Assembly: GCA_911728435.2 (NCBI GenBank)
Contig: OU452200.1
Span: forward strand, 38,765,715 to 38,829,714
Reading direction: 5' to 3'
Source: Apoderus coryli
Taxonomy: Eukaryota; Arthropoda; Insecta; Coleoptera; Attelabidae
DNA: 64,000 bases
This document shows positions 1-64,000 of this stretch, one piece after another. A program made the position numbers and the translations under genes. Each line of letters begins with the position of its first letter. Position 1 is the first letter of the stretch. Below the pieces are notes generated by a model. The model had not been told where the DNA came from, did no database searches, and was given only the letters and a program-made list of their open reading frames with translations.

Positions 1-374
1 CGCAAAGGAAAAGGAAACCGGAACTTTTTAGGGGTGGTGGATCATCTTTTTCTTTATATACGATGTGATTTTCTTTTTGAAAATGTAAAGGAAGTATTAC
101 AAAGAAGCTTTGTCATAATGCAGAGTGACGTAATATCGTCGCAGTTCTGTCCAGATTTTCGGACTCCTCGAGTGTGCATTTCTCCGTCGCCAGAAATTCA
201 TCCCCATACTCCCAAGCATCGTCTGAGTAGCAGCTACTGCGCTCAATCTTCAGACATAACTTCAACATGGTATTCGTAATCAGAGAACCTCTTCTTCTTC
301 TTCAAGGGCCTTGTCCTTTTCGAACGTTGGTAATCGTCAACATTATCTGCACTTTATCTCTCAAATTCCTTAGC
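1..374. other. no recognisable gene
   Basis: I see no supported gene here. The short open frames lack family motifs. Recognisable LINE coding sequence begins near 375. Confidence 0.4.
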
Positions 375-1942
375 CATGATAATCTTGATAAAAATGGGAA
401 AACACTATCAAACACAGAAGACAAACTGAAGAGATGGCAGGAATATATAAAAGACCTTTTCGACGATGTGAGAAATATCACATCCGTTGCTAGAGTAGGA
501 CTGGAAGACAGAGATCCCGAAATCACGAAAGACGAAGTCACTCACACACTAAACAACATGAGCAACGGTAAATCTCCTGGCCCCGACGGAATTCCTATCG
601 ACATTTTTAAGATCATAAGTGATCAAGATTTGGATGTCGTGGTTTGGAAAATCGGGTGCAAAAGAGTGCAGTGACCACCGTACCATAAGCCTCATGTCCC
701 ACAATTTGAAACTACTGTTAAAAATTATACTCAACCGCATCCACCAGAAACTCGATCTGGATATAAGTGACAGTCAGTTTGGCTTTCGCAAAGGATTAGG
801 TACAAGAGAAGCACAATTCGCATTCAACGTAATAGTGCAGCGATGCCTAGATGTTAATCAGGACGTATATGCCTGCTTCATCGACTATAATAAGGCATTT
901 GACAGGGTCCGCCACGACCAGTTGATGGAAATATTACAATGTAAAAACCTAGACCACCAAGACCTGCAAATCATCTCAAATCCAATGCCAAATACAATGC
1001 CACCGTCAAAGTAGATCAACAAAATTCTGGCACCATCTCAATAAAGAGGGGTGTACGTCAAGGTTGTGTTCTGTCACCTATTTTGTTTAATGCCTACTCT
1101 GAAGAGATTCTAAAAAGGGCAATGGAAAATTACAGTGCAGGAATAAAAGTAAATGAAGTGCCTATAGTTGTCCTAAGATACGCTGATGATACCGTAATTT
1201 TAACGGAAAACCTGGAAGATCTACAAAGAATCATGGACAAGTTTGTTCGATATAGCGAAGAATACGGCCTTACACTCAACTTAAACAAAACAAAGGTAAT
1301 GAAAATAACAAAGAAGGCCCAGACTAACAACGAACAATAATCGTCAAAGGTGAACCCATCGAACAGGTAGAGAAGTACACTTATCTTGGAACACCAGTTA
1401 CTTGTAATAACGACTACACGAAAGAAATAAAAGCACGCATAGAAATAGCAAGATCCAATTTCAATAGCATGAAAAGAGTTTTGTGCAATAGAGGTCTAAG
1501 CCTAAAACTGAGACTGAGACTAGTTAGTAGTTTTTGCCACTCTGCTTTACGGCGTCGAGGCATGGACTTTGAACGCAGAAATAACCAAAAGACTAGAAGC
1601 TTTTGAAATGTGGGTGTACAGAAGAGTACTGAAGGTGTCATGGGTCGATCGGATAACTAACTTAGAAATACTTGAACGACTAAACATAGAAAGAGAGTTA
1701 TTAATAACAATTAAAAGCAGAAAACTTCAGTATCTGGGCCATGTGACTCGTGGACCAAGATGTGCCTTACTTCAATTGATAATGCAGGGAAAGATCCAAG
1801 GTACAAGAAGCGTGGGTAGAAGAAGGATATCCTGGTTGAGAAACTCGAGAGAGTGGTTTGGATGTTCCGCGATAGAGCTTTTTAGAGCAAAATAACAATT
1901 GCCATGATGATCGCCAATCTTCGTCGCGGAGATGGCACCTAG
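375..1942 (+). pseudogene. non-LTR retrotransposon reverse transcriptase remnant (YADDT / FEMWVYRR type)
   Basis: Remnant of the reverse transcriptase (RT) and C-terminal region of an APE-type LINE, broken into several frames. In order: an N-terminal segment with RWQEYIKDLFDD and GKSPGPDGIPIDIF (to about 630), a junction near 650 where residues are missing, QFGFRKGLGTREA and DYNKAFDRVRHDQLM (780-930), a gap, RYADDTVIL (near 1177-1203), then the tail LEAFEMWVYRRVLKVSW (near 1590-1650). The final codons, frame-shifted, end at the TAG at 1940-1942. An intact element would copy its RNA onto nicked chromosomal DNA. This copy cannot, because of at least three frame breaks, although the YADD motif survives. 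The tail resembles endonuclease-RT ORFs common in insect genomes. I assign no clade with certainty; RTE-like is my best guess. Confidence 0.85.
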
Positions 1943-2330
1943 AGAGAGAGATGATATTCTTCGGCGTCCAGGGCCTCTTTTGGCTTCAATTTTACCCTCT
2001 ATGATCACCTTGAGAAGTTCGTACTTTTCATGCATAATTATGTGTCCGAAGTATTCGAACTTTCGCTTTTGAAGTGTAAACATGACCTCGAGATCTTTTG
2101 GACATTCTCCTAAGCACGTCCCCATTGCGCACTCTGTCCGTCCAGGAAATTCTTAATATCCGTCGATACATCCACATTTCGAAAGCCTCTAGCTTTTTGC
2201 ACATGACTTCTGTCAGAGTCCACGCCTCAATTCCGTAGTAAAGAATGCTGAATACATAACAACGTAGCACTCGAGTGCGAACGAAGAGCGAGAGACTTCG
2301 GCAGCACAACACTGACGTCATTTTCACAAA
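1943..2330 (-). pseudogene. second LINE 3' fragment of the same type, opposite orientation
   Basis: On the minus strand this encodes the same C-terminal block as its neighbour: YYGIEAWTLTE, KLEAFEMWMYRRILRISW, DRVRNGDVLRRM, then, after a frame change, a stretch with KFEYFGHIIMHEKYELLKVI. It abuts the stop of the plus-strand copy at 1942, so two LINE 3' ends face each other tail to tail. The 5' part is missing, as usual for truncated LINE insertions. At protein level the two copies differ at many positions, so they are separate insertions or an old inversion rather than a recent palindrome. Confidence 0.8.
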
Positions 2331-4029
2331 CGATGCTCTGGCCTGTTCAATTCGGGTACGAATTTTTTAATAAAATCAGATTTAATCAAGCATTGAGTCC
2401 CAATTAAACCATTGTTGCACAGGTCATCTTTATGCCTAGTAGGGGAGTGAGACTGCTCTTCCTCCAGTGGTTCCTAACAGAAAATAGTACCAGTGCTGTG
2501 CTATTAATAATATTGTCCCAGGTCTGGTCTGGTGGCATTGTTATTAAAATTTCAGCAACTTAGGAACCCCGTCTGCTGATCCGGTTATTACTATCCTAAT
2601 ATCCTTCATTCTACACCAGTGGCCGCTTTTAATAAAATAATTTTTAAAAATAAAAAAAAATAAGATTTACCTTACGAAACCCGTATTTTAATGTGTTCTT
2701 TTTTACCTTGATAATTTTCTACTTTTCATCAATCTAAAAAAATTTCACCTGCGGCGCCTTTTTCTTCACATCCATTTTTTACTTAATGCCTACCTAATAA
2801 AATTACCCACGAGCCGCCACTGTTCTACACACTCCCGCAGCAGTCCAAGTGAGTGCAAAGTAATCTTCGAAGGGTACAAAACCGAAGACCCTTCGAACAA
2901 AGTAGAAAACGAATCCTCTAATTGAAAATCGGTAGAGGAATATTATTAAGGAATAAACTGTTGCCCTCGAGGCACTAATAGCTCTCCATATTCGATTGTA
3001 AAAGTAGCGATCTAGTTTTTTTTAGTTTTGGTTAATGTTTAGGTTATACCTATTCTATTAAAGTTAAAATTATTCATTATTTCGGATAAGTTTAACGTTT
3101 TTTGATTTTTCTATACCTGTTAATGTTTATAATAACATTTTAACCATGAAACCGCTAAAATTTATTACAGTCTCAGACACTTTTTGAAATCCTATAAATA
3201 GCGTAGTAATTTTTTTTTGCTTGTAGGTGCGGAGAACATTGTGAAATTCTCATCCAGACATAATTAAATTAAGTCTTATTAATACAAGCAAACCAAAAAC
3301 TCTATTATTATTTGTTTTATGTCTAAATTATGAAAATTTGTACAAATAATGTTAAACTCGTACCACCTACGCGTAGAAATTCGGTAAATTGAAAACATCG
3401 ATAAAGACCTCACACGCACGCAGTTGACTTTATAGTTAACCCACACCAATTTAGAAATTTAACGAGTTTAAATATTACAATAAACATTATTACTATTTGC
3501 AACTTTAATAATATGATGTAGACAGCAAATTATATTTTAAATAGATGTCATGTAAATTAGATGTTAGCTACTAATAATAGTGTTCCCTATTACACGGAGA
3601 AAAATGTTTTGTATACCTAACAGAACATTAATTCCAAATTTAGACTTAATTCTGGTCTTTTTATTAATATTTTCGAAACGGTTATACTTAGTTACGAGTT
3701 GCAATTATAAAATTATAAATAAGAAATTTAATTGGAATAGTTCATATTCGAAGAGTCCAACCCACATTCAAAGATATAAAGAACCGTAAGTTTCTTGGAT
3801 AAATACAATATTATTAGTGAATCGCATGAGTCGAATTTGTTCAGTACATTTATAGTGCTCTGGATGCCGGTAAAATGGTAGTTGTGGTGTTGTTTGACCT
3901 TGCTCGTTGACTCTTCTTTTGTGTCGGATAATCTTAATTCCATTGGTATTAGGGTTGGTATTAACAAGTTTTTCCGATCGTTTTTGGAGTCGAGAACATT
4001 TGCAGTGAGAATCTGGGGCAGCGTTTCGG
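2331..4029. other. AT-rich unassigned sequence
   Basis: I see no gene, inverted repeat or RNA here. The few short open frames (for example 3580-3789) have no recognisable motif and a base composition like the surrounding DNA. Confidence 0.4.
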
Positions 4030-4700
4030 ATGTTTGATCTTAACTTGAGTACTCCTCAGGGTCCTTAATTTTTCCCTGTACAATAACGATCCTCCGGAAC
4101 ATGTTAATAGTGCTAAAATTTTGTTATATGCCGATGACACCGCGGTTATTGCTGATGTTGATACCCAAATAGTGCGGAGGAGGGTGCTGGAGAGCTTCAG
4201 ACAGATGTTTACTTGGTGTGCTGCAATCATATCAATGATTAACTCGATGAAGACTCAAGTAATTGAATTTCATGGCCGGTACAGGGACTTCTCTGGCTTT
4301 TATTGGACTTTGATGGTCACAATTTCCCCCTTAATGATCGCGTCAACTTTGTTGGAGTTAGGATAGATCAGCCCCTTAATTTTAAGACTCCTGTCGAGAC
4401 AGTTTGTGCTAAACTCAACAAACAATGTTTTTTTCTTATTATTTCATTAAAAGCTTCCCTTAACCTTCGCGTGATTTGAGTGTTTACTACAGTTCTGTTC
4501 AATTAGTTCTGTTCTACAACTTGGTTATTTGCGGACAGTCTCAAGATATTAATAGGGTTTTCGTTGCCCAGAAAAGTTTTGTCCGATTAATTTTTAACAT
4601 TCCATATCGCCATTCTTGTAGGGAGGTTTTTAAAACCAAAAAACAGTTGCTTCACTATTTATTTATAGAAGTTTATTGTCCATATTTAGAGTTAAAGTAG
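4030..4700 (+). pseudogene. decayed jockey-like LINE 3' half
   Basis: Traces of an RT. A TPQG block lies near 4050, followed by LYADDTAVIADVDTQIV (from about 4118), the catalytic palm motif, and a segment with QVIEFHGRY. After frame changes comes a C-terminal block with SQDINRVFVAQKSFVRLIF and the SCREVFKTKKQLLHYLFIEVY motif (4540-4695). The order matches the 3' half of jockey-type ORF2, as in the better-preserved copy at 25331-27620. Stops and frameshifts separate the pieces. The sequence ends just before an element end at 4716. Confidence 0.7.
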
Positions 4701-4715
4701 GATTGCCGAGAAATA

Positions 4716-5176
4716 TACAGGGTGTCCGGAAAAAGCAGGTCAATCCGTTAACCACAGATTCCTTGAGCAAAAATAATATGAGTTTTGAGATGTCATTTTT
4801 CATTTTAACCCTCCATGTTCGATATACAGGGCGTCAAAGTTCAAAATTTAAAAACAATATTTTGAAATAATTCTAGTATTTATTGAAATATTGGATTCAA
4901 ATTTAGTGTGTTGCTTCAGCATAAAGAGCTACTTCTTTCCAAAAAAGAACACAATCAGCATGAGAAGTGAAACCGAGGACTTTTTTGAACGGGCCATATA
5001 AAAAAATCATTTTCGATTCAATTTTCTTTAACACACTCAACTGTGATTTTTACTTTTAAATCGTGAAAATATGATAGTAAAATAAGATCAGTACCACCTT
5101 TTTTACCACCCGGTATAAAAGTGAATAGTACACGGGTTAGTGACGATAACAGTTGCAATTTTTGACTTGTATCCTC
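4716..5176. repeat. unpaired TACAGGGTG element ends
   Basis: Two TIR-like ends in the same orientation, TACAGGGTGTCC at 4716 and TACAGGGCGTC at 4825. They look like remains of Tc1/mariner-derived elements whose other ends I cannot find. No gene is visible before the DD41D element begins at 5177. Confidence 0.45.
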
Positions 5177-7355
5177 TATACAGGGTGATTCATTATGGTT
5201 GCAACAAACGAAAACTGGAGATTCCTGAAAACAATTCAAGCATTTTTTGCCATTGAACCCATGTCCGCAAATGCTTCGTTATCGAGATACAGGGTGTCCA
5301 AATTTAGTGGTCAAATTAACTTTTTTGTTCATTTCTCAGAAACTAGCTAACCGTTTTTGGCAAAATTTTACATGCATTTGAGGGTAGATAAGCTAAAATA
5401 TTCTTAATTATTTTGGCTTTCATTCACTGTTCATTGGCGTAGATATAGGAGGCATTTGCATAAATGTTACACATAAATTAGTTAAACACAGCTTTGACAA
5501 GCTTCATTATTTTAAATTATTAGTTTTTTAAAAAGAGCAAACTTATAACCTACAAAAAAGTTAATTACGTCGATGTTGTTGTTTCTACCATTTTTATGGA
5601 AACCGATAAATTGCAAGTTAATGGTAGATTTAAATCAAAATACACCAGAAATAAAAATGAAAGTTGCCGTGGAAAACGATTTAATAATAACAAATTACTT
5701 AACAACACATTTTAAGGCCTATCAGTACAATTAAAAATTTAACAATAAAAAAAGTAAACTCGATATTAAAATAAGAAAATTAATAACACCATTTTACATC
5801 TTTCAACTAATGAATTTGTAGCTCTAATAAGGATATTATGATTGTTTCTTATTTTCCTAGCAGCTTTATGAATTATCTCCAGTAGTTGGTTTTCATTTAT
5901 AATTGGTACACTGTAAACCAATTGTTTCATGTACCCCCATAAAAAGAAGTCGGGCGGATTCAGATCCGGTGATCTTAGAGGCCACTCAATGGAACCTCCC
6001 AAACCAATCAAATTGTTTCCAAACAGTTGATTTAAAACTTTAGTTATTTGTCTACCACGGTGCGCAGGGGCCCCGTCATGCTGATACCACATGTTTTGAA
6101 CAATATTCAGAGGTACATCCTCAATAAATTCAGGTAGGCGGTTGTGTAGGAAAAGACTGTATTGATTTGAGTTTAAATGCCCATTAATTACGAACAACGG
6201 CAATCATTTATTGGTAAACATGCCACCCCAAACATTGATACTAAAACGTTCTTGAAAATTTCGGGGCCTAATAGCACGAGGGTTGTTTAAAGACTATACA
6301 TGTTCATTAGGTTTGTATTTATGCCATCTCTAGTAAAAGTTCCTTCATCTGACCAGAGCACTTTCTCTAAAAATCGTTCATCTTCTTGATGCTTACCAAA
6401 AACCCAATTACAAAATAGTAGGCGCCTTTCACGCTCTCCAGGATGTAGGGCCTGGACATCTTGATGATGATATAGATAAAGCAATTCTCGATTTAATAGT
6501 CTCCAAACAGTTATTCGAGTTAATGCCAATTGAGTTGGTATTCTTCTAGTGCTTATTTTCGGATTGTCTAAAACTAAATCCACTATGTTTTCTTCAGTTT
6601 GAATATTTAGACGATGCGGTCGTTTGTTAACTCTAGGTAAAATGCTCCCTATCGTTCTAAGCCTGTGAATTGTAGCCGTCCATGTTTTGTGATATGGATG
6701 ACGTCTATTAGGATACCTAATTTGGTATTCTCTGGCCGCTGCTCCTGCATTTGCATTACACAAACATATTCTTCAATTGAAAAACTCATTTTAATTTAGA
6801 AAAAAACATTCGCAATATTAAAAACAACTACGAAATAATAAATCAATTTTAACTAATTTAAATTTGTTGCTGTCAAAGTTTTTTTTTATTTTTGCGACAT
6901 TCGTTTTCCATGGCAACTTGATTTTTCATTTAGTTTTCTGGTAAACGTTATTTTGATTTAAATCTACCATTAACTTAACCTAACCTTATAAGTTGCTCTT
7001 TTTAAAAAAGTAATAATTTTAAATAATGAAGTTTGTCAAAGGTGTCCTTAATTAATTTATGTGTAAAATTTACCCAAATGCCCCCTAATCGACGCCAATG
7101 AACAGTTAATGAAAGTCAAAATAATGCAGATTATTTTAGGTTATCGGTCCCCAAATGCATGTAAAATTTTGTTGAAATCAGTTAGCTAGTGTTTGAGAAA
7201 TGAACAAGAAAGTTAGTTTGACTACTAAATTTGGACACCCTGTATCTCGATAACGAAGCATTTGCGGACATGGGTTCAATGGCAAAAAATGCTTAAATTA
7301 CTTTCAGCAATCTCCAGTTTTCGTTTGTTGCAACCAAAATGAATCACCCTGTATA
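5177..7355 (-). mobile_element. DD41D Tc1/mariner element with about 0.5-kb TIRs
   Basis: TATACAGGGTGATTCATT at 5177 is mirrored by AATGAATCACCCTGTATA ending at 7355, giving a TA target duplication around 5179-7353. The inverted repeats run far inward: the sequence near 5260 (GCTTCGTTATCGAGATACAG) is mirrored at 7240-7260, and a motif at 5618-5643 (GTTAATGGTAGATTTAAATC) is mirrored at 6951-6980. The match continues to about 5680 and 6900. Long TIRs of this kind occur in some Tc1/mariner lineages and help generate foldback derivatives. The transposase on the minus strand is broken, so this copy is non-autonomous now. Confidence 0.9.
5766..6790 (-). pseudogene. DD41D mariner transposase, frameshifted
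   Basis: A cut-and-paste transposase read on the minus strand. The N-terminal part begins MSFSIEEYV near 6790 and shifts frame near 6763 into an HTH region with REYQIRYPNRRHPYHKTW. The first catalytic Asp is in VLWSDEGTF. Near 6290 the frame shifts again, and a TGA follows near 6206 just after the block FSINVWGGMF. The second half holds the second Asp in YQHDGAPAH and the third in RSPDLNPPDFF, with 41 residues between them (DD41D). All three acidic residues survive, so the inactivation comes from frame damage rather than active-site mutation. The gene occupies the middle of the 5177-7355 element. Confidence 0.85.
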
Positions 7356-8060
7356 GTAGAAAACTATAGATCCCACCCCTGTAAAACTATATCCAGTTCA
7401 CGTAAAAGAGAAATTTAGAAATAGCACATTTCGTCAAAGCATGAGTCGTCACATTAGTATTCTGCGCACAATACGAACCAAAGCAAAACAACAATATAAT
7501 AATAATATGCAACATAACAGAATATTACAATTAAATTATTAACTGATACCAATTTATTCCAACACATAATATGCATTTATCACAAATATTAGTGTCAATA
7601 TTATAAACTGGATATTTTAGAAAATTTAATGGGAATTATTGATATTATATACTGACAATTATTGGTCGTATAAACTGTGCGGTCGCGCTCTATCAAAATC
7701 TGAATAAAATTACATTTGCTATAATAATAATTGCAATAATTATAATTTACGATAATTTTATCAGGACCATATTCCACAAATATATTATTACATACAATTC
7801 CTGATAGAATAGCGTAATAAGTTATTCATTCATTAACCATTTTACATAATCTTTGCTTTAAATAAAATATTATTGGAATTTTTTTATTTTATTTTGAAAT
7901 TCAATGAAAACGTAAACAACTGGTGTCTTGGACACGTCTATTTTATTTGAAGGGGTCACTTTTTGGCCATTTTTTAATTGCTTAAATAGGGAAATTTGAA
8001 CGATAACTTATTTTGAAAAAACCACTTTGGGACTCCTCTCCTATCTCGGACACCATAACA
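7356..8060. other. AT-rich sequence without gene
   Basis: No gene is visible. Near 7930 is a stretch reading CTTGGACACGTC that resembles the edge of another TIR family, directly before the foldback at 8061. That element may have landed in an older one. Confidence 0.35.
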
Positions 8061-9050
8061 TACAGGGTGTTAGTAAATAAGTGCGACAAACTCCAGGAGA
8101 TAATTCTGCATGAAAAAATAATGACACTTTGCTATATAAAAAATTAAAGTTTTTCTTAAAAACTGCAGATTTATTGATTGCTCTGAAACCGGTGGAGATA
8201 TGCAAATGAAATTTAGTGGGTTTTAAGAGGTAGTTATTGCGCATTTTTTGGCATGCAATTAAGAATTTTATGTTCATCAGTGGCGCGCATACGGGTAATG
8301 ATCTCAATTTTTTTAAAGAAAAAAATAGTACGCTACCGGAAATTTGCAAATTAAAAATCATTTTGGAATTCCTCGTTCAATTTGTGATAAAAAACCTCTC
8401 TTGCCTTTTTATCGTAGGGGGCATCGTTTTTGTGCAAAAAAATAAAACATCTTACCCCATATTTTTCATTTCTTTAATACATTATCAAGAACTATCTAAT
8501 ACAATAAACATTAAACCAAACCAATAAGAGAAAATAACACTAATAATAAAGAAACGCTAATTTAATATTTCGTTGATATATTCGTGTTTAACAGAATGTT
8601 GACAGTAGCGTCGCCACGAGATGTTTTATTTTTTTGCACAAATGCCCTCTACGATAAAAAAGCAAGAAAGATTTTTTATCACAAGTTGAACGAACGAGGA
8701 ATTCAAAAATGATTTTTAATTTGAAAAATTCCAGTGGCGTACCATTTTTTTCTTTAAAAAAATTGAGATTATTAGGTACCCGTATGCGCGCCACTGATGA
8801 ACATAATTCTTAATTGCAAGTCACAAAATGCGCAATAACTATACCTCTTAAAAACCACTAAATTTCATTTGTATATCTCCACCGGTTTCAGAGCAATCAA
8901 TAAATCTTCTTCAGTTTTTAAGAAAAACTTTAACACCCCGTATTTCAGAAAACGAAGGATTTGCGGACATGTGTTTATATACGAAACTGTCATTTTTTCA
9001 TACAGAATTACCTCCTGAAGTTTGTCGCACTTATTTACTAACACCCTGTA
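8061..9050. mobile_element. foldback MITE with about 400-bp inverted arms
   Basis: It begins TACAGGGTGTTAGTAAATAA at 8061 and ends with the reverse complement at 9050, with TA at both edges. The left arm (about 8063-8452) is mirrored by the right arm (about 8619-9048), including CCGGTGGAGATATGCAAATG in the left arm and its counterpart near 8870-8890. A central loop of about 165 bp separates them. The right arm carries about 60 bp (around 8935-8990) missing from the left. No transposase is present. TA ends and TACAGGGTG termini suggest mobilisation in trans by a Tc1/mariner transposase, which is inference. Confidence 0.88.
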
Positions 9051-9872
9051 TATTGGAAATATATAAACGGTGTTTGATAGATGCTTTTATTTGGAGTCCA
9101 TAGGCGTACTTTTAATTTTTTTATTTGGTCTCAGTTTCAAAATATGAACAAATTTACGTTTTTTTAAATGCGGAACCATCCTACTTTATATTTATATGAC
9201 CACTTAATAGTTATATTTTTTTAGAAATATTAAAAATCGAGAGCGTTATAGAAAAAATTATTGTTATATGGTTTTTTGGACACCCTGTAATTTTTGGGAT
9301 AGTGGTATTATCCTTTATGTTATTAGTCTTTAAAACACCATAATTCTAAATAGATTTTATTAAAATGGCCCTTTTGGTGCTCTACCACCTATTTTTGAAT
9401 TGAAAATGACTTTAAATTTAACAATAAAAAATCCAGGGCCGTATTTAAAAAATCAAGTTGATGATGGTTTTTGAAAAACGAAACGTCATAATTTATAAAC
9501 GCTATATTATTCTCCTCAAAAAATAACAATGAAAAAGTGGTTTTAATTTTTTTATATCTAATAAAAATAATGACAGAAATAAATAAAAACTAAAATCACA
9601 AAAAATCGTTTTTTTTTTTCAAAAATTCTCGAAAACGGCTAAAGTTAGTTTACTTTTGAAAACACTATTTAAAAGGTGTTTAAATTGTACACATTTTTTC
9701 TAATTTAACCGACATTGTAACTCCTACCGTTTCCAAAATTACAATGCTCTCCCATTCTTATCTTGGACACAGTGTATATCTACAAGAACAAAGAAAAATT
9801 TGAATATATTTCACAAATGTGGGGAAGAAAAGTGTCAGTATCGAACAATAAAACGCAAAAATCTAAATTTCA
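9051..9872. other. unassigned, with isolated CACCCTGTA end
   Basis: No gene is visible. A GGACACCCTGTAATTTTTGG motif near 9278 looks like a solitary element terminus. The rest is AT-rich with homopolymer runs. Confidence 0.35.
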
Positions 9873-9911
9873 GCCAACGTTTCGTTCACAAAACGTGAAC
9901 TTCTTCAGGGC
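9873..9911 (-). other. hammerhead-like CTGAAGA-hairpin-GAAACGTT motif
   Basis: On the minus strand: GCC, CTGAAGA, a hairpin (GTTCAC/GTGAAC), GAAACGTT, then GGC pairing back to the first GCC. The order of conserved boxes matches a reduced hammerhead core with a short self-complementary stem III (AACGTT). An extra base lies between CTGAAGA and the hairpin, so activity is uncertain. Similar motifs recur at 32819 and 30378. Confidence 0.4.
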
Positions 9912-9912
9912 A

Positions 9913-10412
9913 TATACAGGGTGTTTCGGAAAAGACGCGGGAATATTTAAGGGAGTGATTTCTAAGGTCATTTTATGAAAAAAAGTTCCCATAAACATAC
10001 GTCCGGAAATGCATTGTTTCAAAGATACAAGGTTTAAAAGTTTTTTTTTTGTAAATAACAGTTTTTTTTTAGTCAAATTTCTGCTTACAGATTTCTTTGA
10101 AATTTGGCAGTTTTGTTGCTAGCAATAGGGACCTTATATGGCCCTAACTAAATCAAAATTATTAAGTCGAGTGGCGTTAAGGGGGAACTTAATAAAAATT
10201 ATTGAATAATTGTATTAACCAAATTTTTGGATTTCGATTATTATATATTAAAATAATAAATAACACTAAAAAATGTATCCGGGTTTAATTTTTTTATGAA
10301 CAAATAAGTACATTTTAAGTGTTAACAATTTAAAACTCTTTTTAAAACTATTGGCCAATAAGCCGAAACAGGTTTTTCCTTTCTCCATAAAATGTCTATT
10401 ATAGTCCGTATA
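9913..10412. repeat. single TIR-like end (TACAGGGTGTTTCGG)
   Basis: TATACAGGGTGTTTCGG starts at 9913, directly after the hammerhead-like motif, and continues into AT-rich DNA. I found no matching end before the Harbinger-like element at 10416, so this looks like a truncated element. No gene is visible. Confidence 0.4.
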
Positions 10413-10415
10413 TAA

Positions 10416-11241
10416 TGCTCGGTTCCCACGGCGCGTAATATCACGGGCCGCCCCGCGCCAACAGACCGTGGGAAGGGTGTCGCTCGAATTTACTCGTGCA
10501 AAACTGAGCTGGCCTGTGTTATCCGCCTCTAGTCGGTAAACTTCAAACGCCCGTGGTGGCGCGACTCGAGCGCGTTGTGGTAGTCCGAAGTGGCCCGTGT
10601 ATTGAAATGGCAAAACCTGATTTTTATTTCAGCAAATAGTTTTTAGTACAGTTTTTAAAGCCGTTACTATAACCACGTGTAAATGGAGTGGACAAACAAA
10701 GTAATTTGTAAGTTCCTAAATTTATATGAAAATGAAACTGCACTTTGGGACACAAAAAGTGCAAGGCACAAAAACAGGAACGAACAATGGGATTCGTGGA
10801 ATCGGATTTGTACACAATTAAAAGATAACTCCGTGGAGCATGTGTAGATAAAAGAATTAAAAAAGAAACGGGGCAGTTTATTGTCAACTTATAGAAAATG
10901 GCGCCAGAGGCTCAAAGAATCCAAGGGAACGGGAACAAGCGCAGACAATGTTTTCAAGCCTGATTGGCCTTTTTATAACATAATGGCACTTTTTCTGGAC
11001 GATGTTTATAATCCAAGAAATACAAAAAATCCTAACTAATTACTACAAAAGCGGCTGCAGCAAGAGTACTTTCCTCTTCTGGCCACATTTTCAAAGTGAC
11101 GGTTATTTCATTAAAAATCTTGAAATAAACGATTCGTAGCACGGGCGAACACGCGCCGTGGGAAGGGCGCCCGTGGCGCGAGCTCACAAACCGGCGCGTC
11201 TTGTGCAGGCCTGTAATATCACGGGCCGTGGGAAGCAAGCA
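10416..11241 (+). mobile_element. PIF/Harbinger-like element, 826 bp, TAA target duplication
   Basis: The ends read TGCTCGGTTCCCACGG at 10416 and, reverse-complemented, TGCTTGCTTCCCACGG at 11241. TAA flanks both sides (10413-10415 and 11242-11244). A 3-bp TWA-type duplication is characteristic of PIF/Harbinger. The subterminal parts are unusually GC-rich for this window and repeat the motif CCGTGGGAA or its complement about four times, probable protein-binding sites. Between them lies only a MADF-type ORF (10683-11039). No DDE nuclease is present. Autonomous Harbingers encode a nuclease plus a Myb/trihelix/MADF-like DNA-binding protein, so this copy appears to have kept only the accessory gene. 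Confidence 0.75.
10683..11039 (+). pseudogene. MADF-domain protein, one in-frame stop
   Basis: One continuous 119-codon frame from ATG at 10683 to TAA at 11037-11039, interrupted only by TAG at 10845-10847 (codon 55). The part before the stop has the tryptophan pattern of a MADF/trihelix domain: ICKFLNLYENETALWD, then NEQWDSWNRICTQL. After the stop come LKKKRGSLLSTYRKWRQRLK and FKPDWPFYNIMALFLDD, the usual end of the fold. MADF domains bind DNA; in Harbinger elements such a protein helps bring the nuclease to the ends and into the nucleus. Without the stop it would be a single-domain protein of normal length, and no other lesion is visible. Confidence 0.8.
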
Positions 11242-11244
11242 TAA

Positions 11245-11927
11245 GGTGATTGTGATGCAATATTTTAACGATGAATTTAGAGCATTTTATCGAGGAATTT
11301 ACAGCACTACTGTAAAAATAATCCGAATTTAGACAAATTTAATGTTCAGTATTGGAAAATAAAAGTCCAATCTCCACGAAATTATTTTTATTTTATTTTC
11401 CATTACTGAAATTATAACTCCACTTAAGAATTTGACTACTTTTTCAAGAAATTTATATTTAACAAAAAATCAACATTTCATAAATAATTATCTAAAAGAT
11501 CATTGTTATTATTTTATAATTTTAATTAGACCAACATTTTTTTGTTCATTTCAGTGTTTATAATAAAATTTTGACGAAAATCTCGGATCTTAAAGTTTGA
11601 GAAAAAATCAGTAAAGTTTTGTTTACAGTTTAAATTAATAATGATTTTAAAAAAAAATCATACTGATTAAAATATGATTTAAATCAATATATTTTGATCA
11701 TCTCAACCCTGGTCTTACAAGTATAAATATTATCTCATGACACGCATGGTATCGAATACACCACCTCAGGTACATCCTTCAAGTTAGTTAACAAATAAGT
11801 AATGTTGAACTTTCTTCATCGAGTAAGTAACAATATTTATGTTGGGGGTAATTTGCGGTATTTTTAAGTACTTTTTTCCCGTATTATTGTCCTTCCCCTA
11901 CATATTGATTTCTTACACACAATTTAG
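11245..11927. other. AT-rich unassigned sequence
   Basis: I see no gene, repeat pair or RNA. The stretch is rich in A/T runs. Confidence 0.4.
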
Positions 11928-12050
11928 TACAGAAATAGTATATTGTGCAACGAACATGAAATGACATATATTTCCTACGAGTATGATCGTCATCATACGA
12001 GTAGGAAATGGTCATTTCATGTGAGTTTCACACTATACTTTTTCTACGAC
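11928..12050. repeat. 123-bp imperfect hairpin
   Basis: The left arm contains CATGAAATGACATATATTTC and the right arm GGAAATGGTCATTTCATG. The arms meet at a short loop near 11987-11991 and extend out to GTACAGAAA and TTTTTCTACGAC. Probably the core of a small MITE. No coding sequence is present. Confidence 0.65.
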
Positions 12051-12355
12051 TCTTTTAATACTTTTTAATAAATTTAACATAATTTTTAGGGACATATTTG
12101 TTTTTCGAAAGTTACCCTTGTTAGCGTATAAGCATAAATACGATAAATTAGAAGTATTAAATTGACTAGGTGGTGTTAAACTATATTCACTATCACTGTT
12201 TATGTGTTTTGAAATTAGCGAAATACTTAATGATAATTATTATTAATCATAAATACCGAAACTGTCAATTTGGTGTTTGTATTTTCGGCGTTGCTATAGT
12301 GATTTTTCATGCCCGCCGCTACTTTTGTCATTACAATTGATTACACAATGAAATT
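12051..12355. other. AT-rich sequence between two hairpins
   Basis: I see no gene. The stretch may belong to the same small palindromic element as the hairpins on both sides. Confidence 0.3.
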
Positions 12356-12416
12356 TTATCCGTGCGTAATGATATTTCCCACTAGTTGCCTAGCAACTAT
12401 TATTACGCACGGATAA
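12356..12416. repeat. 61-bp inverted repeat
   Basis: TTATCCGTGCGTAAT at 12356-12370 is exactly mirrored by ATTACGCACGGATAA at 12402-12416. An inner AGTTGC/GCAACT stem lies between them. It could extrude as a cruciform. It may be the centre of a small palindromic MITE. Confidence 0.65.
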
Positions 12417-12922
12417 ATGATAAACAGCATTACAATGTACTACATTGTCAAATCATGATTGAACATATAATAAAGGCATTTAAAGACAGTCGTAGAAAAA
12501 AGTGATTTCCGTTAAGGCATTCACAATTATAACGAAACGAAATCTGGACACCCTGTACTCCTATTTCCTGTTTATTAATATTCTCGATCTAAAACAATAA
12601 AAAATCTCCTATAATCTAACTAGATGGATATTATTTACAACCACTACTAGCATCAAAATTCTATTTAAATATTGACATAATTGTTATAATACTAATAGTG
12701 TGTTTACAACAAACAAAGAAAACAAACGAACGTTAAACTAAATATGCCTATCAGCTCACAGTTATTTGTTGTTTGTATGTGTGTGTATATGGTATGTTTA
12801 GTAAAACAAACTGAAACGTTTATTAGACAAACTGAATTTAGTAAAATATTAACAGTAAACGCTATTTGGACAGCTTATCACGTCGATGCATAATACGAGT
12901 ACATCGTGTGCACCAAATTGTG
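12417..12922. other. AT-rich sequence with one CACCCTGTA end
   Basis: No gene. GGACACCCTGTACTCC near 12546 is an unpaired element end. Confidence 0.35.
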
Positions 12923-15017
12923 TATACAGGGTGGTCCAACGAAAAGTTTGCACCTAGCTTTTCTCTTTTTTTTGTAGTCGAATGCGAAAATGCTCGGACA
13001 CGTCGATTTTGCTTTTGAGGGGGACACATTTTAAACATATTTTTCGATCTGCGCCTTTAACCCCCTAGCGGGGGTGAGTAACAACCCTAAAATTTTAAAT
13101 GGAAAGAGGGGTCTAATGACATATCATTTGAAAGGACACAAAATTGTCTTTCTAATGATACCCTATTTGTCGAATTTTACTAAAACAGTTAATACGAAAA
13201 CGACTTTAAAGACATTAAGCCGATAATTTTGGTATTAATGAGAAATACAAATAAGTTTTAATTATTGCGAGTGAAAACACCTGCAATCGTTAGTACATTC
13301 CAATGTTTGTTAGTTTTAACATTGCTTTGTAAAAAAAGTAAACAAGCTGTTAAATTGATTTATTAAAACGTTACATTAACAAATGTTGAAAATGTGACCC
13401 ATTTGATTCCATACAATAATACAGATTTTGTTCAAATCTATTTCTAACATTTTGTAGCATATCAGGTGTTATGTTTCTGCACTCTTCTGTAATGCGTTGG
13501 CGAAGATCTTCTATGGACTCGGGCTTCGTGGCAAAACATTTATTTTTTAAGTGCCCCCAAAGAAAAAAGTCTAAAGGCGATAAATCCGGTGACCTGGCAG
13601 GCCATTCAATTGGGCCCCTCCTTCCAATCCACCGTCCAGGGAACCGGTCATCTAAGAACTGTCTTACAGGAGCCACATAGTGCGGAGGTGCTCCATCTTG
13701 CTGGAAATAAAGCCGATCAGCAGTATGATTTTGGTCATCTTCTATTATTTGTGTTATTAAAGGATCAATTGTGTCTTCAAGCATGTTTAGGTACACTTCA
13801 CCAGTTAAATTTCCAGGAATAAAAAGTGGTCCTATAATATGATTTCCTAATATGCCACACCAGACGTTTATTTTTTGAGGATACTGGGTATGAACCTCAC
13901 GGAATAAATGTGGGTTACTGTCATCCCAGTAACGGCAATTGTGCCTATTTACAGCTCCATTCAAATAAAATGTGCATTCGTCGGAAAAACAAATGTTAAA
14001 TAATAATTGCGGATCTTCAATTAAACGCTGGCTCATTGCTTCACAAAATTGCAGCCTTCTATCAGGATCATCCTCATTTAGTTCCTGTACTAATTTGATT
14101 TTGTACGGATGAAATTTGTACGCTTTTAAAATTCGTATTATGGACGAACGGGAGACACCTGAGGCTTCAGCTAGTTGACGGGTACTTTGACTATGATCCA
14201 TTTCAACATGCCCTAAAACAGCGACTTCCACAGCTTCATTTCTGATCGGTTTCTGCGGCTGGTGTTTTACATTACAGACAGATCCGGTATCTACAAACTT
14301 TTTAACTAACTTGCCAACGTACACATCATTCACATTTTTATCGGGATGTCTCTCATTAAATAAGCGAGCCGTAAGTCTAGCACTACTATTATTTTGAAAA
14401 TAAAGTTTAACAATTTCAACTCGTTCTAGAATGGAATAAATCATTTTGTACGGTAAAAGTAAAATAACTTGAGAAGCAACCAAACTGAATCAATGAAAAG
14501 ACTAAAATAAACGGTGTAAATTCTTTTCCTACACGTATCTGCAGTTTTTATTTCAACAAAAAACGCAAACGATTAGTGAGGAATTTAGTTCTGATAAATA
14601 AGATAGTGTTTTTGAAATCCCGTTTTTCTTCAAAGTAAATAATTTAGAAATGATTGTAGTTGTTTTCAGTCGTAATAATTAAAACTTATTTGTATTTCTC
14701 ATTAATACCAAAATTATCGGCTTAATGTCTTTAAAGTCGTTTTCGTATTAACTGTTTTAGTAAAATTCGACAAATAGGGTATCATTAGAAAGACAATTTT
14801 GTGTCCTTTCAAATGATATGTCATTAGACCCCTCTTTCCATTTAAAATTTTAGGGTTGTTACTCACCCCCGCTAGGGGGTTAAAGGCGCAGATCGAAAAA
14901 TATGTTTAAAATGTGTCCCCCTCAAAAGCAAAATCGACGTGTCCGAGCATTTTCGCATTAGACTACAAAAAAAAGAGAAAAGCTAGGTGCAAACTTTTCG
15001 TTGGACCACCCTGTATA
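12923..15017 (-). mobile_element. complete DD41D Tc1/mariner element with about 340-bp TIRs
   Basis: It starts TATACAGGGTGGTCCAACG (12923) and ends with its reverse complement (15017). The TA duplications are at 12923-12924 and 15016-15017. The inverted repeats run inward almost without mismatch to about 13268 and 14674, and include the CCCCCTAGCGGGGGT segment and a GGGTATCATTAGAAAGAC segment. Together with an uninterrupted transposase this is an autonomous-looking element. Near-identity of the two arms suggests recent insertion or conversion between arms. Confidence 0.93.
13371..14444 (-). CDS. DD41D Tc1/mariner transposase, intact
   Basis: A 357-residue cut-and-paste transposase. It would bind its element's TIRs, excise the element and reinsert it at TA. 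I start at the ATG at 14444; the frame stays open to 14483 but without ATG. Residues 1-50 and about 70-110 form the paired helix-turn-helix DNA-binding region (SRSSIIRILKAYKFHPYKI at its end). The catalytic acids are D155 in CFSDECTF, D250 in FQQDGAPPHY and D292 in RSPDLSPLDFF, with 41 residues between the last two, hence DD41D. This lineage includes the rosa-like elements. Length is normal for the family and no stop or frameshift is seen. No promoter motif is obvious; the long TIRs probably carry it. Confidence 0.92.
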   Translation of the reverse strand: MIYSILERVEIVKLYFQNNSSARLTARLFNERHPDKNVNDVYVGKLVKKFVDTGSVCNVKHQPQKPIRNEAVEVAVLGHVEMDHSQSTRQLAEASGVSRSSIIRILKAYKFHPYKIKLVQELNEDDPDRRLQFCEAMSQRLIEDPQLLFNICFSDECTFYLNGAVNRHNCRYWDDSNPHLFREVHTQYPQKINVWCGILGNHIIGPLFIPGNLTGEVYLNMLEDTIDPLITQIIEDDQNHTADRLYFQQDGAPPHYVAPVRQFLDDRFPGRWIGRRGPIEWPARSPDLSPLDFFLWGHLKNKCFATKPESIEDLRQRITEECRNITPDMLQNVRNRFEQNLYYCMESNGSHFQHLLM

Positions 15018-15606
15018 TCCGTCTATACTTTGTGAATATAAACATACAATGAGGACCCGTGGATTTATTGAGCAAATTCATTCAAAATTCAGGGGCTTGA
15101 TTTTTAAAAATACGCTTGTGTATACAGCGTAGTCTAAATATAAGAGAAGAATGGAAACCCCTATTTTTGATTTCATTTACAGTTATAAAATTATAATATA
15201 ACTTCAAATATCTTAAAAATCCTTCGATTTTGTTGAAATTGGGTAGTGTTAGCGACCCCTTAATCCGCAACTAGTTTCAAATTCAAAATGTGCGCAATTT
15301 TAGTATTTTTTTCGCATTAAGCAAACAAAAATACAACTTTTTTATTTGTAGCATTTTTTAGAATCTTTCTCAGTTTTTGAGAAAAAATAACAACTGCAAA
15401 CTCATTTTACCATCGATTTCCGAACACTTCGAAATATGAAGATACTTTCCAAGAATTCGATGGCCGCATCGTGGGACACATGCTATAGTTTTTAATTTAT
15501 TTTCAGCGTAGTCAATTAGGATTAATTAGTTTTAAATTAAGGCTCTATAGAATACTTCCCTGAGGGATCCTGTTTCTAGTTTCACCAGTGACTTTGCTTG
15601 TTCTAA
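15018..15606. other. AT-rich unassigned sequence
   Basis: I see no gene. The short minus-strand open frame at 15082-15270 shows no known motif. Confidence 0.35.
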
Positions 15607-15878
15607 AATAAGAACAGGAGACGGTTGTTCCTCTAGACAACACTGACATTAACCTCCTTGCCGACGATTTAGAGGAGCTCAGGTGAAATTGCAGTAGCAG
15701 CACCCAGCGTCGCCCTACGGTTTAATATAATAGAACCACTTCCACTCCTACGGTTCGTCAACCACCCTGCCAAAGAACCGCACCATTCAAGGCAGCCCTT
15801 AAGTATCCAACAGCACCTGCCGTCCAGAAGCCGTATAATCATCGGGAGAATAAACAAGGACCAGTGAACTACCAACTA
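15607..15878. repeat. direct repeat, copy 1, flanking a LINE
   Basis: About 270 bp with GC-richer, coding-like composition. It contains CTCCTTGCCGACGATTT and CACCTGCCGTCCAGAAGCCG, and matches 17574-17840 with a few indels. It lies upstream of the RT remnant at 15941. On the plus strand it could encode a proline-rich segment with stops, possibly a fragment of a LINE first ORF, but I recognise no domain. Confidence 0.7.
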
Positions 15879-15940
15879 AACGAACCAAATAAAATGGAAA
15901 TATGACAACAAACACATAAGATATATAAACAAGATAAATA

Positions 15941-17308
15941 AATTTTGGTCTTTTATAAGCAATCATAGACATACTGGCCGCTTACCTAATAAAATGACAT
16001 ATAATAACATTAAACTCGCCGATCCTCTAGAAATGGTTAATTCTTTTGCCGATTATTTTCAAAGATCATATATGCGGTCGGCTCCATTTTGTTGGGCTTT
16101 CGCAAGAAACTGCAATTTACAGCAGCTTCAAATTAGAGAGATTGGTGAAGATGATGTTTTCAGAGCATCTAATTCGTTTAAAGCTAGACATACTTCGGGT
16201 CCGGATGGTGTGCCTGCCTTAGTCGTCAAGGACTGTTCCTCAGTCTTCGCTAAACCGATTTCAACTATATTTAATCTGTCATTGAAATATAATGAGTTTC
16301 CTATTGCCATACAATCGAATTTTGCCAAGTGTTTTGAGATCGTGTTGCATGAAGTTTTGTTTAATCATGTCAAGCGGCTCATCACGCCTATTCAGCACGG
16401 ATTTTTTCCTGGCCGATCCCGGAATTCTGCTGCAAAAGCTTTCGGAATTTGGTTTATCTGTGGATCTTTTAAAATTTCTGTCTACTTATCTCCATGAACG
16501 TAAGTTGTATGTGGAATACCGTGGTTTCAAGTCCGGTATTATCCGTGCAACATCTGGAGTGCCACAAGGTTCTGTGTTGGGTCCCCTCTTATTTATGTGT
16601 TTTATTAATGACAATGGCGTGAAATGTCGCTCCCTACTCTTTGCTGATGATTTTAAGGTTTATTCACTGATTACCTCAATTTCTGACTGTCTTCAAGTGC
16701 AGAATGATTTGAATGTCCTGCTTGACTGGTGCATTCAAAACAGGCTTGCCCTTAATTTGGATAAGTGTTGTTCTGTAACTTTTACTCGTAATATAAATGC
16801 AATAAAATTTGTGTATAACATTGACTCTGTTCCGCTTAAAATATGCGATGAGGTTAAGGATCTGGGGGTGCTCTTTGACGCTAAACTTAGTTTTGTGGGG
16901 CATGTGATTGATGTGGTTTCGTCTTCCTATAAGAGTCTGGGTTTTGTTATGAGAAATACAAAGCATTTTGTGTCACCTAAAACTCTTATTTTACTGTATA
17001 ATTCCTTCGTTAGATCGAAATTGGAATATGCGTCTGTTGTGTGGAGTCCTGGTTATGCGTTGCACTCGAATAGCTTAGAGAGGATTCAGCGAAGATTTGT
17101 GAAATATTTGTGGTTTAAGTGTGACGGAGTGTATCCAACCATGGGATTTCCCCATGATGAACGTCTGGGTCGTTTTAATTTTTTACCTCTTGATAAGCGT
17201 AGAGAATATGCCTCACTCCTGTTCCTATTCAAAATCGTGAATGGCATCATTGACTCTCCGGACCTACTTTCGATGATACCTTTTCATGCTCCACATACGA
17301 GGGCGTAA
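15941..17308 (+). pseudogene. CR1/jockey-like LINE reverse transcriptase with internal deletions
   Basis: It starts inside ORF2 (NFWSFISNHR) and continues MVNSFADYFQRSY and ARHTSGPDGVPALVVKDC. Two internal pieces are lost. After AIQSN (near 16320) the FxKxGDxxxxxNYRPIS block is missing. Near 16415 the frame breaks between GFFPGRS and ADPGILLQKLSEFGL, removing the YTDFxKAFDRxDH block. The rest is open: TSGVPQGSVLGPLLF, the active-site FADDFKVYS, LDKCCSVTFTR, FVRSKLEYASVVW and SLERIQRRFVKYLWF, to a stop at 17306-17308. FADD is an accepted variant of YADD. It belongs to the same family as 22318-24250, 55296-56092 and 60132-61310. Confidence 0.87.
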
Positions 17309-17573
17309 TTATGGTTCTAGCTTTTACTTGCCTACCGAACGTACCAACTTGTTGCTCTTTTCGCCATTGGTTATGAACTATAGCCCGAAATACCAAAATA
17401 GATCGTAACAATTGCCTAAATCAATTAAGGCCCGAGAAGAAAATCAGTAACCTCTCAGAAAACGTTGCAAGACGTCCTCACACGTTCAACATACGGTAAG
17501 TAAACCTTCAATCAAACTTCAAGCAAAAGCAAGGAATATATAAATCAAACTATACACGATTAAATAAATGGTA
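17309..17573. other. LINE 3' flank without gene
   Basis: Probably 3' untranslated sequence of the preceding LINE. No A-rich or ATT tail is seen before the second direct repeat. Confidence 0.35.
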
Positions 17574-17840
17574 AACAGGAGACGCATGTTTCTCTAGACG
17601 ACACTGACATTGACCTCCTTGCCGACGATTTCGAGCTCAGGTGAAATTGCAATAGTAGCACCCAGCGTCGCCGTACGGTCTAGTACCCCTTCCACTCCTA
17701 CGGTTCACCAAATGCTGCCCCCCGTCAACCACCCTGCCAAAGAACCGCACAATTCAAGACAGCCCGTAAGGATCCAGTAGCACCTGCCGTCCAGAAGCCG
17801 TATAATCGGGAGAATAAACAAGGACCCGTGAACTACCAGA
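17574..17840. repeat. direct repeat, copy 2
   Basis: Second copy of the repeat at 15607, opening AACAGGAGACGC and closing near GAACTACCA. Relative to copy 1 it carries a short insertion (CCAAATGCTGCCCCCCG) and lacks a few bases in the centre. The two copies bracket the LINE remnant in the same orientation. Confidence 0.7.
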
Positions 17841-18499
17841 AAATCAGTAATTCAAACTTCCCAGCAAAGCCTCGTAATTAAATAATCTACGTATCATGTT
17901 TGAAAATCTAAAATAAAATCATCAAAACCCACCCATCCAGCATAATCTGTTTTAAATGTGTTGTTCAGCCTTCTGCATGTAGCGGAGCGGAGGAGCGAAA
18001 AAAAGTTCCCTTTAATTCCGTCTGTTTTGCCCTCTTATGTTCTGGTAGAATGTACACATACACTATACATGAGTGTACAAAATGCAGCGGAGCAACCGAC
18101 GCACACACACGAATCAATAAAAACTGACACATTTTTCTCGTATCCATACGCCGGGGTTCCCGTCACATTATAGCGCTGAATATAAATGGCGTTTCACGCG
18201 TGTAGTGATGCTTCTCTCTTTCTCTTCTCGTCGCCCGGCCTCATCTCAATTCTATATCAGAGGCAGAGACAATGCAAGGCAGTAATAGGGGGTCATCATT
18301 GCATTTATTAACTGATAATCGTTAAATAGCTTTCGGAACATGTAATATTGGATCACTATGATAGATTAAGTCTATGTTTGAGATTCACTCCAAACCCACA
18401 CACTCTGAGTGATTGTGCTAGTTTTCAATGGCAAACATAATAAAAAGAATTTTAAATGCCACTTTTCTACTTTAATATGCCATCGAATCAGATCGTTAG
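17841..18499. other. unassigned sequence
   Basis: I see no gene. A somewhat GC-richer stretch near 17960-18260 includes the overlapping plus- and minus-strand open frames at 17958-18173. Neither has a motif. Confidence 0.3.
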
Positions 18500-18890
18500 T
18501 ATACAGGGATATTCACCCCATACGACACGGAATACTGTGGCTAAACTATTTAAGTTCCTAAAAGTTTTATTCATGCATTCGATAAAAATGATTTATGGCT
18601 ACATTTTAAAAATATTGTGAATCTATACAGGACGTCCCAAATATAAGAAATTAACCATAGTTGTGTTTTTTTTAAATGGAATGCCCTGTATATGAATATA
18701 TTTTTAGATTCCCCGTTCAAAATAAACCTAACTTTCATTAAAGTACATCTCACCTAAACCTGACAGTTTTTTAAATATTTTACTTTTTATAAAAATTTAG
18801 ACATAATGTGAATTAAAAAATTCACACCTATTCGTTTGTTCTTTTTAAGCCAGTCTGGGCTGATAAATATACCCACTCATCATTTGTTAC
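18500..18890. repeat. dispersed MITE-like repeat, copy A
   Basis: It begins TATACAGGGATATTC at 18500. The 391 bp match the reverse complement of 42008-42397, including CAGTATTCCGTGTCGTATGG (in that copy) and the AACCTGACAGTTTTTTAAAT segment. The end carries a TACAGGG-type terminus. No ORF with a known motif is present. Confidence 0.75.
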
Positions 18891-19840
18891 GCCAAATATA
18901 AAAAAAACCCAATACTAAATACAGGGTGTCCAATAATATAAGTTATATCAACGTAAAGTTTAATTCTAAATAACTTGTTTATTTCAAATAGAACACCCGG
19001 TATATGAGGTTAAAATTAGATGCAGAAAGTAATTATCTGTCAAATATTATAATACTTTTCTATGGATAACTCTTGACGTTTTCGTGGAAAATGCACATAT
19101 TCATAATATTAGGTGCATTTTTAATTGAACCTGTTAATTTCATTTTTGATGATGCAAAAATTAAAGTTAAAGTAAAGTTTTCCTATAGAAATTTTTCATA
19201 AAACAGTTTTTTATCTGTGACATTAGATTTAATTCAATTAATGATCATTAAACGCTCAAAGGTTCCCGACGCAAAATCATCCAAAAAAGGGGTCTTCGAG
19301 AGACTGTTAAGGCAGTTTAACGAAAGATACCACCCAAACACAGTGCAAAACTTATGAGGAAAATTGACGAAAGGTCCCCTATTCCGCTAAAAAACCAGAC
19401 AGATACCTTATAATAAAAAGTAATATAATTATTTAACAAAACGCACTTAATTGACTTAAAATTTGATGTTCTTTAGGCAACATTATGGGAATTATGAACA
19501 AAAACCGCGACGTGACGAACAGTTTTTTAAATTACATATTTATAGAACTTACCTGGTAAGTATATAAACCTTTGGACAAAAATAGACTCAATCTTGCTTA
19601 CCTGAAACAAAAAAAAAACATGAAGTTTAAATTGTGTTCCGTCTGACAAATATTTTAAAATTAACGAATTTTTAACTATTTGTTCGAAAACACATTCAGC
19701 TTCTGAAATAAGCGGTTCAAAATGAAATGGTTTACCAAAATCCTTAAAATTATTATTTAGACAAGCGCCCAATAGACTAAGTTGCAGATCTTGAGTGCCA
19801 TCATTTTATCTCAAATAATATTCTAAACTTAACGTTTTTG
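18891..19840. other. unassigned, with TACAGGGTGTCC end
   Basis: No gene. TACAGGGTGTCC near 18921 and a mirrored GAACACCCGGTATAT near 18990 may be the ends of a tiny (about 90-bp) element remnant. Confidence 0.35.
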
Positions 19841-20172
19841 TAAAAGGATGTGTTTGGCGACATCTAGTTTTATTGTTGGTAGTACGCCGAGTGAACACAG
19901 TTCCTATATCGACTGCCTGGGAGGTCTCTGACCCCATAAAGCAACTACCAACACATAGACGCGCCGATACTCCCTTAAGCGGGATCGCATATATTTGGAA
20001 TGGGCTTGTTTGACAAAACAAGACTTAAAATCCGAGAGTTTGTCTGTCAACCACTATACTTTCACCAGACGGCCGTTTCGTCGATCCACGACTCATCAGT
20101 GGTGATCGGTCAGTAGTTGACAGCCAAACTCTCGTAAATAATGTGGTATATACCACAAACGGTACAGAGATG
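19841..20172 (-). repeat. 332-bp hammerhead repeat, copy 1
   Basis: First of two direct copies. Copy 2 begins exactly 332 bp later with the same TAAAAGGATGTGTTTGGCG. Each copy contains a hammerhead ribozyme on the minus strand and the perfect palindrome GTGGTATATACCAC (20143-20156 here), whose TATATA core could be a TATA-like element. The tandem arrangement and unit length match animal retrozymes and the repeats of Penelope-like retroelements. No protein is supported within it. Confidence 0.9.
20033..20134 (-). ncRNA. type I hammerhead ribozyme, copy 1 (intact core)
   Basis: A self-cleaving RNA read on the minus strand. The core CTGATGA (20093-20099) is followed by stem II, GTCG-TGGAT-CGAC, then GAAAC, the self-complementary stem III ACGGCCGT, and the cleavage triplet GTC. 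Cleavage is expected between 20068 and 20067. Stem I is open at both ends (type I): TCACCA pairs with TGGTGA, then an internal loop GACCGA/AAGTAT, CAACTACT with AGTGGTTG, and distal CGAGAGTTTG with CAAACTCTCG. All core nucleotides are present. Stem III is so short that cleavage probably works best as a dimer, with two ACGGCCGT segments pairing, as known for hammerheads of Penelope-like elements and retrozymes. Confidence 0.93.
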
Positions 20173-20504
20173 TAAAAGGATGTGTTTGGCGACATCTAGT
20201 TTTATTGTTGGTAGTACGCCGAGTGAACACAGTTCCTATATCGACTGCCTGGGAGGTCTCTGACCCCATAAAGCAACTACCAACACATAGACGCGCCGAT
20301 ACTCCCTTAAGCGGGATCGCATATATTTGGAATGGGCTTGTTTGACAAAACAAGACTTAAAATCCGAGAGTTTGTCTGTCAACCACTATACTTTCACCAG
20401 ACGGCCGTTTCGTCGATCCACGACTCATAAGTGGTGATCGGTCAGTAGTTGACAGCCAAACTCTCGTAAATAATGTGGTATATACCACAAACGGTACAGA
20501 GATG
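20173..20504 (-). repeat. 332-bp hammerhead repeat, copy 2
   Basis: Direct duplicate of copy 1. Reading the two side by side, the only difference I found is in the ribozyme core (20425-20431). Its end is fused to the inverted third copy near 20507. Confidence 0.9.
20365..20466 (-). ncRNA. type I hammerhead ribozyme, copy 2 (core G mutated)
   Basis: Same stems, loops and GTC cleavage site (expected between 20400 and 20399) as copy 1, but the core reads CTTATGA instead of CTGATGA. The changed base is the conserved G5, whose substitution abolishes or severely reduces hammerhead cleavage. Transcripts through both copies would therefore have one good and one dead ribozyme, unless dimer formation lets one strand compensate. 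Confidence 0.88.
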
Positions 20505-20509
20505 TAAAA

Positions 20510-20779
20510 GTTTGTGGTATATACCACATCATTTACGAGAGTTTGGCTGGCAACTACTGACCGATCACCACTGATGAGTCGTGGATCGACGAAACGGCCG
20601 TCTGGTGAAAGTATAGTGGTTGACAGACAAACTCTCGGATTTTAAGTCTTGTTTTGTCAAACAAGCCCATTCCAAATATATGCGATCCCGCTTAAGGGAG
20701 TATCGGCGCGTCTATGTGTTGGTAGTTGCTTTATGGGGTCAGAGACCTCCCAGGCAGTCGATATAGGAACTGTGTTCAC
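20510..20779 (+). repeat. hammerhead repeat, copy 3, inverted and truncated
   Basis: Reverse-complement copy of the 332-bp unit. It starts at TTTGTGGTATATACCAC next to copy 2 and ends at GTGTTCAC, lacking about the last 50 bp of the unit (the part equivalent to the start of copies 1 and 2). With copy 2 it forms a large palindrome whose centre is near 20507. Head-to-tail plus inverted terminal repeats are typical of Penelope-like elements. Confidence 0.88.
20536..20637 (+). ncRNA. type I hammerhead ribozyme, copy 3 (intact core)
   Basis: Plus-strand ribozyme with CTGATGA at 20571-20577, stem II GTCG-TGGAT-CGAC, GAAAC, ACGGCCGT and GTC. Cleavage is expected between 20602 and 20603. All stem I helices of copy 1 are kept. 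The distal bulge reads GCTGG where copies 1 and 2 have GCTGT. Because it is on the opposite strand to copies 1 and 2, both strands of this cluster encode an apparently active ribozyme. Confidence 0.93.
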
Positions 20780-21403
20780 ATATTTTTATTTGCATGCGAT
20801 GGTAACATTGACATTAACTTTTGTTATCCTTCAAAGTCAATATCAGCATTTTTATTAGTTGACAATTAAGTGAAAAGTTGCGTAGAGACAATTGACCGTA
20901 TCACATCAATTCAACCACACATAGAAGTTAGGCTAGGCTGTGCTAATTTAATAGACTTTGCCTCACTCACAATTATTGTTCTTTATCATATTTAGGAAAT
21001 CATCCAGAGTGCATTAAAGATTTCGGGTTTTATAGTTAGGTATTCTAAAATATCTTGCGTTCAAGATTGATGGTCGTTTCCGCCGCGTGGTTGCGACCAC
21101 GACTTACTGTTGGATGGATTTGGCTTGTGGTCACTTTCAAATCATCTGGATTCGTAATTTATTACAACAAATAAATTATCACTTTCCGAGCTTCTACTTC
21201 GGAGATCCCAAACTATTTAAGGTTCCACAGATTCGGAGACCAGAGCACCCTGTGCCTGCAGTGATTGCAATTCTTTCGGCATCAACAATGTAAACTTATT
21301 TAACGTGAAGGCTAGTTTTTCCAAGAAAAGACCTTTACAATGCTTTTGGAACAAAGTTCCTAGCTCCAAAACTCGCAGAGTTAAGATGAAAATATTGTCA
21401 TCT

Positions 21404-21405
<2 letters not shown>
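20780..21405. other. unassigned sequence
   Basis: No gene. The open frame at 21087-21293 shows no known motif. Confidence 0.3.

Positions 21406-21406
<1 letters not shown>

Positions 21407-21435
<29 letters not shown>
21407..21435. repeat. (TC)n microsatellite
   Basis: About 14 uninterrupted TC units. Confidence 0.95.
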
Positions 21436-21437
<2 letters not shown>

Positions 21438-21454
21438 GTGACAGAAAGTTGACA

Positions 21455-21513
21455 TTCGAGTAACAATATGTACAGACGGGCTACAATTTCAATTATAATA
21501 AAAAAAGTTCAAT
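21455..21513. repeat. short direct repeat, copy 1 (second copy at 21625-21683)
   Basis: TTCGAGTAACAATATGTACA followed by GACGGGCTACAATTTCAAT recurs almost exactly at 21625. A neighbouring segment, GTGTCGGGTGTAAA (in 21518-21569), recurs at 22211-22260 with AAGATTTC after it. These are parts of one degenerate repeat block of unknown origin. Confidence 0.7.
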
Positions 21514-21624
21514 AAGTTTGTGTTTAATTTTACGCATCTGCGCATGTGTCGGGTGTAAAAAGATTTCTTGCAACTCTATTAGTGACAGAAAGTTCTAGCA
21601 TCCGGGTCAAATTAAATGTATCCG

Positions 21625-21683
21625 TTCGAGTAACGATATGTACAGACGGGCTACAATTTCAATAATAATAAAAAAAGATCAAT
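21625..21683. repeat. short direct repeat, copy 2
   Basis: Second copy of the 21455 repeat, differing at a few bases (AACGATATG for AACAATATG). Confidence 0.7.
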
Positions 21684-22317
21684 GACCCAGTTTTCAACAA
21701 TAATAAAAACAGTTCCATGAGCCTGTTTTGAACTTGCAACTTTACGATTATGAGAGTAAATGTTTACACAATTGTGTGGTAACAGAGATGCCATGGTTGG
21801 TTTTTTAAAATGGTCTTTAAATGCAGACGCCCGGAACGTAGATGGTGAGGACGGTAAAAAATCAATATTCGGATGCCAAATGTGTCAATGTGTGTTAAAA
21901 ACAATTCTGCCAGATTTAGTTGATGACAAATTGATGGTTATATTATTGGGTAGTTGTTGGAAAATCATCTAATCATGTTCCGTGTGTAAATATATTGCGA
22001 AATGTGTGGATTTGTTGAGGAAAATGTGCTGGAATATGTTTATAGTGAAAATGTTCAAATAAAGTGTGGCATCCGCGAATTTCTCATCTTTTCTTGGTTG
22101 TTGTCAGATTTTGAATGAATTGAATGGAACTACATATAAATAATATGGATTTTTTCAACAACCACATTATTTTAGCAAAGATAAATTAAAATAAACTTGG
22201 GGAAATGAAGTTTGTGTTTAATTAAGCCTCTACGCGTGTGTCGGGTGTAAATAGATTTCGGTTTAATTAAGCTATTCCGCGAATAATGAGTACGAGTTAT
22301 CGGATAGCCATAATTTC
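21684..22317. other. unassigned sequence with one repeated segment
   Basis: Apart from the 22211-22260 repeat of 21518-21569 I see no feature. The open frame at 21760-21972 is unrecognised and has no support as a gene. Confidence 0.3.
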
Positions 22318-24250
22318 AATAATAATAATAATGCTTTATTGCTCAACAGTATTACAGAGCAACAATATCTTAAATAAATGATAATGTGCACACACATACA
22401 TAATCAAACATTTGCGTCACAATCATTGAGAAATACATAGCCAACTGAATATAATAGCGCCTTAATAAAGGTAAATAAAAACTCACACTTTTATGCTTAA
22501 AAATAGTAATAATCAATTAAATCAAATTCACACTCACAATGCATGCCTTCTCAAGATTGGTACAGCAGCTGAAACAATACTACCAAGTGGATCATGATTG
22601 ATATCAAAAACACTAGATATGCGGTTAAATACATCACACATATTAAATACAGGAGATCTACATTGAATATCAGTTCTAGCCCTAATGTTATAAAAAAGCA
22701 AGTTATTTCTGGCATGCTCACGTGGCACCCAAAAACTAACCCGCTCAAGGAGACTACTACAACAGATTTTGTTATTTAATAATTTGAATAAAAATACAAT
22801 TAGTGCTATGCCCCGACGCAAATCCAAACTGGAAACGTTAAAACGAGTGGTCAACAACGAATAATTTACACCTTGGTCAGGATAAGTTCCATCCTCCCGA
22901 AAACACAAAAACTTCAAAAATCTTCGTTGGACTCTCTCAATAAGTAATTTATAAGATATATAGTAGGGACACCATACAACTGAACAATATTCCAATTTCG
23001 AGCGAACATAGATAGGCATAGTATAAAATCCTCAAAATATTTAAGTCAGCAAAGGGTTTGGAGCATCTAACAACAAAGCCATAGATTCTTAGAGCATCGC
23101 TTACATTTGAACGAATATGGTCATTAAAAGAAAATTTAGAATCAAACAATACTCCTAAGTCATTCGTAGAATCATAACGTGTAATCGATATGTCATCAAT
23201 ACAATAATCATAATGCAGAGGCGTTTTCTTCCGCGTATATGTAACTACCTTACATTTGTCGGGGTTCAAATACAAACGGTTCGCAGCACACCAAAGTCTT
23301 ATGGCATCCAGACGAAGCTGTAAACTTTCACAATCCTCAGCACTGTTCACAGATTTAAAATTTTTAAGATCATCGGCGAAAAAGAGTCCTGAAAATTAAA
23401 AATAAAAGAGGACCAAAATTGGACCCCTGTGGTACTCCCGACACAGCTTTATAACAATGTGAGTCGAAACCATACAATGATACATATTGATATCTTTCAG
23501 ACAAATACGAGGAAAAAAGTGATACTAAACTCGGCCCAAAACCAAAACCCTCCAACTTCATCAGCAACACAACATGACTTATTCGATCAAACGCCTTGGC
23601 AAAGTCCGTGTAAACTGCATCAACCTGACCACATCTATCCAACTCATCACAAACAAACTGCGAAAATACAGCCAAATTTGTGACAGTCGACCGCTGAGGC
23701 ATAAAGCCATGTTGCATGTGCGTTATTTGATTTCTCACTTGAGGAAAAATGCGATTATATATATAACAATTTCAAATAGCTTTGAAAAATTAGATAATAT
23801 TGAAATTGGTCTATAATTCGATACCGAGTTTTGATCACCACTCTTAAAGACAGGACATACTTTGGCCTTCCTCCATTTAGTAGGGAATACTTCTGATTTG
23901 AGAATAAGATTATAAAGCATACATAGTGGTCGCGCATAAGCACAATCTTTTACCAAAAATGATGGAATAGCATCTGGTCCGACTGTAAACTTGTTCCTAA
24001 GCTTTCGAGAAGCCAAAATAATATCTTCCTCAGTAATATTACCAATAAATACCTGGGACGCAAATTCGATTCGAGGCAAATCTATCATGTCTTCATCATG
24101 ACTCACAAACACACTCTCAAAATACTGAGCAAAACTGTTGACGATTGCCCGCTGATCACTTAGATCATTATCACCACATTTCAAGAACAACACCCGAGCA
24201 TTGTAAGTTTGTATGTTTTTAAGCGAGTAGATTCCATAAGAATAACACAC
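22318..24250 (-). pseudogene. CR1/jockey-like LINE ORF2 3' half with (ATT)n tail
   Basis: On the minus strand: FAQYFESVFVSHDED, RNKFTVGPDAIPSFLVKDC, WRKAKVCPVFKSGDQ, NYRPISILSNFSKLFE, MQHGFMPQRSTVTNL, YTDFAKAFDRISH and SGVPQGSNFGPLLFL. Near 23390 about 20 residues are lost and the frame shifts into FADDLKNF (active site present). Then come LNPDKCKVVTYTRKK, STNDLGVLFDSKFSF and, after a frame change near 23010, YVRSKLEYCSVVWCP and LIERVQRRFLKFLCF, ending at 22534. The 3' UTR ends with five AAT units on the plus strand (22318-22332), the ATT-type tail. Frame breaks near 23735, 23390 and 23010 inactivate it. Confidence 0.88.
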
Positions 24251-25226
24251 AAATCTATTTCCTTTTCAAATGATTTTACTTTAATGAAAAAAGTGACGAT
24301 TTGGGAATTATTTTAAAAATGTTTCGCTTCAAAGAAGCCTCAACTAAACGTTTCCTTGCGCTGACTATTTGAACGTATGTTACAACACATGGCATATTTT
24401 ACACTTGTTTTGATTCTGAGAAATCCGTGCTCAAATTTACCCTGTTTTCGTTGAATATTAGAGTGAATAAGAGCTAACACGTTTTATCTTATTTAACAGG
24501 AAAAAATAGTGATGGAGGGCTGGAAACCAGATACCAATTAAGTCCGTACAAGAACGTTAATACACTAACGCTATTAGCATTTACTCTTCAATTTTGACCC
24601 ATTACTGCGTTACCGAGGATCTATCACGTAGGTATATAGCCATACTACGCCCGTGGAACTCCGCCTATTAAAATACAACCCGGCTGTATTGGATTTTATT
24701 TCTTTTTTGTTCCTGATGTGAGAGATTCGTATTCTTTTTTTTTGTGAGCGTTGCTTCAATCATTTGCATTTAGATGCGCCCCGGGTTGCATACACGGTGA
24801 GTTATTATTCCATTCGACGAGGTCATTTTTTACTGCCTTTTACGTTTTTGACGCCGACAGGCAAAATCCATAAAGGTAACAAATCTTTTCGGTAACTCGC
24901 GCTGTATGCATATACACAGTCATATTTGTAATCAACAAACAAAAAAAAACATTTTGGAACGAACATACAATATGTGGAAGTAACGTAATTTATATTCTGT
25001 TGCCAACAATAGTAGCTACTATCGATATTCGTAGAGAAACAGTCGAAACAAAAAAAGAAGCAAGAGTTAAATTTGTAACTGATTCCATCATGTTACCGTA
25101 TGTGTGTTTATCGTACAAACAACAGAGATTTCAATTGTTTTTCAAACAATATTTCTATTGAGAAATGTCCAAACGATCATGATAATTGAATTGGAGTCTT
25201 TTGTTATTATTGTAAGGTTTTTCTCG
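24251..25226. other. unassigned sequence
   Basis: I see no gene or paired repeat. Confidence 0.35.
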
Positions 25227-25327
25227 GTTCGTTTTGTGAAATAATAAAGAGATTTGAATTTAAACTAATTTATTTACACTTAATAACTAAACACTCAAAT
25301 AAACTAATAACTTAAAAGAACTATATA
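25227..25327. repeat. dispersed repeat, copy 1 (second copy 34526-34605)
   Basis: The segment running from GTTCG through AAACTAATTTATTTACACTT to AAAAGAACTAT recurs at 34526, where about 20 bp (a duplicated AAACTAATAA part) are absent. An AATAAAGAGATTTG stretch would suit the end of an LTR, but I cannot identify the element. Confidence 0.65.
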
Positions 25328-25330
25328 CAG

Positions 25331-26654
25331 AGAGTGGGACACGTGTCACAGAAAGTGAAGATATAGCAAATAATTTTGTAAATTATTTTACAGATGTGGG
25401 AAAAAATCTTGCTGAAAAAATAGACCAAACGAATAGGAAAACATACGAAAATGTGATAAATGTCAATTCGATGTCCTTATTAAATACCGACGAAATTGAA
25501 GTGAAGAAGGTTATAGAGGGACTAAAAATAGGTAAAGCACCAGGCTATGATGAAATAAAAGCCGAAACTTTAAAACATATCTCGAATGAAGTTAAGAGTC
25601 CTCTTGCATTTATAATCAACAAATGTTTTGAAACAGGTATATGCCCCAACTCATTTAAAAAAACTATTATCAAGCCTGTACACAAGTCGGGAGACAACTC
25701 ACTAATGAGTAATTATAGACCAATTTCGTTGATTACAAATTTTGCAAAAGTTTTTGAAAAGATCCTCAAATCCCGAATTAACGATTTTTTACTAACATAT
25801 AAAATTCTTTCAGATAGGCAGTTCGGTTTCAGAGAACAAAGATCTACACAGGATGCAATGTCTTATTTGAGTACTCAACTGTACAGAAATCTAAATGATA
25901 GGAAGCCAACTATGTGCATATTTGTTGACCTTAAAAGAGCATTTGACACTGTAAATCATAAAAAATTGCTGGATGTAGTTGGTAAATGTGGATTGAGAGG
26001 TATCGTATATCAACTGATTGAAAGCTATTTGAGAGATCGGGACCAAGTGGTGAAAATCAATGAATCGACTAGTCATAAAAGAATAATTGAATGTGGAGTT
26101 CCCCAAGGGACGGTTCTTGGTCCCTTGTTGTTTAACATATACCTTAATGATTTGTATACGATAGACACCGTGGGCAATATAATAAGCTTTGCAGACGATA
26201 CTGCTGTTTTGTATAGTGACTCCAATTGGTCTATCTTGAAGGAAAATGTTGAAACAGATTTCCAGAACATTATTGATTATTTTAACTCCAAATCTCTCAC
26301 TATTAATTTTGACAAGACACATTTTATGTGTTTTGCCTCATACATAAATGGTCTTCCTGATTACGACCAGTTAAATCTCAAGAAAGGATTGAACATAATT
26401 ACTATTGATAAAAAAGATTATATAAAATATTTGGGAATTTTTCTCGATGGTCATTTGAAATACATACATGTCAAAAATGTAGTAATGAAAGATCCTTGTT
26501 GTATAAATTTAAATATCCCTATGGCTTACGGTATAATGTATTGGGGAGGGGCAGGGGATGCAATTAGGGTCTTTATAAAACAGAAAAAAATCATTAGAAC
26601 AATGACTAAAATAAATCAGAAAACCTCGTGTAAAACTTACTTTAAAACGAACTG
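25331..26654 (+). pseudogene. jockey-like LINE reverse transcriptase, 5' part of an interrupted copy
   Basis: An open frame of more than 430 codons, 5'-truncated: SEDIANNFVNYFTDVGKNL, GKAPGYDEIKAETL, HKSGDNSLMSNYRPISL, RQFGFREQRSTQDAM, VDLKRAFDTVNHKKLL, CGVPQGTVLGPLLFN, SFADDTAVLYSD (active site intact) and IDKKDYIKYLGIFLDGHLK. After LKYIHVKN some residues are lost before MAYGIMYWGGAG and KIIRTMTKINQKTSCKTYF. It stops at a junction with another LINE (26655-27240). Its natural continuation, LPIHVRTDN onward, is found after that insert at 27244. It is the best-preserved RT domain in the window, but lacks the endonuclease and first ORF. Confidence 0.9.
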
Positions 26655-27210
26655 AAATGGTTGCGTATCGAAACAAGTGTTAAATACCATTACTCAGTTT
26701 TCATTTTTCGTCTTCTTGGTTCTTCTAATCCTCCATATCTTCGAAATAAACTGCAATTCAGGCACAATTTGCATAATGTTAATATCAGAGATAGCACAAA
26801 ATTATGTCTTCCGAGATTCCGTACCGCCATGTTTAAGAGATCTTTTAGTTATAATGCTTCAACTGTATATAACTCTGTGCCTAACGATTTCAAACATCTA
26901 AGTTTGTATGTTTTCCGTAGAAAATGTCGTGATTTTTTTCTTGCTTCGCAATAATACTAATTACTCTGGATTAGTTAATTTTGTCAATTTTTCAATGTAA
27001 TTAAAATATAATTACGTGTTAACATTTAATTAATGCCTAAATTTCATTTGGTCAATTTTGTTATATTATACAATAATATTTTTGTATTAATTTTTAGAAT
27101 TTACTGTTTAATTTTTTCTAAGGTTGAGTTGAGTAGCATTTATGCTAGACTTCGCCTTTATAAACACAATAATATGTAATATCGATGTAATATGTGTTTA
27201 ATAAAGCCAC

Positions 27211-27240
<30 letters not shown>
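26655..27240 (+). mobile_element. 5'-truncated LINE insertion with (ATT)n tail
   Basis: About 586 bp with only a C-terminal coding end (YHYSVFIFRLLGSSNPPYLR, then RSFSYNASTVYNSVPNDF and a stop at 26952-26954). A 3' UTR and AATAAAGCCACTTT follow, then an uninterrupted run of ATT units (about 27211-27240). It sits inside the jockey-like LINE, whose two halves join across it. Its 3' UTR contains GCTAGACTTCGCC, which resembles other ATT-tailed ends at 36840-36914 and 41500-41552. Confidence 0.78.
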
Positions 27241-27242
<2 letters not shown>

Positions 27243-27620
27243 AATGCTGCCTATACATGTACGCACTGATAATCAACATAAAAAAGCTATTAGGATCAAT
27301 AAAAAAAAGAGAAAATATACACAATTTGATAGGAGAATTAAAGACAGCCTAGAATTGCCATTCTCCAGACTATCGAAGGGTCAGAAAAACCCGAACTATA
27401 TAGGCAAGATTCTGAGAGTTGGAGGGGACATGAAAATAGATAAGTTCAAGCTCGAGCTGAAAGACTTTTTTGTTCGTGAATGTTTTTATTCAGTTGACGA
27501 ATTTCTAGATTATTAATTGTTTGTCTTGTCGCTGTGATACTTGTAATATGTAACTGTTATACTGTTTGATTTTTATTGTTATTTTGACGAGCCGACAAAA
27601 AAAATAAAATCAAAAAAAAA
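27241..27620 (+). pseudogene. jockey-like LINE, 3' part after the insert
   Basis: The C-terminal 90 codons of ORF2: LPIHVRTDNQHKKAIRI, PFSRLSKGQKNPNYIGKIL, then KLELKDFFVRECFYSVDEFL and a stop at 27514-27516. The FYSVDEFL ending matches FYSIDEFL of the LINE at 52455-53600, so both are one family. The 3' UTR ends in an A-rich tail (about 27597-27624). Confidence 0.82.
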
Positions 27621-27624
27621 AAAA

Positions 27625-28139
27625 TTAATAGGTTACAAAATCAGACGTTGAAAGAATTTTGAAAATCTGAATAGTTCACCCTGTATAATGCAATTGGGCG
27701 AATTGATTTTTCATTTGAAAGCAAAATTTAAAATAGAATAACTTCTATCTGTAATCCCTATAGAGTGTTCCATATATAATTTAAAAATTTATTAAAAATC
27801 TAATTTTAGAATTTACATTTATATTTATTTTAAAGACAAATTTATTTATTTATTTATTACTTTGAATAAGTCATTATCCATTTTCAATAGTGTGTTGTAT
27901 GAATATTCAATTAACATTAACATAATTTTTCTAATTTAATTCATGTATACACATATTAGCACTTTATGTTAATTTTGCTAGAAAGACATGTGTTTAACAT
28001 ACTTTATTAGCTTGTTCATTAAATTGATAAATTTGTACCTATAGACAAGTACCTAAGTAATGTAACCGAGATAGTGTTAATTATTTTTCTACGCAATAAC
28101 TTTATTTATTTATATTCATAAAATACTTTCGCTGACTGA
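27625..28139. other. AT-rich sequence with one CACCCTGTA end
   Basis: No gene. TTCACCCTGTATAATG near 27676 is an unpaired element end. Confidence 0.35.
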
Positions 28140-29046
28140 CTCATCACGCACAGCACATAAAGCCTAAGCTATTAACATTAATTCTTGAGGCAAGTTGGGA
28201 GTCAGGACGTAGGTATACAGTGCCATCAAATTAACTTGGCTACATTTTAGACGGCTAAACCATATTATCATTTGCGGCCGTATTTCGCCAATAACTCGTT
28301 GAATGTTGATTTCCAGGTGTTCAATTGTCTGTGGTTTATCGATGTAGACATGTGACTTGACATAACCCCAAAGAAAATAATCCAATGGGGTTAAATCACA
28401 CGATCTTGGTGGCCAATTAATTGGATCATTACGCGAAATTATTCTTTGGTGGTGCTGTGGGGCATGTAGCTTTGCCCTGTTGGAACCACATGTCAGCAAG
28501 ATTCATGCCGACTAATTGAGGTTCGAAAAAATTTCTAATCATGTCCCTATACCGTTCACCATTAACACTAACATTCTGACCATCGTTTTTGAAGACATAT
28601 GGACCAATGACTTCGCCAGCGCATAAATCGCACCAAAGAGTAATTTTCTGTGGCTATATTGGTGTTTCGACATAATAATAATCATCCTCACTCCAAATGT
28701 GACAATTCTGCTTATTTACGTATACATGAACTAAAAATGGGCTTCATCGGAGAACAACATTTTGAATGGAAATTCAATATCAATTTATGCTATGTATATA
28801 CCCATTCGCCGAATTCGATGCTCGTTTGGCTTTCAATTTCTGCACAAGTTGAATCTTCCATAAAGTGGATGGACACAACACCATAGTTGCTGAGAACGAA
28901 TTGGTTGATATGGACCTTCTTCTTCTCACGGGATGCACATTATCATTAAGAGTAAACGTGGTCCGAAAACGATGACGAACAGAACCATTATTTTGATAAA
29001 AAAATTCAACAATTTTCAAGCGTTGCTCTGGTGTAAGTCTAACCAT
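28140..29046 (-). pseudogene. DD41D mariner transposase pseudogene
   Basis: Starts MVRLTPEQRLKIVEFFYQNN at 29046 (minus strand), a typical first helix-turn-helix. It keeps fragments of the HTH linker (QLVQKLK), a SDE block (near 28750), IWSEDD, a GEVIGPY block and NVSVNGERYRDMI, followed by ADMWFQQGKATC, where the second catalytic Asp is replaced (QQG for QQD). Then come NWPPRSCDLTPLDYFLWGY (third Asp present), YVKSHVYIDKPQTIEHLEIN and a stop near 28164. Several frame changes are present. I could not find its TIRs. Confidence 0.8.
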
Positions 29047-30377
29047 AATGAAATGTTAAACCAAACTAAACAAAAAGCAACTGTCAGCTGTTGAATGGGT
29101 TATCAAATAAAGCAACCTTGCTAACTCAAACTTGAACACTTCCAAAAAAAAAACCGCAAATTTATAGTAATATTACTTATCTATGTAATTGTAACAAAAC
29201 AAACAAACTTACGATGATAAGTGTTTTGAGGGTCCAAGATCAGCAGTAACATCACCATAACCTAATATTAGTTTGGCAATATATCAAAAACTAAACAATT
29301 TAGGACCATAAACCCTTATGCAAACTTATCCATATTTTTAATGCTAAGTATGATAACCTTATAAAAACTGGGGGGTTTCTATTTGAAAAAAAAAATGAGA
29401 GAATTTCATATTTATTACTATTTCTGGTACACCCTGTATTAATATTGACCAAAAAAATTAAAAAGTCTAAAAAAGTGAATATTTTTCAAGCAGAAACTGA
29501 ACCGAAATTATTTAATTAACTTTTCCTTATGTCAAAAATTGATAATAATTATTTTAGAGCCACCACAAGTCCTTTTTGACATAAAACGACAAAACATGAT
29601 ACACAAAATCTACTTAAAATCTTGTGTAGAATCCAGGACAGTAATAATAAATAGGGTATTCCATTTGGAATCAAAAAGTTAATATCAACTTCCGGTATCA
29701 CCGGATGTGTCATTAACTTACAATTATTTTAGCCAACCTGCCCCTGTCGACATAATTGAACTGCCAAATTTTCAAAATTACAGTTTTTCTTACACAGAAC
29801 GATTCAGTTGAGCTGATTGGACCTCCTGTAGATATTGTTCCTTTGTTGTAAAAGTAATTGTTAATATTTTGTAAGCGCTTTGTCAATCATCAATGTGTTA
29901 ATGTTTAAATTTGTATAGTATGAATTTTATTTAAATTTTGTTAGTGGATGGCATTTTGCTTTACCTACCCAGGGAAACTGTTGTGAACGCGCTAAAAAAA
30001 TCGGTTTAACCCTGTGATAGGGGTGCACACAACCGCCAAATTCTTAAATAGCAGTAGGGGTCGTGTGATACATTTGAAAGCACTTTTCATGCTCTATTAA
30101 AACAATGAAAATATATTCAAGATTAGAAGTATGACTTTTAAAATCTTTAAATCCTTTTTTAAACCCCTTGCCTCCGCTCAATTATTCTTAATTTTATTAT
30201 TTGAGTTTTATGTTTAATTTTATATAAACATTTTTTTTTTCTCTTCCACAATGTGGTAAGTGACGTGTTAGTATTTCATAATTGAAACCTTATTGTATTG
30301 TTCTTTTTCAGACCTTTGTAATTTGAACTCATTACGATATGTTAAATAATTCCAATTAGCTTTCTATTCTGACGGAA
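29047..30377. other. unassigned sequence
   Basis: No gene. GTACACCCTGTATTAATA near 29427 is an unpaired element end. Confidence 0.35.
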
Positions 30378-30418
30378 CCACTGATGATGGAAACATCGTT
30401 TTCCGAAACATTCTATGG
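30378..30418 (+). other. hammerhead-like CTGATGA-hairpin-GAAAC motif
   Basis: CCACTGATGA, an extra T, a hairpin (GGAAA/TTTCC), then GAAACATT and CTATGG, whose TGG pairs back to CCA. Core boxes match a reduced hammerhead, but the extra base and weak stem III make activity uncertain. Confidence 0.4.
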
Positions 30419-31810
30419 TAATTTAATTATAAAAGCTTGTACTGTGAAGTACACGCCTTTTATTCAAATCATCATCACTTCTCATTACTATTTACTACAA
30501 CATATATGTTTCCTTAAGAAAAAAGACAATATTATAATATTTGACCGATAAGCGAGTTCTACACCTGATTTTCCTTCAACATATATTATAACGTACGACT
30601 CTTAATATAATAATAAAATGACATTTCATGTACCTACCCTAATCTCAATTCGTTAATCCAAAAAATGTACACATATCGGAAATAAGAAGAAAACACACCA
30701 ATATTATAATACAAACCTACCCCTATTCAGTAGTAATAAGTCTATTTTTTGTAGGGAGATACAGTCACATCTGCTTAGGGATGTTACACGAACGTGCTCA
30801 CCAGTTGACAGATTAAATTATATATATTATATTATTATATAGGTAAGGGTTGGGGTAGCATGGAAAAAATTATTATAACAACAAGAATGTAACACGAGGG
30901 GGTACTGAAAAATATATACTGCATCGATAAACTACTTACAGGCTTACAACAACCCTATGATTGGGGGGGACAACACAATGATGTATATAATCATCTAATG
31001 AAACAGCGCTTCATTGTGTTTACGCTTATTAACGTTTTGATTTTAAATACTTTTGAAATTATTCATGAAGTGGGACACGTTGATTTTATTTTTTCATTTA
31101 AAGATTATAAAATACGAAGCTGAAATAAAATCTTAAATATTAAAAAATGTATAATTGGCTACTAGCACTTTCGCAGGGACAAACGGTTTGTTTAGGTTTA
31201 GGAGACCGCTGGGTAGGACCGTTCCTGGCATGCACGCAGGCGCAAAATTTTAGGGACGCAAATCGACGGTCATTCAGTATTCTTTATTACAATTTTAAAT
31301 AAAATGCTTACTTGATCTGCATTCTGTTATTATTTCATTGATAACATGGAATTTATACCAGGTGTCCCACCGGGAAGGGATTCGATCGATTATGGAGAAA
31401 CTACACTGTGGAACAATCTGAATATCTGGTGTGGTACTTAGGTCGACGGGACCAATTCGGCTAAAATGTTTTCAAGAATCTAGCACTTCCGGTTATACCG
31501 GAAATGGGTGTCAACTTCCTTATTTCAAATACGACCCTATATCAATTATATTTTTTTTGGATTTTCTTTGTAATTCTAAACATATTTCATGCATAATATG
31601 TTATACCTATCGCCAGCATATTTGAAATTTTATGTCAAAAATGACGTTTTCAGAATAGAGAATAATAACAATTTTTTATTATATGGAAGCTTTAATAATT
31701 TAATTTGTTAGAATATCCTAGAAGATATACACCTACTTTAGCCGCCTATTTTAAAAAAAGGATAAAAAATCAAATTGAAAAAAGTGTCATAAATCAAAAT
31801 TTTTAAATGG
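30419..31810. other. unassigned AT-rich sequence
   Basis: No gene seen. The open frame at 31431-31625 has no motif. Confidence 0.35.
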
Positions 31811-31962
31811 CAGTTTTTGGGATAGACATCCTTTCATAAACTTGCATTATTTTTGATGCAAAAAAATAAAAAAAATATAAAATGGGGGTATTTTATATTT
31901 TTTTTATTTTTTTGCATAAAAAATAATGCAAGTTTATGAAAGGATGTCTATCCCAAAAACTG
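31811..31962. repeat. near-perfect 152-bp hairpin
   Basis: Two arms of about 73 bp, CAGTTTTTGGGATAGACATC outward end and its exact complement at 31962, meet at a six-base GGGGGT loop. I see one mismatch (near the TTTGATGCA/TGCATAAA region). No terminal duplication or ORF is evident. Confidence 0.9.
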
Positions 31963-32681
31963 TTAGTTTTCAAAATATTGGCAATTTTACATTTTTCTAT
32001 TACAATAGTGATATGAATTTGAAATTTAATTGATTTTAGTTGGCCATGATGGCTTTAGATAGCAGATAAATATGACACTTGACAAAAATAATCAACAACT
32101 ATGACAAATTGTATACATTAATTAGTAGTAATAATCATGGCGGGCGTATAAATTATACTAACGAATACTATCTAAATTTGTTTATTATTTATGGCAGAAA
32201 ATGTATCACACGTTTGTGATATCACTCTGTCACATTATCCATAAATCCACGTATCCCACTCCCACAAGATTCCGACATATTCGAACGAACCTCGTATACT
32301 TGGGAAATGACCCCAACAAAAAATATTATGGCATTACAAGATTTGTTTTAACGAATAATCAAATAAATATGTATATTATGCATACAATAAACAATAAATA
32401 TTACATTATTATAGCAAAAACAAATAATAATAGCAACGTATATTTATAGTAGTAGGTATTATACGTGTAGGTACCTACTAGATATATAAAACAGTTTATA
32501 GATAATTAAAGCACGCTATCCAAACAATACTACATTGTTCACAAGCTGTTCGTACGGTTCACGTGTAATTTTATAAATTGAAAATAATTCTAGCGTGAGT
32601 TAATAACGGCATGTTATTTATATACATGGGCGGCGCACAGATCAAATAAAAGTTTTTTTGGATATAAACAAAAAATTTATA
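31963..32681. other. unassigned AT-rich sequence
   Basis: No gene. The open frame at 32201-32449 is not supported by any motif. Confidence 0.3.
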
Positions 32682-32790
32682 TACGAGGGTTGTTTTTTAT
32701 GTTTTTTCAAAATAGTCGCCTTTATGATTCATACACTTTTTTTCATTCAATTTTGATATTATCTTTCTCCAATAAATGTGTACAGAAGGC
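32682..32790 (+). repeat. solitary mariner-type 5' TIR fragment
   Basis: TACGAGGGTTGTTTTTTATG at 32682 resembles the TACGAGGGTTGCCTTTTAT terminus of the DD34D mariner at 45332, followed by AAAATAGTCGCC. No transposase or second end was found downstream, so this is a fragment. Confidence 0.55.
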
Positions 32791-32818
32791 AAAATTAATG
32801 TTATTTTTTTGTTTCAGC

Positions 32819-32855
32819 GCCCTGAAGATGATGTAAAATACATCGAAACGTTGGC
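32819..32855 (+). other. hammerhead-like CTGAAGA-hairpin-GAAACGTT motif
   Basis: GCC, CTGAAGA, an extra T, hairpin GATGT/ACATC, GAAACGTT and GGC pairing with the first GCC. Same architecture as 9873-9911. Confidence 0.45.
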
Positions 32856-34525
32856 AACAAAATAAATGCAGCTAGATAGGAAAATTGATATATTCATCAT
32901 CATTTCAATTACCATAACTAGTTGGCTGACTACTTTGGTCCCTATGAGGCCAACAAATCAGGACTGAAATACGAGGGCAGGGTGAAAAGTTTCTGGCTTG
33001 ATAGAGATTAATTTTACGATTTGATATCGTATTACACTGCGTCCTTCAAACTTTGCAAAGTTGGAACAATCTGACAGATTCATACAACCCTTTCTTATAG
33101 GGGAATCGTGCTCTATAGACAAAGAAGCCATGCAAATAGAGCCACAGATTGCAGATAAATTATATACATTTGTTGTAAGAATTCATATGATTCAGAGGCA
33201 AAACACAGTAGGAGAACAAGCTCTTCACAAAAAAAAATAGTAAAATTAGGAGAAAAACTTTTTAAAAATAATAAAAAGTTGTTTGTGTTTTACTCTTTTA
33301 CCCATTTCCCAATTTTCATGCAATTTTTTTTTTTCAAATATTTCAAAAATTATTAACAAATTTCGGTAATTTAAAATAAAGTAATTTACAATCATTTTTT
33401 GTAGTTTCTTTTTGATTCCCCGCAAATATTAATCTAGTTAGGAAAAAACCGTTAAGAATTAAAATGCAAAGGTAATTCTTAAAATTATTTCAAATCAACC
33501 GTTAGGGGAATTTTTTATTTTTTTTTTTGAAAAAAAGCAGTGTGAGGCATAATAATTTGTAACTTAAACATTTTGAAAATATAATTTTAAATTAGTGAAA
33601 CATTTTTGAATAACTTTTCAAAGATTTGAAAAATCCGAATACATAGACGCTTATTTTAGAAAAAATAAAAAATTGGAAAGTAAAATAAAAACAACTTTTT
33701 CCTTTGACATTTTAAAAAATAAGTAAATTTTCCGAAACAGATGTCAATATTGACAAGCCAGGAAAGTCGCCTCACTGCTCATATTATGCATGTCATTTGG
33801 CACCATTTTTCAAGCAAAATACATGGCATAATTAAAAGTTGCATTCAATGCTAACGAAAAAATGTATACCCATATTTGGGACACTGTATACTTTTACCAG
33901 ATATTAGCTCGAAACGGCACCACCAACTTACAAAAGAGGGAGCCAACACCTCGTTCTGCTTGATTTATCAATAGTTCAAAAATTACTGACCCAAATGATA
34001 AAATTTGGTAAGTATTTATTGATACTAATGATGAGTTAAAACATGTCACAACTAAAAATATCCCCACAACTAACTTCCATCCCCATTCAGCGGAACTAAA
34101 CACGCCCCTCGTATGATGATTTTTTTGAGCAAATTCCAAATGGAGTGCTATAACTCTAACCAGGATACAAAAGGAAAAATAAATAAAGAACATAAAAAGA
34201 AGAACAATCGACAAAAATGAGAAAAATAAAATTTTAGCAGCAAATTTAAACAATTCAATTTTCATTAATTTAATTCTATCCTGAGGATGCTAACGACGAG
34301 AATAAAACAGAGTTTTGGTGAAGAGGTAAAACGTATTTTTGTTTAGTGTTCTACGCCAAAGGTTCTAGTCATCGATTATAAATGCCAATATCTTTGGAGT
34401 GACAAGAGATATTAATCTTCAATTTTGACAGGTCAGTAAGTCCTCTTTTTTGCATCAGTTAGTTGATATTTTTACCAATTTTAATTATGCAATATTTTGG
34501 AGTAAAACGCAATAATTATAGTATA
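32856..34525. other. unassigned AT-rich sequence
   Basis: No gene supported. A minus-strand frame at 33894-34265 begins with a hydrophobic stretch (FFSFLSIVLLFMFFIYFSF) but has no homologue I recognise and could be chance in AT-rich DNA. Confidence 0.3.
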
Positions 34526-34605
34526 GTTCGATGTGTGAAATAACGAGATTTGAATTAAACTAATTTATTTACACTTAATAACTAAACACTTAAAAGAACT
34601 ATTTA
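34526..34605. repeat. dispersed repeat, copy 2 of the 25227 repeat
   Basis: It shares the TTTGAATT, AAACTAATTTATTTACACTT and AAAAGAACTAT segments with 25227-25327. Confidence 0.65.
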
Positions 34606-34724
34606 TATTTATTTTCACTATATTTATTTCTACTATTTATATTTCACAATACTGTTCTTAACTCTTGCCTATTCACTTCATTTCTGACTGTCTTCTGCGC
34701 AGTGTTGTTCGCATGCTTTTTTTT

Positions 34725-34807
34725 TCGTACTAGATGGCGCGTCAATTTCGTACTAGATTTACAATTTTCGTACTAGATTTACAATTGTCGTACTAGATTT
34801 ACAATTT
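34725..34807. repeat. short tandem repeat, 20-bp unit
   Basis: Four units of TCGTACTAGATTTACAATTT. The first is variant (TCGTACTAGATGGCGCGTCA) and is followed by units at 34748, 34768 and 34788. The same CGTACTAGA word forms the palindrome at 35103. Confidence 0.85.
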
Positions 34808-35102
34808 CCTTAAATCTAAGTAATCGAGTAACTGTAACCTTATGTAATGAATCACTTTTTCTAAAAAAAAAAAAACAAAAAACCCAAAACCGTTTGATGA
34901 ATTATTTGTTAGGTTAAATGAGATCTTTCTTTCTTTGTTCTCTTATTTGACCTCTTCCTTGCTGTGCTGATTCAGATGCACACAGCAGCCAAAGATGGTT
35001 AGATGAGATGACAGTAAAATTTCACTTCTTCTTCGTATCTATTAGCCATTTCGTCAGAATATTTGGTTTTCCTTGAGTTAGGGGATAAATTTTGATTTGA
35101 TT
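34808..35102. other. unassigned sequence
   Basis: I see no feature between the tandem repeat and the palindrome. Confidence 0.3.
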
Positions 35103-35131
35103 AAAAACGTACTAGAATCTAGTACGTTTTT
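35103..35131. repeat. perfect 29-bp palindrome (AAAAACGTACTAGA arms)
   Basis: AAAAACGTACTAGA, a central A, then the exact complement TCTAGTACGTTTTT. It uses the same CGTACTAGA word as the tandem repeat 300 bp upstream. Confidence 0.9.
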
Positions 35132-36100
35132 ACTAGAATATCGTTCCGGCGTATTAACGTATGAAGTCTTTCAAAACGTACTAAATATAATACGAAAAAG
35201 CACCTGGGAACAACACTGCTTCTGCGTCTGTCTCTCTGTCTTTATATACCATGTCGCCTTCCACAGCACACAAGAACGTTCTGGAGCTTTCTATTCTCTT
35301 CTGTGGTGTTCGACCACAGTAGCAATTGAGTGTGAAGTGTGACTAGACGCCTGGCGGTGTTGCCGGATGTATTTATTTATCTCTAAGCGTAGGGGATATT
35401 TATATATAAGGTATTGTAATTTATTTCCCATCCATCTGACTTAGGTTATTGACATATGATCACATCCATCCATCTGACGGCTCTCATGACACTTTCACTT
35501 TAGGTTAATAACAGTTTTTCAGTAATATTACTTCAAATACACAATGACAACTTCTAAATTTACTACAACTATATGGAATAACCATTTTATAAGACTACAA
35601 TATACAACATGTTGATAGAAATTGATCTTAAACATGAAAATAATGCCGAAAACTTTTAGACTAAATGTAAATAAAGAAAATAATAATAAACTACCTATTT
35701 GACACAAGCAATTTGTCTGTCGTGTTAGTAAAAACATATTACCAAAACCAAATTATGACGTGAAACTAGAGGTGAACTATATTGGAATTTGTCGATTTTT
35801 TTTTGAAACCCATTTTCATGATTATATTCTTAGCAAAACATATGGGACAAGCAAGTTCGTATATTTTTCGTCACAATCGTATGTAAGAATAACGTACCCA
35901 TTCGTAAATTCTATTGGAAAAGTATTAATCTTTAAAAATATGACTCACTTCACACATACTACGTTCCTTTTATAAATATCACTATTCCAAATGTCATATA
36001 AACTGTGACAGCTACCGCACACAAAAGGTAACTTTCAAGCAAATTATTAGTAAAATAAGTGACACCAACGTTAGAAAAAAATATTTCCAAATTATGACAA
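35132..36100. other. unassigned sequence
   Basis: I see no supported gene. Confidence 0.3.
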
Positions 36101-36263
36101 ACCAACGAATTTCAAAATAGAGAGATATGGTAGAATCATAACTGCAACCAACGAATCTCAAAATAGAGAGATATGGTAGTTCTAAAAAATAACGTCCACC
36201 ACTATTAACGTTATTTTAACATCTGGTTAAACCAACTAATTTCAAAATAGAAAGATACGGTAG
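36101..36263. repeat. interspersed 33-bp repeat, three copies
   Basis: ACCAACGAATTTCAAAATAG followed by AGAGATATGGTAG occurs at 36101-36133, 36147-36179 and, with three changes, 36231-36263. Irregular spacing (46 and 84 bp) suggests a decayed minisatellite. Confidence 0.85.
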
Positions 36264-36660
36264 TCAATTTTTCGTATAAACTTTAAATTTATATACGGGG
36301 TGAGTCAAAAATGTATTTCTTTATTTTGTTAAGCAGAAAAAAGTAATATTTTGAATGATTTTTTGATTTCTTTAGATTTCAATTCCAGATTTCTTTGAAA
36401 GTTAAACTATAAGCTCCTAGAGGTGATCTACGGGGTAACTCAAAAATGTTTCTATTTATCTTCAATATATTTAGGTATGGTAGAACGTAATAGATAGAAA
36501 AATTTTCAGATTTTTTTAGATTGGTTTATGAAATTATTGCACAGGGTGGTAAAAAAATGTTTCAAAAAAATTTAAATTTTTTTTTGATTTTTTTTTTACA
36601 TTTTTGTTTTTAATTTTATTTTTTAAATTTTTTTACAACCCTCAATGACTTTTGTCATAG
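36264..36660. repeat. three decayed GGGGTGA/ACAGGGTGG element ends
   Basis: TACGGGGTGAGTCAAAAATG (36295), TACGGGGTAACTCAAAAATG (36430) and CACAGGGTGGTAAAAAAATG (36541) follow one another in one orientation. They look like nested or tandemly decayed ends of TACAGGGTG-type elements. No gene is present. Confidence 0.5.
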
Positions 36661-36914
36661 ATAAGACTACCACAAGACGACTGGGAAATCCCGCAAGGGA
36701 TTTCTTGTTGTAATTTATAATGTGTGTCTTGTATGATAGCTGTTGTATTGTATTATGGGTGTTGATCTGAAAAGGACCCTAGTTAATTGATCGATTTAAA
36801 ATTGTTAATTTCTACTACGTTATATTTGCAAATTAGGTTAAGTGTTTGGAGTAACGTTTGCTAAACTTCGCTTGGTTTGTAGATTTTGTGAATAAAGACG
36901 ATTATTATTATTAT
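36661..36914 (+). repeat. LINE-type 3' UTR with (ATT)n tail, no ORF
   Basis: A 3' end without coding part. A hairpin AAATCCC-GCAA-GGGATTT lies near 36690, followed by GCTAAACTTCGCTTGG near 36860, then GAATAAAGACG and ATT repeats to 36914. The layout matches 27120-27240. It may be a very short LINE insertion or a SINE that uses the same tail. Confidence 0.55.
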
Positions 36915-37334
36915 ATTTTGTTCTTGTCTGAAATACCGTTAATGAATTATTATCATCTTGTACAATAAAACAATAATAATACACATCTAACAAATACCCC
37001 AAATCTCCGTTTCATAAATACATATTCGCCTAATAACTAAAACGTGTTACGTGGTCAAGTGGGTGTTGTAGTTTTGCCGCTTCGCTGGCTACACTCAAAT
37101 TTCAACATTATTGTAAAGGTAATACGTAGATATAATCGCAAATATACAGATTAGAAAGATACCTTTACAACAATAACAATATCTGAATTGTTAGGTAGGT
37201 ATTTACAGATAATCGCACAGATACAATGGAGTGTAGGACATAATTAAAAAAATATGGCAAATGTCAAATTATTGTTTAATTTTCGAGGGTAATAGAACAA
37301 TAAAATGAAGTTACAACATTCTATTTAAAGTCAA
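36915..37334. other. unassigned AT-rich sequence
   Basis: I see no gene or paired repeat. Confidence 0.3.
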
Positions 37335-37369
37335 CAACGTTTCGTGGTATAATTTACACTTTTTCAAGC
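37335..37369 (-). other. decayed hammerhead-like motif
   Basis: On the minus strand: GCTTGAAAAAGTG, hairpin arms GTGTA/TACCAC with mismatches, then GAAACGTTG. The CTGAAGA box is degraded (CTTGAAAA). Listed because the GAAACGTT half matches the intact motifs. Confidence 0.25.
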
Positions 37370-37559
37370 TACAAACGAACATTCTTTCAATGGATAATAA
37401 CATCGAACTACCCACGAACTCTCAGAAAATTATATACGTACGTTAAGAAACGGAACGATCATTTTCAAACTATGCTTGTTCAAGTTGCAACACCTATGTT
37501 TTAGGGCACTTTTTAGCCGATACTTTACGGACACCCTGTATGTATAAAGAGGGCAACAA

Positions 37560-38340
37560 TACAGGGCGAAACCGGAATTAATATTGACTTGTAAAGCTTG
37601 AAGAGAGTCTGGTTTATTTCGAAAGACTAATGACTTCAAATAACCCCACAAGGAATAGTCTAATGGTGGTCTAATCACAACTTCTTGGAGGCTATTCAAT
37701 ATCACAATTTTTTGAAATAATCGAATCTCCAAAGTTCTCTCGCAATAATTCAGTTGTTGCATTTGCTGTGTGGCACGTAGCCCCGTCTTGCTGGAACCAA
37801 ATGTTGTCAAGATCAACTTCTTCCAAAATCGGCCATAAAAAGTTGGTTATCATCGATCTATCTCCATTTACAGTAACGGTGTTACCAGCAAGAAAGAAGT
37901 ACGGACCGATGATTCTACCAGACCAAAAACCACATCAATTTAGGTGAATGTAATGGTTTTTAATGAATAATTTGTGGATTTTCTTCGCACCAGAATCGAC
38001 AGTTTTGTTTATTTACCGCACCACTCAGATGAAAGTGTGCCTCATCGGAGAAGATGATTTTCTTAAAAAAATCGTTATCGTTTTCAAGTTGTTCCAAGGC
38101 AAAATCAGCAAATTCACGACGCTTACAGTGGTCCAATGGCTTCAGTTCTTGAGTGAGAACAATTTTATACGGATGCAAACCCAAATCCTTTCTCAAAATC
38201 CGCCAGGTTGTGCTTTGAGACAGTCCCAATTGTTGAGAACGTCTTGGAATCGACAAATTGCGGTCTTCAGCAACACTTGCCTGAACGGCAGCAATATTTG
38301 CATTACTTCGGGCAGTTCTTTGTCTTATTGGCACTTGAAC
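37560..38340 (-). pseudogene. DD41D mariner transposase pseudogene, 5'-truncated
   Basis: Read on the minus strand from about 38340: ANIAAVQASVAEDRNLSIPR, an HTH with RRSQQLGLSQSTTWRIL, GLHPYKIVLTQELKP, the first Asp in IIFSDEAHF and NKQNCRFWCEENPQIIH. After a frame change it continues with SGRIIGPYFFLAGNTVTVNG, the second Asp in IWFQQDGATCH and IE-stop-PPRSCD for the third-Asp region. The last part is in yet another frame (LDYSLWGYLKSLVF). It resembles 28140-29046 more than the two long-TIR elements. A CACCCTGTATG end near 37530 lies just beyond its 3' side. I found no TIR pair. Confidence 0.82.
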
Positions 38341-38886
38341 GTTATGTAAAGAAAATGTAGGGGAGAGGTGTACGAGTTGATCCCCTTAAGGGAAAATAAT
38401 TATATAATCAAAAGTATCCATCATACCCAAGTCGGCTAAATATGTGCTATTAGCAAATTCATTTGTCTTACTATTTTCATGTTAAAAACATCGACTTTAG
38501 TAATGTTTCATAATTTTATTTAAATTTTTTAACAAAGCTTAATAAAGGATCGTCTTGGACACCGGGGTCTCCAAGATGATCCCTATAGTATGGACAAGAT
38601 GATCCATAGGATCATCTTATCTAAACTACTAAGAAATCACTAGATTTCAGTAGAGAATACAAAAAATAAAATCAAAAAATCTTCATTTATTTATTTTATG
38701 TATGTGAATAAAAAAAAATACTTTATAATTATCTCCACAGTGTCTAATATAACAGCTGTTTTATAAGTTAAAGTATCTATGGCCTAAATAAAAATTTCTG
38801 CTAAAATATAGGTAAACTAAAAATCTTTCTTATCAAAAAAATTAAAAGAAAACTAAAATTATAAAAGAATTAAACTTTATGTTATA
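38341..38886. repeat. DNA-transposon-like flank with GATCATCTTG inverted motifs
   Basis: GGATCGTCTTGG, CCAAGATGATCC, ACAAGATGATCC and AGGATCATCTTA lie within 38548-38619 in alternating orientation. A further AAGATGATCAT and GAATCATCTTG lie at 39073-39115. Such clustered subterminal motifs are typical of DNA transposon ends. The stretch has no ORF and may be the non-coding end of the element that encodes the zinc-finger fragment next door. Confidence 0.45.
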
Positions 38887-39115
38887 TCACATAGCACAAG
38901 CCTCATGACCCCATTTTTTACAAACAGTACATTGTATCCAGCCTTCTCCTTTATTACCTTTGGAATAAGTTTCGGTACAGAATAAGCATTCTGTGTCGTC
39001 TTCTGACGAAGTTGACTCTTCAACATATGCGATCTTTTTTTTATTTTGAAATTCCTTTCCCAATTCCTTTTTCAAGATGATCATCTGTTACATCAACAGA
39101 AGAATCATCTTGCCC
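38887..39115 (-). pseudogene. zinc-finger C-terminus, possibly pogo/Tigger-like transposase
   Basis: A short minus-strand tail. An acidic linker (GQDDSSVDVTDDHLEKGIG) sits in one frame, then a frameshift near 39045, then EESTSSEDDTECLFCTETYS and GWIQCTVCKKWGHEACAM ending at 38887. The C-x2-C, then C-x2-C, H-x2-C pattern with a conserved Trp is PHD-like. Similar tails end many insect pogo/Tigger transposases. No DDE domain remains, so the family call is inference. It lies between the GATCATCTTG-rich flank and unassigned DNA. Confidence 0.5.
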
Positions 39116-39683
39116 CAAATACAATTATGTTCTATTTTGTTCTGTAACTTAACCTATAAGCTTTGTACTTTTATTCTGCCGACTAAAATACTTAATTGAC
39201 TACTAGTACAAGTCAACAATACAATAAAATTTGCACTTAAGGTTTTGCAAGGTAAATTACCGTATTTTAAAATCACAATGACAAACAAATGACAGATCAT
39301 GACATATTACAAATAGCCGCACCGTCGCTTCAAAATCATATCATCCCTATTGGAAAACCTCTTACTATTTAAAATAAATTCGTGCTATTTTGCGTAGGTA
39401 GTGCTGGGATGTAACTACTGCAATATAATTTACATCGACACATTAGAATCGATTGAAATTTAAAACTAAATGTAATAATAATAGCCACGCGGTAATAATA
39501 ATTTAATACGAAATCGTGTATAGCCCAGTTTTAATTCGAATCAATATCACGGAAATAATTAGTATTATTTTGATTTTAAATAATACCATTTGTGGTAGAT
39601 AATTATGTTAATCTGTATTTTGTACTTTTATATTGTCACTTACATTTTCTACTCGGTAAGATCTTTCTCTTATAATGTAGCAT
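39116..39683. other. unassigned AT-rich sequence
   Basis: I see no feature. Confidence 0.35.
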
Positions 39684-39904
39684 GATATACCTTTGGAGAT
39701 AAATGGGTCATTATTTTCAGTAGTAATACCCCTAGGGTCTTGATAATACCGAGATAATTTTGTCATAGAGAATGCCGAAATCGTGTTGCCGAGGGCTATT
39801 ATCCTTGAGCAACTCGCTTGAAGGATTCTCTATGACAAAATTTTGAGTATTTATCAAGGCCCGAGGAGTATTCGATAAGATAATTTTTTACTTTGTAGAT
39901 ATCA
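39684..39904. repeat. 221-bp MITE-like inverted repeat
   Basis: Arms run from GATATACCTTTGGAG (39684) to the mirrored TTTGTAGATATC (39904). A strong inner stem is formed by ATTTTGTCATAGAGAATGCC (39757-39776) and the mirrored GGATTCTCTATGACAAAATT (39820-39839). It lies just downstream of the tyrosine-recombinase pseudogene. Confidence 0.75.
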
Positions 39905-39994
39905 AAAATTTGATTGTCAATCCGACGTTTAATAATTTTCAATACAAAATGTATTAGGTTTAATCAAACAAATATTATTCATTTTTATTTAAAA

Positions 39995-41151
39995 CTACAG
40001 TTGCGAAAAGTACAAATTGGTAAATGTTAAATTGGAAGAAGAGTTTGCTGAAGTTGACGGATTGTTAATTTCCACTGTTGAAGAAATTCCTCGCATGGTG
40101 TTGATTATTTCACCATGGCGTTCTTGGTTAATATTCAAGTAAGGTTTAATTGAATTAGAGCTGCTATATGTCCTGTTATTTTTATTAATTGCTGTTCAGG
40201 AATTTCTTTATTTGCCAAATGGCTAACTGCAGTTGATCTGTTCGAATGATTGGATATCTTTTTACACTTAGTGTCCAAACCAATAGCTTGCGCGGATGAT
40301 TTGGTCCACATATTAATTGTGTTCTTGCCTACCGGTATATTGTCAAACCATGTGTCACTTTCGGATTTCCAGAAACGATTTGGTCTCAAGAATAGGCGAC
40401 TGGAAGTAATATTTTTCCCCCTTTTGGACAATAATTTATGGAATACCCGAACAGGGCATGCACTTTCGTTTGCAATATTTGGAACAAGCCACTCACTATT
40501 TGTACAACTTTTCGATACTCCTTGGCATGTTTTACTGAATATTGGATTGTATTCAATTCTGTTGGTTGGCGTTCCATCATTATTTTTCTCAATCGTGAAA
40601 TAATCTATAAGGCAATCAGCTGGTTCACCACCTTACCAAGCTAACTCAACAGCTACAATATGGTAAAAAAAATTTTGTAAACCTTCTGGTGTACATTCAT
40701 CCCATAATCCAATGATTCTAGCCAAATCACTTGACCTCAAATTTGATGAACTGCATTTTCGTTTGTTTGGATCCTACTGTAATCTTTTACGTTTTGCACT
40801 TCTTGCATCTCCCGCATTTTTGAATATCACACTGGAAAACGGGTCGAATACAATTTTGAAGTCATTGAAGTATTTTTCCTGGAGTAGCCTACTCGTAGTA
40901 TTCCAAATTGCTTTTACAGTTGCTTCTTTATATTCAGTTCCGTCAGCTTTTCTCATATTTACCGCATAATCTTTCAATATATTAGCCAAATTATGCAAAC
41001 TCGTTTCAGCATTCAGTTCGTATTCTCTGGTCGCACAAAACTCGAGAAATATTTTCCATACATATTTTTTTGATTTGAGTGTATTTTTTGGTATTATATT
41101 ATTAGATATAATATCATTAATTGCATCTAACGGCAATACCAAATCTTCGCA
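39995..41151 (-). pseudogene. tyrosine recombinase, Crypton-like, two stops and one frameshift
   Basis: One minus-strand frame from about 41151 to 40135, interrupted only by TAG (40776-40774) and TAA (40635-40633). The N-terminal part is a SAM-like core-binding region (KKYVWKIFLEFCATREYELN, NILKDYAVNMRKADG), followed by a basic ARSAKRKRLQ segment. The catalytic half has VELAW-stop-GGEPADCLIDYF, where the stop sits where I expect the box I Arg. Then come YFTIEKNNDGTPTNRI, PVRVFHKLLSKRGKN, the box II core NHSNRSTAVSHLA (H-x-x-R) and ITGH. A frameshift near 40155 gives SSNSIKPYLNINQERH with the candidate Tyr nucleophile, ending at 39995. Such enzymes cut and paste via a 3'-phosphotyrosine; Cryptons encode only this protein and lack TIRs. 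Its 5' start is not visible. Confidence 0.75.
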
Positions 41152-42007
41152 ACATTTTTAAAGCAGTTGTCAGTTTGACGTTTAATTAATTTTTAATAAA
41201 AAAAACACCAAACTGAAAACACCACATGTAGGGTATTATCTCTGTAATCCAGAGGTGATTGGATGAAATTTGACACATGACTTAAAATTAAGTAATTTGA
41301 TTGGTTACTATATTTAGTAAGAAAAGACGTTTAAAATGACATTTCCTTCATCGCAATTGATTGAATGTTAAATTTGTCTCTTTATTTGGTTAACAGTTAT
41401 AATTTATTATCTTATGTCAGTATTTTAATTTAATTCTTTGTAAAAACAAATGTGAAGTTTATTGTTGTAAGAATTGTTGTAAGATTTAGCATCCTCCATA
41501 AAGCAAACAGCTTCGCCGAGCTTAAAATAAAGGCCTTTATTATTATTATTTTATAATACTAAGGATGAAGGTACATCATTCGAAACATGTGTCATCACTA
41601 TATTATTTGCTATTTGTTAATGCGAAATGCACGATTCAGTAGTTTGTTGAGAATGAGAGTGTTAAGACTGTGTAAGTTTGTACAAAAATGTGTTTTCTAT
41701 TGATGATTTTTTACTATTTCAAAAAAGCTACTTTAATTTTATTATTTAGAGATTCTTTAATGTATCCTTCAGCAGCAGTTGCCGACTTTCATCCCCCATT
41801 CCTCTTTAACCTAGTCAAATCTGCACCAGAGTAATCAAAATTGTCGCAGAGGACACTTCTCTGTATATTCTCCAGGATTTGGTAAATTTAAATATTCGGC
41901 CACAATCTGAGGCATTTTACCAAATAGATGAATTCCTACCACTTGTTTACAGCCTTTTCCGTTTTGGTATTTATAGAAAGAAAAAACGAGAATTTTCGAT
42001 ACAAACG
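41152..42007. other. unassigned, with an (ATT)n LINE-type tail
   Basis: GCAAACAGCTTCGCCGAGC near 41505 and AATAAAGGCCTTT then ATT repeats to about 41552 look like a LINE 3' tail (plus strand). A decayed hammerhead-like GAAGGTACATCATTCGAAAC lies near 41577-41596. The open frame at 41879-42070 has no motif. Confidence 0.45.
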
Positions 42008-42397
42008 GTAACAAGTGATGAGCGGGTACATTTATCAGCCCAGCCTAGCTTAAAAAGAACAAACGAATAGGTGTGAATTTTTTCATTCAAATTATGTCTA
42101 TATTTTTATAAAAATTAAAATATTTAAAAAACTGTCAGGTTTAGGTGAGATGTACTTTAATGAAAGTTATGTTTATTTTGAACGGGGAATCTAAAAATAT
42201 ATTCATATACAGGGTATTCTATTTGAAAAAACACAACTATGGTTCATTTCTTATATTTGGGACACCCTGTATAGATTCACAATATTTTTAAAATGTAGCC
42301 ATAAATCATTTTTATCGAACCCATGAATAAAACTTTTAGGAAATTAAACAGTTTAGCAACAGTATTCCGTGTCGTATGGCCTGAATAACCCTGTATA
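42008..42397. repeat. dispersed MITE-like repeat, copy B
   Basis: Reverse-complement partner of 18500-18890. It ends GAATAACCCTGTATA at 42397 and has an internal GACACCCTGTATAG at 42260 that is mutated in copy A. Confidence 0.75.
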
Positions 42398-43132
42398 ATA
42401 TACGTATATAACGGACCTCAGCTCAAAAATATTGAAAACTATAATATCAAATCTAGAGTTAAGAGTATATTAGAGAAACAGCTCTCAACCCTTTAAACGA
42501 ACATGAAACATCTGTCAGACTTGGGGATATATCCTCATTAGAGTAGAAAACTGTTATAAGTTACAAGGTTTATGTCAAGTGGGGTCGCGTAATCACGCCG
42601 TGCAAAATTATTATCATTTTACTTAGACTAAGCAATGCAAGTTCCGTATTAATTTCAATCGTTCAATCATTTGTATCTTGACAAAAAAAAAATTAGGTAA
42701 TTGAAATTTATTATGGATGAAATAGAGATTGCATAGGTACACTATCTGTTATAACGATTATTGTAAAATAGGCACATTGTTGGTTGATAATAATAATAAT
42801 AATGTAATAATAAACTGGCTTTCTCTAATCAGACGGCCATTACCTCTCGCTCAATGTAGGTACCCAGCATGGTGTACCTACACAATATATGTGTATGGAT
42901 AATATGGAATAATACCTCTCGTTGTAGGTCTCTGTTTTATATTGTTCACCGACAATAATAATTATTATTGTAAATCATCACGAAATCAATTTCATAGCCG
43001 GCTTACTTGCAACAAAATTAATTATTCTTATTGGTCGGCCTTTCGAGACTACACTTTACCCTGCGAAACAAATTTTCCTTATTCAAATTTTATCGAATTT
43101 ATGTTTTTGTATTAAACTATCTTTAATGGGTA

Positions 43133-44959
43133 TATACAGGGTGAGTCACGAGGAACTGTACATACTTCTACCATAAGTAGAGGCACGTCAGGAAATTACT
43201 AAATGACCATTAAAAAATGTCTCCTTGTTTATACAATGTTTCGTCATATCTTTTCAATAATTAAGTCGATTTATCTAATTTTTTTATAAAAGTGTGTATT
43301 TGTGTTTGGCAACTAACTGACATATTCAGAATTGAAAAAATCCAGGTCCGTCTTCGAGAAAATTTGTGGAACTGCTTCATATTCTACACTTCACCCTGTA
43401 TATTATTTTTAAAAAATTTGATATAATTTTTTCGGAGGGCATAAATAGACAGTTAGACCTGGGTATTTGAATTTTTTGTTACACTCACCTCACATTTCCA
43501 ATTAACGATTCATTTTAGAGCCAAATTGAAAATTGGGAATAATGAAGTATCTTACTGTATAATAATGTTTAGTTATTAAAAAGAAATCTTCAAAATTGAC
43601 AGAAACGACACACACTGTGCTCTAGTATGGTAAATACCATAATTTGAATTGATTTACAGGGCCGGATTTAAAAATCTGGCATATCTGGTTCATCCCAAAA
43701 ATTCACCCTGTGCGTAACTTTTTCCCCCGTAACAGACAGAAAACAGATAGAAAATGTTTGTAATAACCTAGTTTTCTTATTTGTTTGAGGAAAACTCATG
43801 TGTCTAATTATTTTAATCGGAATGAAATGAACAAGCCAGCGAAATGTTTATTCATAAATTAAGAAATAAAATAAAAAACAATAACCAAACAATAAAACAG
43901 TTTTAACAATGTGGAACAAAGTAAAAAACAATTTATCAAACATTACGATTATAAAACACAACAGCTCATTAACGCAGAATTATTCACTGTTAAAATTATC
44001 AGAAATGACCCATTGACAATCAGAAAATCCATTACACATTTAAACATTCGTCAAGAAAAGTGTATTAAGGCAGATGGATTTCATTTTGAACATCTTTTAT
44101 AATCGTAATGTTTATTAAATTGTTTTTTACTTTGTTCCACATTGTTAAAATTGTTTTATTGTTTGGTTATTGTTTTTTATTTTATTTCTTAATTTATGAA
44201 TAAACATTTCCCTGGCTTGTTCATTTCATTCCGATTAAAATAATTAGACACATGAGTTTTTCTCAAACAAATAAGAAAACTAGGTTATTACAAACATATT
44301 TTATCTGTTTTCTGTCTATTACGGGTGGAAAAAGTTACATACAGGGTGAATTTTTGGGATGAACCAGATATGCCAGATTTTTAAATCCGGCCCTGTAAAT
44401 CAATTCAAACTATCGTATTTAACATACTGGAGCACAGTGTGTGTCGTTTCTGTCTATTTTGAAGATTTCTTTTTAATAACTAAGCATTATTGTACAGTAA
44501 GATACTTTATTATTGCCAATTTTCGATTTGGCTCTAAAATGAATCTTTAATTGGAAATGTGAGGTGAGTGTAACAAAAAATTCAAATACCCAGGTCTAAC
44601 TGTCTATTTATGCCCTCTGAAAAAATTATATCAGATTTTGGAAAAATCATATACAGGGTGAAGTGTTGAATATGAAGCAGTCCCACAAATTTTCTCGGAG
44701 ACGGACCTAGATTTTCTCAATTACGAATATGTCAGTTAGTTGCCAGGCACCAATACACACTTTCATAAAAAAAATGAGATAAATCGACTTAATCATTGAA
44801 AAGATATGACGAAACATTGTTTTGGTGAATATCCATAATTCACCCTGTATATTAATAATGAAAACAAGGAGACAGTTTTTAATGGTCATTTGATGATCCC
44901 CTAATGTGCCTCTACTTATGGTAGCAGTATGTACAGTTCCTCGTGACTCACCCTGTATA
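43133..44959. mobile_element. foldback element with 0.82-0.86-kb arms, unit 1
   Basis: TATACAGGGTGAGTCACGAG at 43133 is mirrored by CTCGTGACTCACCCTGTATA ending at 44959 (TA duplications at both edges). The left arm (43135-43956) and right arm (44095-44957) are near-complementary around a 138-bp loop. The right arm keeps about 41 bp (around 44820-44860, with CACCCTGTATATT) that the left arm lacks. Inner CACCCTGTA motifs at 43384 and 43704 are mirrored at 44653 and 44341, so the element is built of nested older ends. No transposase is present; the open frame 43911-44102 spans the loop and has no known motif. Confidence 0.88.
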
Positions 44960-45331
44960 AGATAAAATTTTGATTTATTTTTTAATACAGGTTAAGATTT
45001 TATTTTTTTTTTCGTAAAATAATCAACATGCCATAGAAGCAAGTTTTTTCTCTAAGGCAGCTCACACACCAACGATGTATGAACCATAGATGATGCGGTA
45101 AACGGTAATTACTGCAAACAGACACGCGCCGCTTAAACCCGATCTTGACGCAGTCTCTTTTTTTCTCTCTTCTACGTCTTCCCAAAAATTGCAATATACA
45201 TTTTCTTCACTTGACGACATTATGTATGCTCAAAGTTGAAAGTGAAACTATTGCAGTATTGGTTTCCACTAGTGTGCGGTACGAGATATTTCCGAGATAC
45301 GAGCGGTTCCCATCTATAATAAATCACCCAG

Positions 45332-46546
45332 TACGAGGGTTGCCTTTTATATTTCGGGATTTGGCAACCCTGGTGTTGCAATCTGGCAACTGACAGCTCT
45401 ATCGTAAAGCTGGACATTTTTGAGGTTATACGTACTCAGAACGTTTTGACATACGCGCACTATTTGTATTGTTTACAGTAACTTAAAAGATCCATCTCGG
45501 CCCAAAAATGGAATTAAATCGTGACCATTTTCATGCGATTATTTTTTACAACTTTCGCATGGATAAACTTAATTCAATTTTTGGCGATGAAGCTCCATCA
45601 ATCACCAGTTTACCATGCTATGGTGTGAAGGTCGTTCAAAATCAGTTGTTGTTCCGAAAACCATTGATGCTGTGCGCGAACTGATAATGCAAGATCGTCA
45701 TGTGACCTATCAAGAGATTGAGACAACCTTAGGCATTAGTGGGACCAGCATACATTCAGTATTGCATAACCATTTGACTGTCAAAAAATTTTGTTTGCGT
45801 TGGATCCCACACGATTTGTCAATCGCTCAAAAAAAGGCTCGTGTCGATTGGTCGAAGGAAATGCTCAAAAAATACGATCGCGGTGCCTCGAAACACGTCT
45901 ATGACATCGTGACAGGTGATGAATCGTGGATTTACGCGTATCAGCCCGAAAGTAAACAGCAGTCGACTGTATGGGTGTTTCAAGATGAGCCAAATCCAAC
46001 AAAAGTTGTTCGCGCACGAAGCACTTCCAAGCAAATGGTCGCCTGTTTTTTCGGAAAAACTGGTCATGTCGCAACCGTACCACTAGAACAACGCAGAACA
46101 GTCAATTCTGAGTGGTACACAACCATTTGTTTGCCAGTTGTCTTCCAAGAAATCAGGAAAACCAACCGCCGAAGACGGATCACTCTTCACCACGACAATG
46201 CGAGTTCTAACACATCGGCTCAAACAACTGCAGTTTTGAGCACCCAAAACATCGATTTGATGAGTTATCCGCCCTATAGTCCTGACTTGGAACCGAATGA
46301 CTTCTTTTTATTCCCGTACGTAAAAAACAAACTGAGAGGTCAACGTTTTTCGACACCTGAAGAAGCGGTTGCTGCATTCAGAATGCATGTTTTGGAGATA
46401 CCTCAATCAGAGTGGCAAAAGTGCTTCGACAATTGGTTCAAACGCATGCAAAAGTGTATAGATCTTCATGGGGAATATTTTGAAAAACAATAAAGTGATT
46501 TTCGATGATTAAAATTTCTTTTTGTTCTCGAAATATAACCCTCGTA
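45332..46546 (+). mobile_element. DD34D mariner element, unit 1
   Basis: TACGAGGGTTGCCTTTTATA at 45332 and the mirrored AAATATAACCCTCGTA ending at 46546 form imperfect TIRs with TA duplications. At about 1.2 kb it is near normal mariner size. It holds one transposase gene whose N-terminal part is damaged. Confidence 0.9.
45508..46493 (+). pseudogene. DD34D mariner transposase, deletion and frameshift in the N-terminal domain
   Basis: Starts MELNRDHFHAIIFYNFRM at 45508 and reads 29 codons to FGDEAPSITSL. There the frame breaks (about 45610) and part of the second helix-turn-helix region is missing. The frame that continues from about 45615 is open for 292 codons: KSVVVPKTIDAVRELI, TYQEIETTLGISGTSIHSV, catalytic Asp in VTGDESWIYAY, second Asp in LHHDNASSNTSAQT and third in YSPDLEPNDFFLF, with 34 residues between the last two (DD34D), then KCIDLHGEYFEKQ. 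The catalytic domain is complete. The DNA-binding domain is not, so independent activity is unlikely. Confidence 0.87.
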
Positions 46547-47229
46547 TATACTTTTTGGTATTGCCTCATATTTTTTGTATATTGTTTTTATGTTTAAGTC
46601 CCATAAATTTATTTATTTTTTTCAAAAATAACGATATAGACTGCATACTGCATTAAATTTTATTTTTGATTTATTTTTAATCATTATTTGAAAAATTACA
46701 TTTATATACATGCATGTTTTAATAGGTTATTAGAATTATTTCCAATGTATTGTTGCCTCGTAAATTTGCTCGTAATATTTATTATTTTTATTTAATATCG
46801 TCTGAAAAATATGAAATAAATTTTAGCGCATTGATAAAATTGTTTCGGGCGGTGGACTGCTAGCAGCTACCTATACCGGGTTGTCAATTTACTTTTTAAC
46901 TTTTTTTTAAGCTATGAAATGTACCTATCATAAAGAACTTGCTTACATAGGCGTTCGTAAATAGTAGAAAAGGGGCAAAATAAGAAAATATTTCCTATAT
47001 AAACTTGGAAATATGGAATAATTTTTCATAGTTGTGATAGAATATAACCTACAAAAATCGGTTGTGTCAAATTACTTTATTATATTCCAATAAGAGTTAT
47101 AGCTTCCAACTACCTAACTGGTGAAATTTTAAACGCAATTTTCTCTGTAAAATGATATATTTAGCCTTTTAAGTAGTTGAATTTGTGTACCATATGCGTC
47201 CGTGAAAAGTCTAATGCGCAGAAAAATCT
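46547..47229. other. unassigned AT-rich part of the duplicated unit
   Basis: No gene. Its last bases are followed directly by the second unit at 47230. Confidence 0.4.
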
Positions 47230-47881
47230 GCTCTCAACCCTTTAAACGAACATGAAACATCTGTCAGACTTGGGGATATATCCTCATTAGAGTAGAAAAC
47301 TGTTATAAGTTACAAGGTTTATGTCAAGTGGGGTCGCGTAATCACGCCGTGCAAAATTATTATCATTTTACTTAGACTAAGCAATGCAAGTTCCGTATTA
47401 ATTTCAATCGTTCAATCATTTGTATCTTGACAAAAAAAAAATTAGGTAATTGAAATTTATTATGGATGAAATAGAGATTGCATAGGTACACTATCTGTTA
47501 TAACGATTATTGTAAAATAGGCACATTGTTGGTTGATAATAATAATAATAATGTAATAATAAACTGGCTTTCTCTAATCAGACGGCCATTACCTCTCGCT
47601 CAATGTAGGTACCCAGCATGGTGTACCTACACAATATATGTGTATGGATAATATGGAATAATACCTCTCGTTGTAGGTCTCTGTTTTATATTGTTCACCG
47701 ACAATAATAATTATTATTGTAAATCATCACGAAATCAATTTCATAGCCGGCTTACTTGCAACAAAATTAATTATTCTTATTGGTCGGCCTTTCGAGACTA
47801 CACTTTACCCTGCGAAACAAATTTTCCTTATTCAAATTTTATCGAATTTATGTTTTTGTATTAAACTATCTTTAATGGGTA

Positions 47882-49708
47882 TATACAGGGTGAGTCACGA
47901 GGAACTGTACATACTTCTACCATAAGTAGAGGCACGTCAGGAAATTACTAAATGACCATTAAAAAATGTCTCCTTGTTTATACAATGTTTCGTCATATCT
48001 TTTCAATAATTAAGTCGATTTATCTAATTTTTTTATAAAAGTGTGTATTTGTGTTTGGCAACTAACTGACATATTCAGAATTGAAAAAATCCAGGTCCGT
48101 CTTCGAGAAAATTTGTGGAACTGCTTCATATTCTACACTTCACCCTGTATATTATTTTTAAAAAATTTGATATAATTTTTTCGGAGGGCATAAATAGACA
48201 GTTAGACCTGGGTATTTGAATTTTTTGTTACACTCACCTCACATTTCCAATTAACGATTCATTTTAGAGCCAAATTGAAAATTGGGAATAATGAAGTATC
48301 TTACTGTATAATAATGTTTAGTTATTAAAAAGAAATCTTCAAAATTGACAGAAACGACACACACTGTGCTCTAGTATGGTAAATACCATAATTTGAATTG
48401 ATTTACAGGGCCGGATTTAAAAATCTGGCATATCTGGTTCATCCCAAAAATTCACCCTGTGCGTAACTTTTTCCCCCGTAACAGACAGAAAACAGATAGA
48501 AAATGTTTGTAATAACCTAGTTTTCTTATTTGTTTGAGGAAAACTCATGTGTCTAATTATTTTAATCGGAATGAAATGAACAAGCCAGCGAAATGTTTAT
48601 TCATAAATTAAGAAATAAAATAAAAAACAATAACCAAACAATAAAACAGTTTTAACAATGTGGAACAAAGTAAAAAACAATTTATCAAACATTACGATTA
48701 TAAAACACAACAGCTCATTAACGCAGAATTATTCACTGTTAAAATTATCAGAAATGACCCATTGACAATCAGAAAATCCATTACACATTTAAACATTCGT
48801 CAAGAAAAGTGTATTAAGGCAGATGGATTTCATTTTGAACATCTTTTATAATCGTAATGTTTATTAAATTGTTTTTTACTTTGTTCCACATTGTTAAAAT
48901 TGTTTTATTGTTTGGTTATTGTTTTTTATTTTATTTCTTAATTTATGAATAAACATTTCCCTGGCTTGTTCATTTCATTCCGATTAAAATAATTAGACAC
49001 ATGAGTTTTTCTCAAACAAATAAGAAAACTAGGTTATTACAAACATATTTTATCTGTTTTCTGTCTATTACGGGTGGAAAAAGTTACATACAGGGTGAAT
49101 TTTTGGGATGAACCAGATATGCCAGATTTTTAAATCCGGCCCTGTAAATCAATTCAAACTATCGTATTTAACATACTGGAGCACAGTGTGTGTCGTTTCT
49201 GTCTATTTTGAAGATTTCTTTTTAATAACTAAGCATTATTGTACAGTAAGATACTTTATTATTGCCAATTTTCGATTTGGCTCTAAAATGAATCTTTAAT
49301 TGGAAATGTGAGGTGAGTGTAACAAAAAATTCAAATACCCAGGTCTAACTGTCTATTTATGCCCTCTGAAAAAATTATATCAGATTTTGGAAAAATCATA
49401 TACAGGGTGAAGTGTTGAATATGAAGCAGTCCCACAAATTTTCTCGGAGACGGACCTAGATTTTCTCAATTACGAATATGTCAGTTAGTTGCCAGGCACC
49501 AATACACACTTTCATAAAAAAAATGAGATAAATCGACTTAATCATTGAAAAGATATGACGAAACATTGTTTTGGTGAATATCCATAATTCACCCTGTATA
49601 TTAATAATGAAAACAAGGAGACAGTTTTTAATGGTCATTTGATGATCCCCTAATGTGCCTCTACTTATGGTAGCAGTATGTACAGTTCCTCGTGACTCAC
49701 CCTGTATA
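47882..49708. mobile_element. foldback element, unit 2
   Basis: Identical copy of the foldback at 43133-44959, shifted by 4,749 bp, with the same 138-bp loop and 41-bp arm difference. Confidence 0.87.
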
Positions 49709-50080
49709 AGATAAAATTTTGATTTATTTTTTAATACAGGTTAAGATTTTATTTTTTTTTTCGTAAAATAATCAACATGCCATAGAAGCAAGTTTTTTCT
49801 CTAAGGCAGCTCACACACCAACGATGTATGAACCATAGATGATGCGGTAAACGGTAATTACTGCAAACAGACACGCGCCGCTTAAACCCGATCTTGACGC
49901 AGTCTCTTTTTTTCTCTCTTCTACGTCTTCCCAAAAATTGCAATATACATTTTCTTCACTTGACGACATTATGTATGCTCAAAGTTGAAAGTGAAACTAT
50001 TGCAGTATTGGTTTCCACTAGTGTGCGGTACGAGATATTTCCGAGATACGAGCGGTTCCCATCTATAATAAATCACCCAG

Positions 50081-51295
50081 TACGAGGGTTGCCTTTTATA
50101 TTTCGGGATTTGGCAACCCTGGTGTTGCAATCTGGCAACTGACAGCTCTATCGTAAAGCTGGACATTTTTGAGGTTATACGTACTCAGAACGTTTTGACA
50201 TACGCGCACTATTTGTATTGTTTACAGTAACTTAAAAGATCCATCTCGGCCCAAAAATGGAATTAAATCGTGACCATTTTCATGCGATTATTTTTTACAA
50301 CTTTCGCATGGATAAACTTAATTCAATTTTTGGCGATGAAGCTCCATCAATCACCAGTTTACCATGCTATGGTGTGAAGGTCGTTCAAAATCAGTTGTTG
50401 TTCCGAAAACCATTGATGCTGTGCGCGAACTGATAATGCAAGATCGTCATGTGACCTATCAAGAGATTGAGACAACCTTAGGCATTAGTGGGACCAGCAT
50501 ACATTCAGTATTGCATAACCATTTGACTGTCAAAAAATTTTGTTTGCGTTGGATCCCACACGATTTGTCAATCGCTCAAAAAAAGGCTCGTGTCGATTGG
50601 TCGAAGGAAATGCTCAAAAAATACGATCGCGGTGCCTCGAAACACGTCTATGACATCGTGACAGGTGATGAATCGTGGATTTACGCGTATCAGCCCGAAA
50701 GTAAACAGCAGTCGACTGTATGGGTGTTTCAAGATGAGCCAAATCCAACAAAAGTTGTTCGCGCACGAAGCACTTCCAAGCAAATGGTCGCCTGTTTTTT
50801 CGGAAAAACTGGTCATGTCGCAACCGTACCACTAGAACAACGCAGAACAGTCAATTCTGAGTGGTACACAACCATTTGTTTGCCAGTTGTCTTCCAAGAA
50901 ATCAGGAAAACCAACCGCCGAAGACGGATCACTCTTCACCACGACAATGCGAGTTCTAACACATCGGCTCAAACAACTGCAGTTTTGAGCACCCAAAACA
51001 TCGATTTGATGAGTTATCCGCCCTATAGTCCTGACTTGGAACCGAATGACTTCTTTTTATTCCCGTACGTAAAAAACAAACTGAGAGGTCAACGTTTTTC
51101 GACACCTGAAGAAGCGGTTGCTGCATTCAGAATGCATGTTTTGGAGATACCTCAATCAGAGTGGCAAAAGTGCTTCGACAATTGGTTCAAACGCATGCAA
51201 AAGTGTATAGATCTTCATGGGGAATATTTTGAAAAACAATAAAGTGATTTTCGATGATTAAAATTTCTTTTTGTTCTCGAAATATAACCCTCGTA
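50081..51295 (+). mobile_element. DD34D mariner element, unit 2
   Basis: Identical copy of 45332-46546, with the same TIR ends and TA flanks. Confidence 0.88.
50257..51242 (+). pseudogene. DD34D mariner transposase, unit 2
   Basis: Same gene and same frame break as 45508-46493. The shared lesion shows it was damaged before the block was duplicated. Confidence 0.86.
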
Positions 51296-51979
51296 TATAC
51301 TTTTTGGTATTGCCTCATATTTTTTGTATATTGTTTTTATGTTTAAGTCCCATAAATTTATTTATTTTTTTCAAAAATAACGATATAGACTGCATACTGC
51401 ATTAAATTTTATTTTTGATTTATTTTTAATCATTATTTGAAAAATTACATTTATATACATGCATGTTTTAATAGGTTATTAGAATTATTTCCAATGTATT
51501 GTTGCCTCGTAAATTTGCTCGTAATATTTATTATTTTTATTTAATATCGTCTGAAAAATATGAAATAAATTTTAGCGCATTGATAAAATTGTTTCGGGCG
51601 GTGGACTGCTAGCAGCTACCTATACCGGGTTGTCAATTTACTTTTTAACTTTTTTTTAAGCTATGAAATGTACCTATCATAAAGAACTTGCTTACATAGG
51701 CGTTCGTAAATAGTAGAAAAGGGGCAAAATAAGAAAATATTTCCTATATAAACTTGGAAATATGGAATAATTTTTCATAGTTGTGATAGAATATAACCTA
51801 CAAAAATCGGTTGTGTCAAATTACTTTATTATATTCCAATAAGAGTTATAGCTTCCAACTACCTAACTGGTGAAATTTTAAACGCAATTTTCTCTGTAAA
51901 ATGATATATTTAGCCTTTTAAGTAGTTGAATTTGTGTACCATATGCGTCCGTGAAAAGTCTAATGCGCAGAAAAATCTG

Positions 51980-52336
51980 TATCCAGGATAACTCCAAACT
52001 CACTTAACAGGTTCTTAACCTTTTTTCCGCATCTCCGTAATTGTAGATAAGTATACCAGTATACCCATCTCGTACAAGTTTACTCATTATTAATTATCAG
52101 CCACTGAAGATGGCACCAGACTAGTTCCAAAATATGCCTGGCTAAAGAATTGCCGATCATTATATTAAAGACTTCGTAGAGATTTGATTTTTATTTTATT
52201 GTTGAAATCACAGAAACATCAAGGAATCCAGATGCTAACAGTGTGGGAGGCCCGACAATACTCCTACACAAAGGATTTGAATCCGTTATACGATACAAAT
52301 TGTTTTTTAAAAGTAATATATGCCTTCAGTAAAATT
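51980..52336. other. unassigned, with a decayed hammerhead-like motif
   Basis: CACTGAAGATGGCACCAG near 52102 looks like the CTGAAGA-hairpin start, but the GAAAC half is destroyed. No gene is supported. Confidence 0.3.
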
Positions 52337-52445
52337 ACGCCTCCATCGAAAATCCAAAGTACCGCATTTTAGTCAATAAAATGCCGTGGTCTATCCTATG
52401 GAATGTCTTCGCCACATCAGCCAGACTTCGGTTAGCTCTAATATT
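52337..52445 (-). pseudogene. tiny LINE reverse transcriptase fragment
   Basis: On the minus strand: ANRSLADVAKTFHRIDHGIL then LTKMRYFGFSMEA and a stop. This is the DFxKxFDRIDH block of the CR1/jockey-like family seen at 22318-24250 and 55296-56092. Only about 100 bp remain, lying tail to head against the next LINE. Confidence 0.6.
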
Positions 52446-52454
52446 AGAGTAGAA

Positions 52455-53600
52455 GGCTTGTGGGAGCTTCTTTTCTTGATTTAACAAAGGCGTTCGATTG
52501 CGTCTCACACGATATCTTGTTGGGTAAACTGGAGCGATACGGTATGAGTGCGAATTCGATTCATTTGCTGAGTTCCTATCTCACTGGTAGGAATGTTGTA
52601 ACGATGTTTGAGTCAAAGTCTTCTCAGCCCTTGTTGAGCTCTTGTGGAGTCCCACAGGGCTCGGTGCTCGGACCTCTATTGTTTTTGATTTCCATTAATG
52701 ATTTACCGCTACATCTGCCATGCTCTGACCTGACATTGTTTCAACTATTGTCGATGTTGAACTGTCCAGTGATGTTCTGGCCTCAAGTATGATTAATTCA
52801 CAGTCGAGGGCTGCGGACTGGTTTGCAGCTAACAAACTCTGTATGAATGCCAATAAAACAGCTACTAAAATATTTACATTACGTGAGACGGATGTTGCTG
52901 TTTCTGATGGTCTGGTAAAGTTTTTGGGTGTCACTTTGGACCAAAAGCTAACCTGGGCGGGTCATGTCGAGGTTAACATTGCCAAGTTGTCTAAGGTTGT
53001 GTTCATGTTGCGAAGCTTGAAGGGTGAAGTCTCTTTTATTGTTTTGAAATCAGCCTTTTTCACAGTTTGGCTTTGTCAATTTGGGGACACTCTTGTCATG
53101 CTAGTCGGGTATTCGCAATCCGAAGACGAGTGGTTCGAATAATGACAGATTTAAAGTTTAGGGAGGATGTCAGGCCTAAATTTAAAGAATTTAAAATAAT
53201 TACACTCCCGTGTCTCTATATCTACAATTCAATTATGTATGTGAAAAATAATTACAATCTGTACATAAGGCATGATGAAGTTCACAACCACAATACCAGA
53301 AACAAAAATGACATACTTCCTGAATATATGAGGTTGGGTAGAAGCAGAAATTCTGTAAATTATTATTGCTATAATAATTTGCCAGATAGTTTGAAAACAC
53401 TGAGCCTTGCAATGTTCAAAAATAGATTAAAAAACTACTTAATTGACCAGGCTTTTTACTCCATTGATGAATTCCTCAGCACTGACTTTCTGTTTTGATT
53501 AAGTTATATGCATTTCTATGTTTTATGTTATGTTATGTAATATGACTTGTGTAAACCTTTTTTGGTAATGACATGTAATGACAAAAAAAAAATATTAAGC
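52455..53600 (+). pseudogene. jockey-like LINE with the catalytic ADD deleted
   Basis: It starts inside the RT: LDLTKAFDCVSHDILL, SSYLTGRNVVTMF, SCGVPQGSVLGPLLFL and INDLPLHLPCSDLTLF. There (near 52742) about 10 bases are missing, removing the ADD of YADD and shifting frame to TIVDVELSSDVLASSM. Then LCMNANKTATKIFTL, KFLGVTLDQKLTWAGHVEVN and, after another frame change near 53070, LSIWGHSCHASRVFAIRRR, FKEFKIITLPCLYIYNSIMY and a final FYSIDEFLSTDFLF, stop near 53496. The A-rich tail is at about 53582-53592. It belongs with the LINE at 25331-27620. Confidence 0.86.
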
Positions 53601-55295
53601 GCGCGAACATGGCCAACTAAACCACAGTCGGCACTTTGATGTTTTTGAAGCCAAATATTGGTCCTCATATTTTGCGCAGGCGCATTTCACACGGTATTTC
53701 ATTCATAAAATTGCAATAAAATAACGTAATAAGGCGCGATCGGATTTAATAAATTAATAAATAAAATCCTTTTCTGACTTCTATCTCTGTGATCTGAAAG
53801 AGACAAAGCTCTAATGTAGTGGACAGCAATATCCAAAAGCAATATGCGCATGCCCAAAATATGAGAAAAAGGTTCGTATTGGTGGCTTCAAGAACGTCGA
53901 AAGTTGAACTAGTGGTTTGGTACAATATAAACTGTGACTAAACTATTTTCTCGATTAGAAAAATGTTACTTTCGTCACTCTTGGATACATTTGGAAATGG
54001 AAAAAAATCCAGCAACTATAGCTACGTTATCTTAGGTCACCCAGTACAAAAAAACACTTTGCGTCGTCTAATTGTCATGCTGCTGTGCCATAAAAAATTC
54101 CTTTCTTCCCTTATCCTAATGTTCTAATTTAAAAGCCTGTTTTATCTCGACAAAGTGTATCCCAGAATAAATACTTGCCAAATTTATTAACCATACGGGC
54201 TTGTGATGGGATTAAGTGGATTATAAATTAAATTATCTTAATATATTACTTTGATTAACAATAACAGCTAATCATGTCTAATCCCCGTTGTAAAACCTAA
54301 ATTTTTTGATAATTAAAAAATGTAATATATAAAATAATCCAGCCACAATAAATTGTTGAATTTCAACAAAAACAAAAAAATAATAAAACATAAAAATTCA
54401 GTTGCATTTAACAATACTAATGATAATCTTTATGAATTTATTTTCCATTATATTTTGTAAAGTGAAATGATAATAACGAATTGTGCACAAAGTATCGGGT
54501 GTGTTATGATCATAGGCGTAACGAGCGTAGTTTTAGAAAGCCCCCATTACTAACAAAAAAACACTTTCATTATTTTAAAAATTCAATAAAAATTAACTAT
54601 AATTTTGATTAGTACTCATATTTAAAAATACTGTTATAATTACGAGCGGGGGGAGTTACAAAGGAAACACTTCGGTCCTGAGGGTTGTGAGGCAGTACAA
54701 AGGTTTTTATAAAAAAAATGTTGATTACCAATTACCAATATTATAATATTATGTATATTAGTTGCTGATTATTTGGGAACTATCAATAACGGAAGCTATA
54801 TTTTGTTTTTTCCTGATAAATAATTTACGTTTACATCCAATATGTGCAGCACTTTTAACGTGAATAGCCAGACTACGAGCTAAATTTTTTATATCGGAAT
54901 ACCCATTTTTAGGTACTGAAAACCTGACACAAGGTCAACAAAATATTTTTTTTAACTCCGCGCTCCCAGCTAACCAATCAAACTTTTTGTACCAATCATC
55001 ATTAAAACCCCTAGTTTTTCCCACGGAGCCAATATTTATTAAATATTAATAAATCTGGAATAGGCCTCGCTAATTCTTGAACGACGTATAGTTTATCGTC
55101 GTATCACTTTGAAAATGACCGCCGATATATTAAATAATTGATTATATACCCAGAATTTCGCATTTCTAAATCTACGTTTACTTGTACTACTGTTGGCGTT
55201 GGTGCACTACAGCCTGGACCTAGAACATCCATATAGCGCACAAAAAAAAATGCTTCACTTTAAGAATCTTTACACGAAAAATTACTAAATACCTA
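53601..55295. other. unassigned sequence
   Basis: I see no gene, paired repeat or RNA. Short AT-rich runs only. Confidence 0.35.
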
Positions 55296-56092
55296 TTTAT
55301 TTATTGCCACACTCGAATAGTATAGAAGTTTCGGTTTTGGATAGCGACGACATAATCGGCGCTTGCAGGAAGTTAAAGAACAAGTTCACGGCTGGCACTG
55401 ATAATATTCAGAGCTTTCTGGTGAAGGCATTTTTGAGCTTTCTGTTGCACATTTATAATTTGATTTTATCCACCAACATATTTCCTTCATTGTGGAAATC
55501 TGCTAGGATTATTCCTGTATTTACAAAGGGCGATACATCATTAATTGACAATTATAGGCCTGTTGCATTGATCTGCAATTTTGCCAAAATTTTCGAGATT
55601 GCCTTGCACAATAAACTGAATTCGCAAGTAAAAATTTTATTGTCTCCATATCAGCACGGTTTTATTGGAGGACGTTCTTGTCGAACTAACTTGTACTCCT
55701 TTTCACATAGCATATGTGAGGCCCTGGATGATCGATCTCAGGTAGATGTTGTATATACGGATTTCTGTAAGACATTTGACCGCATTGACCATTATATACT
55801 CTTGAAGCATTTAGATAGGATTGGTTTTTCCAATGGGTTTGTTAAGCTGTTTGAATCTTACCTTGTCGATCGCATGCAGTTTGTTGGGTGTGAAGGTTAT
55901 AAGTCCAGAAAGTTTCCTTCAACATCAGGTGTGCCACAGGGATCAAACCTTGGCCCACTATTGTTTAACATCTTTATTAATGATCTTGTTGAAATTATAG
56001 ACTGTCCCAAATTGGCTTATGCTGAGGATCTAAAGATATTTTGTAGGATTGACCCCATAGAGGACTGCGTGGTACTCCAAAACGCAGTTTAG
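55296..56092 (+). pseudogene. CR1/jockey-like LINE fragment with YAED active site
   Basis: The frame is open from about 55296 to 56092: HSNSIEVSVLDSDDII, KLKNKFTAGTDNIQSFLVKA, FTKGDTSLIDNYRPVALI, YQHGFIGGRSCRTNLYSF, YTDFCKTFDRIDHYILL, TSGVPQGSNLGPLLFNIF and LAYAEDLKIFCRIDPIEDC. The catalytic YADD is YAED (GAG at 56024-56026), replacing an essential Asp with Glu. It stops soon after, so the 3' half is missing. It belongs to the same family as 15941-17308 and 22318-24250. Confidence 0.85.
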
Positions 56093-57454
56093 GTTTGTAG
56101 TCTATTAAAAACATAACATTATCTAAAAATATGGAATAATTTTACTGCACACAAAAAAAGATATTTAACATTGAATAACCCTTGTATTTTTAATGTCTTC
56201 AACGCATGAAAAATATTGTAACAAACAAGCTCCACGGAATAAGCAATTACGGTAAAATTAAGTCAAAATTTGTTAATTATTGTGTACAGGAAGATTCCTC
56301 ATCTAAAATACTATACATTAATGTAAATTTCATTATCTCAGCTTTCAATTATTCCTGTAGATCGCTTCCCAGTTGCAAAACCCGCCAAAAATCACAACGT
56401 AATAAGCACCACATGTAAGCAAAGTTTTCTAATGCCTGGAATATTCGTGATATAGAAACGCGACAGATTGCACCGTCTAGTAGGAACATACACTTACTAC
56501 TATCCGAGATGTCATCCATCTAAAGCAAAAGATAACTTGCTGACAAATTTTCATAATTCTATCACGAACTTACCTATATCACGAACATACCTTACCACAT
56601 CATAACGTTTCTTAAGCTACTGATGATAGACGTGTAGTCCCAAACACCAGAACGCGTTTGAGGCTATCTCGGACTGGTATGGGGGCTAGTTGTAACCTCC
56701 ACATTGATACATCCTGGTGATACGCCTATGGTTGTGATGTATTTATTATACGTAATGTGTGGGAATATGATTTAAAATATGTTCCTTTATAATATAATTA
56801 AATAATTATGTTTGTTTTACTTGTATAGTTTGATCAAATAATTGCTTTCATAAAAAATACAAAATAATTATTACACATGGATGTATATTGCGAAGGAGTT
56901 CCAACCACAATTTTTCATAAAACTTGACTTGTCGTTCATTTGACTGAAACACTGTAAGAGATGTTTATGAGAGCGAGAGAGAGAGTTAAAAAGGAATCAA
57001 GAGAGCCTAAAATATACTAGGTGTTCCATTTAAAATAACATAAGTTTATATCAAATATCGACACCTGCAGCGAAGACTGTGGTAACTCATTTTTGTTGAA
57101 AATGAGATAATCGCATTTAAAATTTTGACTGGAAAATTTGCAAAATGAATCGAAGCAAATCTTAACAAAATTCTTACCGTGGGGTAGATTTTGTTTTTAA
57201 ACTTCAAAATTAAGACATATTATGAAAAAATATATATTTTTTTGATATTAGTTATTTGTTTTTGATTGAGTTACTACAGTTTTCGTCGGACGAATATGTT
57301 AAATAATAAAAGATATCACCAATTTTGCATATAAAATTTAGGGAAACAAATTTGAAATTTGAAAAAATAAACATATCTGAAAATAAAACTTAAGTTATTT
57401 AGTGATTTAATAGTCGGAATCCTCTTTCTTGTCGTAACTTGAAAGTCTCATTCT
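56093..57454. other. unassigned, with a decayed hammerhead-like motif
   Basis: CTACTGATGATAGACGTGTA near 56618 followed by CCAAACACC resembles the CTGATGA-hairpin-GAAAC motif with GAAAC lost. The open frame at 56206-56418 has no motif. Confidence 0.3.
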
Positions 57455-58740
57455 GTGGTCCTCGTTACTGATCTCCCGTTTTTTTTAAATCTTTTTTGTA
57501 TTTTAAGGAGGAATGAAAATTGTGATACATTGTGGGAATTGCGTTCGACTCCTCTTTGGAGGATATTGAAGCTCAACGGATGTCCCCAGAAATTCATCCG
57601 GATACTTCGACTCATTCACAATAATATGAAAGGAGAAGTTCTCAACAGCAGCGGACTGGGAGAGCCCTTTCCAATAACAACTGGCGTAAAACAGGGTTTT
57701 GTCATTGCACCGACCTTGTCTTCGCTGTTTGTGGGAGAACGGTCATTCAACTTGTTAAGGATCAATTGCCGGGGGGAATAGAGATCGTCTACAGATTTGA
57801 TGGACTATTCAACATCCGTAGACTGCAAGCTGAGAAGATCGTATCCACATCAGTTATTGAGCTTCAATACGCGGATGACAATGTTGTCCTAGCTGATACA
57901 GAAGGGGATCTTCAATATATACTAAATGCATTTAACAGCGCATACAAGAGTATCGGGCTTGAACGGAATATAAAGAAAACACAGATTCTCGAGCAGCCTG
58001 CATCAAACACTGGAGTTGTCCCACCACATATTGGAGTTAACGGAGACAAACTTCAGAACATCGAGAGTTTCTCTTACCTCGGCAGCATTCGCGCGGTGAA
58101 CGAAAATATCGACGATGAAATTGAGCATCATATAAGACGGACAAGCGCATCTTTTGGCCGACTGAGGACCAGAGTCTTCGATAATTAAAAACCCTAGAGA
58201 AGTACCATCAACGATGTCTTAGAAGAATTCATGGAATTAAATGGCAGGACCGACGAACAAACATCAGCGTTCTAGAGTATGCCGAAACAAATATATAGCA
58301 TTGATTGATGATTGTCCGGCAACCGCTGCGATGTACTGGCCACGTAATCCGCATACCAGCGGAACGCCTTCCGAATAAAATCCTTTATTCACAGCTTCAA
58401 GTCAGCTCATGAAATCAGGGAGGGCAGCAAAAGAGGTACAAGGATGTTCTTAAGACCAACATGAAGAAGTGTGGCTTAGATGTGAAGAACAACTGGGAGC
58501 AGATCGCGAACGACAGACCGAGATGGTGGTATACCATTTACGAGGGTCATCAAGTTTTTGAAGAGCAGCATCGACAAAATGAGGATGCGAAGAGACAGCA
58601 GCGATGGGGCAGCGCAGCTACAACAGCGGTGAATGGTGGTGATTGGATGTGTCAATTTTGTGACAGGATTTGCGGCTCGACGATCGGTCTTTTGAGCCAT
58701 CTCGGTTCACAACAGAAATCCCTGAACCTCGAAAACTAAT
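57455..58740 (+). pseudogene. LINE reverse transcriptase remnant with C-terminal zinc-finger-like end
   Basis: A different LINE family. Pieces: PQKFIRILRLIHNNMKGEV, ITTGVKQGFVIAPTL (TGVKQG block), a frame change near 57770, VIELQYADDNVVLADTEGDL (YADD intact), SYKSIGLERNIKKTQI-like segment, ESFSYLGSIRAVNENIDDEI and RRTSASFGRLRTRVF (to 58188). After several damaged frames comes the tail with KNNWEQIANDRPRWW and a cysteine motif CQFCDRICGSTIGLLSHLGS near 58650-58710, ending at 58737-58739. The C-x2-C, later H pattern is the finger-like end found in some animal LINEs; the second His of a C2H2 finger is missing. Confidence 0.8.
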
Positions 58741-60131
58741 AACAAGTACTAAGAAAATAGTAGTATCTTGACATAGATTCAACCCTTGCGAGATATTTTA
58801 CGGCGAAGAGCATAGTAACTCAATATACGATTATATTCGCCGTAGGTTTTATTCACCAAGAAACTTACGATTTTTTTAATATATATTTCTGGTTGCTTCT
58901 ATTGTCTTCAGAGATACGACACTTTTCCACATCCAAAATATACACCTGAGAGTTATGAATCTTATGATAACTCAATTTAACCAAAAACTGAGTTACGACA
59001 GTCTTCGTTGGAGGTGTCGATATGTTCTTTTTATAATTGAATTATTTGTTAGTTTATTTTATTTTATGTCATATACAACGTTTCCGCTCTATATAAAAAA
59101 TATCAAATATCCTGAACTAGCCCAATCCCAAAAAAAATCTCTCAGTACCTTACTGTATTCCTATTAAAAGTCCCTTTAGCAGTTTTTCCTATTTGTTAAA
59201 ATAAGGAAGTTATTGGATAGAGTAAATTTCGATGCTTTTCATTAGTTTCATCCAAAAATAGGTTATGACATCCTGGGACACCCTGTACATAATAGTAAGA
59301 GAACGAGAGAAACGCTACATACAAAATTGTAACTATAAACAAAAAAAGATAAAGAATAAAATACAAATAAATTAAAAATTCACACAGGGTCAAAACAAAT
59401 GTTTAATAACTTTTTAAATTTAAATCTGAGATGAGGTTAGGTTGGGCTGGGAGGTCCCGGGTTCGAGGTCCTGATCAAAACTAGGCCATTTAATATATTA
59501 ACCCTGTTATGCAATTCGTACAAATAATTTATGCATGAAAAACTAGTTTTTAGTTTCAATATCGTAGTTTTTATGTGTGGTCAGCTAAAAGAACCACTTG
59601 GCACTTGCAAAATTAGATAAAGAAATGAACAGAGGCGACCTAGAAGTTGGCCAGAGTAGTGACGAGTGGGTGTGGTCTTTATCTTATATACCTTTACCCT
59701 AAAATAGGCAAGTCTCAATCAAAAACGGCAAAAGTCTTGAATACGTCTAGCTATTAATATCCAAAATTTAGATAAGGAACTTCAAAACGAGGACGCAATG
59801 TATCTGATATCCAAAGTGCTATACAATTGCCAAGTATAGCAATTGAATTTACGTTATCAAAAACGAGTCAGAGTATTTCTTAAAATAATACTTGAGTGGG
59901 CATTCTTTTTGTAATCCAGCATTGAGGTGTAATTGAATTTTGGTGTTTATTCAGATTATTATTGACATACAGTCTTAACTGCAGGATTGCAGTAATACGA
60001 TGTTAAACCTTTTTTTTAAATGTCTTATATAGAGTGTCCCAAATTCCATGATTTTTGTGACGAAACCGCAGACGACATGGAAAAAGAAATAGTAGTAGAA
60101 ATTCAAACAATCCCATAGTTAAAGAAAGATA
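58741..60131. other. unassigned sequence with one CACCCTGTA end
   Basis: GGACACCCTGTACATAATAG near 59276 is an unpaired element end. A GGGTTCGAGGTCC segment near 59457 resembles a pol III B box (see rejected). No gene is supported. Confidence 0.3.
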
Positions 60132-61310
60132 GTTAAGACTTTCTGGTCACATATACAAATTCTCGTAAAAGTTTTGGACGTTTACCTAGAGATATGTATT
60201 ATAATGGCGATAATATTAAAGATTAGCAAGAACTTGTGGATAAATTTGCTCAATATTTCAGTGAATCCTATGTCAATTCCCAAATTTTTGATATTGAAAA
60301 TGTGAGTGAGGCTCTGAATGTGTCTTTTTTGTCTGATTGTGGAGTTACTAAATCTGAAGTTTACGGAGCTCTGAGAAAGCTCAAAGGTAAACCAACAGCA
60401 GGTCCGGATGGAATACCATCCTTTTTGGCTCGTGATTGTGCTGCGGTATTGGCTGGGCCATTGTGTACAATATTCAATCTTGCCTTACGATCAACTAATT
60501 TTCCTGCGTTTTGGAAGTTTTCGAGGGTGACGCAGGTTTTTAAAAAGGGAGATAAGCATGATGTAGGAAATTATCGTCCTATATCAATTCAATCATGTTT
60601 TGCGAAGGTGTTTGAATTTTTACTACATGATATTATAATGCGTCATGTTAGACGACAAATTTGAACTGTGCAGCATGGTTTTTTTCCCGGGTGGTTCTAC
60701 ATCTACCAATTTATTGGTTTTAACACAATTTCTGAGTGAACAACTTGATAGTGGAGGTCAGGTAGATGTTATCTATACTGACTTTTCCAAGGCCTTTGAC
60801 AGACTTGATCATAGTGTCTTGATGGCTAAATTGTCGGTTTGGTCTATCCAATGGCTTGCTCCTTCTCTTGGATTCATATTTAAATGGTTGTCATCAATAT
60901 GTTGAGTATAGAGAGTTCAGGTCTGTCAATTTTTTAGTGACCTCAGGAGTCCCCCAAGGTTCTGTGTTGGGACCATTGTTGTTTTTGTGCTTTATTGATG
61001 ATATTTCCAGTGGCTTGACTAGTAGTTCGCTCTTGTATGCCGATGACTTCAAGATATACTCGGTCATTGATAGTGCGCATGATTGCTCTGTTATTCAGGA
61101 AGACCTTAACAGGATTTATGAGTGGTGTGTTCTCAGCAATCTTCATTTGAATATTGAAAAATGTTTTTCAGTTTCTTATACACGCAGATTAAATCCTATA
61201 ACTTATTTGTATTTCATTCACGATTCTCCATTGGTTGTTTGTGATCGTATTAAGGATTTGGGGATTTTCTTTGATAGCAAACTAAACTTTATTGAACATT
61301 ATACACTGAA
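60132..61310 (+). pseudogene. CR1/jockey-like LINE with YADD intact, truncated 3'
   Basis: It starts SRKSFGRLPRDMYYNGDN, with a TAG in frame near 60224, then DKFAQYFSESYVN, RKLKGKPTAGPDGIPSFLAR, FKKGDKHDVGNYRPISIQ, a stop near 60662, QHGFFPGGSTSTNLLVLTQ, YTDFSKAFDRLDHSVLMAKL, a frame change near 60860, YLNGCHQYVEYREF, TSGVPQGSVLGPLLFLCF, LLYADDFKIYS, NLHLNIEKCFSVSYTR and IKDLGIFFDSKLNFIEH. After about 61310 the similarity ends. The copy lies just upstream of the piggyBac insertion at 61439. Confidence 0.87.
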
Positions 61311-61438
61311 AAAAAGGATCTTTTGGTTTAAAAGAAAAAGACATTTGCTCAAAAGAATGGTGCTCTTGGTATATGCCAAATGAATAACAACTTTGTCACA
61401 ATTACAGCATTTCTTTGTGATATATGTTCAATATTCCT

Positions 61439-63951
61439 TTAACCCTTAAATGCATGATTTTTTGAAAATTACTAAAAAAAATCCTGAATGATTGTTTTGA
61501 TGTATTTATTCAGAGAAAAATAAGGAAAAAATTTAATAACAAAGTTAAAGGCTATTTTTAGCTAAAAGCTAGTTGTTGCATATCTGCAACATTATGCATT
61601 AACCAGATAACTTATGATGTGGTATGATAGTCTTTAAAACAGTTATTTTTTTTGTTGCAACATAAATACACGCCACATTTCTCACATATGGTTTGTGCAT
61701 ACCCTTTGCAGTTTGGTAATTTACAGCGACCACGTACATCTGTCCAGATCATCCAATGTCCTACTTGATCAAGGCGAACGTCCTTTGGAGGAGCATGTTG
61801 GGCAGGACCTGATTTTTTCTTAGCCCTTATTGTTTCTTCAAGAGTGCTATTGCTTGGACGTCCTCGTTTGATTGCATTGTGTTGTCCAATTTGTATTAGA
61901 CATAGTGCTACCTGTTTTCGGAATTCAAAAAGTGTAATATGTTGTTGACCACTTTGATGCATTGTAGATATTTTTTTAAATAAAATCCACGAATTTGCTA
62001 ATGCCATATCGATGAAATGATAAAACAAGCGCATATACCATTTTTTGCTTTTGTTCAATATTTTATGCCTTGCCATAAAAGCATCTAGCAAGTCCACTCC
62101 ACCCATGTGATGGTTGTATTCTTTTACAACAAAAGGACAAGTAATTTCAGCAGTAGATTTGCTTGTTTTATTGTATCTGTTTATGGTACTTAATGGTAAT
62201 TTTCCCGCAAAGGTTGACAGAAGAGTTACAATCTTGTTATCCTTCCAAACAACAGATGAAATATCTATGCCATCAAGATCTCCTACAAACTCATAACAAG
62301 TGCCTCGAGGATCCTTCTTCATATCTTTTTCAGATGGTAATTTGCAATTTGTGATTCTATTACGCCGGATAGTTCCCAAGCTGTATATTCCATTCTTTGC
62401 TAAGTATACCATCAAAGCCGGACTGGTGTAATAGTTGTCAAAATACAACCTGTAGTTTTGATTTCTCGGTATTCTTCGGGATAATCTAACCACTACGTTA
62501 GCAGCAGCTCCTAGGTCTGGTTCACTTGCATCTATTATTTGCCTCTTATCGTTTTCTTGGCCCGAATAGACTTCGAAGTGGTAAGCGTACCCACTTACAC
62601 CACAAAGCACAAATAGTTTGAAACCCCATTTGTGAGGTTTCATTGGCAAATATTGCTTCATGTAGTGATGTACCTTTGTAGAACACAGCTGTTCATCAAC
62701 TGAAAGTTTAGCTTCAAGGGGCACTGTCGAATTTTTTGCATTCAAGTGAGTTATTATCGGTCTTATTTTATGAAGTCTGTCGTGATCTGCATGATCCCTA
62801 GGTAAATGTTTGTTGTTGTCATTAAAGTGTAAAAACTGGCGAATTTTCTCGAATCTATTTAAGGTCATAGAATTTGCGACTACATCGGTACCAATATCTG
62901 GTGACCAATAATGACGAGTATTCGGCAGTCGTACGAGAGACATGTAAATGATAATACCAATGTATCGTCTTAGCTCTCTGGCTGACAAATTTAATGGTTT
63001 GTTTATGTCAAACTGTTGAGCATATAAGTTTGATTCTTGAACAATTTTTTCTACTAAATCATCTGAAAAGAAATGTTGGAAACATTCATATGGAGTTTCC
63101 ATTTTAAGCAGCTTACTGGGCATAATGTCATTTCCTTTAAAACTTAATTGAACCTCATTCAAAAGTAAATTCTTCTTCTTCCATTTTATTTCAATTTTTG
63201 CAGTTTTTGATTTTGAGCTACAGGGTAACACATTATTTGCTGACTTATTATGGTTAATCACTGTTTCAACCCGTTCCTCGGTGTTATCTAAAATCTCATC
63301 AGGCACCTCTAAATCTTCTAATTCACCTTGCTCTTGTTCCTCCAAGACATTATCGGGAAAATACTCTGGATCGTCCAAAGAATCTACGTCTGAGAAGTTT
63401 ATATCTTCACTAATTTCACTTAAATTGTCAATAAAATACTGTAATTCATCATTGGTAAGTGCCTTACTTCGATCGCCCTTCGACATGCTAAAAACAAAAA
63501 AGGAAAAAACACGGTCAACCAAACACATAAAAAGTTCTAAAATTAATGAGTCGCAATGCATGATGTTGCATTTCTGCAACATATTTTTTTTCCCGAAAAA
63601 TTCAACATCACACATAATATAACAACAAATACTATAAAATGTTTATAATACTAACCTTGGACAATACGAAACACAATTTTATAAAACTCAAAATACGCTT
63701 TTTGTTGGAATTCTAATTCTCAGAAAGGTTCACTAACAAAAGTAGGGTTAGCACATATGACTATCTCCACGATGCCGGCTTGAATCATTTACATTTTTTT
63801 AAATTTTTCGCGCGCAGTCTTTGCCTTCATATCTAACACACTGTTGCACTTCTGCAACATTACGGATAGACCGAGAAATTAATTTAACTTGCATTTTACG
63901 TACTAAAATGATTTTGTTGCATTTCTGCAACCGCATGCATTTAAGGGTTAA
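61439..63951 (-). mobile_element. complete piggyBac element, 2,505 bp with TTAA duplications
   Basis: TTAA (61439-61442) precedes CCCTTAAATGCATG; the mirrored CATGCATTTAAGGG is followed by TTAA (63948-63951). The 14-bp TIR is exact and the TTAA duplication is the piggyBac hallmark. Subterminal copies of TTGCA-NNNN-TGCAA (for example TGTTGCATTTCTGCAACA) occur at about 61575 on the left and 63563, 63843 and 63916 on the right. They are likely transposase-binding sites. The uninterrupted transposase on the minus strand makes this copy potentially autonomous. Confidence 0.94.
61612..63486 (-). CDS. piggyBac transposase, intact
   Basis: A 624-residue DDD transposase that would excise the element precisely and insert it into TTAA. 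I start at the ATG at 63486 (MSKGDRSKALTNDELQYF); the open frame extends to 63615, but upstream residues look non-conserved. Residues 1-75 are acidic. The catalytic Asp residues are D264 (LSVDEQLC), D350 (RLYFDNYYTSP) and D465 (MGGVDLLDAF). The C-terminal cysteine-rich domain (about 585-621) keeps the expected Cys/His ligands: C588, C593, C601, C604, C609, C610, C616, H621. No stop or frameshift is seen and length is normal for the family (about 550-650). A close domesticated relative is unlikely, because the complete TIRs are present. Confidence 0.93.
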   Translation of the reverse strand: MSKGDRSKALTNDELQYFIDNLSEISEDINFSDVDSLDDPEYFPDNVLEEQEQGELEDLEVPDEILDNTEERVETVINHNKSANNVLPCSSKSKTAKIEIKWKKKNLLLNEVQLSFKGNDIMPSKLLKMETPYECFQHFFSDDLVEKIVQESNLYAQQFDINKPLNLSARELRRYIGIIIYMSLVRLPNTRHYWSPDIGTDVVANSMTLNRFEKIRQFLHFNDNNKHLPRDHADHDRLHKIRPIITHLNAKNSTVPLEAKLSVDEQLCSTKVHHYMKQYLPMKPHKWGFKLFVLCGVSGYAYHFEVYSGQENDKRQIIDASEPDLGAAANVVVRLSRRIPRNQNYRLYFDNYYTSPALMVYLAKNGIYSLGTIRRNRITNCKLPSEKDMKKDPRGTCYEFVGDLDGIDISSVVWKDNKIVTLLSTFAGKLPLSTINRYNKTSKSTAEITCPFVVKEYNHHMGGVDLLDAFMARHKILNKSKKWYMRLFYHFIDMALANSWILFKKISTMHQSGQQHITLFEFRKQVALCLIQIGQHNAIKRGRPSNSTLEETIRAKKKSGPAQHAPPKDVRLDQVGHWMIWTDVRGRCKLPNCKGYAQTICEKCGVYLCCNKKNNCFKDYHTTS

Positions 63952-64000
63952 ACAAAGCGAATATTCTTTTATGTGAAGTACCTAGGTATTGACCATAAGC
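63952..64000. other. flank beyond the piggyBac element
   Basis: 49 bp with no feature. Confidence 0.5.

Follow-up and report, generated by a model that had tools for sequence, protein, structure and literature searches.

In the genome of the beetle Apoderus coryli, hammerhead ribozyme repeats of about 332 bp lie in head-to-head arrays whose outer ends mostly fall at two fixed positions of the unit, one at each end, and which are mostly flanked as a whole by direct repeats. We propose that these arrays probably arise by two-ended target-primed rolling-circle reverse transcription of a circular retrozyme RNA and that a cluster of three copies in the 64-kb window (the whole stretch of DNA analyzed) represents a decayed or aberrant animal non-LTR retrozyme of this kind.

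Layout of the cluster in the window

The cluster consists of a 332-bp unit present twice in direct tandem (spacing, 332), followed by an inverted partial copy of 270 nt that is 99% complementary, an order of copies that the original prediction had also described. Unit positions are numbered from the first base after the hammerhead cleavage site. According to comparisons among the repeats and mapping against related loci, unit 1 (positions 19839 to 20170) and unit 2 (20171 to 20502), both of 332 bp, have their RNA sense on the minus strand, and unit 2 continues into a 7-nt stub of a third lap (20503 to 20509, minus strand), the direct units and this stub together spanning 19839 to 20509. End mapping places the head-to-head partial copy 3 at 20510 to 20779 on the plus strand, with unit positions 240 to 332 followed by 1 to 177, and the inner junction of the two putative cDNA arms lies at 20509/20510. 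The layout had been predicted correctly, with the start of the repeat now moved two or three bases leftward, to 19838/19839. The left edge of unit 1 (19839, minus strand) is at unit position 229, a predicted cDNA start at the site designated A below, whereas the right end of the cluster, at unit position 177, is not at the second such site, B. No clear target-site duplication was found around the window copy, the best flanking direct repeat being 5 bp with 6 nt of slack per edge. We read the window copy as a retrozyme family member that has either decayed or arisen aberrantly.

Over the unit, copies 1 and 2 are identical except for one position (C at 20097 versus A at 20429), and the 270 positions of copy 3 include 2 that depart from copy 1. 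The GC content of the cluster is 45.2%, compared to 32.2 and 34.1% in the 2-kb flanks. The stop-to-stop frames in the cluster all fall short of 100 aa, the longest (94 aa) spanning the inverted junction, and the retrozyme unit is noncoding. Copies 2 and 3 form an inverted repeat of 270 bp (20223 to 20779) with arms 17 nt apart; a transcript across this region would form long double-stranded RNA, which could feed small-RNA silencing.

Other mobile elements were also identified in the window. A direct duplication with a spacing of 4749 extends from 42476 to about 52000 and contains two identical 300-aa mariner-type transposase frames (45591 to 46493 and 50340 to 51242) as well as internal inverted repeats of 450 nt and 238 nt. 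An uninterrupted frame of 676 aa (61612 to 63642, minus strand) has a DDE_Tnp_1_7 (piggyBac) domain; its closest relative among the database matches listed is 79% identical, and the relatives with named hosts are mostly from insects, with one from a spider (best 120 of 477). The minus strand also has an uninterrupted 372-aa transposase-like frame with a DUF4817 helix-turn-helix domain (13371 to 14489) and a fragment with DUF3504 and a weak phage integrase match (40135 to 40632), which we take to be possibly Crypton-like.

The hammerhead ribozyme

A full type I hammerhead layout had been predicted for each of the three copies. The Rfam covariance model RF00163 matched copies 1 and 3, with 33.8 bits each (E value of 3.4e-6 in a 1801-base search), and both have an intact core: the hammerhead of copy 1 occupies 20062 to 20105 on the minus strand, with predicted cleavage at 20068/20067, and that of copy 3 occupies 20565 to 20608 on the plus strand, with predicted cleavage at 20602/20603. 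The gathering score of the model is 34, 0.2 bits above these scores, which is why a scan of the whole window at the gathering cutoff listed none. The pattern CTGATGAG-N11-CGAAAC had two matches in the window and was found in 0 of 100 dinucleotide shuffles, and a chance hammerhead was rejected on this basis.

The layout did not hold for copy 2 (20394 to 20437, minus strand), which is predicted from sequence comparison to be inactive. Its mutated core reads CTTATGAG (20407 to 20431, one mismatch), with an A on the plus strand at 20429 that gives CUUAUGA; to our knowledge, the core G altered here is invariant among active hammerheads. Since this core is mutated and copies 1 and 2 are the sole pair in the same orientation, at most one cut is predicted per minus-strand transcript, for monomer and dimer action alike. 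The release of a 332-nt RNA, which the original prediction had expected from such a transcript, was therefore rejected as improbable for the window locus itself.

In copy 1, the hammerhead and its extended stem I together comprise 102 nt (20033 to 20134, minus strand). Stem I reaches about 35 positions per side, internal loops included, and helix III consists of one C-G pair adjoining the core A-U and capped by the palindrome GGCC. In energy calculations, the 44-nt hammerhead fold (-7.8 kcal/mol) was less stable than a rival fold (-16.5 kcal/mol). For two copies, the energies were -88.4 kcal/mol for two single hammerheads, -105.8 kcal/mol for two rival monomer folds, -107.3 kcal/mol for an explicit double hammerhead, and -113.3 kcal/mol for the best dimer fold, and this lowest-energy dimer fold differs from the double hammerhead. 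In a dimeric hammerhead, each active site combines the core from one copy with the GUC of its partner, and the modeled ribozyme probably acts in this way. The axolotl hammerhead HHR_Amex1, which has such a helix III, is described as cutting weakly as a monomer and better as a dimer (PMC7229834), and the energies calculated here are in line with this.

A retrozyme family in the genome

The genome searched has 129 contigs totaling 428 Mb. It contains 2206 exact occurrences of the 25-nt hammerhead core, compared to 0 for a reversed-pattern control, and the 939-bp cluster used as a query gave at least 386 genome matches (39 of 1238 candidates scored); clearly, the repeats are not confined to the three copies in the window. 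The exact 25-mer had 0 matches in viral contigs. With a type I hammerhead, a repeat of ~330 bp, a GC content below 50%, and many genomic copies, the window cluster is a retrozyme-type locus.

The core was intact in 198 of the 201 testable units (loci L009 to L046 and the window). It is, however, not significantly less variable than the rest of the unit, as random sets of 14 columns reached its value in 3768 of 10,000 cases, so the intact cores mostly reflect young copies, and a stronger constraint on the ribozyme core is not supported. The predicted circular fold of the unit has an energy of -112.6 kcal/mol (z score of -6.0 against 200 shuffles), with 66% of the bases paired (shuffle mean, 61%; maximum, 70%); the figure given in PMC4918200 is above 70%. 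On the 152-kb contig C101, several retrozyme arrays (L023, L024, and L025) have a common left flank and are probably the result of local amplification of one insertion.

A second family, with a 336-nt unit, was identified in L053 and also in L050, and it matches family 1 at 70% over 416 aligned bases (L053). It has kept the hammerhead, and the distal part of stem I is largely replaced yet still pairs. Compensatory changes in stem I were evaluated with four sequences: (i) 7 of 36 pairs were changed on both sides; (ii) 91.4% of the cells paired, compared to 29.5 to 45.3% with the partners slid; and (iii) in 500 shuffles, the count of 7 pairs was reached 29 times, the number of pair types 335 times, and the covariation score 0 times. 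Loci L047 and L048 are alike in the part compared and match family 1 at 87%.

Arm order and outer ends

We mapped 38 loci (L009 to L046), which are the best matches to the window cluster, together with the window copy, and seven further loci (L047 to L053) from contig C1. As the query holds the head-to-head junction, the array type is biased in L009 to L046, whereas the end position is not. Only the contig C1 list and L047 to L053 are free of array-type bias: on C1, the first 100 listed core places were taken in order, without choice by array type, giving 69 clusters, the last seven of which are L047 to L053. Segments shorter than 51 bases were excluded from the end tables.

All of the two-armed arrays (32/32) were head-to-head, antisense then sense. 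Likewise, for the first 100 places listed on C1, opposite-strand neighbors within 1500 bp were in the order minus-then-plus in 15 of 15 cases and plus-then-minus in 0. The outer ends fell at site A (unit positions 224 to 237, ~230) and site B (64 to 82, ~76). One outer end was at A and the other at B in 25 of the 32 two-armed rows, with 0 A/A and 0 B/B rows; six of the remaining rows, including the window copy, had one canonical end, and one had neither. Random ends would yield A/B in 0.48% of the cases, and with an independent choice of A or B at each end, 25 mixed arrays out of 25 would have a probability of 3e-8. The one-armed rows also began at A or B (11/11), 5 of them (L023 and L024) sharing a flank and probably representing one duplicated insertion.

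Some rows call for comment. The second array of L022, which is cut at the end of the extracted stretch, was scored as noncanonical with neither end standard, its left end being at 230 in the BLAST map and at 193 after refinement. L027 was also scored as noncanonical, even though its left flank holds a site A start and, after it, an internal jump. Both flanks are common to L013 and L034 (97 and 99% over 200 bp), which brings the canonical arrays down from 25 to ~24 independent insertions; the arm lengths and inner junctions of these two loci differ, which suggests that the center of the palindrome was rearranged after duplication.

The loci at the end of the C1 list showed the following: (i) L049, L051, and L052 had A and B ends and direct repeats of 12 to 13 bp; (ii) L050, the sole two-armed locus seen for family 2, had B/A ends and an 11-bp direct repeat that appeared only at 10 nt of slack, half of it inside the element, and is less secure; (iii) L047 and L048 had a site B end and another end without a clear assignment; and (iv) L053, of family 2, was one-armed, with a site A end and a best flanking repeat of 5 bp. 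The L053 array (1742 to 2646 of that locus) has its inner end close to unit position 1, where the hammerhead cuts, which in this one case gives the impression that a cleaved linear RNA was copied up to its end.

A palindrome might also form by self-priming, in which the first cDNA would fold back and serve as its own template, as has been proposed for the inverted repeats of Penelope (PMC3846280). A complete fold-back would, however, give A/A or B/B arrays, seen in 0 of the 32 two-armed rows, and the arms also differ in length. We rejected self-priming, which has almost no likelihood here, because the A/B rule argues against identical outer starts.

Direct repeats, arm lengths, and arm similarity

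An exact direct repeat of 10 to 17 bp was found at the outer edges of 24 of the 25 canonical arrays. Among 992 mismatched flank pairs, 5 had repeats of at least 10 bp; the repeat lengths include microhomology with the element, with 6 nt of slack per edge and the same rule in the control. The direct repeats flank whole arrays, indicating that a head-to-head array inserts as one unit. In the seven noncanonical rows, the repeats were 0 to 7 bp long; arrays without a canonical end are thus also without a repeat, as would be expected from a later deletion or an aberrant event. The flanking DNA had an AT content of 77%, compared to 68% in the distal flanks.

Ordinary satellite DNA, amplified by unequal crossing-over and inverted by chance, could account for the tandem pair and inverted copy in the window and for the C101 arrays (L023 to L025) with their shared flank. 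Against this reading, whole arrays are flanked by direct repeats, the end positions are fixed, and tail-to-tail inversions numbered 0; the long arrays devoid of insertion hallmarks that define a satellite were not what we found among the mapped loci. Satellite amplification was rejected because the arrays are short, have fixed ends, and are bordered by direct repeats, and we regard it as extremely improbable.

Arms started at A and B were equally long (means of 3.27 and 3.01 laps; Wilcoxon P value of 0.85). More than one lap was present in 58 of 76 arms, the longest having 12.3 laps, and the inner junction was variable, with an overlap of -7 to 7 nt (mean, 1.7).

In six diagnostic, partly linked columns, the two arms of a locus agreed 142 times and disagreed 4 times (expected disagreements, 60.2), and the arms were fully concordant in these columns in 24 of 27 loci. 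The between-arm divergence was near the within-arm divergence in most loci and below the between-loci median of 1.81%; it was clearly raised in L014, L022, L027, L032, and L039 and somewhat raised in L028. The divergence table leaves out unit pieces shorter than 100 nt and hence gives 0 differences for the window arms, which differ at 2 of 270 positions when compared directly. The shared alleles could also come from identical source copies or from later homogenization. With L014, L022, L027, L028, L032, and L039 as exceptions, we infer that both arms of a locus were copied from the same template.

A model for insertion

Both outer edges of an array correspond to 5' ends of antisense cDNA, which suggests priming from both DNA ends. 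Multi-lap arms require a template that was circular or an uncut multimer, and one A together with one B per insertion suggests that the two starts were coordinated. In the predicted circle, the start windows A and B are unusually single-stranded, their mean being reached by 0 of 331 rotations in family 1 and by 4 of 335 in family 2; a test for a shared loop holding A and B was weak for family 1 (51 of 331 rotations), with 18 of 335 rotations in family 2. The primed ends, the multi-lap arms, the coordinated starts in single-stranded stretches, and the AT-rich flanks together favor the two-ended rolling-circle reading.

According to this model, intact copies would be transcribed, cut by the type I hammerhead, and circularized, as the properties of the family suggest. 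Reverse transcription of the ~332-nt circular RNA would then begin on both sides of a staggered break in the target, with the exposed 3' DNA ends as primers. One of them would start a rolling-circle cDNA at A (~230) and its counterpart would do so at B (~76), so that each DNA end uses exactly one site. The two antisense cDNAs, of 0.3 to 12 laps, would then be joined at a variable point to give a head-to-head array that has a target-site duplication of 10 to 17 bp around it as a whole. Of the elements of this model, the geometry and fixed ends of the arrays, the duplications, the similarity of the arms, and the hammerhead come from the sequence itself, and the circular form of the template, the joining of the arms, and the enzyme are inferred.

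In the same two-ended copying, the template could instead have been a linear multimer that was transcribed from a preexisting array and left uncut. The arms cross the hammerhead site without a scar, as a linear multimer would also give, and the inner end of L053 coincides, in that single case, with the 5' end of a cleaved linear RNA. However, a linear multimer would transmit the unit-to-unit differences of its source, whereas the units within several arms were identical (for example, 0 differences at 4265 compared positions in L033 and 0 at 1348 in L011), which fits a single circle; in addition, with the core intact in nearly all testable units, long transcripts should be cut. We consider the linear template improbable and a circular one the better candidate.

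In a more specific version of the circular model, which we put forward tentatively, a reverse transcriptase dimer would load A and B, the two single-stranded stretches of one circle, onto the two ends of a staggered break. Both ends would then prime at once and both enzymes would roll around the same circle, which would act as a clamp pairing the two DNA ends, making this an obligate two-start, two-ended rolling-circle retrotransposition.

The mobilizing enzyme

The insertion geometry resembles, by analogy, that of Penelope-like elements: two-armed arrays were head-to-head throughout (32/32), and 24 of the 25 canonical arrays had duplications of at least 10 bp. Head-to-head inverted pLTRs with 8- to 10-bp duplications and an optional tail at one end are described for rotifer Penelope (PMC3846280). 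PMC11167929 reports two internal start sites, both DNA strands being cut and extended. According to this source, initiation within an RNA that lacks homology to the cut DNA, both strands being extended, occurs in a Penelope-like element and is unseen in other retrotransposons. Because of these starts and the inverted pLTRs, Penelope-like machinery is the favored candidate for the mobilizing enzyme, with a LINE as a possible one.

The original prediction of a retrozyme-like or Penelope-derived locus is upheld in its first part by the hammerhead, the ~330-bp repeat, and the genomic copies; for the second part, the geometry speaks in favor, and the form of stem I and the motif scans speak against. 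Motif patterns for the Penelope-type reverse transcriptase had no match in the 64-kb window or in the 281,809 bases of 53 loci, some of them overlapping, and the unit encodes no reverse transcriptase with a GIY-YIG endonuclease. The minimal hammerhead of Penelope, without helix III or loop-loop contacts, is defined in PMC7761336; the hammerhead here has a short helix III and departs from that form by its long stem I.

The type I hammerhead and the head-to-head arrangement would also suit a solo pLTR cluster of a Penelope-like element. The long stem I with its internal loops, unlike the minimal Penelope hammerhead (PMC7761336), the arms of up to 12 units in direct succession, and the lack of matches to the Penelope-type motif patterns in the 53 loci make this very unlikely.

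Alternatively, a LINE could mobilize the repeats in trans, both strands being started by twin priming. LINE-1 twin priming gives head-to-head inversions and long duplications, and the reverse transcriptases found by motif in the window are of the GVPQGS type. The 15-bp duplications of Nematostella repeats were likened by the authors of PMC4918200 to those of LINEs. Moreover, for the Penelope-like element studied in vitro, PMC11167929 reports the same start for the top and bottom strands, at odds with the A/B rule of one start per end seen here. Against the LINE, there is no fixed RNA 3' end in these arrays, both starts being internal and fixed, and the internal starts with two-strand extension are of the Penelope-like kind. 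A LINE is thus a rather unlikely mobilizer, and we retain the Penelope-like element as the favored one.

Comparison with known systems

In LINE-1 twin priming, as in our model, two DNA ends prime on one RNA and produce a head-to-head inversion. It differs in having a variable second start and a linear, poly(A)-ended template, whereas the arrays here have fixed starts and multi-lap arms. Penelope-like elements share the geometry discussed above and differ in encoding a reverse transcriptase and a GIY-YIG endonuclease, whereas the retrozyme here encodes no protein. The Penelope starts are, moreover, described as adjacent (30- to 40-nt tail), whereas those found here are ~154 nt apart along the circle.

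Metazoan non-LTR retrozymes are described by Cervera and de la Pena (2020; PMC7229834) as type I hammerheads in tandem repeats of ~170 to 400 nt with a low GC content, with duplications, when present, that exceed the 4 bp of plant retrozymes, and insects are among the named hosts. Retrozyme repeats of 150 to 450 bp with a GC content below 50% (according to the text; the figure legend has below 45%) compare with 332 bp and 45.2% here. A hammerhead is present in copies 1 and 3 and in 198 of 201 sampled units, copy 2 being mutated, and the family is dispersed (2206 cores) with duplications of 10 to 17 bp in 24 of 25 canonical arrays, the window copy having a best repeat of 5 bp. The retrozymes of the axolotl (HHR_Amex1) and the newt satellite likewise have a one-base-pair helix III with a palindromic tetraloop (here C-G and GGCC) and a unit of ~330 bp, and such one-base-pair palindromic ribozymes are reported to perform best as dimers (PMC7229834). 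The retrozymes described here differ from them in the host and the long extended stem I, and their action as dimers is a prediction.

Animal retrozymes, including those of insects, are already known; the head-to-head anatomy with two fixed starts, one per end, and direct repeats around the whole array is the new part. The main text of PMC7229834 makes no mention of inverted or head-to-head arrays or of their orientation, and among the openly available main texts searched, none was found to describe retrozyme arrays that are head-to-head and start at two fixed sites. The enzyme and insertion route of animal retrozymes are left there as a hypothesis, with LINE or Penelope elements as candidates and Penelope elements as a strong one (PMC7229834). 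The paired fixed starts and whole-array repeats provide a concrete insertion model that predicts the start positions on the RNA, and a single mechanism would explain both the tandem copies, as rolling-circle laps, and the inverted copies, as the product of priming at the other DNA end. Should this hold more widely, head-to-head arrays whose ends lie at two fixed positions could serve as a signature for retrozyme insertions and their mobilizers in other genomes.
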